Source of the DNA: Sphingobacteriia bacterium
GTDB lineage: Bacteria > Bacteroidota > Bacteroidia > Bacteroidales > TTA-H9
Assembly (NCBI GenBank): GCA_021286705.1
Contig: JAJTBW010000007.1
Coordinates: 1 to 41,075, forward strand
DNA: 41,075 nucleotides
Direction: 5' to 3'
Each line of letters begins with the position of its first letter. Position 1 is the stretch's first letter. The translations under genes were made by a program, and so were the position numbers. Under the pieces are notes generated by a model. The model did no database searches. It was not told the origin of the DNA and saw nothing but the letters and a program-made list of their open reading frames with translations. Below are positions 1-41,075 of the stretch, piece by piece.

Positions 1-3
1 AAC

Positions 4-47
4 ATAAGAGAGTCATAAGAGAGATATAAGAGGGATATAAGAGGGAT
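4..47. repeat. Tandem 11-bp purine-rich repeat, four copies
   Basis: Four consecutive 11-bp units run from base 4: ATAAGAGAGTC, ATAAGAGAGAT and two copies of ATAAGAGGGAT. The array may continue left beyond the window edge. It is not in a gene. A related 11-bp array (unit ATAGGGAGAGG) lies at 21607-21661, so this is one member of a dispersed family. The function is unknown. Confidence 0.85.
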
Positions 48-140
48 GCTTTAGGGAGGCTGAATATCAGATAATTGGAAGCATGGATATTTGTGGCTGG
101 CAGGAGGGATTCAAAATTCAAAGATTAGCAAGCACCGAAT

Positions 141-168
141 AGCTGGTGGCTAGGGGCTACTGGCTACT
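141..168. repeat. Heptamer-phased repeat (GGCTACT type)
   Basis: Four 7-bp units lie in phase: AGCTGGT, GGCTAGG, GGCTACT, GGCTACT, followed by GGGG. The last two are identical. Similar 7-bp-phased arrays with other unit sequences occur at 11894-11921, 21460-21487, 23241-23282 and 40960-40994. All are intergenic. The function is unknown. Confidence 0.6.
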
Positions 169-257
169 GGGGAAAAATTAGGGTTTAGGTCTTAGAAAAG
201 GCTTATTGTATCAAGCCTAAAGACTCCGTGTATCTCGAACTTGTTTTTGAATGTGGA

Positions 258-290
258 AAAAAAAAGGCTCTCAATTGAGAGCCTTTTTTA
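258..290. terminator. Bidirectional intrinsic terminator after the M16 peptidase gene
   Basis: The perfect palindrome GGCTCTC-AATT-GAGAGCC (266-283) is flanked by a run of A on the left and T on the right, so it can act as a rho-independent terminator on either strand. It lies 15 bases past the stop codon of the minus-strand peptidase gene and is its natural transcription end. Confidence 0.85.
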
Positions 291-304
291 GAATCAGATT
301 CATC

Positions 305-3145
305 TTAGTGTTGACGAATCATATTAGGATTTTTAACAGAGTTTTCCGTGCTTTCAGGCTTCAGGGTGATCTGGATCAGATTGTCACCATTGTAGAGCTT
401 TTCAGCGGTCTTCTTAATTAAGGCTGGAGTGATAGCTTTAATATTCTCAGTGTATTTGGTAAAGTCTTCAACGGTAGTTTTTCCGGAGTAGATGCTAACT
501 AAAGTACCCATCCAAAAGTCGTTTTCCTTGATGCTTTCGGTGTAGGTCTTTATTTTGTTTTCGCGGAAGTTATTAACCTGTTTTTCATCAGGACCATTCT
601 TACGCATGTTATCTAGTTCACGGATGACGATACCAGTTAATTTAGCGGCATTATCAGGGTCACAGTCGAAACGAACATTGAGAGTATATTGGCCAACAGG
701 AGCTTTCTTTTGTTGGGTATAGACACCAGCTCCATAAGTTCCACCCTCTTCTTCACGGATGGTTTCAATATAGCGTACACTTAAGATATCATTAATAGCA
801 TCAAGGCAAAGACGATCCATTGTAGCATAATTATACAGACCGGTAGCTGCAACGTAAACAGTAGCTTTAGGATCAGTCATCGGGCGAATAACCTCTTTCG
901 TGATATGACCTTTAGGAGCTCTGATGTTTAGGTCTTTTCCTTCTTCTAGGCGACCCGTTTTTGGTAGAGAGCCCAGGTATTTATTAACTAACTGACGAAG
1001 TTGAAGCTTGTCGAAAGAGCCAACGAATACGAATGTGAAATCATCGGGATTACCGAATCTTTCCTTGACGATTTGAGAGATATCATTAAAGTTAGCTTCT
1101 GCAAGACGTTCAACAGACATAGGTTTACGATAGGGGCTATAGTTGCCTAAAGTAACTTGTAGAGTATCACGAAGAGCTTGTGCGGGGTTAGCAGATGCAT
1201 TTTGAAGCATTCCTCTGGTACGATTTACAACAGAAGTGAATGATTTTTCATCAACACGAGGAGCTGTAAAAGAGAGGTGAACCAACTGCATTAAAGTTTC
1301 GAGGTCTTTTTTAGAAGAGGAGCCTTGCAGACCTTCTGATAGCTCATCAATAGATGGGCTCAGGCTGATTACTTTACCGGCTAAAGCCTTAGTAAGCTCA
1401 ATACTACTAAATTCACCCAGTCCACTTTCATTAGCAACATCAGCGGCTAAGCTAGCTGAAACAAACTTCTCTGGTCCGTATTGAGAATAACCACCTTTAC
1501 TAAATGCATACATCTGAATCTCGTCATCCTTAAAGCTAGTGGGCTTAATGATAACCTTAATACCATTGCTGAGAGTCCATTCAGTCGTGCCAAGTTCAGC
1601 ATTATTCTTTTCAGAAACAACCTTACCAGCGGTAAGCTTATTAGTGATAAGAGGTTGGTTTTTAACTTTATCAATGTATGCGTCTACTTTGGTATTGTTT
1701 GCTTTCTCAAGAGTAGCAAGAACTTCAGCTTCAGTTGGAGGAGTGAAGCCCTCTTTCTGTCCAAGGTTAAGAACGATTACACGATTGTCATTGCGTAGAT
1801 ATTTAGCGGGTAGTTGGTTCATCTCTTGGAGAGTAATTCCGGGAACGACCTGCTTGGTAATGTTGAAGTAGGACTCGATGCTGGTAATAGGATCCTTTTG
1901 AAGGAAGTTTGAGAAGTATTCCCAAACGAATTCATCGCTATTTCTTTTGTTTCTTTCGTTGTATTGGTTTTCAACCTTAGTAATCATAGCATCTTTAGCG
2001 CGTTGAAGTTCGCCTTCTGTGAAGCCATGTTGAAGAACACGTTGATTCTCTATTAGAAGGTTTTCAAGGGCAGCCATGACAGTTTCATTCTTAGCAACGG
2101 CAAAGCCCATGTAAGCATCCTTAGATTTAACCAGGTTGGTATACATTGAAACAGCATACATGAAAGGAGGGTTCTCGGTTTGAAGAAGTTCAGAGAAGCG
2201 AGCATTCATCATTGAGTTGTAAAGATCCTCTTTCATTTTATCACGTAAGTAACCAATATTGTTTTCAGGGGTTACCACATCATGTTTATAAACAACCTGA
2301 ATCATATTGTAAGGAGCCTCTTTATCGCTGTTGATGCTTACCAGTGTTTCGGTATGGTCGGGAACCGGGAATACGGTACGTTCTCTCTTTTCTTTACGAG
2401 TAGGAGTCTTTCCAAATAGATCTTTTACTTTTTGCTCAATTACCTGTGGATCAAAGTCTCCAACGCAGATAATAGCCTGTAGATCGGGGCGATACCAATC
2501 TTTATAGAAGTCTTTTACAGTTTGATATTTGAAGTTATCAATGATATTGATATCTCCAATGACATCATGAATAGCGTATTTAGAATTACGGAAGAGCATT
2601 TTATTAGCTTCTTTGTTCATTCTCTCCATAGCACTTCTGCCAGTGCGCCACTCTTCATGAATAACACCACGTTCATTATCAATCTCAACGTCTTCAAATG
2701 AAATTTCATTTGCCCAGTCATAAAGGATTAATAGTGAGGTGTCGATATTAGCGGGTTTGTCAATAGGCACCTTTTGCAGCATGTATGCGGTTACATCATG
2801 ACTTGTGAAGGCGTTGATTTCAGGGCCGAATTTCATTCCGATAGACTGCAGATAATTAATTATCTGATGCTTTTGGAAATGCTTAGTGCCATTAAAAGCC
2901 ATATGCTCAGTAAAGTGAGCAAGGCCGTTTTGGTCAGGGTTTTCAAGGATTGAACCTGCATCAACAACGAGGTAGAACTCAGCCCTTTTTTCTGGTTGGG
3001 CATTCTTACGAATGTAATAGGTCAATCCATTCTCCAGCTTACCTACTTTAAGGTCGGGGTCATTGGGTAGCGGTGCTTTCATATCCTGAGCATTCAGACT
3101 CAGAGCGAACATGAAAAGCAACGCAATCTTCACTAGACGTTTCAT
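305..3145 (-). CDS. M16 family zinc metallopeptidase (insulinase/pitrilysin type)
   Basis: A secreted or periplasmic zinc protease of the M16 family, about 946 residues. The inverted zinc motif HxxEH is seen as HFTEH near residue 78, with the distal glutamate in the following NERGVIHEEW segment. The length fits two fused M16 halves (N-terminal catalytic, C-terminal inactive), as in other single-chain M16 proteins of Bacteroidota. The open frame extends 14 codons further upstream (to 3187), but the start at 3145 is preferred because it begins directly with a good signal peptide, MKRLVKIALLFMFALSLNAQ, ending in a probable signal peptidase I site. It stands alone on its strand and ends at a strong terminator. 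The substrate is unknown; peptide or signal-peptide turnover is usual for the family. Confidence 0.93.
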   Translation of the reverse strand: MKRLVKIALLFMFALSLNAQDMKAPLPNDPDLKVGKLENGLTYYIRKNAQPEKRAEFYLVVDAGSILENPDQNGLAHFTEHMAFNGTKHFQKHQIINYLQSIGMKFGPEINAFTSHDVTAYMLQKVPIDKPANIDTSLLILYDWANEISFEDVEIDNERGVIHEEWRTGRSAMERMNKEANKMLFRNSKYAIHDVIGDINIIDNFKYQTVKDFYKDWYRPDLQAIICVGDFDPQVIEQKVKDLFGKTPTRKEKRERTVFPVPDHTETLVSINSDKEAPYNMIQVVYKHDVVTPENNIGYLRDKMKEDLYNSMMNARFSELLQTENPPFMYAVSMYTNLVKSKDAYMGFAVAKNETVMAALENLLIENQRVLQHGFTEGELQRAKDAMITKVENQYNERNKRNSDEFVWEYFSNFLQKDPITSIESYFNITKQVVPGITLQEMNQLPAKYLRNDNRVIVLNLGQKEGFTPPTEAEVLATLEKANNTKVDAYIDKVKNQPLITNKLTAGKVVSEKNNAELGTTEWTLSNGIKVIIKPTSFKDDEIQMYAFSKGGYSQYGPEKFVSASLAADVANESGLGEFSSIELTKALAGKVISLSPSIDELSEGLQGSSSKKDLETLMQLVHLSFTAPRVDEKSFTSVVNRTRGMLQNASANPAQALRDTLQVTLGNYSPYRKPMSVERLAEANFNDISQIVKERFGNPDDFTFVFVGSFDKLQLRQLVNKYLGSLPKTGRLEEGKDLNIRAPKGHITKEVIRPMTDPKATVYVAATGLYNYATMDRLCLDAINDILSVRYIETIREEEGGTYGAGVYTQQKKAPVGQYTLNVRFDCDPDNAAKLTGIVIRELDNMRKNGPDEKQVNNFRENKIKTYTESIKENDFWMGTLVSIYSGKTTVEDFTKYTENIKAITPALIKKTAEKLYNGDNLIQITLKPESTENSVKNPNMIRQH

Positions 3146-3266
3146 TGAATAGAGTTTATTAATGATTAAATTAAAGAGTTGTGGCATAGAACAAGCAAAA
3201 TTAGCAAAAAGCCTATCTTTGTTGCTTGGTCAATAGACTATTTTACTCGCAAAAGTATACTTAAAT

Positions 3267-3857
3267 ATGCAACTTCCCGTTCCGGATACCCTTCGGCCTG
3301 GCTCATTTCCGGCTTATATTGAGAAGATTGATATTGCAATACTCTTTCAATTGAATAGTAATCGCAACACTTCTCTTGACGGGATAATGGAATTTATTAC
3401 CAATCTTGCTCCTACTCTGGCGTTTGTTATACCTTCATCTATCCTGATCTATTTTTTAATTCAAAGGAAGAAGAGACGGTGGTTAGAAGGGTTACTCCTT
3501 TTGCTGACTGTTTCTATTCCTGCCTTGATAACCACTATAATTAAGTGGTATTTTGATCGTCCGAGACCCTTTTCAGTGTATGACATTTTTGAAAAACTTT
3601 CGGTAGCAGGTAGTCCCTCTTTCCCTTCTGGTCATACTACTGATGCGATGGCTATGGCTATCGCTCTGAGTTTATGGAAACCTAAATGGTATGTCATACT
3701 ACCCTCCTTTATTTGGGCTCTCTTAACCGCTTGGTCGAGGATGCACCTTGGGGTACATTATCCATCTGATGTTTTAGGTGGAGCAAGTGTAGGGCTCATT
3801 TTCGGAGCCTTAGTATGGTGGGTAGGCAAGAGATCATTTAATGTAACCTTATCGTAG
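3267..3857 (+). CDS. PAP2 family membrane phosphatase
   Basis: A multi-pass membrane phosphatase of the PAP2 superfamily (196 residues). All three signature motifs are visible: KX6RP (K93 to R100-P101), PSGH (120-123) and SRX5HX3D (S157-R158, H164, D168), so the active-site histidines are intact. About five hydrophobic segments surround them. Members dephosphorylate undecaprenyl diphosphate, phosphatidylglycerophosphate or other lipid phosphates; which one cannot be told from sequence alone. Undecaprenyl diphosphate recycling is possible. It lies 67 bp upstream of lnt on the same strand, another envelope-lipid gene, so the two may be co-transcribed. Confidence 0.9.
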   Translation: MQLPVPDTLRPGSFPAYIEKIDIAILFQLNSNRNTSLDGIMEFITNLAPTLAFVIPSSILIYFLIQRKKRRWLEGLLLLLTVSIPALITTIIKWYFDRPRPFSVYDIFEKLSVAGSPSFPSGHTTDAMAMAIALSLWKPKWYVILPSFIWALLTAWSRMHLGVHYPSDVLGGASVGLIFGALVWWVGKRSFNVTLS

Positions 3858-3924
3858 GTTTTTCTTCGATTTAATGAATAGAATATAGTTTTACAATATT
3901 GCTGATAATTAAGGAATATCATCT

Positions 3925-5553
3925 ATGAGATTATTACAGAATAAGTGGTTTTTATCTTTTAGTTCAGCCATACTTCTTATTGCAGCCTGGCCACGCGATG
4001 GTTTTGCTCCATTACTATTGGTAGCATTAATTCCCTTTTTTTTCTTAGATGATCAATTGCTAAAGAGCGAGAAAAAGAGACCAGCATGGCGAGCCTTCCG
4101 TTGGGGGTATTTTACTTTCTTTATCTGGAATGTTGTAACCACATGGTGGATATGGAATTCTACGCCATTTGGAGCTATAATGGCTATATTATTAAATTCT
4201 TTGTTTCAGGCATTTGTGTATATGGCCTATTTTTCTACACGTAAGGCGTTAAGAATGAAGGCGCATGGGTTGCTCCTGTTTCCGTTGTTCTGGATTGCCT
4301 TTGAATGGTGGCATATGAATTGGGATCTTTCATGGCCATGGCTTAATCTTGGGAATGGTTTCGGAGCCTACCCGATGTTGGTTCAATGGTATGAATACAC
4401 TGGTATACTTGGTGGATCAATGTGGGTTTTATTGGTTAATATTCTGGCTTTTTTTACTATCAAAGGGTTTTATAAATCAGCATCTAATATAAAGGATAAG
4501 GTATTATATGCCTCTTCTCTGATTGTCTTGCTCATTGTTCCAATCATAGTTTCTCTGGTTATCTATTCTCGATATAAAGAAAAGGGTTCTGCTGTTGAGG
4601 TGGTGGTTGTACAACCAAATCATGACCCGTGGACTGAGCAATATGGGATGCCTCAATCTGAGATATTGAAACATGTACTCGAACTGGGTGCAAGTAAGGC
4701 CGGTCCTGATACACGATATATCGTATATCCTGAGTCTACACTGTATGATGATATATGGGTTGATCGGATTGATTCAACTCCTGCCATTTTATCTATTAAA
4801 AACTTCCTCAGGCAATACCCGAAGCTGAGTGTGATTATAGGCTCATCAACCTATGAGTATTACGGAAAAGAGAAAAAGAGTGAGACAGCCAGAACCTTTT
4901 CAGATAGGAAAGAGTACTACGATGCATATAATACAGCGATATGTATTGATTCCCAATATCCATCCAATTATTACCATAAATCAAAATTGGTTCCTGGTCC
5001 TGAGAAGCTTCCCTTTCCATCACTCCTACGGCCATTACAAGATGTAGCCTTTAATTTAGGAGGAACAGTTGGGTCATTAGGGCTAATGAAAGAGCGAAGA
5101 GCAATGGGTTCGCCATTTCAGGAGGTGAAGGTAGGTGTTGCGATATGCTATGAATCGATATATGGAGAATTTGTTTCAGGCTATGTGAAGAATGGGGCAG
5201 GGTTAATATTTGTAATCACTAATGATGGTTGGTGGGGCAATACTGCGGGACATCGACAGCATCTGGTTTTCTCTTCGCTTAGATCAATTGAGACCCGACG
5301 TGATATAGCACGGTCAGCTAATACAGGAATATCGGCATTTATTAACCAAAAGGGTGAGATTTTAGATGAGACTCCTTACTGGAAAGAGGCCGTGATTAAG
5401 CAAACGCTGCATGCTAATCAGGAGATTACCTTTTATGTTCAGTATGGCGACTATATTGGAAGAATTGCTGGTTATGCCTCAGTTCTCTTGTTTTTAGGTG
5501 GTTTTGTACAGCGGGTTATTAAGAAGAAGGGTTCGTTGGCGGTTAATAATTAG
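3925..5553 (+). CDS. lnt: Apolipoprotein N-acyltransferase
   Basis: Lnt transfers an acyl chain from phospholipid to the N-terminal cysteine of lipoproteins, the last step of lipoprotein maturation at the inner membrane. The first ~215 residues are membrane segments. The rest is a nitrilase-fold domain with a recognisable catalytic triad: E270 in YPEST, K354 in the HKSKLVPGPEK segment, and C408 in AICYES. The NDGWWGNTAGHRQH block near residue 435 is also typical, and a final membrane helix lies near 515-535. The length of 542 residues is normal for Bacteroidota. The window's own lipoprotein (35818-36285) is a potential substrate of the pathway. Confidence 0.93.
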   Translation: MRLLQNKWFLSFSSAILLIAAWPRDGFAPLLLVALIPFFFLDDQLLKSEKKRPAWRAFRWGYFTFFIWNVVTTWWIWNSTPFGAIMAILLNSLFQAFVYMAYFSTRKALRMKAHGLLLFPLFWIAFEWWHMNWDLSWPWLNLGNGFGAYPMLVQWYEYTGILGGSMWVLLVNILAFFTIKGFYKSASNIKDKVLYASSLIVLLIVPIIVSLVIYSRYKEKGSAVEVVVVQPNHDPWTEQYGMPQSEILKHVLELGASKAGPDTRYIVYPESTLYDDIWVDRIDSTPAILSIKNFLRQYPKLSVIIGSSTYEYYGKEKKSETARTFSDRKEYYDAYNTAICIDSQYPSNYYHKSKLVPGPEKLPFPSLLRPLQDVAFNLGGTVGSLGLMKERRAMGSPFQEVKVGVAICYESIYGEFVSGYVKNGAGLIFVITNDGWWGNTAGHRQHLVFSSLRSIETRRDIARSANTGISAFINQKGEILDETPYWKEAVIKQTLHANQEITFYVQYGDYIGRIAGYASVLLFLGGFVQRVIKKKGSLAVNN

Positions 5554-5630
5554 TATTCTGTTTGTGATTGAATAAAGAATCATTAAGCCTATATTACTCA
5601 GTACAATTTAGGCTACACCCAAGCAGTATA

Positions 5631-5669
5631 TTTGGCAAGAACAATTTAGGGTGTTAAATTTGCCTCAAA
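5631..5669 (+). promoter_or_regulatory. Bacteroidota-type promoter for the receptor-trkH pair
   Basis: A -33 TTTG (5631-5634), a 20-bp spacer and a -7 TAAATTTG (5655-5662) match the Bacteroidota consensus TTTG / TAnnTTTG exactly. Transcription would start near 5669, about 12 bases before the ATG at 5681. The GTG at 5651 is therefore upstream of the predicted transcript and is not the start. Confidence 0.75.
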
Positions 5670-5680
5670 GACGATATAAG

Positions 5681-6430
5681 ATGGGGTTACGATTAAAGAT
5701 TATCTCTGGCTTTTCAATTTTAGCTGCGATGTTATTTGTTGCGGGGCTGATTATGATATTCCAGTTAAAAAAAATAGGAAGCTCAATTGAAACGCTTTTC
5801 ACCGATTATTATACCAGTATTGAAGCTGCAAATCTGATGGGTGAAGCACTTGATCAGCATGCTACAGGAGTTTTGTTTGTTATTAACAAGGATACACTTA
5901 AGGGTCTTGATATGATGAAACAATCAGATAGCCTGTTCAGGAAGTCTTATGATCAGGCTCTGGCTCATGTAACTGTTAAAGGTGAAGATACACTATTGGC
6001 TACCATCCATCGTGAATACACGCTGTACTTAAATCAGATAAAGCAGCAGGCAGGTGATAATACAGAGGTAACACTCGATCAATATGTGAATTTTGCACAT
6101 AACACTATTGGTGAGCTTCGAGGAAGGATTAAAGAGCTGGCCTATATGAATCAAAATGCGATGCTAGATACAGGAAATTTGCTTCAGATGCAAACGCATC
6201 AGACCATTATGCCTGGAATTATTGCCTTGATTGGGAGCGTCGTATTTGTGTTATTATTCAATTATATGGTTAATCATTTTATAGCTTCACCAATTGTCAG
6301 GATTACTAAAGCAGTAGAAGACTATAGTAGAAGCAAGAAGCCATATAAGGTTGCTATCGATACAAAAGATGAGTTATCAAGACTCTCTACAGCAATTTCT
6401 AAGTTATTACAAAGCTTGCCATCTCGTTAA
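5681..6430 (+). CDS. Membrane receptor: helical periplasmic module plus HAMP, no output domain
   Basis: A 249-residue protein with the layout of the front half of a chemoreceptor or sensor kinase. TM1 is at about 6-28, an extracytoplasmic helical region follows at about 30-177 (four-helix-bundle-like, few cysteines), TM2 is at about 178-202, and a HAMP-like segment begins with ASPIVRITKAVEDYS and contains KDELSRLSTAISKLL. The frame then stops: there is no histidine kinase, cyclase or methyl-accepting domain. Only one base separates its stop codon from the ATG of trkH, so the two are made from one transcript with coupled translation. It has a very good promoter of its own. A role in sensing the state of the envelope and acting on TrkH is possible but is inference only. 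It could also be a decayed kinase, although nothing kinase-like follows. Confidence 0.8.
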   Translation: MGLRLKIISGFSILAAMLFVAGLIMIFQLKKIGSSIETLFTDYYTSIEAANLMGEALDQHATGVLFVINKDTLKGLDMMKQSDSLFRKSYDQALAHVTVKGEDTLLATIHREYTLYLNQIKQQAGDNTEVTLDQYVNFAHNTIGELRGRIKELAYMNQNAMLDTGNLLQMQTHQTIMPGIIALIGSVVFVLLFNYMVNHFIASPIVRITKAVEDYSRSKKPYKVAIDTKDELSRLSTAISKLLQSLPSR

Positions 6431-6431
6431 T

Positions 6432-7874
6432 ATGCGTCTAAGTATTATTTTTCGATTCTTTGGGATAGTGTTGCTTTTCAATGCTCTCTTTATGTTGATC
6501 TCATTAGGGGTCTCAATTTGGTATGATATTGACGATGGAGCATTTGCATTGCTATACAGTTTTCTGATTACCTCATTGTTTGGTCTGATGCCACTCATTT
6601 TTGTTCCGAATACAAATGAGATAACCATTAAGGAGGGGTTGTTTATTGTAGCTGGTTCATGGGTGTTAAGTTGCTTGATAGGGGTTTTGCCCTACGTGAT
6701 GTGGGGTGGCGAAATTTCATTTGCTGATGCCTGGTTTGAATCAGTCTCGGGTTATACAACTACCGGAGCAACAATACTTAAAGATATTGAAGCACTTCCA
6801 AGAAGTATCCTCTTTTGGCGCGCAAGTACTCACTGGATAGGTGGAATCGGAATAGTGATTTTTGTAATGGTGATGTTGCCTTCAATGGGTAATGCCAAGT
6901 CGATTCTTTTCAGATCAGAATTGGCACCATTAGCCAAAGATAATTTGAAATATAGAGCTCGAGAGGCGATGAGAATTCTTCTTTGGGTCTATCTAGGCCT
7001 AACCTTTGTGGAGGTCATTCTGTTAATGGTTTTTGGTTTAGATTGGTTTGATGCGATAACTCACTCATTTGCTACTGTTGCAACAGGAGGTTTTTCAACT
7101 CGTAATGCGAGTGTTGCGGCATTTAATAATCTGCCAGCCGAGATTATTATAATGGTTTTTATGATGCTTAGTGGAATGCACTTTGGATTACTCTTTGCAG
7201 TGATAGCCAGAAGAAGGGTCTCATTGATTCTGCTTTCTGTGCCTTTATACTATATTATTGCCAATGTAGTAGCAAGTGCTTTAATGGCATGGGATTTACT
7301 CGGCTCTCATTTCGATAGTTATTGGGTAGCTCTCAGATATAGCTCTTTTCAATTGTTGAGTGCGGGTACTTCAACAGGATTTGCCACCTATGATACCCTT
7401 GGATGGCCATGGTTCTCTCTAATGCTTTTACTCTTTTTTACTCTTCAGTGCTCTTGTGCCGGTAGTACTTCAGGGGGCATTAAGGTAGATCGTATTGTAA
7501 TAGCATGGAAAGCACTCCGGACATCCGTGCGTCGGGCATCTCACCCACACGCTATTATTCCAATTAAAGTTGATGGTCATGTTGTTGCTGAAGATACGGT
7601 AAGCGGGGTCTTCATGTTTATTGTACTCTATCTGTCAATTGTCTTTTTTTCTGCCGTAGCGCTTACAGCTATGGGGGTACCAGCCCTTGATGCAATAAGT
7701 GGCTCAGCTGCTACCATGGGAAATGTGGGGCCAGGATTTGGTGGTATTAGCTCAATGAGCAATTATGATAGCATTCCCTTGGCAGGTAAGTGGATTCTGT
7801 CAGGAAATATGCTGCTTGGCCGCCTTGAGATTTATGGATTGATTACTCTTTTCTCACGCCACTTCTGGCGTTAG
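6432..7874 (+). CDS. trkH: TrkH/KtrB family potassium transporter
   Basis: The K+ (or Na+-coupled K+) translocating subunit, about 480 residues with the four pore-loop repeats of the family: SGYTTTGAT, ATGGFSTRN, SAGTSTGFATYD and MGNVGPGFG. The fourth and third repeats show the usual relaxed filter. The open frame runs further upstream to 6351 inside the receptor gene, but the ATG at 6432, one base after the receptor stop codon and starting MRLSIIFRFFG, is the sensible start. The cytoplasmic regulatory subunit TrkA, often next to trkH in this phylum, is absent from the window; the upstream neighbour is the receptor without an output domain. Confidence 0.93.
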   Translation: MRLSIIFRFFGIVLLFNALFMLISLGVSIWYDIDDGAFALLYSFLITSLFGLMPLIFVPNTNEITIKEGLFIVAGSWVLSCLIGVLPYVMWGGEISFADAWFESVSGYTTTGATILKDIEALPRSILFWRASTHWIGGIGIVIFVMVMLPSMGNAKSILFRSELAPLAKDNLKYRAREAMRILLWVYLGLTFVEVILLMVFGLDWFDAITHSFATVATGGFSTRNASVAAFNNLPAEIIIMVFMMLSGMHFGLLFAVIARRRVSLILLSVPLYYIIANVVASALMAWDLLGSHFDSYWVALRYSSFQLLSAGTSTGFATYDTLGWPWFSLMLLLFFTLQCSCAGSTSGGIKVDRIVIAWKALRTSVRRASHPHAIIPIKVDGHVVAEDTVSGVFMFIVLYLSIVFFSAVALTAMGVPALDAISGSAATMGNVGPGFGGISSMSNYDSIPLAGKWILSGNMLLGRLEIYGLITLFSRHFWR

Positions 7875-7929
7875 CCACATGCAGAATCGCTTTGTCTGGT
7901 CTGTAACCTTTATTTATCGACAATAACTT

Positions 7930-9168
7930 TTAGTCCTCATCATCAAGAATGGGGGTCATGTTATGGTCATAGTCCTTACTGAGGCCAGGATATCCGGTTG
8001 CGTATGGGTATCTGATAGCATATAGGTCTTTGATCTCATTTAGAACCAGCTCTTTGAGGGCGTCAGTATGCAACTTATTGGTTGCAGAGATGAAGACTGA
8101 TGGGGTATTATCTTTGGCCAGCCAGCTCTGTTTGATTTCAGATAAAGAAGGGAGAGCAGGTTTTTCTATGTCATCAGACTCAACAGAGTTCTCATCAGGG
8201 AGGTTGTCTATTTTATTAAAGACCATTACCACCCGTTGTTTATCAGCTCCAATCTCTCTTAGGGTCTCTTGGACTACTCTAATTTGGTCATCGGCTCCGG
8301 GATGGGAAATATCAACCACATGTAACAATAGATCGGCTTCCCTGACTTCATCGAGAGTACTTTTAAAGGATTCAACCAGATTGTGAGGTAATTTGCGAAT
8401 GAATCCAACGGTATCAGAGAGTAGGAATGGGGTCATTCCAATTACTACCTTTCTGACTGTCGTATCGAGAGTAGCAAATAGTTTGTTCTCTGCGAATACA
8501 TCTGATTTACTTAGTAGGTTCATCAGTGTAGATTTACCCACATTGGTGTAGCCCACTAAGGCCACCCTGATCATCTGTCCTCGGTTTTTTCTCTGGGTAG
8601 TGTAGATACGGTCAATCTCTTTAATTTTAGTTTTTAGGAGGGCAATCCTATCACGAATAATACGACGGTCAGTCTCAATCTCTTTCTCTCCTGGTCCTCT
8701 CATTCCAATACCCCCGCGTTGTTTCTCGAGGTGAGTCCACATGCGGGTAAGTCTTGGTAAAAGATATTCATATTGAGCTAGTTCTACCTGAGTTCTTGCA
8801 TGTGCCGTTCTGGCTCGTTTAGCGAAAATGTCAAGAATGAGGTTATTTCTATCAAGGATTTTACAATTGAGAATCTTCTCAACATTTCTAAATTGTGATG
8901 CCGAAAGTTCATCATCAAAGACCGCCATTGTAATGTTGTTCTCTGAGATAAATTCAGCCACTTCTTTGAGTTTGCCAGAACCAAGAAAAGTTCTTGGATC
9001 AGGTGCAGGTAGACGTTGAACAAACCTTTTAACTGATTCACCACCGGCAGTGTCAACAAGAAATGCTAATTCATCCAGATATTCTTCGACTTTCCATGAT
9101 GCAACATCGGGTGTAATAATACCTATTAAAACCGCTGATTCGGCAATGCCCAAGCTTGAAATCTCCAT
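7930..9168 (-). CDS. hflX: HflX ribosome-associated GTPase
   Basis: HflX binds and splits stalled or stressed 70S ribosomes. The 412-residue protein shows the N-terminal nucleotide-binding HflX domain, including the glycine-rich GGIGMRGPGEKEIETDRR signature near 152-169. The GTPase domain follows, with G1 GYTNVGKST (206-214), G3 DTVGF (252-256) and G4 NKID (318-321). The C-terminal tail ends in an acidic DDED. A -7 TATCTTTG on the minus strand (9219-9212), with TTTG 17 bases upstream (9240-9237), is a plausible promoter. It converges with trkH, 55 bp apart, with no clear terminator between. Confidence 0.95.
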   Translation of the reverse strand: MEISSLGIAESAVLIGIITPDVASWKVEEYLDELAFLVDTAGGESVKRFVQRLPAPDPRTFLGSGKLKEVAEFISENNITMAVFDDELSASQFRNVEKILNCKILDRNNLILDIFAKRARTAHARTQVELAQYEYLLPRLTRMWTHLEKQRGGIGMRGPGEKEIETDRRIIRDRIALLKTKIKEIDRIYTTQRKNRGQMIRVALVGYTNVGKSTLMNLLSKSDVFAENKLFATLDTTVRKVVIGMTPFLLSDTVGFIRKLPHNLVESFKSTLDEVREADLLLHVVDISHPGADDQIRVVQETLREIGADKQRVVMVFNKIDNLPDENSVESDDIEKPALPSLSEIKQSWLAKDNTPSVFISATNKLHTDALKELVLNEIKDLYAIRYPYATGYPGLSKDYDHNMTPILDDED

Positions 9169-9211
9169 GTAAATTGTATAAATCCCCTATTAATCTAGGT
9201 TGTAATTGCGG

Positions 9212-9240
9212 CAAAGATAGTTATTTAAAAGCTTTTCAAA
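9212..9240 (-). promoter_or_regulatory. Probable hflX promoter
   Basis: Read on the minus strand: TTTG (9240-9237), a 17-bp spacer and TATCTTTG (9219-9212), matching the Bacteroidota -33/-7 consensus. The predicted transcript start is near 9205, about 37 bases before the hflX ATG. Confidence 0.5.
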
Positions 9241-9443
9241 TCTATTCTGTTACAGAGATAAAGTTGGGTAGTCAAAGGGTCAATGTAAATTTGAGTAAAT
9301 TGGTGTTCGTAAATGAACGACGACTATATCTTTATCGAACATCTTGAATTTTTTACGCATTGAGAATCAGTATGTTTTAAAGTTGGCATATAATTAGAGT
9401 CATTATTTGTACAATCGCTATCCAAATCCAATCAACATACTCC

Positions 9444-11891
9444 ATGCTAAATAAGAACTTAAAGCTATCAATTAGGTATTTACAAAAGAATAGGATCTAT
9501 ACTTTGGTCAATACCTTAGGTTTGTCATTAGGGCTAACAGCAGCAATACTTATAGGGCTCTATCTCAGAAATGAGTTAAGTTTTGATAAGCATGTTCCAG
9601 ATAGAGATCGAATTTACAGGGTCGCTCAGATTTCAAAGTTTGCCGGCACGGAGGAGCGTTCAGCCTCTTGTCCGGCTATAGTTGGAGAGACATTAGCGAA
9701 GACCTATCCTCAATTGATTGAAACACAGACAAGGTTATATAATGACTGGGGTGGAGAGTTTTTTGTTGAGTACTCATCTAATGAAGCCCCATTTAAGAAT
9801 GCCGGGTTCAAGCAGTTTAGAGAGAAGCGGCTCTTTATGGCTGATAGCACATTCTTTGCAGTATTCCCGGTCAAGGCAGTGGTTGGTGATCTTAAAAAGG
9901 CGTTGTCTACACCGTTGTCAATTGTCCTTACGGAATCAACAGCAAAAAGGTATTTTGGAAATGCGAATGCTTTGGGGAAGCAGTTAAGAGTTAATAAATT
10001 CATGAAGTTGACTGTAACAGCAGTGGTTGAGGATTCTCCGGTAACAACACATATGCCCTATGATATGATTGTCTCGTTATCAACGATGGCACGAATGTCA
10101 AGGAATGGCACTTTGCCACAAACATGGGTTTTTAATCCGTTTTATACTTATGTGAAGTTAAAACCGGGTGTTTCAGTAAAAGAGTTAGAGGCTCAGATGC
10201 CGAAGTTTGCTCTGGAACACTATTTCGATGCAGATCCGAAAGCAATTACGCTATTACTTCAACCACTTACATCCATCCACCTGCATTCTAATTTAGATTA
10301 TGAGATTGGGCCAAATAGTAATTGGTTTTATTTGAAATGGTTGGCTTACATTGCCTTGTTTGTAATAATTGTAGCTGCCATTAACTATATGAATTTGAGT
10401 ACGGCAACAGCTGTTCAGCGAGCTAAAGAGATTGCGTTAAAAAAGGTTTTCGGGGCTAATAAGAATTTCTTACGGGCACAGTTCTTAACTGAGGCGCTGA
10501 TCATGGTTCTTGTTGCCACTTTCTTGGCTTTACTGTTCTCTAATCTGATGCTGCCAATCTTGAATAGTCTTGCATCCAGGAGGTTCACTGCGATGGATCT
10601 TACAGACCCGGCATTATTGCTCGTTCTATCAGGGATTGTTCTATTGACCGCTTTATTAGCCGGGAGTTATCCTGCTCTGTTTTTAACGGGCTATGAGCCG
10701 GTTAAGGTACTTAGAGGTTTAACAGGAAGGGGACGTAGCCCGATTATAGTTAGGAAAGTACTTGTTGTTTTTCAGATTTCAGCTTCTTTTGTCTTAATTA
10801 TAATTACAGCAATTTTTATCGGACAGCTCTCTTTTATTCGAAATGCAGATTTAGGCTTTGATTACAAGAATGTTATTCTTATACCGATAAAACAGAGTCC
10901 ATTGGTTAAAACCTTCCCACAGTTTCGAAATACTCTTATAGAGAATACGATGATAGAATCTGTGACAGCAGTAGATGAGATACCCGGGGTGAATCATAAT
11001 AATCATGAGTTTAAGGTTGAAGGGGAGGATCCTAACAAATGGCATTTTTTCCCGGCATTGGTTGTTAGAGACGACTTCATAAATACTCTTAAGATTCAGA
11101 TTGTAAGTGGTAGGGATTTTATTTATAAAGGAAGTACCGATTATGATCAGGCTCTGCTAATCTCAGAAGATTTGGTAAAACAGATGGGATGGACAAATGA
11201 GTCCGCAATTGGGAAGAGCTTTCATAGCTTAAGTGGTCATGAAAAGGTCATCGGGGTGTTTAAGGATTTTCATGTTAAGTCACTTCATCAACCGATAACA
11301 CCTTTGGTATTAAACTTAAAAGAGAACGAGTTTGAAATAAACTACTTCACTCGGTATGTGGTAGTAAGATATAGGGAGGCAGCTTCTTTACCTGTGGTTC
11401 TTAATTTTGTCAAGCAGAAATACATTGAGATGAATGAGGGGCGGCCATTCGAGTATTCTATTCTTTCTGATGAATTACAGAAGCAGTATGCAGCTGAGAA
11501 GAAGACGTCAGAGATTTCTGCGTTACTTTGTCTACTCATGCTTTTAGTTGCCTCAATGGGGTTGATTGGTCTGGTATCTTATGTTGCAGGAGAGCGATCA
11601 CATGAAATAGGTATCCGTAAGGTTCTAGGGGCTTCTGATATTGACATTTTATCAATTATCGGTAAGGAGTTTGCTATACTGACTCTTTTCGCTATTGTTT
11701 TAGGTATTCCTATCGCTGCAACTTTTGCCCATTGGTGGTTGTCGGGTTTCTCGTATGCTATGCCGGTAAATCCTAATGTCTATTTAATTGCAACGGTAAT
11801 TATTGCGTTGATTACTTTTTTAATAACCTTGGTTCATGCAATTTTAATTTCAAGACGTTCACCTCTTGTTTCTATAAGAAATAACTCGTAA
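9444..11891 (+). CDS. FtsX/MacB-type ABC transporter permease
   Basis: An 815-residue inner-membrane permease of the type common in Bacteroidota: an N-terminal TM helix (about 19-43), a large periplasmic MacB_PCD domain, a three-helix FtsX module (about 295-430, containing KEIALKKVFGANK), a second periplasmic domain, and a second FtsX module near 680-800 containing SHEIGIRKVLGAS. The duplicated GA-type coupling motifs contact an ATPase. No ATP-binding subunit is encoded nearby, so the partner must lie elsewhere. Such permeases export peptides, antibiotics or lipoproteins; the cargo here is unknown. It is preceded by a 275-bp intergenic region shared with hflX. Confidence 0.88.
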   Translation: MLNKNLKLSIRYLQKNRIYTLVNTLGLSLGLTAAILIGLYLRNELSFDKHVPDRDRIYRVAQISKFAGTEERSASCPAIVGETLAKTYPQLIETQTRLYNDWGGEFFVEYSSNEAPFKNAGFKQFREKRLFMADSTFFAVFPVKAVVGDLKKALSTPLSIVLTESTAKRYFGNANALGKQLRVNKFMKLTVTAVVEDSPVTTHMPYDMIVSLSTMARMSRNGTLPQTWVFNPFYTYVKLKPGVSVKELEAQMPKFALEHYFDADPKAITLLLQPLTSIHLHSNLDYEIGPNSNWFYLKWLAYIALFVIIVAAINYMNLSTATAVQRAKEIALKKVFGANKNFLRAQFLTEALIMVLVATFLALLFSNLMLPILNSLASRRFTAMDLTDPALLLVLSGIVLLTALLAGSYPALFLTGYEPVKVLRGLTGRGRSPIIVRKVLVVFQISASFVLIIITAIFIGQLSFIRNADLGFDYKNVILIPIKQSPLVKTFPQFRNTLIENTMIESVTAVDEIPGVNHNNHEFKVEGEDPNKWHFFPALVVRDDFINTLKIQIVSGRDFIYKGSTDYDQALLISEDLVKQMGWTNESAIGKSFHSLSGHEKVIGVFKDFHVKSLHQPITPLVLNLKENEFEINYFTRYVVVRYREAASLPVVLNFVKQKYIEMNEGRPFEYSILSDELQKQYAAEKKTSEISALLCLLMLLVASMGLIGLVSYVAGERSHEIGIRKVLGASDIDILSIIGKEFAILTLFAIVLGIPIAATFAHWWLSGFSYAMPVNPNVYLIATVIIALITFLITLVHAILISRRSPLVSIRNNS

Positions 11892-11893
11892 AA

Positions 11894-11921
11894 GGCAACA
11901 GGCAACGGGCAACAGGCAACG
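11894..11921. repeat. Heptamer tandem repeat GGCAACA/GGCAACG
   Basis: Four uninterrupted 7-bp units alternate GGCAACA, GGCAACG, GGCAACA, GGCAACG, starting three bases after the permease stop codon, between two convergent genes. It belongs with the other 7-bp-phased arrays of the window. The function is unknown. Confidence 0.8.
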
Positions 11922-11974
11922 GATTACGTATAAAATTACGATACCAAAAATTAAGCAGGCAGTAGTTACTTCTT

Positions 11975-12688
11975 TTAAACTAGAGGTTGATTTGATAACT
12001 TCCTTTTTAGGTAGTATTCATAAAGCATTATATTTAAAAGAAATAGACCTAAGAAATAGATAAAATCTTCTAATGGGATAGATAGTATTCGGATTGTTGA
12101 AAAGTAAGAATCATTGTAGATAACAACAGGCAGACTTGTAAGCAAACCGTTGACCATAAACTTTGGAATGAGGACGGTTAAATAGCCTACTGCGAAGGCT
12201 AGCCAGAAGTTATTGAAGGAGGGTCTGAAGAGAAGAAAAACAACTATTGCAATCGCACTTAGGCTAACCCATGAGGTATAGAGTTGCGAAAAAGGGAATC
12301 CTCTGAAAGACAAAAATAGAATGATGATTAATAGAGCCAGATACCCAGGGGTTCTATTGTTCGACTTTAATAAATTAGGGAAATAACATTTAAAGACTTC
12401 GTAGACAAAGAGACTACAGTAGGGGATTACGAAAAAAAACAGGATCTCTTCAATTGGTAGCCCAAATATAGATATCCCCAATGTATACTTTTTAGAGAAA
12501 CTCCAAACATTCATGGACGTAAATACTGCATCCCATGCAATGTACAGTATTGCAGGTAGGACAATAGAGAGCCATGAATGTTTGAACTTATTGAAAAAAG
12601 AGACTTTTTTGTCAAAACTAAGAGAAAGAGGGCCTAAAAGACTACCGAGTAGTATAAGGAGATAATATAGGTTTTCGATGGAGATCAT
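11975..12688 (-). CDS. Lycopene cyclase, CarR/CrtYcd membrane type
   Basis: A 237-residue integral membrane protein with about seven hydrophobic helices and two repeats of the lycopene cyclase domain. Each repeat carries the acidic motif expected of this family: PIEE (78-81, in LPIEEILFFF) and PLED (205-208, in IPLEDFIYF). This type fuses the two halves found as CrtYc and CrtYd in actinobacteria and makes beta-rings from lycopene. The open frame reaches back to 12760 inside the phytoene synthase gene, but the start at 12688 gives a normal N-terminus just before the first helix. It is the last gene of the leftward carotenoid operon. Because the locus also encodes CruF, which acts on an open psi end, this enzyme probably cyclises only one end, giving gamma-carotene; that is inference. 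Confidence 0.88.
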   Translation of the reverse strand: MISIENLYYLLILLGSLLGPLSLSFDKKVSFFNKFKHSWLSIVLPAILYIAWDAVFTSMNVWSFSKKYTLGISIFGLPIEEILFFFVIPYCSLFVYEVFKCYFPNLLKSNNRTPGYLALLIIILFLSFRGFPFSQLYTSWVSLSAIAIVVFLLFRPSFNNFWLAFAVGYLTVLIPKFMVNGLLTSLPVVIYNDSYFSTIRILSIPLEDFIYFLGLFLLNIMLYEYYLKRKLSNQPLV

Positions 12689-12731
12689 AGTTAACCGTTT
12701 AGTTTGAATAGTACCTAATTTGCAATTAGTA

Positions 12732-13568
12732 CTATAGCATGTTAACCTGATTTCTTGCAAATGTGTTAAGCATAATGAGAAGCTTTCTGGTATTTGAAAC
12801 CCTATAGCGTTGTTTCAATATATTCTCCGGGGGTGCAGCAACAATTTTTCGTAGTAAGTTTTGATAATACTTATAAGCTAGGTAGACTCCAAATCGCACC
12901 TCCTTTTTAAGACTTTTTAATCCAATTTGAGCCTCTTTGAAATCGAGTGCAATCTCAGCTTCAATCTTTCTTTTTGTTTCAATATCAAAATTGTTGAAAT
13001 CGATGTTCTTAAAATAAATTCTCCCTTTTCCTTCAAAGTCATCAGAAGCATCTCTGAGGAAGTTAACTTTCTGGAAAGCCTCACCTAGTTTTCTTGCGGG
13101 GAGTTTTAATTTCTCATATGATTCAGGGTCATTTGAGTAAAAGACCTTAAGGCACATTAAACCAACGACCTCAGCCGAACCATAGATATAGGTTCTAAGC
13201 ATCTCCTCATCATAGACTTTTTCATTGAGGTCAAGCTTCATGCTATAGAGGAAAGCCTCTATTAAGTCATGGTCAATATTGTAATGGTTGGTAACCCATT
13301 GGAAACTATGCAAAATAGGGTTGGTACTAATTTTACGATCAATAGCCTTCCATGTCTCTTGTTCGAATTCCTCAAAGAGAGTTTTTCTGTCATAGTTGAG
13401 GAAAGTGTCAACGATCTCGTCAGCATACCTCACAAATCCATAGATAGCATAGATGGCTCTTCTATATTCCGGGCTAAGCATTCTAACGCCCAGAGAGAAC
13501 GAAGTGGAGTAGTTTGAGGTTGTTACTCTGCTTATTTCCAGATTATTTTTAAGATATAACTCCATCAT
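12732..13568 (-). CDS. crtB: Phytoene synthase
   Basis: Joins two geranylgeranyl diphosphate molecules to make phytoene, the first committed step to C40 carotenoids. The 278-residue protein has both magnesium-binding aspartate motifs of the trans-prenyl synthase fold: DEIVD (50-54) and DASDD (173-177, in NFLRDASDDFEGKGRIYF). YAIYGFVRYAD before the first motif is typical of CrtB. Its start overlaps the 3' end of the desaturase gene by 20 bp and its stop lies 43 bp before the cyclase start, so the three leftward genes form one operon. No GGPP synthase gene is in the window. Confidence 0.95.
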   Translation of the reverse strand: MMELYLKNNLEISRVTTSNYSTSFSLGVRMLSPEYRRAIYAIYGFVRYADEIVDTFLNYDRKTLFEEFEQETWKAIDRKISTNPILHSFQWVTNHYNIDHDLIEAFLYSMKLDLNEKVYDEEMLRTYIYGSAEVVGLMCLKVFYSNDPESYEKLKLPARKLGEAFQKVNFLRDASDDFEGKGRIYFKNIDFNNFDIETKRKIEAEIALDFKEAQIGLKSLKKEVRFGVYLAYKYYQNLLRKIVAAPPENILKQRYRVSNTRKLLIMLNTFARNQVNML

Positions 13569-15033
13569 ATTTTAAGATCCTTTCTGTTACGAGTTTTGAA
13601 CTAATGACTACCATAGGGAGTCCTGTACCGGGTGTAGTAGAGGCTCCAACATAGAATAGATTAGGGAAGACCTCATCTTGGTTTGAAGGTCTGAAGTAAC
13701 CCACCTGATTTAGGTCATGGGCTAATCCTAAACCGCTTCCCTTATATAGGTTGAACATCTTTTCCCACTGAATAGGAGATAAAACAGTTTTAGAGACGAT
13801 GCTGGAATGGATATCGAAATCGATCCTTTGAGACAGATCAGTAATTATCCCATCGGCTATCTGCTCGGCATCATCCCAATTTGATTTATATCTGAGATCG
13901 GGAACCGGACAAAGGATAAACAGACTCTCATGTCCTTCAGGAGCATAATCAGCATTATGAACTGAAGGAATATTGAGGTAATAGTACGGTTTATCGAGTC
14001 CTATCGAGTTTTTAAATATGCGACTGGCATACTCTTTAAAGTTTCTTCTCAGGAAATAGTTATGATGGTACAGTGAATCCAGTTTTCCTTTAACACCGAG
14101 GTAAATTGTCAAAGGAGCCATTGTCCAGTGTAGGTTATCCAGCTTTTCTTCAGTGTATTTCTCTCTCGAAAACATTTTCCCTCTGAAGGCTGCTGCATCG
14201 GCATTGACTACAAATCGATCGGCTTCCCATTTATTCCCATGTTGGTCAATAAAACCCTTTAATACTGCGTGTTCAGTATAATAGTCGGTTATCTCAACAT
14301 TAAAATGGAAAGTGACGCCTCTTGCTTTAAGTTCATTAACAAGCCCCTCCACTATTTTGTACATCCCTCCTTCAACATTATAGTATCCATCATGTTTAAG
14401 TTCGGTATAAGTCAAGAGTGTAAATACCGCAGGCGTATCAAATGGAGTTGAACCAAGGAAAAAGCCAACCAGTGAAAAAATAACTTTAACCTCAAAACTT
14501 GAGAAGTGCTTGCCAAGTTCATCCCACATATTAGTGACCATACCCGGAGCATGTTTCCATGGTACTTTTGACATACTTAGGAGGTAGTGAACCAGTGAAT
14601 TAAAGTTCTTTTTAATTATAATATTCTCGGTATCATGGAAGATTTTCCCTGTTTTATCAAGGAATTTCTCCATCCTTCTTTTAAAACCCGGTTCAAGCTT
14701 TTCAAACTCAGCCTCGAGTTTATCAAGATTTTTATAAATAAGATATTTCTTCTGGTCGCCCTCGAAATGGACAGCGTATAATGGATCAAGTTCTATGAAA
14801 GAAAAGGGTTTTTTCATGCCCGCATCTTTCATTAACTCGTCGAATTCATAACTCATAGAGAAAAACGTAGGAGCTAAATCCCATTTGAATCCATCTTTTT
14901 CGAGTAAATTTAATCTACCCCCTGGTTTATGGTATTTATCAACCATTTCAATTTGATAACCACGCCTTGATAACCTTAAGGCGGTTGATAAGGCTCCTAA
15001 ACCTGTTCCTATTATCAGTACTTTTTTTGACAT
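13549..15033 (-). CDS. crtI: Phytoene desaturase
   Basis: FAD-dependent CrtI-type desaturase (494 residues) that converts phytoene to lycopene. The N-terminal dinucleotide motif is GTGLGALSTALRLSRRG, followed by the PGGR segment of the family. The C-terminal FAD motif is YVGASTTPGTGLPMVVISS. The dinucleotide motif has L and A at positions where most relatives have I/S and G, a minor departure. It is the first gene of the leftward operon, overlaps crtB by 20 bp, and starts 92 bp from the divergent crtD-like gene. The order crtI-crtB-cyclase provides the core route to a beta-ring carotenoid. Confidence 0.93.
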   Translation of the reverse strand: MSKKVLIIGTGLGALSTALRLSRRGYQIEMVDKYHKPGGRLNLLEKDGFKWDLAPTFFSMSYEFDELMKDAGMKKPFSFIELDPLYAVHFEGDQKKYLIYKNLDKLEAEFEKLEPGFKRRMEKFLDKTGKIFHDTENIIIKKNFNSLVHYLLSMSKVPWKHAPGMVTNMWDELGKHFSSFEVKVIFSLVGFFLGSTPFDTPAVFTLLTYTELKHDGYYNVEGGMYKIVEGLVNELKARGVTFHFNVEITDYYTEHAVLKGFIDQHGNKWEADRFVVNADAAAFRGKMFSREKYTEEKLDNLHWTMAPLTIYLGVKGKLDSLYHHNYFLRRNFKEYASRIFKNSIGLDKPYYYLNIPSVHNADYAPEGHESLFILCPVPDLRYKSNWDDAEQIADGIITDLSQRIDFDIHSSIVSKTVLSPIQWEKMFNLYKGSGLGLAHDLNQVGYFRPSNQDEVFPNLFYVGASTTPGTGLPMVVISSKLVTERILKYDGVIS

Positions 15034-15087
15034 TTGTTTAAGAAAGATGCGTTAAAGATTAAACAAAATTGAGGCAGATTGTTTAAT
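15034..15087. promoter_or_regulatory. Candidate shared operator between the divergent carotenoid operons
   Basis: The 92-bp divergent region holds a perfect 9-bp inverted repeat, ATTAAACAA (15058-15066) and TTGTTTAAT (15079-15087), separated by 12 bp. A third TTGTTTAA half-site is at 15034-15041, next to the crtI start. A plausible but imperfect rightward promoter, TTG (15079-15081), 17 bp, TAAATTTT (15099-15106), overlaps the right arm. A regulator bound here could control both operons. No regulator gene is in the locus. Confidence 0.45.
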
Positions 15088-15125
15088 AGTTATCTAAATA
15101 AATTTTTTTAGCAACAAAAATCGCC

Positions 15126-16586
15126 ATGGCTATAGCAATAATAGGATCTGGAATTTCGGGTTTGGCTGTTGCAATTCGGCTTAGCAGAGCTGGAAAGAGA
15201 GTGTTTGTTTATGAATCAGGGGCAACCTATGGAGGGAAAATGGGTGTTTTTGAAAAAGACGGATATCGATTTGATATGGGCCCCTCCTTGTTTACCTTAC
15301 CGGATCAACTCTCTGATCTTTTAGATGATGATTTGAAGATCGAAACAATAAGACTTAAGACACTAAATAGAAACTTTTTTTCTGATGGAAAGGTTTTTGA
15401 TGCCCCGGCTGATTCAGTTGCATTTGCCGAAGAAGCATCAAAGGCATTTGCGATTGATAAAAGAATTTTAAGGGATTATTTAAAAGAGGCGAAAGCTCTT
15501 TGGGAATTAACCGCTCCGGTGTTTATCTATCGGAGTCTGCATCGGCTAAAAGATCTTATTAAGTGGAGTAACTATCATTATTTGTATAGATGGACTCAAC
15601 TAAAACCATTTACTTCACTTCATCGATACAACCAACGCAGGTTTGGGAATTCCGGGTTGGTCATGTTGTTCGATCGATATGCAACCTATAATGGGAGCAA
15701 TCCTTACTTAACTCCGGCGACACTTCGTGTAATAAGTCATTTAGAAAATAATCTGGGAGCATATTTGCCAGTCCGTGGGATGCGAAGTATTGTTGATGCC
15801 TTATATCAACAAGCAATTCGATTAGGCGTTGAGGTAATTTTTAACGCAAGAGTCTCCAATATCGTCAGAGTGGGAGAACGGTGGGAGTTAACAGTCAATG
15901 ATAGCATCCAAGGGTATGAGAAGGTTATTAATACTATTGATGTCCGAACTTTCTACCGAGAGATCTTCAAAAATAAATCCTTGCTTTTAAAAGAGAGCAA
16001 AAAAGAACTATCGACATCAGCTTTAATCTTTTATTGGGGAATTGACAGGAGGATTGAGAAGTTGGATGTTCATAATGTTTTTTATTCAAGTAATTATCAT
16101 GAGGAGTTCAAGGAATTGAAAAGAGGAACTAAACTCTTTGATGACCCAACGGTTTATGTATATAATAGTTCTGTGGTAATAAAAGAGGACGCTCCCGAAA
16201 ATTGTTCTAATCTGTTCATTATGATAAATGCGCCAACTGATAGAGGTCCAGATTGGGTTTCCTGGGTTAATCAAATACGACCCATAATTTTGAGGAAGCT
16301 AGAGAAAGCACTTGGTGACGAGCTGGAAAAGTGGATTGTATTGGAAAAGGTACTAACTCCAAGAATGATTGAAACTGGGACAGGTAGTTTTGGGGGGGCA
16401 CTCTATGGATCGGCTTCGAATAGAATAGATTCAGCCTTTAAGAGACATCCAAATTTCTTAAAGGGGTATCCGGGACTATATTTTGCTGGAGGGAGTGTCC
16501 ATCCTGGTGGAGGAGTACCGCTCTGTTTAGCTTCTGCGAAAATTGTTGAAATGCTAATAAATGAAGATGAGAAAAATAATGGATAG
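15126..16586 (+). CDS. crtD: CrtD-like carotenoid 3,4-desaturase (CrtI superfamily)
   Basis: A second FAD-dependent carotenoid desaturase (486 residues), divergent from crtI. FAD motifs are visible at both ends: GSGISGLAVAIRLSRAG with YGGKMG downstream, and YFAGGSVHPGGGVPLCLASAK near the C-terminus. CrtD enzymes introduce the 3',4' double bond in 1'-hydroxy carotenoids. The assignment to CrtD and not to a second CrtI rests mainly on context, since cruF, whose product is the CrtD substrate, starts within its last 26 bp. It is the first gene of the rightward operon of six genes. A weak promoter candidate lies at 15079-15106. Confidence 0.82.
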   Translation: MAIAIIGSGISGLAVAIRLSRAGKRVFVYESGATYGGKMGVFEKDGYRFDMGPSLFTLPDQLSDLLDDDLKIETIRLKTLNRNFFSDGKVFDAPADSVAFAEEASKAFAIDKRILRDYLKEAKALWELTAPVFIYRSLHRLKDLIKWSNYHYLYRWTQLKPFTSLHRYNQRRFGNSGLVMLFDRYATYNGSNPYLTPATLRVISHLENNLGAYLPVRGMRSIVDALYQQAIRLGVEVIFNARVSNIVRVGERWELTVNDSIQGYEKVINTIDVRTFYREIFKNKSLLLKESKKELSTSALIFYWGIDRRIEKLDVHNVFYSSNYHEEFKELKRGTKLFDDPTVYVYNSSVVIKEDAPENCSNLFIMINAPTDRGPDWVSWVNQIRPIILRKLEKALGDELEKWIVLEKVLTPRMIETGTGSFGGALYGSASNRIDSAFKRHPNFLKGYPGLYFAGGSVHPGGGVPLCLASAKIVEMLINEDEKNNG

Positions 16587-17220
16587 ATTGCCCGGAGCGA
16601 ATTGGGCGATAGCATTTATAATAATAATTCATCTGGTGGGGGTTGTCGGCTTTGCTTTCAATGAGACGAGGTGGATGTTTCAGAATATGGTTCCTTTTCA
16701 TCTTCTCCTTTGTGTGGTGTTGCTGATTGTTTATATGAAGTCACGAAAGGGGGTATTACTAAAACCTTTGATTGGGATCTTCTTTTTAGGGTTTATTGCC
16801 GAGATGATAGGAGTTAATACCGGGTTACTTTTTGGGAACTATGCCTATGGTTCGTATTTAGGCATTAAGATATATAATACCCCCTTGATGATTGGAGTAT
16901 TATGGGCGATGCTGGGCTATCTTTTCTCTGGTGTGATGCGATCGATATCCCATAAATGGTATTTCATACCTCTGGGGGCATTATTAATGACTTTGTTTGA
17001 TTTGGTAATGGAGCCAGGTGCCGTCAGTATAGGCTTATGGAGATGGGAGGGAGACTATATCCCTATTTTTAATTATGTTACCTGGTTTTTACTCTCAATT
17101 CCAGTTTTTACTATTACCAGAAAGTATGCTGTGGACATGAAGAATCCTTTAACAGTTAGCTTGTTGTTGTCACAAATGGGATTCTTTCTGGCTCTCACTG
17201 TTATTAGTTACCTAAAATAA
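16561..17220 (+). CDS. cruF: Carotenoid 1',2'-hydratase CruF (DUF422 family)
   Basis: A 219-residue membrane protein of the carotenoid-biosynthesis family that includes CruF of Deinococcus and cyanobacteria. These enzymes add water across the 1',2' double bond of the psi end of gamma-carotene-type carotenoids. Family-typical segments include GVNTGLLFGNYAYG, NTPLMIGVLWAMLGY, and FDLVMEPGAVSIGLWRWEG, whose acidic residues are expected to be catalytic. About six TM helices are visible. The start overlaps crtD by 26 bp; in-frame ATGs at 16567 and 16579 are alternatives. Its presence means that at least one end of the carotenoid stays uncyclised and gains a tertiary hydroxyl. Confidence 0.87.
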   Translation: MKMRKIMDRLPGANWAIAFIIIIHLVGVVGFAFNETRWMFQNMVPFHLLLCVVLLIVYMKSRKGVLLKPLIGIFFLGFIAEMIGVNTGLLFGNYAYGSYLGIKIYNTPLMIGVLWAMLGYLFSGVMRSISHKWYFIPLGALLMTLFDLVMEPGAVSIGLWRWEGDYIPIFNYVTWFLLSIPVFTITRKYAVDMKNPLTVSLLLSQMGFFLALTVISYLK

Positions 17221-17227
17221 TCTGATT

Positions 17228-17920
17228 ATGGGAATAATAATTTCACTATTAATAATTGTCCTTTGGATTGGTAATCTCTATTTATCATTATTCTTCTCTT
17301 CTGAGACATTAGTTTCAGGTTGGACATTTATTTTTATCCTTCTTCAGACTTGGTTATCCGTAGGTCTATTCATAGTTGCACATGATGCGATGCATGGTAG
17401 TATCTCACGTATTGCTAGACTTAATGTGATATTAGGGAGTTTCTGTACATTTTTATATGCTGGTTTATGGTTTCCTCATTTAATTAAAAAGCATAAGCTT
17501 CATCATGAAAATCCGGGAACAGAATTAGATCCTGATTACTCTTCTGATCAGAGATTTTTTATTTGGTGGTGGCGTTTTATGAAAGAATATCTAACGATAT
17601 GGCAGCTCGTAATAATGGCCGTAATATTCAATATTGGCTTGCTCTTTTTTAGTGAAGGACAGCTACTTCTCTATTGGGTACTGCCGTTAATTTTATCTAC
17701 TTTTCAACTCTTTTATTTCGGAACCTATCAACCACATAAGCTTCCTCATTTTCCAATAATGGAGCCATATAAAGCACGCACCTATCCTTATCCTAAATTA
17801 GTTGCCTTTATCACCTGTTTCTATTTTGGATATCACTTCGAACACCATTTTAGCCCTAAAACTCCATGGTGGAGATTACCTTCAATAAAGAAGCAATTAA
17901 TGGGTACCAAGCAGGTCTAA
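17228..17920 (+). CDS. crtW: Beta-carotene ketolase (CrtW type)
   Basis: A 230-residue membrane di-iron oxygenase. The histidine boxes are HDAMH (52-56), H89-KL-HH93 (followed by ENPGTELDPDY) and H203-FE-HH207 (followed by FSPKTPWWRLPSIKK). This spacing, with the PWW-LP ending, is that of CrtW 4-ketolases and not of hydroxylases or acyl-lipid desaturases. It would place a 4-keto group on the beta-ring. It starts 7 bp after cruF. No CrtZ-type 3-hydroxylase is in the window, so a keto, non-hydroxylated ring is predicted. A related fatty-acid desaturase remains a less likely alternative. Confidence 0.85.
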   Translation: MGIIISLLIIVLWIGNLYLSLFFSSETLVSGWTFIFILLQTWLSVGLFIVAHDAMHGSISRIARLNVILGSFCTFLYAGLWFPHLIKKHKLHHENPGTELDPDYSSDQRFFIWWWRFMKEYLTIWQLVIMAVIFNIGLLFFSEGQLLLYWVLPLILSTFQLFYFGTYQPHKLPHFPIMEPYKARTYPYPKLVAFITCFYFGYHFEHHFSPKTPWWRLPSIKKQLMGTKQV

Positions 17921-18594
17921 TCAATTTGAAATACTTCAAAGTGAGAAATACTTTAGATTACATTGCATTTGAAAATTTACCAGATATGGATGAGAGAAGA
18001 ATTGATCAGTTTACTTTAAAATGGGTAACAGGATGGTTTAGGCTGCTGGGGTTGTTTCTCTTTAAACGGATTAGACTAGATTATGATGGGGAGGTTCCTA
18101 AAGGGGCTATTCTTTTACTTCAGAATCATTTTAGTTGGTGGGATGGCTATTTTGCCTGGCTTATCAGTAAGAAATTGGGAAAGAGGTTTTATGTTATGAT
18201 GCTTAAGGAGCAGATTAATGCGAGACCTTTTCTGAGTAAGGTTGGGGCTTTTCCTGTCTCGCCCGGAAAACGTTCAATAATTGAATCTTTTAGGCATGCT
18301 TCGAGGTTATTGTCTGATGATAACAACTTGGTTACCATATTCCCAGAAGGGGAGATTAAAAGCATATACAAGCCCCAAATCAAGTTTAAACCCGGAATTT
18401 CGTTATTGAGTGCAAATTATAATTATCAGTACCATATTCTATTCTCTTTTGTATTTGTAGACTATTTCTCTTCACCCAGACCAACTGTAACCATTAGACT
18501 TCATTGGTATGATTCAAATGATTTTTCTGTTGAAGCATTAGAATCTGCTTACAATAATGAATTTGTCGACATGGCTAAAAAGCAAATCCAATGA
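17866..18594 (+). CDS. PlsC-like acyltransferase, probable carotenoid glycoside acyltransferase
   Basis: A glycerolipid-acyltransferase-fold enzyme (242 residues from the first ATG). The catalytic HX4D motif is H88-FSWW-D93, and the acceptor motif FPEGE lies at 159-163. The start is uncertain: ATG 17866 lies 55 bp inside crtW, TTG 17926 follows the crtW stop codon, and ATG 17986 is the next in frame. All keep both motifs. It overlaps the glycosyltransferase gene by 4 bp (ATGA), so the two are translationally coupled. The acyltransferase-glycosyltransferase pair inside a carotenoid operon parallels CruD/CruC of green sulfur bacteria, which acylate and glucosylate chlorobactene. The acceptor here is inferred from context only; ordinary phospholipid synthesis cannot be excluded. 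Confidence 0.8.
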   Translation: MVEITFNKEAINGYQAGLINLKYFKVRNTLDYIAFENLPDMDERRIDQFTLKWVTGWFRLLGLFLFKRIRLDYDGEVPKGAILLLQNHFSWWDGYFAWLISKKLGKRFYVMMLKEQINARPFLSKVGAFPVSPGKRSIIESFRHASRLLSDDNNLVTIFPEGEIKSIYKPQIKFKPGISLLSANYNYQYHILFSFVFVDYFSSPRPTVTIRLHWYDSNDFSVEALESAYNNEFVDMAKKQIQ

Positions 18595-19709
18595 ATACTA
18601 TCTTTTTTATATTCATGGGAGCACAATTGGTAATCACAGTGGTGAGCCTTATTAACCTGATTTCGATGCCATGGATTGAGTGGGCTGGTAAACAAGGTGA
18701 AAAGGAGGTTTCTAATAGAAAAATATTACCGGATATTCTTGTCCCTGTAAGAAACGAAGAGGCGCGTATTGAACCGCTTTTAAATTCTTTAGAGGGTAGC
18801 TTGCCCAGCCTTCGGAAAGTTATCTTCTGTGATGATCACTCTACTGATTCTACCGCATCTATTATTGAGAGATCAATTGAAAAGTGTCCACAAATTAGCA
18901 TGATAAAGGGAGCGGAACTCCCAGACGGATGGAATGGGAAGACCTTTGCCTGCCATCAATTGGCTCAAAAAAGTGAGAGTAATTTAATGCTATTTCTGGA
19001 TGCTGATGTCACTTTAGCTCCTCAGCTACCAGTTGTTATTTCAAATATTCTTACTAAAAAACAATTAGCTCTTGTCTCAGTCTTTCCGTTTCAAGAGATG
19101 AAGAGTGTAGGGGAGTTGACTACGGTGCCCATAATGCATTGGATCCTTTTGTCACTTTTGCCTCTGCGAATGGTTTATTGGTTAAAGGGCAAATCAATAG
19201 CCGCAGCCAATGGCCAGGTGATGTTGTTTGATTCTAAGACCTATAGGTTAAATCAATGGCATAGACTGGTGAAAGATGAGGTGGTTGAAGATATTAAGAT
19301 TGCCCGGTTAATCAAATCCAGGAATTATAAGATGGCCGTTTATGTTAGTCATAATCTCGTTAGGTGCAGGATGTACGGCTCATATAAAGAGGCTATAAAA
19401 GGATTTTCAAAGAATATCCATGAATTCTTTGGAGGGTCACGATTAATAGCATTGCTGTATTTTATCTTATTAGGGGTTGGTCCTGTTGCTGTTTTACCAT
19501 TTCTTACTTTTTGGCAGAGTATATTGTTGGCTTGCTTTATTATTATAAATAGGCTTTCTACCTCATTTGCTGCTGGCCAGAATGGATTGATTAATTTACT
19601 TCTGCACCCATTACAAGTGTTGGCAATGGGGCACATTTTGATTGTTAATTTTATAGAGAAGACTAAAAAGAGAATTCAATGGAAAGATCGGAACATAGAT
19701 TTAGACTAA
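18591..19709 (+). CDS. Family 2 glycosyltransferase, probable carotenoid glycosyltransferase
   Basis: A membrane-anchored GT-A fold glycosyltransferase (372 residues). It has an N-terminal helix (about 3-26), the nucleotide-sugar motif VPVRNEEARI (51-60), CDDHSTDST (80-88), the metal-binding DAD (137-139 in LFLDADV), a later ED in VVEDIKIARL, and two to three C-terminal TM helices. This layout matches CruC/CrtQ-type enzymes that glycosylate carotenoid hydroxyls at the membrane. The likely acceptor is the 1'-OH made by CruF, inferred from the operon. It is coupled by a 4-bp overlap to the acyltransferase and by a 31-bp overlap to the next gene. Confidence 0.85.
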   Translation: MNTIFFIFMGAQLVITVVSLINLISMPWIEWAGKQGEKEVSNRKILPDILVPVRNEEARIEPLLNSLEGSLPSLRKVIFCDDHSTDSTASIIERSIEKCPQISMIKGAELPDGWNGKTFACHQLAQKSESNLMLFLDADVTLAPQLPVVISNILTKKQLALVSVFPFQEMKSVGELTTVPIMHWILLSLLPLRMVYWLKGKSIAAANGQVMLFDSKTYRLNQWHRLVKDEVVEDIKIARLIKSRNYKMAVYVSHNLVRCRMYGSYKEAIKGFSKNIHEFFGGSRLIALLYFILLGVGPVAVLPFLTFWQSILLACFIIINRLSTSFAAGQNGLINLLLHPLQVLAMGHILIVNFIEKTKKRIQWKDRNIDLD

Positions 19710-20398
19710 GAATTATCGTATTGTTGCTTTTATTATCAAAGGTATCCTTTGGTCAAATGAACGGAGAGCAATTAAGCTGTCGCTTACTCGAAGATTATAT
19801 TACCGGGAACAAAGCTGATTGGGAGGCTGTTCTGAGGGATAATTCATTGGACTCTGTTCACAGCATTAATGATCAGTTGGTTTATACCAGAGCTAGATAT
19901 GGATTAATAGGGATTTTATTAGAGGCAAAAAGGAAGACAGATGCCTCAAGACAGATAGAAATATTAGAGCAACAGCTTCAAGCATTGTTAAAGCAGAATC
20001 CAACACATCCGGAGTTAATGAGTATGTATGCCGGATTAAATGGGTTTAAGATTTCGCTTCAGCCTTTTAAAGCTCCTATTTATGGGAGGATTTACAATAA
20101 TCGAATGGACGAAATTAAAGGGGCAAATCTTAATAATCCGTATGTTCTATTTGAAAGGGGTAATTCGCTTTTCTATCGTCCGGCGATATTTGGCGGAGAT
20201 AAGAAGGAGGCAATAAAACTTTGGGAAGAGGCAGACCGGCAGTTTGAGGCTGATTCGAAGGGGAATTGCAATTGGTATGCACTTCATCTGAAGGTTATGT
20301 TGATAAAGGGATATGAGGAGATAGGTGAAACTCGTAAGGTACTGATTTTAAAGACTACGGTCAGGGTAAGGTATCCTAAAATGGAGTGGCTCAGATAA
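19679..20398 (+). CDS. Secreted protein of unknown function with TPR-like helices, end of carotenoid operon
   Basis: A 239-residue protein not recognised by name. A basic start and hydrophobic stretch (RIIVLLLLLSKVSFG) ending near residue 25 look like a signal peptide, so it is probably periplasmic. The rest is helix-rich. NNPYVLFERGNSLFYRPAIFGGDK followed by EAIKLWEEADRQFEAD looks like a tetratricopeptide-type repeat, and the region at 80-125 may hold a second. The start overlaps the glycosyltransferase by 31 bp, tying it to the carotenoid operon, and it is the last gene of that operon. A scaffold or carrier role for the envelope pigment is possible, but nothing in the sequence proves it. 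Confidence 0.72.
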   Translation: MERSEHRFRLRIIVLLLLLSKVSFGQMNGEQLSCRLLEDYITGNKADWEAVLRDNSLDSVHSINDQLVYTRARYGLIGILLEAKRKTDASRQIEILEQQLQALLKQNPTHPELMSMYAGLNGFKISLQPFKAPIYGRIYNNRMDEIKGANLNNPYVLFERGNSLFYRPAIFGGDKKEAIKLWEEADRQFEADSKGNCNWYALHLKVMLIKGYEEIGETRKVLILKTTVRVRYPKMEWLR

Positions 20399-20461
20399 TG
20401 ATTTAACCTTTGCGAATATAAAGATTAGGAGAAAGTTATCTAAACGCTTCAAACAAAACAC

Positions 20462-20469
20462 TATTTTTG
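20462..20469 (+). promoter_or_regulatory. -7 element of a possible promoter for the GGGP synthase gene
   Basis: TATTTTTG matches the Bacteroidota -7 consensus TAnnTTTG and lies 19 bp before the ATG at 20488. No good -33 TTTG is seen at the right distance. If real, the synthase is transcribed separately from the carotenoid operon. Confidence 0.35.
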
Positions 20470-20487
20470 TAGCAATCAGTTGTACTT

Positions 20488-21225
20488 ATGACCCTACTGA
20501 AGTTAATAAAAAGAACCGCAATAGCTCAAAAAAAGCAAATCGCTTTACTAGTCGATCCAGATGGTCGTGATGTTGCCTATTTTGAAATGATGGCAAAGAC
20601 AGCTCAAGAGGCTGGGGTTGATTTTGTGTTTGTTGGTGGAAGCCTTATCGGCGATGATCAGATGGATATGTGTTTAGAAGCCTTTAAAAGAAACAGTTCA
20701 TTACCTCTGATTCTTTTCCCTGGTAGCGTGATGCAGGTAAATGCAAAGGCTGATGCCATCTTGTTTTTAAGTTTAATTTCTGGGAGAAACGCCGAGATGC
20801 TCATAGGACGACAAGTTGTAGCCGCTCCTTATGTGAAGAAGGCTGGGCTAGAGGTTATCGCTACAGGCTATATGTTGATTGATTCTGGCAGAGGAACAAC
20901 AGCACTGTATATGAGTAATACGTTACCTATCCCTGCTGATAAGCCTCAAATCGCAAGTTGTACTGCAATGGCAGGAGAGATGTTGGGATTACAGGTTATT
21001 TATCTTGATGGGGGTAGTGGTGCTGAATCCCCAATTCGTGGAGAGTTGATCAGGGAGGTCCGAAAGAGTGTTGAGCTACCCATTATTGTTGGTGGTGGTA
21101 TAAGAACGGAGGAGCAGGCGATTGAGGCCTGTAAAGCAGGAGCTGATTTGGTCGTTGTAGGTACTATTGCTGAAAGAGATCCGGATAAGCTTGCTTCCAT
21201 TACTAGGGCTGTACATAGCCTTTGA
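20488..21225 (+). CDS. Geranylgeranylglyceryl phosphate synthase (GGGPS/PcrB family)
   Basis: A TIM-barrel prenyltransferase (245 residues) that in characterised relatives joins glycerol-1-phosphate to geranylgeranyl diphosphate through an ether bond, the first step of archaeal-type membrane lipids. Visible family elements are LLVDPDGRD (20-28), VGGSLIGDD (49-57), YLDGGSGAESPI (172-183), VGGGIRTEEQA (201-211) and VVVGTIAERDPDK (222-234). The glycine-rich loops bind the glycerol phosphate. Bacteroidota are known to carry a bacterial branch of this family, but what they make with it is not settled. It lies 89 bp after the carotenoid operon and would use the same GGPP pool as crtB. The prenyl chain length is not readable with certainty here. 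Confidence 0.9.
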   Translation: MTLLKLIKRTAIAQKKQIALLVDPDGRDVAYFEMMAKTAQEAGVDFVFVGGSLIGDDQMDMCLEAFKRNSSLPLILFPGSVMQVNAKADAILFLSLISGRNAEMLIGRQVVAAPYVKKAGLEVIATGYMLIDSGRGTTALYMSNTLPIPADKPQIASCTAMAGEMLGLQVIYLDGGSGAESPIRGELIREVRKSVELPIIVGGGIRTEEQAIEACKAGADLVVVGTIAERDPDKLASITRAVHSL

Positions 21226-21459
21226 TAGTTAATCTCCTTGCCATAGTTCATGACAAAAATCCGATTTCATGGAAATCAGTTTATTTGTTCATGAGATAAT
21301 TATTACCTACCTCGATCATCAGTAAACTAGGATAGAAGTACTACCCATGGACACTCTTTTGGTTGTCCCAGAGGGAAATTGAACAATTTTACTAGCATGT
21401 TTATTCAAAAAAAATGAGAGAATACAGGAAATCTGTATTATGCAACTGGTACCGAGCTC

Positions 21460-21487
21460 TAGCATTTAGCATCTGGCAGCAAATAGC
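21460..21487. repeat. Heptamer-phased repeat (TAGCATT/TGGCAGC type)
   Basis: Consecutive 7-bp words TAGCATT, TAGCATC, TGGCAGC and AAATAGC share a GC core in constant phase. The copies are degenerate, so the call depends on similarity to the cleaner arrays at 155-168, 11894-11921 and 40960-40980. Confidence 0.45.
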
Positions 21488-21505
21488 CTGTTATCAGTAA
21501 CTGTT

Positions 21506-21582
21506 CTCTCTCTAATCAACTCAACTTCTCCTCAACATCCTCTCAATATCCTCTAAATACCCCCTCTATATCCTCTACCTAT
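21506..21582. repeat. Degenerate 11-bp array, pyrimidine strand (left arm of inverted array)
   Basis: Seven 11-bp units follow one another; the last five are CTCCTCAACAT, CCTCTCAATAT, CCTCTAAATAC, CCCCTCTATAT and CCTCTACCTAT. Read on the other strand these resemble ATATTGAGAGG, close to the ATAGGGAGAGG unit of the facing array that begins 24 bp to the right. Confidence 0.7.
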
Positions 21583-21606
21583 CGTGTTCTTATCTTACAT
21601 GAGTTT

Positions 21607-21734
21607 ATAGGGAGAGGATAGGGAGAGGATAGGGAGAGGATAGGGAGAGGATAGGGAGAGGCATAAGAGGAGAACAGGAGGGGAACAGGAGAGTATAGGT
21701 AGATATTGAGAAGATAGGTGGTGATTGGAGAGTG
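21607..21734. repeat. 11-bp array, purine strand (right arm): five perfect copies, then degenerate ones
   Basis: Five identical head-to-tail copies of ATAGGGAGAGG span 21607-21661. Units then drift (CATAAGAGGAG, AACAGGAGGGG, AACAGGAGAGT, ATATTGAGAAG, ATTGGAGAGTG) to about 21734. With the left arm this forms a long purine/pyrimidine inverted repeat around a 24-bp spacer. The same 11-bp family is found at 4-47. Confidence 0.85.
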
Positions 21735-21781
21735 TCCAGCAGGATTCGAGAGAAATAGGGCGGATACAAAGGATACAGTTG

Positions 21782-21826
21782 TTTTGACTACGCTCAACTA
21801 CAGGCGCTGCCTGTGCGAAGTCGAAG
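21782..21826. repeat. Imperfect hairpin element (REP-like)
   Basis: ACAGGC (21800-21805) and GCCTGT (21809-21814) form a tip stem around a 3-base loop. Outside a 6-base bulge, GACTACGC (21786-21793) pairs with GCGAAGTC (21815-21822) with a single mismatch, and the flanking T and GAAG bases extend the stem. There is no T-tract, so it is not an ordinary terminator. It resembles short palindromic intergenic elements of Bacteroidota genomes. Confidence 0.55.
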
Positions 21827-21999
21827 GCAATTTGAATTAGATAACCAACATTACGAGAAAATTACTGATCAGTTTCCAATACCTGATTTCTAACTTAAAG
21901 GGAATTAATTGCATCGCTATAGGTTAGCTCCAACCTTGTTAAAAGCATAACATGTTGATTCTAGAATATGGAGGAGGGGGAGGTTAAGTTACAGTCAGC

Positions 22000-23054
22000 C
22001 TAATGCAAAATCAACTTCTTTACTTTATTGTAAACTATAACCTCAATCAGATAAGAGAAAAGAAGCATTACAATCAGATAAAGAGAGTATTCAATGAACT
22101 TGTTGTTTATAAATCGCAAGTAGGTGGCTTCAATGACCAGATAGTGGTGCGATATGTAAATTACATAGGAAATAGCTGCAATATGCTTGAATTTTCCTAG
22201 TAATAAATCGAATCCGATCCAATTTAGTTTCTTCCAAATTATCGAACCGATAACTACAATTAGTGCACAGCTAAAATGCCGTAACTCCACAAAAGGATAA
22301 GCAACTAGCGGGTAATGGTAAATCTTGGTATACTCAAAGTTTAACTTAAGATTCAGAGCCAAAATCACTGAAATAATAGAAACCATTATTATTTGTAAAG
22401 TGATTGCTTTGAAGGTAAATTCCTCCTTTTTAAGATATATTTCCGCAAATCTTACACCAGTCCACCAAATAGCAAAATACATTATCAAGCGGTTTACTAT
22501 AAATGGGTATATCAGATAAGTCGCAGCTGCTAAAATGGTCAAGCCAAAAACAAAACGATTTAATTTCTCTGATTTAATATTAGTGACCAGAACATAGAAT
22601 AACATATAAAACCACCATTCGTAAGACAGAGACCAAAGCACCCCATTTCCAAGATAAGATGGAACAATAACATTTGGCTTAAGGCTATACACATCTTGAA
22701 GCATGAAGACATTGCCTAAGAGGTTCAAAAGTTCCGGATTAGCTAACCCTCCAGCTTTATAGCACTGTATGAGGTAACCCATTAAAATATGATGAATAAG
22801 GGTATGTATAACCTTATAAATCGTCTTATAAAGTAGTATCTGAATGATTTATCTTTTGACTTCTCGTAAGTATATTTGATAACAAAGCCTGAGAGTAAAA
22901 AGAATACAATAACCATTTCTGGCCCAAATCGAAAAAGAAAGCCAATGTTAATTCCAAATAAAAAGATCTTTTGAGGTAACATATGGAAGAAGACTACGTA
23001 AAGTGCAGCAAATCCACGTACTGCTTCCAGTTTCTCTAGTCGGTTTGTGTTCAT
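22000..23054 (-). pseudogene. Acyltransferase-3 family membrane protein, split by a frameshift
   Basis: Two adjoining minus-strand frames, 23054-22782 (90 residues) and 22782-22000 (260 residues), together make one about 350-residue acyltransferase-3 (OafA/NodX-type) protein of normal length. The first half has the family start LEAVRGFAALYVVFFH with the conserved histidine, then FLLSGFVIKY and RRFIRLYIPL. The second has the typical SLSYEWWFYMLFYVL segment and about eight TM helices. The first frame ends at TAA inside TTTTAATG, and one extra T in the run of four would join them as IFLMGYLIQ. It is a recent inactivating deletion, a sequencing error, or a slippage site; the second half could also restart at the overlapping ATG. 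Relatives O-acetylate surface polysaccharides. Confidence 0.85.
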
Positions 23055-23240
23055 AGTAATGCGGTTAAGACGAGAATGAAAATGTTCTACTTTAACGCTC
23101 GCTGATTATTTTTCAAGGTGAATCGACCTATGTTACAAATATAGATGTCTAAATCAACTTGTGAAAGTCTTTCCCTTTAAATATCTTAACTTTTTTGGTT
23201 GGAACAACTTAAGATAGTTAGCAATTGGCTCTTCGATTTC

Positions 23241-23282
23241 TGGCAACTAGTTGTCAGAATCTAGCAGCTGATAGCAAGCTGC
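23241..23282. repeat. Degenerate heptamer-phased repeat
   Basis: Six 7-bp words in phase, TGGCAAC, TAGTTGT, CAGAATC, TAGCAGC, TGATAGC and AAGCTGC, recall the other heptamer arrays of the window. The copies have diverged, so confidence is modest. The surrounding 23055-23537 holds no gene that can be supported. Confidence 0.4.
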
Positions 23283-23537
23283 ACTTAGTGAGTTTGAAGA
23301 TGGCAAAATCAGTGTAAGATCATTTGGGTATTCTAGCTGGATCTGATGGATAACAGCTAGAGTGGTGTTACAGATTAGTCTTTTTTGACATTTCTAACAC
23401 AATGTTAGTTGGCGTTGTCTGATTTATAGGTCTTGTATTCTTAGTCCTGAAACTACTTAGATCTGAATAAACAGTCGCATATATTATTGAAAGGCAGGTA
23501 TATGTGTTTGTAATGTTGTTTTTTTTATTAGTGAAGG

Positions 23538-23569
23538 TTGATTTTTACGAAACAAATGATATAACTTTG
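23538..23569 (+). promoter_or_regulatory. Promoter of the SAM riboswitch-metB-hom transcript
   Basis: TTG (23538-23540), a 21-bp spacer and TAACTTTG (23562-23569) fit the Bacteroidota promoter consensus. Transcription would start near 23576, about 18 bases before the riboswitch aptamer, which is the expected arrangement. Confidence 0.6.
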
Positions 23570-23593
23570 TAGCCTCGTTCATTCGATTAACCG

Positions 23594-23691
23594 CTTATCC
23601 AGAAAGGTGGAGGGATTAGGCCCTGCGAAACCTTGGCAACCTGTGATATCACAAGGTGCCAATTCCTACCCGTTAAATCGGGAGAGATAAG
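23594..23691 (+). ncRNA. SAM-I (S-box) riboswitch aptamer
   Basis: The aptamer binds S-adenosylmethionine and shuts off the downstream methionine genes. P1 is CTTATC (23594-23599) with GATAAG (23686-23691). Conserved core elements are in order: AGAAAGGTGGAGGGA, GGCCCTGCGAAACC, TTGGCAACC, AAGGTGCCAATTCC and a final hairpin ACCCG-TTAAAT-CGGGA before AGATAAG. These are the hallmark conserved stretches of SAM-I and not of SAM-II or SAM-IV. It lies upstream of metB and homoserine dehydrogenase, as expected. Confidence 0.95.
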
Positions 23692-23732
23692 ATCAGGTGA
23701 TGTTTCTGAATCATATGATGAGGAAATGATGC

Positions 23733-23765
23733 ATCTCCCCTGACTTGTCGGAGGAGATTTTTTTT
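23733..23765 (+). terminator. SAM riboswitch expression-platform terminator
   Basis: ATCTCC (23733-23738) pairs with GGAGAT (23753-23758), followed by eight T (23758-23765). A competing pairing is visible: TCAGG..GATG just after P1 (23694-23703) with CATC..CCTGA (23732-23743), a likely antiterminator. SAM binding would favour the terminator and stop transcription before metB. Confidence 0.8.
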
Positions 23766-23818
23766 GTCTCTTCCCGACACCTGGCTGATAAGCTTAACCA
23801 TTTTAAAACGCTTTAGCC

Positions 23819-24961
23819 ATGAAAAATGAGACAAAAATTCTCCATTCTATCGAACCTGATCTGCTAACAGGTGCGATCTCAACCCCAATCTATCAAACAG
23901 CCACTTTTGTCCAAGATTCACCCGGTGTGCATCATGGATTTGATTATGGGCGTACCAATAACCCAACTCGCGCTGTCCTTGAGAAACTTATTGCTACCCT
24001 GGAAAATGGGTCCCATGGTTTTGCTTTTGCATCAGGGCTCGCTGCAATTGATGCCGTTATAAAACTGCTTAACTCCGGCGATCAGATTGTTGCAGTAGAC
24101 GATCTGTATGGTGGCACTTGGCGTACCCTTAATCATATTTATAATCGACTCGGTATACAACTGGTTCGGGTGGATTGCTCTGATGTCAGAAATGTTAGAG
24201 CAAGTGTAACCGATAAAACGAAGTTGATCTGGATAGAATCACCTACTAACCCAACTCTTAAAATAGCAGATATCAAAGAGATCTCATTGATTGCTAAGAA
24301 GATCGGGGCACTCTTAGTAGTTGATAACACCTTTGCCTCTCCTGTACTTCAAAACCCTATAGATCTGGGTGCCGATATTGTGATTCATAGTGCGACGAAG
24401 TATTTAGCCGGACATTCTGATTTGATTGCGGGTCTTGTGGTCACCCGAACCGTAGAGTTGGCAGAGCAGATTAAGTTTATTCAAAACTCATCAGGAGCCA
24501 TACTGGGTCCCTTCGATTCCTGGCTTACTATTCGGGGTATTGAAACCCTTGCACTACGGGTTAATAAACAGTGTGATAACGCAGAACTGGTTGCTCATTT
24601 CCTCGCTAACCATCCTTCAGTTAAAAGAGTTAACTACCCTGGTTTAGATACACATCCTAATCATGAGATAGCTAAGAACCAACAAGCCCGGTTTGGAGCA
24701 ATGATCTCATTCTCCCTAAAAACAGATACTATTGATGCTGGTACTCAAGTGTGCTCATCAACCGAATTATTCAAACTTGCCGAAAGCCTCGGCGGAGTTA
24801 AATCGCTTATTTGCCAACCTGCCTTAATGACGCATAAAAGTATACCACAGGATGTGAGACACGCTGCCGGAATTGATGATTCTTTGATAAGAATCTCTTG
24901 TGGTATTGAGAATGCAGACGACTTAATCGCTGATTTGAAACAAGCTCTTGATAAAATTTAA
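23819..24961 (+). CDS. metB: Cystathionine gamma-synthase / Cys-Met metabolism PLP enzyme
   Basis: A pyridoxal-phosphate enzyme of the Cys/Met metabolism family (380 residues). The PLP lysine is K194 in SATKYLAGHSD; YGRTNNPT (43-50), ASGLAAID (71-78) and VVDNTFASP (167-175) are also typical. The length and the GTNNPT/SATKY pattern best fit cystathionine gamma-synthase or a closely related lyase. O-acetylhomoserine sulfhydrylases are usually about 50 residues longer. Control by a SAM riboswitch argues for a biosynthetic role in methionine formation and not degradation. The stop is 11 bp before the homoserine dehydrogenase start, so they are co-transcribed. Confidence 0.87.
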   Translation: MKNETKILHSIEPDLLTGAISTPIYQTATFVQDSPGVHHGFDYGRTNNPTRAVLEKLIATLENGSHGFAFASGLAAIDAVIKLLNSGDQIVAVDDLYGGTWRTLNHIYNRLGIQLVRVDCSDVRNVRASVTDKTKLIWIESPTNPTLKIADIKEISLIAKKIGALLVVDNTFASPVLQNPIDLGADIVIHSATKYLAGHSDLIAGLVVTRTVELAEQIKFIQNSSGAILGPFDSWLTIRGIETLALRVNKQCDNAELVAHFLANHPSVKRVNYPGLDTHPNHEIAKNQQARFGAMISFSLKTDTIDAGTQVCSSTELFKLAESLGGVKSLICQPALMTHKSIPQDVRHAAGIDDSLIRISCGIENADDLIADLKQALDKI

Positions 24962-24972
24962 TACCCTAAGTC

Positions 24973-26166
24973 ATGACTAATAATAAAAGAATTAAGCTGG
25001 GAATTTTTGGCTTTGGATGTGTGGGACAAGGGGTTTATCATGTTTTAAACCAAACTAAAGGCATCAAAGCGGATATAGTTAAGATCTGTGTTAAAGACTC
25101 TAAAAAGGAGAGGATCCTGGATAGTTCATTCTTCACAACAGAGCCCGCAGATCTACTTGATAATCCTGAAATTGATGTTATTGTTGAGCTTATAGATGAT
25201 GCCGAAGCCGCCTTTAACATTGTTTCTTATGCTTTAAAGAAGGGGAAAGCCGTTGTAACTGCAAATAAAAAGATGATCGCAGATCATAGTGAAGAGCTTT
25301 ATACATTGCAACAAACCTATCAGGTGCCATTGCTTTATGAAGCTGCCGCATGCGCTAGTATTCCAATAATCAGAAACCTTGAAGAGTATTATGATAATGA
25401 CCTCTTAACCTGTATTGAGGGCATTTTAAATGGCTCTACTAATTATATTCTAACCGGACTTACAGAAAGGACTACTACCGATTTTAACACAGCATTGCGG
25501 GAGGCTCAACTAAATGGCTTTGCTGAGTCAGATCCAACTCTCGATATTGAAGGGTTTGACCCAAGATACAAGCTTTCTATTTTGATACTTCATGCATTTG
25601 GGATCTTTACAAATCCCTCCAGCTTGTTCACCTTTGGAATAAGCAGAATATCCACTTTCGATCTTGAATTTGCACGTCAAAGAAATCTCACCATCCGATT
25701 GATTGCAAGAGCTAAAAAGGAGAATTCTACAGTAACAGCTTTCTGTATGCCCTCATTTATTCCTTCCAACCACCATCTGGCAGCCGTTAGAAATGAGTAC
25801 AATGGGGTTTTAGTAGAGAGTCTCTTTACTGAGATACAGTTCTTTGCCGGTAAAGGGGCAGGAAGTAATCCAACGGGGTCAGCTGTTGTTTCGGATATTT
25901 CTGCACTCTCATATGATTATCGTTATGAATACAAGAAATTAAAACAAAAGAGTGCTACACAACTTAATGAGCAGTCGTTGTTGAATCTGTATATTCGCTT
26001 CGATGATTGGTCAGTGGTTGATATGTCGGTTTTTGAAACTATCTCAGAGAGATTTTCGTCAAAGAAAAACCACTACATCATTGGTGAGATAACCCTTCAA
26101 AACCTCAGAAAGGCTGATTGGATTAAAAACCCTGCAGTGAACATTATTCATTTTCCGAAGTATTAG
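24973..26166 (+). CDS. hom: Homoserine dehydrogenase
   Basis: Reduces aspartate semialdehyde to homoserine, the branch point to methionine and threonine. The 397-residue protein has the N-terminal dinucleotide motif GIFGFGCVGQG (10-20) and VVTANKKMIADH (about 92-103). The catalytic domain follows, containing EGILNGSTNYIL and ESDPTLDIEGFDPRYKL, whose aspartate and lysine are catalytic. The region after about residue 320 is short and does not look like a standard ACT domain, so threonine feedback may be weak or absent. It is placed behind metB under the SAM riboswitch, so this copy is devoted to methionine supply; a second one fused to aspartokinase probably exists elsewhere. Confidence 0.92.
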   Translation: MTNNKRIKLGIFGFGCVGQGVYHVLNQTKGIKADIVKICVKDSKKERILDSSFFTTEPADLLDNPEIDVIVELIDDAEAAFNIVSYALKKGKAVVTANKKMIADHSEELYTLQQTYQVPLLYEAAACASIPIIRNLEEYYDNDLLTCIEGILNGSTNYILTGLTERTTTDFNTALREAQLNGFAESDPTLDIEGFDPRYKLSILILHAFGIFTNPSSLFTFGISRISTFDLEFARQRNLTIRLIARAKKENSTVTAFCMPSFIPSNHHLAAVRNEYNGVLVESLFTEIQFFAGKGAGSNPTGSAVVSDISALSYDYRYEYKKLKQKSATQLNEQSLLNLYIRFDDWSVVDMSVFETISERFSSKKNHYIIGEITLQNLRKADWIKNPAVNIIHFPKY

Positions 26167-26359
26167 TATTCGGGAAAGTATCTTTTAATTGAAAAAAGGA
26201 TGGACTTATTATATCCCCCTCTTTCTTTTAAACGGGTTATTAAATTCATATTTGGGAAGGCTAATACAATAACTAGCGCTTTGCTCTATTCACAAACTTC
26301 AGAAAAGGGGTTCAGGCACTAGTGATTTGGTTAGTTAGATGCTTAAAATAATTAGATAA

Positions 26360-29300
26360 ATGAATAACAGTATATACGACCTTTTAGAACGCAGGGTCTT
26401 GGTCTTAGATGGAGCAATGGGAACCATGATTCAACGGTTTAATCTTACTGAAAGCGATTTTAGGGGGATGCGATTCAGCGATCATTCTGTTGATTTGAAG
26501 GGGAATAATGATCTACTCTGTCTAACCAGAGGCGATATCATTAAGAGTATTCATAATGAGTACCTCGATGCTGGCGCTGATATTATTGAGACTAATACGT
26601 TCAATGCAAATGCGATTTCTCAAGCTGATTACCATTTAGAGTCTCTTTGTTATGAGCTCAATTTTGAAGCAGCTAAGATTGCCAGACAAGCAGCAGATGA
26701 TGCCATTTGTCGGCAGCCCGATAGACCTCGTTTTGTTGCAGGTGCTATAGGACCTACCAATAAGACAGCCTCTATGTCGCCGGATGTTATGAACCCAGGT
26801 TACCGGGCAGTGACATTTGATGATCTTGTTAGGGTTTATTCTGAGCAGATAAGTGGGTTACTAGATGGTGGCGTAGATATCCTGTTGATTGAGACAATCT
26901 TCGATACGCTTAATGCCAAGGCAGCCCTTTTTGCGGCTGATAATACGTTAAAGCAAAAAGGTCGTGATATTGTTCCTACAAGCAAGGGATCCCGGAAATT
27001 TCCTATAATGATATCAGGAACAATTACCGATAAATCGGGTAGGACACTTTCCGGTCAAACTCCTTTGGCTTTCCTCACATCACTTTCGCATATAGAGCTT
27101 CTAAGCATTGGGTTTAATTGTGCTTTAGGTGCAAAAGAGATGCTCCCTTATGTGGAAGAACTGTCAAAACATACCAATTATTTTGTAAGTGCATATCCTA
27201 ATGCCGGCTTGCCGAATGAGTTAGGGGGTTATGATGAAACACCCAATCAGATGGCACATCAGTTAAGTCGGTATGTTGAACATAAATCGGTTAATATTAT
27301 TGGTGGATGTTGTGGGACAACGCCGGACCATATCAGGTCTTTCGCCGCGATAGCTGAAAAGGCTGTGCCAAGGAAGCCAGCCAGTGCTGCTGATGGACTT
27401 CAATTAAGTGGATTAGAGCCTCTTCTTTCATTTAGCGGTTCAAACTTTATAAATATCGGAGAGCGAAATAATGTCAGCGGATCCCGGAAATTTGCCCGTT
27501 TAATCCATTCTGGTCAGTATGAAGAGGCACTATCTATCGCTCGCCAGCAGGTTGAGAATGGAGCACAAGTATTGGATATCAACATGGATGATGCTATGCT
27601 TGATGCAGTCTCTTCAATGCAGACTTTTCTTAATTATCTGATGAGTGATCCTGAAATTGCAAAAGTCCCTATCATGATTGACTCATCAAAGTGGGAGGTG
27701 ATAGAGGCTGGTCTTAAGTGTCTTCAAGGGAAAGCAATTGTTAACTCAATCAGTCTCAAAGAGGGTGAGGCACTATTTCTTAAACATGCTAACCTTATTA
27801 AGCAATACGGAGCAGCAGTAGTTGTGATGGCTTTTGATGAAGAGGGGCAGGCAACCTCCTTTGATCGACGAATTGAAATCTGTAAGAGAGCATATCACCT
27901 TTTAATAAAGGAGGCTGGGTTTAATCCAAATGATATCATCTTTGACCCGAACATTCTTGCTATTGCAACCGGAATTGATGAGCATAATAACTATGCTGTC
28001 GATTTCTTTAAAGCTACTCAATGGATCAAATCAAATTTGCCCGGAGCTAGAGTAAGTGGAGGAATTAGTAATTTATCTTTTAGTTTTCGTGGAAATGACA
28101 AGCTAAGAGAGTCCATGCACGCTGTATTCCTTTATCATGCCATCAAGGCAGGACTTGATATGGGGATTGTTAATGCGGGAGTCATACCAGTATACGATGA
28201 GATACCATCTGATTTATTGAGATTACTTGAAGATGTTATATTGAATCGAAGAAAGGATGCTACCGAGCGCCTTATTGTTTATGCCGAGAAAGAGAAGGAG
28301 CGTAAGGTGGAAGGCCCAGGTCTCGCTTTGAAATGGAGAGAGGGAACAGCTTATGATAGGCTTATTTATTCGCTTATAAAAGGAATCTCTGACTTTATAG
28401 AGGAGGATACAGAAGCCGTTAGGAGATTGTCAGATCGATCTTTGGATGTTATTGAGGGTCCTTTAATGAAAGCAATGACTGAAGTTGGAGATCTTTTTGG
28501 TGCAGGGAAAATGTTTCTTCCTCAAGTGGTAAAGAGTGCTCGTGTTATGAAAAAGGCGGTTGCATATCTTGCCCCTTTCATTGAGGCAGAAAAGAGTGGT
28601 GATAATTCAACCATAAAACACAATGGAACTGTTTTGCTTGCAACTGTCAAAGGAGATGTGCATGATATCGGTAAAAACATAGTTTCTATAGTACTGGCAT
28701 GTAATAATTATCGCATAATTGATCTTGGTGTTATGGTGCCTGCTGATAGAATTATTAAAGAGGCCATTGAGAATGAGGTAAGTATTGTAGGATTAAGTGG
28801 ATTAATAACCCCTTCATTGGATGAGATGATACACGTGGCTTCTGAAATGAAAGAGGCTGGTTTAAAAACCCCATTGCTGATAGGTGGTGCAACTACTTCT
28901 GAACTTCATACCGCATTAAAAATAGCCGAGGCCAATGACTCTCCTATTGTTCATGTGAAAGATGCATCGTTGGCAGTAAATGTAGTCTCCTCCTTGCTGA
29001 ATAGTGAGAAGAGACCACAGTTTTTAGAGAATCTAAAGTCTAAGTACTCAGCAGTTAAAGCTCGATACCTGTCTTCAAAAGTGGCAGAAAAGTATCTAAC
29101 TTTTGATGCTGCAAGAGCTAATAAACCCGATTTGTTTACTAATTATCAGCCATTCAAGCCGAGAAAAACCGGATTTTTCACCTTAACCGACTATCCTCTT
29201 GCCGAAATAGTCTCTTATATAGATTGGACATTCTTCTTTCACTCATGGAAGATTGCCGGAAAGTATCCCGACATCTTTCGCGACCCGGTTAAAGGGGCTG

Positions 29301-30070
29301 AGGCAAAAGCATTATATGATGATGCTCAAAAGATGTTGACACTGATTATTTCAAAAAAGATGACTAAGGCTAATGCCCGTTTCTTTATTCTTCCAGCCTC
29401 TGCAGATGGTGATGATATCATTGTATATCCAAAAAGAAAAGGGAAGAAGGTTTTAGCAAGATTCCATTTTCTACGTAATCAGGAGAAAAAAGAGGAGGGA
29501 AAGCCTAATCTCTCACTTAGTGATTTTATAGCACCGATAGAGAGTAAGATCGATGATTATATAGGTGGTTTTGTTGTAACGGCTGGACTTGGTCTTGATG
29601 AGTATGTTGAGCAGTACAAACTGCAACATGATGACTATAATGCCATTATGCTTAAGATTTTAGCCGATAGACTAGCTGAGGCATTTGCCGAGCTTTTACA
29701 TGAAAAGGTTCGGAAAGAGTATTGGGGTTATGAGAAGGAGTCATTTGATTTAGCTCAGATTCTCAAAGAAGAGTATATAGGAATCAGACCGGCACCAGGA
29801 TATCCGGCTTGTCCTGATCACTCAGAAAAACGAATCCTTTTTGATCTGTTAAATGCCGAAGAGGAGGTAGGAGCAATACTTACGGATCATTTTGCGATGC
29901 TACCAGCTGCTTCTGTAAGCGGGTTTTACTTTAGTCATCCGCAATCTCAATATTTTGCTGTAGGGAAAGTCGGCATGGATCAAGTTAATCAATATGCCCA
30001 CCGTAAGGGCTCCTCTATGGAGGAGGCAGAGAGATGGATAAAGCAGAACCTGAATTATTCTAATCATTGA
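26360..30070 (+). CDS. metH: Cobalamin-dependent methionine synthase
   Basis: A complete 1236-residue MetH, which transfers a methyl group from methyltetrahydrofolate to homocysteine through cobalamin. Domains in order are: homocysteine-binding barrel (about 1-330) with zinc cysteines in GFNCALG and [10 protein letters not shown]; pterin-binding barrel (about 350-620) beginning [13 protein letters not shown]; cobalamin cap and Rossmann modules (about 640-890) with the axial histidine in [11 protein letters not shown]; and the AdoMet reactivation domain to the C-terminus with [15 protein letters not shown]. It is preceded by a 193-bp gap after hom without a second SAM riboswitch. Cobalamin control is not visible either. 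It pairs with metF downstream. Confidence 0.97.
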
Positions 30071-30235
30071 TATTGGAATGGCGGAGTATATTCTTTGTTA
30101 GTTCCTTGATATTGATTGAGCTCTTCAATATTTATACTATTCTGAAATTATTGAAGCGTTTTACACGAAGGTAAAATAGGTAGAATAATAGCTCCCCAGA
30201 TAGATCGGTTATAGTAGTGATTTTAAAGTAAAATA

Positions 30236-31195
30236 ATGAAAATGAAGATAAGTGATATTTTAAATACGACCACCAAAACTCTTTTTTCGTTTGAGATACT
30301 GCCTCCGCTTAAAGGGGCAACACTTGATGAAATATATCAAACCGTTGAACCACTAATGGAGTTTAATCCTCCGTATATCAATGTGACATATCATCGTGAG
30401 GAGGTGCTTTATAATGAGTTACCCAACGGAGTAATTGAAAAAAGAGTTGTTAAGAAGCGTCCTGGGACAGTGGGTATTGCTGCTGCATTGAAGTATCATT
30501 ATAAGGTCAATGTAGTTCCTCATATTATTTGTGGAGGTTTTTCTAAAGATGAGACGGAGAATGCATTAATAGATCTTCATTTTCTTGGGATTAACAATGT
30601 CTTAGCTGTAAGAGGGGATGCAGAGCGGGGGATGAAATCATTTCAGGCCGATCCGCAAGGCCATGGCTATGCAGTTGATTTAGTTAGGCAGATAGTCGAT
30701 CTTAATAATGGGAAGTACCTTGATGAAGATCTTGAGAATGCTACAGCAACCGATTTCTGTATTGGTGTTGCAGGATATCCTGAGAAGCATTCAGAGTCTC
30801 CAAACTATGAAAGTGACATCCGCTATCTAAAACAGAAGGTAGATGCAGGAGCTGATTATATTGTGACGCAACTCTTTTTTGATAACCAGGTTTTCTTTGA
30901 CTTTGTTGATCGCTGTAGGAAAGCTGGTATTATGGTTCCGATAGTGGCAGGTATAAAACCGCTTAGTGTTAAATCTCTTTTGCAGATACTCCCTAAGACA
31001 TTTGGCGTAAGCATCCCGGATACACTAGTAAAGGAGGTAGAAGCCTGTAAGGATAATAAAGCGGTGAGAGCAGTTGGCATAGAGTGGGCTACTCAACAGA
31101 CACTTGAGCTTATCAAGCATGATATTCCAGCGGTTCATTTCTATACTATGGGGAAATCTGATAATATTAAGGCTATTGCGAAACGGTGTTTTTAG
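30236..31195 (+). CDS. metF: Methylenetetrahydrofolate reductase
   Basis: A flavoprotein (319 residues) that makes 5-methyltetrahydrofolate, the methyl donor for MetH encoded just upstream. Family features include FEILPPLKG at the start with the catalytic glutamate, INVTYHREE, and NNVLAVRGDAERG. Others are VAGYPEKHSESP, DYIVTQLFFDN and VPIVAGIKPLS. The start is taken at 30236; an in-frame ATG two codons on (30242) is equally possible. It is separated from metH by 165 bp with no terminator, so read-through is plausible. Confidence 0.95.
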   Translation: MKMKISDILNTTTKTLFSFEILPPLKGATLDEIYQTVEPLMEFNPPYINVTYHREEVLYNELPNGVIEKRVVKKRPGTVGIAAALKYHYKVNVVPHIICGGFSKDETENALIDLHFLGINNVLAVRGDAERGMKSFQADPQGHGYAVDLVRQIVDLNNGKYLDEDLENATATDFCIGVAGYPEKHSESPNYESDIRYLKQKVDAGADYIVTQLFFDNQVFFDFVDRCRKAGIMVPIVAGIKPLSVKSLLQILPKTFGVSIPDTLVKEVEACKDNKAVRAVGIEWATQQTLELIKHDIPAVHFYTMGKSDNIKAIAKRCF

Positions 31196-31547
31196 GCAAC
31201 AATGGAATAGAGACTTTTTGCTGAAGAGATCTCAAGCACCTTATCTTTTTTAATGATTCTTCTAATTTTTTGACTTGAATTAACACAGGGTTCTATCTGA
31301 AAGAGTCGCGTTAATAGATTCTGATATTTGACACTTTTTTTACTGATTAATTGAGATTAAGTATTAAGGAGAAATTATTACTAGGGTATTAATAGACTGG
31401 AATTTTTTTTGTAAACTAGAACTCTAAACCTTAAAAAGATTGCAGTGGTTTAATGAGTTCATACTCAGAGAACCGGAGGGGCTGCATCAAAAGGAAAAGC
31501 CGGCGAAAGCCGGCTTTTCCTTTTGTAGTAAGAGTCTATAGTATAGA
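31196..31547. other. Intergenic region between convergent metF and carboxyltransferase genes
   Basis: No gene is supported here. Its only clear element is the strong hairpin at 31488-31525, listed separately; the rest is AT-rich and featureless to the eye. Confidence 0.6.
31488..31525. terminator. Strong bidirectional terminator with GAAA tetraloop
   Basis: CAAAAGGAAAAGCCGGC (31488-31504), loop GAAA, and GCCGGCTTTTCCTTTTG (31509-31525) form a perfect 17-bp stem. A and T tracts inside the stem serve as U-tracts on each strand, so it can end both the metF and the leftward carboxyltransferase transcripts. Confidence 0.9.
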
Positions 31548-33278
31548 TTATGAGCGACCTAACTCTTCGTTGGAAGCTGATATCCATTGATAGTTATAGA
31601 GGCCTTTGAGTAGTCTTTCTTCTTTTTCCTCGGGTGTGAGATTGAGATAAGCATCTTTTTCAGCTTGAATCTTCTTTCTCTTTTCCTCTTCAATTGAATG
31701 AATCTCGTTCATATAACGTTCTTCAATCTTTTTCTTTAGGAAGTCATTTGCAACATTGGGGAAGAGCTCAAGAAGTAATTCATCTCTTTCATTATCCGCC
31801 AGACGAAGTCCACCATATTCCTCAAAAATTGGGTTGTCCTGTCTTTTGTAATAGCGGGTATCGTATGGGGTTTCCTCTTCTACACCAGCAATTTTATATC
31901 TAAAACGAGAGTCAACCTGAATGGGGGTATGTCCGTAAACACCTTTTACGAGATTGACAAACTGAATTGATTTGGTAGTATAGATCGGGTTTCCTTTTTC
32001 TTCATCAATAGCACAGTTAACCGCTTGTGCGCCTACGATCTGGCTAGTTGGAGTTACCAAAGGAGGAAGACCAGCTGCTAAGCGGACAGAAGGGATAAGC
32101 TCAAGTGTTCTTGGAAGTAATTTTTCCAGTTTGAGTTGTTTTAACTGAGCAAGCATATTAGTATACATACCACCTGGCATCTCAGCTTCACGAACCTTTT
32201 CATCTGGAGCCGGGAAGCCGAACCATTCTTCAATTTTCTGGGTTGCTGCTAATAATTCCTCTTCTTTATCAGCTTTAGCTAATTCAATGGCTTGGTCAAA
32301 TAATTTATCAATATGTGAAGGTAATTTGTCACGAGTTAAATCAAATACTCTGGGGCAAATCTTAATTGAATCAACGAAGTCAAGCTCTTTACGGATTTCT
32401 CTTAATTCAGCATCGATACTAGCCACTACTTCACGGTTTACATCGGTCTCTACGCCTAGTTTATCGCAGAAGATTAAAATAAGCTCAAGAGCAGGAGCAG
32501 CAGGGCCACCTGCAAATGCTAAGATAGCTGTATCTAAAATATCAACACCATTGATAATTGCCTGAAGAGCAGAAGCTAGTCCGTATCCGGGAGTACAGTG
32601 AGTATGGAAGTCAATAGGTACCTTAACATCGGCTTTTAAAAGCTTCATTAAGTTAGCTGTGCGTGATGGAGGAATTAATCCAGCCATATCTTTAATGGTG
32701 ATCATATCTGCTCCTAAGCTCTCCATTTGTTTGGCTTTAGTCAGAAAATAATCATCAGTGAAGACTTTAGGTGGAAGATGGTGCTCCTGCCATAAAGTTC
32801 TTAGTTTGTCTTTTGTAGAATATTTAGGATCAACCGTATAACAAACAGCGCAATCAGCTTTTCCACCATATTGTTTAACAAAACGAATGGTAGCCTTTAC
32901 GTTGTCAACGTCGTTGAGAGCATCAAAAATACGCATGATACCAATTCCTGATTCTACGCTATGACGGCAAAATCCTTCGATAACTTCATCAGGATATGGA
33001 TTATATCCAAACAGGTTACGGCCTCTTGAGAGTGCCGTTAAATAGGTGGTATCACCAAGTTTCTTCTTGATAATATCTAATCTTGTCCAAGGATTTTCAC
33101 CCAGATAACGCATTACAGAATCAGGGACTGCACCTCCCCAAACTTCGGTAGCGTAAAACCCGGTATGTAAATAAAGATCAAGGACCCGGTCAATCTGGTC
33201 CTGCTTCATTCGTGTCGCGAAAATCGACTGCTGACCATCTCGCAGTGTCACGTCGCGTATGAGAAGTTTTTTATTCAT
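31548..33278 (-). CDS. Biotin-dependent carboxyltransferase subunit (oxaloacetate decarboxylase alpha / pyruvate carboxylase B type)
   Basis: A 576-residue enzyme of the pyruvate carboxyltransferase TIM-barrel family, moving a carboxyl group between carboxybiotin and pyruvate or oxaloacetate. The start LLIRDVTLRDGQQSIFATR has the metal-binding aspartate; MITIKDMAGL holds the active-site lysine; DFHTHCTPGYG gives further metal ligands. A conserved carboxylase-type C-terminal domain follows from about 320 and a charged, coiled-coil-like tail ends the protein. There is no biotinyl domain and no MKM motif, so biotin must be carried on another protein. The partner decarboxylase or biotin carboxylase subunits are not in the window. 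A -7 TACATTTG lies on the minus strand at 33354-33347. Confidence 0.9.
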   Translation of the reverse strand: MNKKLLIRDVTLRDGQQSIFATRMKQDQIDRVLDLYLHTGFYATEVWGGAVPDSVMRYLGENPWTRLDIIKKKLGDTTYLTALSRGRNLFGYNPYPDEVIEGFCRHSVESGIGIMRIFDALNDVDNVKATIRFVKQYGGKADCAVCYTVDPKYSTKDKLRTLWQEHHLPPKVFTDDYFLTKAKQMESLGADMITIKDMAGLIPPSRTANLMKLLKADVKVPIDFHTHCTPGYGLASALQAIINGVDILDTAILAFAGGPAAPALELILIFCDKLGVETDVNREVVASIDAELREIRKELDFVDSIKICPRVFDLTRDKLPSHIDKLFDQAIELAKADKEEELLAATQKIEEWFGFPAPDEKVREAEMPGGMYTNMLAQLKQLKLEKLLPRTLELIPSVRLAAGLPPLVTPTSQIVGAQAVNCAIDEEKGNPIYTTKSIQFVNLVKGVYGHTPIQVDSRFRYKIAGVEEETPYDTRYYKRQDNPIFEEYGGLRLADNERDELLLELFPNVANDFLKKKIEERYMNEIHSIEEEKRKKIQAEKDAYLNLTPEEKEERLLKGLYNYQWISASNEELGRS

Positions 33279-33346
33279 AAGACAGAAATATAGGTCGGAA
33301 GAATATGTAAATAGTTGCCGTTCAGCACCAGTGTACTAAAACTTTG

Positions 33347-33354
33347 CAAATGTA
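33347..33354 (-). promoter_or_regulatory. Possible -7 element for the carboxyltransferase gene
   Basis: Minus-strand TACATTTG matches TAnnTTTG, about 70 bases before the start codon at 33278. No TTG -33 was found at 17-23 bp, so the call is tentative. The rest of 33279-33660 shows no supported gene. Confidence 0.35.
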
Positions 33355-33668
33355 ATGAAAAGCCCGATATCTAGTGGTTTAAATGTGGTAAAAAAATACA
33401 CATCTTTTAATTTTATTAATGTTGAGTTTACTCTTTTTTCTTTTGTTTTGTATGATTTAGTTTGGATTACTGATGTTTTGTTTCTGTATTGTCTCCTTAT
33501 ATGAAATTTATGCCACTTTAACTCCTCTGCCGTTCGTAAATAACCCAACCTGTCCTGTTTTTGATACATGTTAATGGTGATCTGATTAATCTAATTGATA
33601 AGAGAGTTAGACTATCATGGTTGTTCTAATACATAGATATAGTGTTGTTTAACAAGTATTCTTGGATT

Positions 33669-33740
33669 AACTAAAAATTTAGTTGACTTTTGAATCAAAG
33701 TAGATTATCTTCGCCTCTTAGTTCAACTAAAAACTTAGTT
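33669..33740 (+). promoter_or_regulatory. BlaI-type operators around the blaI promoter
   Basis: Two near-identical palindromes, AACTAAAAATTTAGTT (33669-33684) and AACTAAAAACTTAGTT (33725-33740), flank a promoter TTG (33683-33685), 20 bp, TATCTTCG (33706-33713). A third perfect palindrome, TTAGTTCAACTAA (33718-33730), overlaps the second. The last operator ends 4 bp before the blaI ATG. This is the expected autoregulatory layout for a BlaI/MecI repressor. Confidence 0.75.
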
Positions 33741-33744
33741 CATT

Positions 33745-34128
33745 ATGATTCAAAAAGAGTTGACACGTGCCGAAGAGCAGATTATGCAGATATTATGGAA
33801 GCTTGAGAAAGGCTACGTGAATGATATTCTTGAAGCGATAGATGATCCCAAACCTGCCTATACCACCGTTTCGACAATTGTTAGACTTCTTGAGAGCAAA
33901 GGCTTCGTCGGTCATGAGACGCATGGGCGGGCACATCAGTACTATCCTCTGATTTCTAAGTCAAATTACAGAAGGTCGACTTTTAAACAATTAATGGTTG
34001 GCTATTTTGAGAATAACTACCATACACTTGCCAATTTCTTCACTAAGGAGGAGGATTTGACACTGGAACAGTTAGAGGAGATTCAAAGATTAATTGATCA
34101 TGAGATAAAAAGAAAGAAAGATGGATAA
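33745..34128 (+). CDS. BlaI/MecI/CopY family repressor
   Basis: A 127-residue winged-helix repressor. ELTRAEEQIMQILWKLEKG at the N-terminus, AYTTVSTIVRLLESKGFV as the recognition region and GRAHQYYPLISK after it are the classic BlaI pattern; the C-terminal half would form the dimer. It overlaps the following peptidase gene by 8 bp, the usual blaI-blaR1 organisation. The repressor is expected to be cleaved or released when the partner senses its signal. No beta-lactamase gene is nearby, so its targets may be this operon and unlinked genes. Confidence 0.93.
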   Translation: MIQKELTRAEEQIMQILWKLEKGYVNDILEAIDDPKPAYTTVSTIVRLLESKGFVGHETHGRAHQYYPLISKSNYRRSTFKQLMVGYFENNYHTLANFFTKEEDLTLEQLEEIQRLIDHEIKRKKDG

Positions 34129-35701
34129 CCCTGATTTAATCTCTAACATACTTAAAGTATTACTCTTACAAGGGTCAATGATTCTTGTTTATATAATAAT
34201 ACTGAAGCCATATTTCCCGCATAAGATGAAAAGGTGGTACCTGTTATCTTCGCTTGTTCTTCCGTTTTTAATAACAGTGCCGATTCCTACAGAGGCCTCC
34301 TCAGAAGGAGTTATCTATTCATCAACAATACCGGAAATAAACATTTCGATTCTTCCTAATGAAGAGGTACACCAGTCGGTATCATCTTTTTTGTCTGAGA
34401 ATATCACGATGACCATCTATTCCATCGGGCTTTTGCTCTTAGGATCCATTTTTCTTGTCAGGTTGTTTATGACAATTAAATTAACTCGTAAGTCGACTCC
34501 TGTTCTTGTTAACAATCGAAAGATTTACCTGCTAAAGAACATATCTGGCCCTTTCTCTTTTTTACATCGTATCTATATTCCAAGTAGCCTGTTTGTAGAA
34601 AGAAAGGAGTTAATGCCAATTCTTCTTCATGAAGAGGCGCATACAAAGCAACTACATGTAATTGACCTTCTTTTCTCAGAATTAGTAGTCCTTCTTATTT
34701 GGTTTAATCCTTTTGTCTGGATTATTAAGAAAGAGATTATCCTTAATCATGAATATCTTGCAGACCAATCTGTAATTAACAATGGAATCGTACTTCGCGA
34801 ATATCAAATGACGCTTCTTGAGCATTCCATTGCTAGAAAGTATTCTTTTACGATCTCTTTTAAATCTCATCTTAAAGAACGAATCATCATGCTTAACAGA
34901 AAAAAACTCAGTCTTACAGGACGGATTGTGCTCTTTTTTGGCGCTGTCCTAATATTGTTTTCCTCAACTCTTGTTTCCTCACGCGTTGTAGCTAAACCTC
35001 AGATTGAAACTAATGAAGTGCTTCAAAATCAAGTGCAAGACACCGGACAATCAGTTGTTTTTCCCGGAGGATTTGATGCTATGAGTGCTTTTATTCAAAA
35101 AAACCTGACTTACCCCGAGCAAGCCCGGCTAAAGAATATTGAAGGCCCGGTTGCTATTCAGCTAAAATTCGACAAGAAGGGGAAGATTATTGATCGTTAT
35201 GTGTTAAAAGGACCTGATCCGGAATTAGATAAAGAAGCAATACGTGTTGTTGACCTGATGCCGGATTGGATACCAGTGGCTCATTTTTCAGATAAAGAAG
35301 AAATTACTAAGGTTCTTATCATTCGTTTCAAACTGGATAATGCAGAGTCAAAATCTTATACTGATGAAATAAAGTATTTTGTAACACATGAGAATGAGGC
35401 TGAGTATCCTGGTGGGTTCTCTGCAATGACCTCTTTTATTAGAACCAATTTGGTCTATCCTGAGCAGTCAAAAAAGGATAAGAATGAGGGCACTGTATTT
35501 GTTCAGTTTGTTATTACTGAAACGGGCCAAATTGAGCAGATTAAAGTCCTCAGAGGTGTTTGTAAAGAACTTGATGAAGCGGCAGTCAATATTATTAAGA
35601 AGATGCCTGATTGGAAACCTGCAACTCAAGATGGAAAGGCGATCCCTTCTATTTATACGATGCCAATTAAATACAAACTAGACAAGGAGATTAAAAAATA
35701 G
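34121..35701 (+). CDS. BlaR1-like M56 peptidase with two TonB C-terminal domains
   Basis: A membrane sensor-protease of 526 residues. TM helices are near 12-30, 38-55 and 97-117. The zinc motif HEEAH (170-174) has a downstream glutamate in NHEYLAD (E211), and another TM helix lies at about 268-288. In place of the penicillin-binding sensor of BlaR1, two TonB-C-like domains follow, about 312-395 (FPGGFDAMSAFIQKNLTYPE) and 425-524 (YPGGFSAMTSFIRTNLVYPE). They look like an internal duplication and sit outside the membrane. The signal sensed is unknown. It is translated in overlap with the BlaI repressor, which is its likely substrate. Confidence 0.9.
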   Translation: MDNPDLISNILKVLLLQGSMILVYIIILKPYFPHKMKRWYLLSSLVLPFLITVPIPTEASSEGVIYSSTIPEINISILPNEEVHQSVSSFLSENITMTIYSIGLLLLGSIFLVRLFMTIKLTRKSTPVLVNNRKIYLLKNISGPFSFLHRIYIPSSLFVERKELMPILLHEEAHTKQLHVIDLLFSELVVLLIWFNPFVWIIKKEIILNHEYLADQSVINNGIVLREYQMTLLEHSIARKYSFTISFKSHLKERIIMLNRKKLSLTGRIVLFFGAVLILFSSTLVSSRVVAKPQIETNEVLQNQVQDTGQSVVFPGGFDAMSAFIQKNLTYPEQARLKNIEGPVAIQLKFDKKGKIIDRYVLKGPDPELDKEAIRVVDLMPDWIPVAHFSDKEEITKVLIIRFKLDNAESKSYTDEIKYFVTHENEAEYPGGFSAMTSFIRTNLVYPEQSKKDKNEGTVFVQFVITETGQIEQIKVLRGVCKELDEAAVNIIKKMPDWKPATQDGKAIPSIYTMPIKYKLDKEIKK

Positions 35702-35817
35702 AACCTTAAAAGTTCTCAATTCCCTCAACTTCATTACAGGAGAGATTACTCCTGCTTTTTCAATCACGGATGTAATTTCTTCTATAAATCGTACAGTTTC
35801 ACTAAAATTATTGAACG

Positions 35818-36285
35818 ATGGTTTTTAAGATAAAGCCTATTCTCTGCTTTTTACTTCTGGTTTTCTTGTCTTCATGTTCTTATTTCTCATTTTACTCAAA
35901 GTTGAATCAGTATGATCATCTGGGTAGAAGAGAAGGTCATTGGATTGAGTATTGGGATGATTCGACTAAAACAAAGTCGATGGATGGATATTTTAAGGAG
36001 AACAGAGAGGTCAAACGTGTGACCTATTACTATTCCAATGGAAAGCCAAGTAATCAATTTAAGTACAGGTGTCGCGGAAGAGTAAAAGTTAAGTTTTGGG
36101 ATATACAAGGTAGGCTGGTTCAGAAAGGAACTTCGTTGTTGACGCGTGATAAAAATGAGATTCATTACAGGTACCACGGCATCTGGACGTTCTATGATAC
36201 TAATGGTAGAGTGATTGACAAGGCTAGATATATTGAAGGTAACCTAGATTCAACCTATGTGTATAAAAGTAGGTCGAAGCAATAG
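35818..36285 (+). CDS. Lipoprotein with MORN/YwqK-like repeats
   Basis: A 155-residue predicted lipoprotein. The lipobox LSSC ends a hydrophobic signal at about residue 20, and the following SYF residues do not include a strong retention signal. The mature part has repeats of the toxin-antitoxin YwqK / MORN type: GRREGHWIEYWDD, YYSNGKPSNQFKY, KFWDIQGRLVQKG, and HGIWTFYDTNGRVIDKARY. Such proteins are common surface or periplasmic proteins in Bacteroidota and have no defined activity. It stands alone, 117 bp after the peptidase gene, and converges with comF. Confidence 0.75.
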   Translation: MVFKIKPILCFLLLVFLSSCSYFSFYSKLNQYDHLGRREGHWIEYWDDSTKTKSMDGYFKENREVKRVTYYYSNGKPSNQFKYRCRGRVKVKFWDIQGRLVQKGTSLLTRDKNEIHYRYHGIWTFYDTNGRVIDKARYIEGNLDSTYVYKSRSKQ

Positions 36286-36318
36286 TTTTTTAATTTCATT
36301 CATTGGTGGCTTTCATCT

Positions 36319-37080
36319 TTAAAAAGAGTGGCCGGCTAGTGCGATACTTGCAATACTGATCGAACAATTTGATTCATTCATGAGCAATTGAGCACATGAC
36401 TCAAGTGTAGAGCCGGTTGTGATAACATCATCAACAAGTAATACATGTTGATTTGCCAGTCGTTCACTAGACAAAAGGGAAAAGACCGTCTTTACGTTTT
36501 CCCATCGTTTAAATGCACTTTTTCTAGTCTGGGTTTCGGTTTTTATTTGTTTAACTAATATGTCAGAATAAACAGGAATTCCCATTGATTGTGATAGACC
36601 TTCTGCAAACTTGAGACTTTGGTTATAGCCCCTTTTCCTCTCTCTTTGTGGGTGAAGAGGAACCGGGAGAATCATTGTGCAGGTATTAAAGCGGGGTTCT
36701 TCACGTAGAATCAGACCATACTGTCTGCCTAGAACTACCCCTATTTTGGGGTCATTATGGTATTTTAGAGAGTGAAGTATTACCTGAATACTACCCTCCT
36801 TTCGGAATCTAAACATTGCCGTTGCTGAGAATAGAGGAATTCTTCCATAAAAAAGACGTTCAACAGGATTATCACTTAACTCATGAAAATCGGTAAAAGG
36901 AAGTTGGAGCCTACACTCAAAGCATATTATTTCATTGGTGTTATCTAGAATTAGTCCACAACTTCTGCAATAATTTGGGTAAAGGATAAAGGCTAAATCC
37001 TTGATTAATTTAATTATTGAGATGAGTATTTTGTGATTATTATTCAATCGTTTCAGTATTGTTGGGTTAGCAACAGTCAT
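36319..37080 (-). CDS. comF: ComF family protein (phosphoribosyltransferase fold)
   Basis: A 253-residue protein related to ComF/GntX, needed for DNA uptake in naturally competent bacteria. The N-terminal zinc-binding cysteines are in YCRSCGLIL and CFECRLQLPF. The PRPP-binding loop is LLVDDVITTGSTL near the C-terminus. VPLHPQRERKRGYNQS in the middle is a family signature. No other competence gene is adjacent. An in-frame ATG a few codons into the protein was not seen, so the start at 37080 is kept. Confidence 0.9.
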   Translation of the reverse strand: MTVANPTILKRLNNNHKILISIIKLIKDLAFILYPNYCRSCGLILDNTNEIICFECRLQLPFTDFHELSDNPVERLFYGRIPLFSATAMFRFRKEGSIQVILHSLKYHNDPKIGVVLGRQYGLILREEPRFNTCTMILPVPLHPQRERKRGYNQSLKFAEGLSQSMGIPVYSDILVKQIKTETQTRKSAFKRWENVKTVFSLLSSERLANQHVLLVDDVITTGSTLESCAQLLMNESNCSISIASIALAGHSF

Positions 37081-37400
37081 GTTCTACCACTTAAATAGAT
37101 ATCAGTGAAGGTAATTCTGATTTTGTGCTGTTAAAAGTGCCGTACTCTGAAATCAGATATTGGTTTGTCCTTCAATAATCTTTACGAGTTTTTGAACAAT
37201 CTTTTTATTTTAAAGATTACTTTGCAATATATGATCATTCTCTAATTGTGATATTTGACAAAAGCCATAATATCAATTTTGCCAATCGAAGCAAATTGAA
37301 TCTAGCTGCTGTTCTCTATTACTTTAGATCTCTAATTTTAGAGTGGCACAAATAACATATCGACCTTTTTCCATACTTTTGCAGAAAAATTAGATATTAT
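37081..37400. other. 320-bp divergent intergenic region, comF and osmC-like
   Basis: No gene is seen. A -7-like TACTTTTG at 37374-37381 could start the OsmC-family transcript about 14 bases before its ATG; no matching -33 element is clear. Confidence 0.5.
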
Positions 37401-37796
37401 ATGAATATAAGTGTAAGATTAGAAGGCAAAGCAAAGGTAATTGCTGAGTATAATGGAATGGAGATTGTTACAGATCAGCCACAACCTGTAGGTGAAGGTT
37501 CAGCACCAACTCCTTTTGATCTCTTCCTTGCATCGTTAGCTACATGCGCAGGGATCTTTGTTAAATCTTTTTGTGATCAACGTGGAATAGATACAAGTGG
37601 GATAAGAATTGAACAGTCAATGGAGTTTGATAGAGTTAAGCATCTAATTAGTAAGATCAAAATTGATATCAAGCTTCCAGCTACTTTCCCTGTTAAATAC
37701 AAAGATGCTGTGATCAATGCAGCTGCCTTGTGTGCGGTTAAAAGACATTTGGCTGATCCACCTGTTATCGAAACAATAGCATCAATTCAAGAGTAA
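37401..37796 (+). CDS. OsmC family peroxidase-like protein
   Basis: A 131-residue OsmC/YhfA-like protein. The two cysteines expected for thiol peroxidase chemistry are present, in SLATCAGIF (about residue 49) and in AALCAVKRHL (about residue 113). Related proteins reduce organic hydroperoxides; YhfA-type members lack a known substrate. It is transcribed alone between a possible TACTTTTG promoter and the strong terminator at 37804-37833. Confidence 0.9.
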   Translation: MNISVRLEGKAKVIAEYNGMEIVTDQPQPVGEGSAPTPFDLFLASLATCAGIFVKSFCDQRGIDTSGIRIEQSMEFDRVKHLISKIKIDIKLPATFPVKYKDAVINAAALCAVKRHLADPPVIETIASIQE

Positions 37797-37803
37797 ATTT
37801 ACA

Positions 37804-37833
37804 GGGCGGGCACTTTTGAGCCCGCCTTTTTTT
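37804..37833 (+). terminator. Intrinsic terminator after the osmC-like gene
   Basis: GGCGGGC (37805-37811) and GCCCGCC (37820-37826) form a GC-rich stem around an 8-base loop, followed by seven T. It starts 8 bases after the stop codon. Confidence 0.92.
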
Positions 37834-38066
37834 CAATGCTTTCTCTTTATTCTTAAGATTCTTCGTAAAGAATCGTACATAATTTTACCTATGATTGGTT
37901 GATGTTCAATTTACCAAAACTGGTCGTCTACTGTTACTTCCTACATAATCAGTGATTCAATCTTCGATAATTCCGTACTTTTGCCATTAGGATTAGTCTT
38001 GATCGGCCTTGTATAAATATTTGAATCTTTTCTAAGGTAGCCGACTAAGCCCCCAGGATACTAAAA

Positions 38067-38561
38067 ATGAACCCACTGAGCATGAAGGATGGTGATTTCG
38101 AAACAGCCCTTGAGAAAATGAGAGCCTATTGCAGTTACTCCGAAAGATGTAACAGTGAGGTCTTTCTACGGCTTGGTAAATTTATGCTCACTCCGAATGA
38201 GAAAAACAGAATCATAGAGTTGTTGGAGGAGGAAGGGTTTCTTAACAGTAAGAGATATTTATCGGTTTTTGTCAGGGGCAAGTTAATTCATAATCATTGG
38301 GGTAAAATAAAGATAAAATATGAGTTGAGGGCAAAGGGATTTTCGGATAATGAAATAAATGATGCTCTTGGCACAATAGACCAGGATGAATACAATCTTC
38401 TGGTAAAGAAACTGATTAGTAACTTGAAAACCCAGAAGGCAGTCGGAGGAGATCTCTCAAGAAAGGAAAAGGAGAAAGTTATTCGAGCTATGATGGCAAA
38501 GGGCTTTGAATATGATCTTATTCGAACTTATTTTACAGAAGAGTTAGATATTGATAACTAA
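38067..38561 (+). CDS. recX: RecX regulatory protein
   Basis: A 164-residue helical protein of the RecX family, which limits RecA filament growth. The usual three-helix repeats are seen: a CSYSERCNSEVFLRLGKF start, then LLEEEGFLNSKRYLSVFVRGKL with the GKIKIKYELRAKGF segment, and RKEKEKVIRAMMAKGFEYDLI at the end. recA is not adjacent. Its stop is 17 bp before the prfB start, so the two are probably co-transcribed. A -7-like TACTTTTG lies at 37976-37983. Confidence 0.9.
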   Translation: MNPLSMKDGDFETALEKMRAYCSYSERCNSEVFLRLGKFMLTPNEKNRIIELLEEEGFLNSKRYLSVFVRGKLIHNHWGKIKIKYELRAKGFSDNEINDALGTIDQDEYNLLVKKLISNLKTQKAVGGDLSRKEKEKVIRAMMAKGFEYDLIRTYFTEELDIDN

Positions 38562-38578
38562 ATTATTACTATTAAGAT

Positions 38579-39671
38579 ATGATCTATAAAGAAAACATCG
38601 ACAATTTGTATCAGAGGCTTGATGCCTTAAGGAGGTTCCTTTGACCTTGATCAGAAGGAATTAACAATAAAAGAGTTAGAAGAGAAGAGCCTCAGCGACA
38701 GCTTTTGGAACGATCCTAAAGCTGCTGAGAAGGTAATGAAGGAGATAAGAGAGCTTAAGAGCTGGACAGATAGATATTATAAATGCCAAAAAGCAATAGA
38801 AGATATTGAGGTCATTTATGAGTTCCAGGAAGCTGGTGAGATTGATGAAGCTGAGGCTGATCTCAATTTGTCTAATGCGGATAAAGCTATCGGTGAACTG
38901 GAGTTCATGAATATGCTTGGAGCAGAGGAGGATCGATTAGGTGCTATAATGGAGATCAACTCTGGTGCGGGTGGTACCGAGAGTCAGGATTGGGTTGAGA
39001 TGCTGATGAGAATGTATATCAGATACGGTGAAAGAATGAATTTTAAGGTGACGGAGATCGATCTTCATGAGGGAGATGTTGCTGGAATAAAAAGCGTAAC
39101 TCTCGAGTTTGAAGGTGAATATGCTTTTGGTTATCTTAAAGCCGAAAACGGGGTTCACAGACTCGTAAGAATCTCTCCATTTGATTCAAACAGTCGCAGG
39201 CATACCTCGTTTGCTTCTGTATACGTCTATCCTATTGTTGATGATAATATCAATATTGAGATTAATCCAAGTGAGATTACCTGGGATACCTTTAGAAGTA
39301 GTGGTCCCGGAGGACAGAATGTAAACAAGGTTGAGACAGCTGTTCGTTTAACCCATGCTCCTACCGGAATTATTATTGAGTGTCAGGTAACAAGATCACA
39401 ACAACAAAATCGGGATAAAGCTATTCAGATGCTTAAGTCTCAGTTGTATGAAATTGAATTACGTAAGAAGAGAGAGAAAATAGAGGCTATTGAAGCTTCT
39501 AAGAAGAAGATTGAATGGGGAAGCCAGATAAGATCGTATGTTTTGCATCCCTATAAGCTGGTGAAGGATGTGCGGACTTCCTATGAGACGGGTAATACTC
39601 AAGCCGTGTTAGACGGAGATATTCATGAGTTTATTAAAGCCTATCTGATGCAATCCGGGGGTACTAATTAA
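38579..39671 (+). CDS. prfB: Peptide chain release factor 2, with programmed +1 frameshift
   Basis: RF2 recognises UGA and UAA stop codons. Translation starts at ATG 38579 and reaches an in-frame UGA at 38642-38644 after 21 codons. The site has the classic frameshift layout: an SD-like AGGAGG (38630-38635), then TTC CTT TGA C, where the ribosome skips one base and continues in the +1 frame at 38643 (GAC CTT GAT...). The whole product is about 363 residues. It shows the RF2 tripeptide SPF in [12 protein letters not shown] and the catalytic GGQ in [11 protein letters not shown]. Starting only at the ATG at 38736 would lose the N-terminal domain. Low RF2 favours the frameshift, giving autoregulation. 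It follows recX by 17 bp. Confidence 0.96.
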
Positions 39672-39717
39672 ATAAAACCAATTGGTCTGTCTTATTTTAT
39701 TGGTTTCGCTATTTAAA

Positions 39718-39760
39718 GGAAAAAGAGTCACTGTGTTATACATTGACTCTTTTTTCTTTT
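39718..39760. terminator. Terminator after prfB
   Basis: AAAAGAGTCA (39721-39730) pairs with TGACTCTTTT (39744-39753), followed by more T. A weaker hairpin, AAACCAAT with ATTGGTTT, lies just before it (about 39675-39706). With A on the left and T on the right it may also serve the leftward gene ending at 39873. Confidence 0.8.
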
Positions 39761-39872
39761 CATTTTGTATCGTATTCTGGTGCTCTGTTTCTACATTTCT
39801 ATCTCTATTAGTGAGAAGAGTCAACATGCGGGTTATTACAATCAGTTAGAACTCTTAAGAGTAAGAGTCAAT

Positions 39873-40907
39873 TTAGTTTTGATTATTGAGCAATGTGAGG
39901 TTGCACATCTTTTGAAGAATACGAGCCCCAACGTTAGCATCCCATTCGTCCTCAATCTGATTGGGAGAGACCTCATTTAAATCGAAGCCCCGAATCTTTT
40001 TGCCTGAGAATGCAAGTTTTTTTAGCAGATACTCTGCCTTTCTAAAAGAGAGCCCACCGGGGACAGGTGTACCAGTATTAGGACAAAGGTCTGGGGATAA
40101 TCCATCTATATCGAAACTAATATAGACATCAGATGGAAGCTCAGCAACTATCTGGTCACAGATGGATGACCATGTATCTCCTTCAAATTCGCGGGCACTT
40201 AAAGCGGCATCGAAATAGGTGGAGATTTTATCATTAGCGTTAATCAGATCTACTTCGGCTTGACAATAATCTCTTATTCCTACCTGTACTAATTTCGAAG
40301 GATTGGCCTCTTTTAATACATTATACATTATACTGGCATGAGAATAGGTAAACCCTTCATATGCCTCTCTTAAGTCGGCGTGAGCGTCTATATGAAGAAT
40401 GCCCAGGTCAGGGTATTGTTTGCAAAGTGCCTTTATTAAACCAAGCGGAGTACTGTGGTCACCTCCAACAAGAGCAGGTATTTTGCCTTGCGCTAGAATT
40501 GTGGATGCATTTGACTCAACGAAATCATTGAGCAGTATAGACGATTGATTTATTCTGGCAAGTTGATCTTTAATTGCAGGGTCATCATTATCACCTCCAT
40601 TGGCAAGGAAATCAATGATTGTCTCAGCTATTGGCCTAAGGCTTTTGTTTAGCTCGAAAATGGAAGAATCAATAGGTTGAGTATAGATCTTAAGATTCCA
40701 AGCTTCCGGGACATCTACATCATATAGATCAAGTTGCACACTGGCATCAATTATAGCCTGTGGTCCGTCTGAAGTTCCAGGTCGGTAAGAGGTGGTGACA
40801 TCCCAAGTTACAGGTATTAGAATAAGTTGTGCCTCTTCAGCTTCGCAGGGCAGAGCCAGGAAATTTCCATTGGCAACACCCACTCCATTAGGATCGAAAT
40901 TACTCAT
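39873..40907 (-). CDS. Arginase/agmatinase/formimidoylglutamase family enzyme
   Basis: A ureohydrolase-fold enzyme of 344 residues that hydrolyses a guanidino or formimino group using a binuclear manganese centre. The metal ligands are in GGDHSTPLG, LHIDAHADLR and SFDIDGLSP. The following CPNTGTPVPGG loop and the FDLNEVSP near the C-terminus are also typical. The open frame runs back to 40976 but the start at 40907 (MSNFDPNGVG) is preferred; the extension reads into repeat-like DNA, and a -7-like TATTTTTG (minus strand, 40926-40919) lies just upstream. The substrate cannot be fixed from sequence; arginine, agmatine and formimidoylglutamate are all possible. Confidence 0.88.
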   Translation of the reverse strand: MSNFDPNGVGVANGNFLALPCEAEEAQLILIPVTWDVTTSYRPGTSDGPQAIIDASVQLDLYDVDVPEAWNLKIYTQPIDSSIFELNKSLRPIAETIIDFLANGGDNDDPAIKDQLARINQSSILLNDFVESNASTILAQGKIPALVGGDHSTPLGLIKALCKQYPDLGILHIDAHADLREAYEGFTYSHASIMYNVLKEANPSKLVQVGIRDYCQAEVDLINANDKISTYFDAALSAREFEGDTWSSICDQIVAELPSDVYISFDIDGLSPDLCPNTGTPVPGGLSFRKAEYLLKKLAFSGKKIRGFDLNEVSPNQIEDEWDANVGARILQKMCNLTLLNNQN

Positions 40908-40959
40908 CTTTTTTTTGGCAAAAATAGTCAATAATTTGTAGAGGATAGATGGTTGCAGA

Positions 40960-40994
40960 CTACTGGCATCTGGCATCTGGCCGCTAGCTGGGTA
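40960..40994. repeat. Heptamer-phased repeat (CATCTGG type)
   Basis: Five 7-bp words in phase: CTACTGG, CATCTGG, CATCTGG, CCGCTAG, CTGGGTA. It lies upstream of the arginase-family gene and resembles the array at 141-168 (GGCTACT), consistent with one dispersed repeat class. Confidence 0.65.
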
Positions 40995-41002
40995 GATTCA
41001 AG

Positions 41003-41040
41003 ATCCGTTTAAATCCGTTAAAATCCGTTAAATCCGCGTG
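41003..41040. repeat. Tandem decamer-like repeat of ATCCGTTAAA
   Basis: ATCCGTTTAA, ATCCGTTAAA, ATCCGTTAA and ATCCGCGTG follow head to tail. The unit length drifts from 10 to 9. Just to the right ATGCAC-GAA-GTGCAT (41052-41066) is a perfect small hairpin. The function is unknown and the array is close to the window edge. Confidence 0.7.
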
Positions 41041-41075
41041 CCTATGTTCTGATGCACGAAGTGCATATTAGATTT

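Follow-up and report, generated by a model that had tools for sequence, protein, structure and literature searches.

A compact locus for a predicted acylated keto-carotenoid glycoside in a member of the Bacteroidales, and a conserved HusA-related protein encoded with it

Green sulfur bacteria reportedly modify chlorobactene in two steps, in which a glycosyltransferase (CruC) and then an acyltransferase (CruD) act on its 1'-hydroxyl group, a pathway that Maresca and Bryant are said to have described in 2006. In Rhodothermus marinus, salinixanthin and its non-hydroxylated form are both made, and rhodopsin is undetectable (PMC5822342). The genes for that pathway lie in a two-operon cluster in which crtB and crtI are set apart from the other modifying genes; cyclization and ketolation are assigned to CrtY and CrtO, no CruF or CrtD is recognised, and CruC is encoded outside the cluster (PMC5822342). 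The flexixanthin cluster of Algoriphagus includes crtZ, and neither a glycosyltransferase nor an acyltransferase is mentioned for it (PMC10784355).

The locus that we describe here lies within a 41,075-nucleotide stretch (the window) of a Bacteroidales genome that is 95.19% complete in 322 contigs. It resembles R. marinus in its two-operon layout, in the separation of crtB and crtI from the other modifying genes, in the lack of a rhodopsin, and in its predicted end product, a monocyclic 4-keto carotenoid that bears an acylated glucosyl group. Unlike in R. marinus, genes for CrtYcd, CrtW, CruF, CrtD, a family 2 glycosyltransferase (GT2) and a PlsC-type acyltransferase are all found together and, unlike in the Algoriphagus cluster, both transferases are present and crtZ is absent. 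The logic of a GT2 followed by an acyltransferase on the 1'-hydroxyl is that of the green sulfur CruC/CruD pair, whereas the aglycone differs from chlorobactene. This likeness to CruC draws on the presence of one member of the same GT2 family in each FMO-positive green sulfur genome. Within the Bacteroidota, Prolixibacter denitrificans and Gaoshiqia sediminis have an identical gene order (crtYcd-crtB-crtI / crtD-cruF-crtW-PlsC-GT2-ORF239), with GT2 proteins that are only about 40% identical to that of the window; a literature search on carotenoids of Prolixibacter or Draconibacterium returned nothing relevant by title or abstract.

All eight genes that the first-pass annotation had named were found intact and in the claimed order, with family matches ranging from E 1e-12 to 1e-132 in profile searches (Table 1). 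The interval that it covered also takes in a ninth gene, left undescribed there, which we call ORF239 and which is conserved with the operon. The genes had been said to overlap throughout, and this holds for crtI/crtB (20 nt), crtD/cruF (26 nt), PlsC/GT2 (4 nt) and GT2/ORF239 (31 nt, with the ORF239 start lying within the GT2 gene), but not for cruF/crtW, which are separated by a 7-nt gap. Two further junctions depend on the choice of start codon: crtYcd and crtB overlap only if an in-frame TTG at 12760 is used, and crtW and PlsC only if translation begins at an in-frame ATG at 17866, whereas the alignment of relatives favours the ATG at 17986. No Rfam match was found in the region between crtI and crtD. 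We also considered the GGGP synthase gene pcrB (20488-21225) as a member of the system and rejected it, because its adjacency is seen in the window only.

Table 1. Features of the carotenoid locus, in window coordinates, with the matches on which each assignment is based.
Feature	Position	Strand	Basis
crtYcd (CarR-type) lycopene cyclase, likely monocyclase	11975..12688	-	PF18916 111.9 bits and TIGR03462 96.2 bits, both above cut-off
crtB phytoene synthase	12732..13568	-	PF00494 145 bits; Asp-rich motifs DEIVD, DASDD; below CrtB equivalog cut-offs, scores as HpnD/CrtB-like
crtI phytoene desaturase	13549..15033	-	TIGR02734 334.8 bits, above cut-off
Divergent crtI/crtD intergenic region, 92 bp	15034..15125	.	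AT-rich
crtD 1'-hydroxycarotenoid 3',4'-desaturase	15126..16586	+	Best match NF042421 CrtD 442.6 bits (cut-off 500) vs crtI_fam 275.9
cruF carotenoid 1',2'-hydratase	16561..17220	+	PF04240 76.6 bits; TIGR03460 70.7 bits, below its archaeal cut-off
crtW-type 4-ketolase	17228..17920	+	Best NCBIfam match CrtW NF045690 217.5 bits (equivalog cut-off 350)
PlsC-family acyltransferase, CruD-like in putative role	17986..18594 (or from 17866)	+	PF01553 46.2 bits; HX4D (HFSWWD) and FPEG motifs
GT2 glycosyltransferase, HpnB/CruG/CruC kind	18591..19709	+	PF00535 52.8 bits; HpnB 90.9 bits and CruG (NF045692) 87.7 bits (cut-off 600), both below equivalog cut-offs
ORF239, TPR-like, HusA-related, predicted signal peptide	19679..20398	+	Last gene of block; conserved after GT2

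Because most of the enzymes score below NCBIfam equivalog cut-offs, the exact regiochemistry of the pathway is something that we infer. The analysis shows which genes are present, how they are ordered and linked and to which families they belong, and from this we deduce the order of the reactions, the position of the sugar, its acylation, the place of the pigment in the membrane and what ORF239 does. The score of the GT2 against the CruG model marks it as a member of a related family, outside the equivalog; within its own family the DAD motif is invariant and the ED motif nearly so. The three histidine boxes of CrtW (HDAMH, HKLHH and HFEHH) are kept in relatives, and the PlsC protein has a 255-bit match to the cruF-linked PlsC family.

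Taken together, a monocyclase, a 1',2'-hydratase, a 3',4'-desaturase and a 4-ketolase are all encoded in the locus. GGPP would be supplied by a polyprenyl synthase encoded elsewhere in the genome, which has two such genes, and would be converted by CrtB and CrtI to lycopene. CrtYcd would then close one beta ring, CruF would hydrate the psi end to give a 1'-hydroxyl, CrtD would desaturate the 3',4' bond, and the 4-keto group would come from CrtW. Finally, the GT2 would glycosylate the 1'-hydroxyl and the PlsC-type enzyme would acylate the sugar, giving in effect 2'-deoxy, or "non-hydroxylated", salinixanthin. The CruF and CrtD steps have been proven in a flavobacterium (PMC11855829). The likely product is thus 1'-O-(acylglycosyl) 4-keto-1'-hydroxy-3',4'-didehydro-gamma-carotene, as predicted from the enzyme families. 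We put at roughly 77% the probability that the locus is a complete biosynthetic set for a monocyclic, acyl-glycosylated keto-carotenoid that has a membrane role and is not a rhodopsin antenna.

The earlier statement that no CrtZ is present was borne out across the genome: a probe search found no homologue, and the same probe gave matches in 7 of 41 genomes, among them two of the same family. The 3-hydroxylase of the flexixanthin pathway is therefore missing here, and the 1'-hydroxyl made by CruF would be the sole hydroxyl acceptor for a sugar. It is rather unlikely, in our estimation, that a 2'-hydroxylase is encoded elsewhere and adds the C-2' hydroxyl that would make the product true salinixanthin. 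The operon has no extra oxygenase, and the CrtA 2'-hydroxylase model (NF045923) had no match in this genome or in 40 relatives, a search that is thus without a positive control. However, R. marinus makes the hydroxylated form with no identified gene for 2'-hydroxylation (PMC5822342), so the absence of CrtA says little. The first-pass annotation had proposed an acylated glycoside of a deoxyflexixanthin core that lacks the 2'-hydroxyl; the glycoside is well supported, both by the lack of CrtZ and by the locking of GT2 and PlsC to cruF described below, whereas the absence of the 2'-hydroxyl is not secured.

An improbable alternative is that the pathway ends at free deoxyflexixanthin, and that GT2 and PlsC are only neighbours that serve some other glycolipid, such as an HpnB-like hopanoid or a phospholipid. 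The GT2 does score alike against HpnB and CruG, and PlsC matches generic acyltransferase models only. Against this stands the distribution of the two families. Of 41 related genomes, 14 have strong GT2 matches, and the strong PlsC matches fall in those same 14; the gaps to the next scores are wide (207-827 bits and then 48.6 for GT2; 236-315 bits and then 34 for PlsC), and cruF sits in the same block as the two genes. Among 56 named loci, defined as those with at least 3 kb on each side of GT2, cruF is near GT2 in 51 and PlsC in 50, a near-perfect linkage across Bacteroidota. In a tree, the cruF-linked GT2 proteins form a clade split from six weak paralogues with a support of 100, and the family has its green sulfur members. 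In the wider phylum GT2 scores drop gradually, from 508 to about 255 bits, and so the GT2 family as a whole extends beyond this operon; in Mucilaginibacter, some members have no cruF within reach. The cruF-PlsC-GT2 arrangement is an old, conserved block. Neither the score gaps nor the GT2 tree groups the two transferases with phospholipid or polysaccharide enzymes, which the first-pass annotation had named as a result that would count against it, and at the family level they appear to be a carotenoid-dedicated pair.

The resemblance of the predicted pigment to salinixanthin had also led to the forecast of a light-harvesting rhodopsin, which finds no support: there is no PF01036 match in this genome at its 95% completeness. 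Across the order, 2 of 149 genomes have matches above the cut-off (G038 and G058), and G038 holds both a carotenoid cluster with crtW and a rhodopsin. The retinal-forming dioxygenase family PF15461 had no match in this genome or in the rhodopsin-bearing ones. Because R. marinus makes salinixanthin without detectable rhodopsin (PMC5822342), such a pigment is in any case a weak ground for expecting the protein. An antenna role for the pigment, in partnership with a xanthorhodopsin-like pump of its own cell, is thus largely refuted, despite its nearness to salinixanthin and the co-occurrence in G038, since the probe that finds nothing here is positive in those two genomes of the same order and the G038 rhodopsin is itself nearer to proteorhodopsins (best 269.6 bits) than to the Salinibacter ruber xanthorhodopsin (86.9 bits). 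Most likely the acylated glycoside would act as an antioxidant and stabiliser of the membrane.

ORF239 follows GT2 in 35 of the 36 loci in which cruF is upstream and in none of the 15 in which cruF is downstream, and across loci its start usually overlaps the GT2 stop. Its AlphaFold2 model (pLDDT 91.6) has as best natural PDB match in a Foldseek search HusA (E 1e-4; TM 0.55/0.63), the haemophore of Porphyromonas gingivalis, which has a hydrophobic groove (PMC6173696). HusA is also the best natural match of the ORF239 sequence profile against the PDB (E 1.5e-9), the single window sequence reaching only E 0.027, and the two share a Y.PA.FGG.K.KA-like motif. In the search with the full profile, HusA was outscored by designed consensus TPR proteins; these were discounted, because their lead comes only from summed short repeats. 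ORF239 is thus predicted, from model and profile, to be a secreted protein with a TPR-like fold and sequence homology to HusA. Both are all-helical; HusA is a porphyrin-binding protein that serves the receptor HusB (PMC6173696), whereas the ORF239 clade lies among carotenoid genes and has no paired TonB-dependent receptor. This crt-linked clade is separated from its paralogues with a support of 99.4, and the seven neighbours of paralogues elsewhere that were tested are receptor-like (TonB-type).

Tentatively, we suggest that the ORF239 family may consist of dedicated carotenoid carriers, translationally coupled to GT2, whose hydrophobic groove, repurposed from porphyrin capture, would take acylated carotenoid glycosides through the periplasm, with the outer membrane as the probable destination. 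Among the papers listed by a literature search on periplasmic or outer-membrane carriers of carotenoids, none was relevant.

The pigment locus itself is a known kind of pathway with expected chemistry; it gathers the route to a salinixanthin-type pigment into one compact locus, in a gene order common to P. denitrificans and G. sediminis. ORF239 is the new point, and its conserved family is a concrete candidate for how highly hydrophobic carotenoids may move between the membranes of Gram-negative bacteria.

The carotenoid locus of the window is real. Reading positions 11975-20398 directly from the sequence and scanning them against Pfam and NCBIfam yielded nine ORFs in divergent minus- and plus-strand sets separated by a 92-bp gap, and the profile matches and motifs upheld the gene names of the first-pass annotation. 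Its description of overlaps throughout holds only in part: cruF and crtW are separated by 7 nt, and crtW overlaps the acyltransferase gene (PlsC) only if the latter is read from an upstream start codon that is not conserved in relatives. The ninth gene, ORF239, lay within the region assigned to the locus and had been left undescribed.

Features of the carotenoid locus and the sequence 3' of it
Feature	Position	Strand	Basis
crtYcd		-	PF18916, TIGR03462
crtB		-	PF00494
crtI		-	TIGR02734
crtD		+	NF042421 (best match)
cruF		+	PF04240
crtW		+	NF045690 (best match); all three histidine boxes
PlsC acyltransferase		+	PF01553, HX4D
GT2 glycosyltransferase		+	PF00535, DAD and ED motifs
ORF239	19679-20398	+	ninth gene, last of block
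PcrB-family geranylgeranylglyceryl phosphate synthase	20488-21225	+	PF01884, 127 bits; immediately 3' of ORF239
Acyl_transf_3 protein	22000-23054	-	PF01757; split over neighbouring ORFs of 90 and 260 aa
SAM riboswitch	23592-23693	+	RF00162, 85.7 bits

The PcrB-family enzyme would compete for GGPP, and its position next to ORF239 was not seen in any other locus compared. The two Acyl_transf_3 ORFs cover consecutive stretches of the profile; the split gene is a frameshift, a pseudogene or a sequencing error. Downstream of the riboswitch is a gene run resembling methionine metabolism.

In a set of 41 genomes, made up of this one and others of its family and order, strong GT2 matches occurred in 14 (207-827 bits; all others at most 48.6) and strong PlsC matches in the same 14 (236-315 bits; all others at most 34.1), with cruF in the same block. 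A scan of named genomes gave 80 GT2 loci; in the 56 whose flanks extend 3 kb or more in both directions, cruF was near GT2 in 51 and PlsC in 50. Prolixibacter denitrificans and Gaoshiqia sediminis repeat the full order, crtYcd-crtB-crtI / crtD-cruF-crtW-PlsC-GT2-ORF239. Six weak paralogues separate from the cruF-linked GT2s in the tree (support 100). The family is common in a broader phylum sample (234/395 genomes, E <= 1e-40), with one copy in each of four genomes that are identified as green sulfur bacteria by their FMO protein (PF02327). CruC acts in green sulfur bacteria, and the GT2 of the window thus belongs to a family present there. As far as the comparison could be taken, neither enzyme grouped with those of phospholipid or polysaccharide synthesis, the outcome that the first-pass annotation had named as a refutation.

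Six Mucilaginibacter loci (L051, L052, L068, L069, L076 and L089) have two PlsC-like genes adjoining GT2, which suggests double acylation or diverged acyltransferases. A full Bacteroidales-type block on a contig labelled Patescibacteria (L103) is probably mis-binned. At L146 (G490:C18, 5575-9682) crtI and crtB are fragmented and cruF abuts a truncated ORF239, with no PlsC or GT2 between; this is a decaying cluster, or possibly an assembly error.

We consider the predicted pigment, a salinixanthin-like acylated keto-carotenoid glycoside, likely to be right. In the flavobacterium Nonlabens spongiae, work on the individual genes has proven what CruF and CrtD do (PMC11855829), and the flexixanthin pathway of Algoriphagus, minus CrtZ, equals the core set of the window without the sugar (PMC10784355). 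No CrtZ homologue was found in this genome with a probe that detects one in 7 of 41 genomes, two of them family members. The C-1' hydroxyl made by CruF is therefore the only one, and as the simplest acceptor it would receive the sugar. A search for a 2'-hydroxylase, run with no positive control, gave no match. GGPP could come from two polyprenyl synthases encoded elsewhere in the genome. We infer the order of the reactions, which sugar and acyl chain are attached, and at what position; the predicted end product is identical to a compound measured in Rhodothermus marinus, non-hydroxylated salinixanthin (PMC5822342).

The accompanying forecast of a light-harvesting rhodopsin fails. PF01036 has no match in this genome (completeness 95.19%); the probe works, since it detected rhodopsins above its cut-off in two of 149 genomes of the order (G038 and G058). 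R. marinus makes salinixanthin with rhodopsin undetectable (PMC5822342). The antenna idea is therefore unsupported here. G038, another Bacteroidales genome, has both an acyl-glycoside carotenoid cluster with crtW and a rhodopsin of the proteorhodopsin kind (loci L031 and L038), and is better placed than the window for a carotenoid antenna search.

Of the 36 named loci that have cruF upstream of GT2, 35 carry ORF239; of the 15 that have cruF on the downstream side (Sphingobacteriaceae, Ignavibacteria and others), none does. The absence of ORF239 nearby in the Sphingobacteriaceae loci makes it dispensable for glycosylation as such. In the tree, a branch with support 99.4 has all carotenoid-linked members on one side. 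In many loci the 5' end of ORF239 overlaps the GT2 gene by 25-34 nt, and a single stretch of bases encodes both WKGR, the conserved C-terminus of GT2, and MER, with which ORF239 begins, an arrangement that suggests translational coupling.

The N-terminus of ORF239 is signal-peptide-like, most members have TPR matches, and the AlphaFold model is all-helical and confident (pLDDT 91.6). Foldseek's sole PDB match below E 1e-3 was HusA, the Porphyromonas gingivalis haemophore (E 1e-4, TM 0.55/0.63, rmsd 5.0). HusA was also the best natural protein in a profile search of the PDB (E 1.5e-9, a single 110-residue stretch), was found again with a trimmed profile (E 4.7e-7), and was the sole, weak match of the window's protein as a single query (E 0.027), over a common Y.PA.FGG.K.KA-like segment. 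HusA holds porphyrins in a hydrophobic groove with no iron coordination and is thought to hand them to its receptor HusB (PMC6173696).

Away from carotenoid loci, ORF239 paralogues are often adjoined by TonB-type receptors (7 neighbours verified). This genome encodes a second ORF239-like protein (L157, G000:C32, 2068-4949); the gene beside it is of the CarboxypepD-reg receptor-like type and a LytT-like regulator comes next, a layout resembling that of HusA and HusB. These observations fit ORF239 as a carrier drawn from a family that binds hydrophobic ligands. Because TPR folds commonly serve as simple scaffolds, we put the chance of this at about one in four. The pigment chemistry is already known, and the novelty of the locus is the conserved HusA-like protein that closes the operon.
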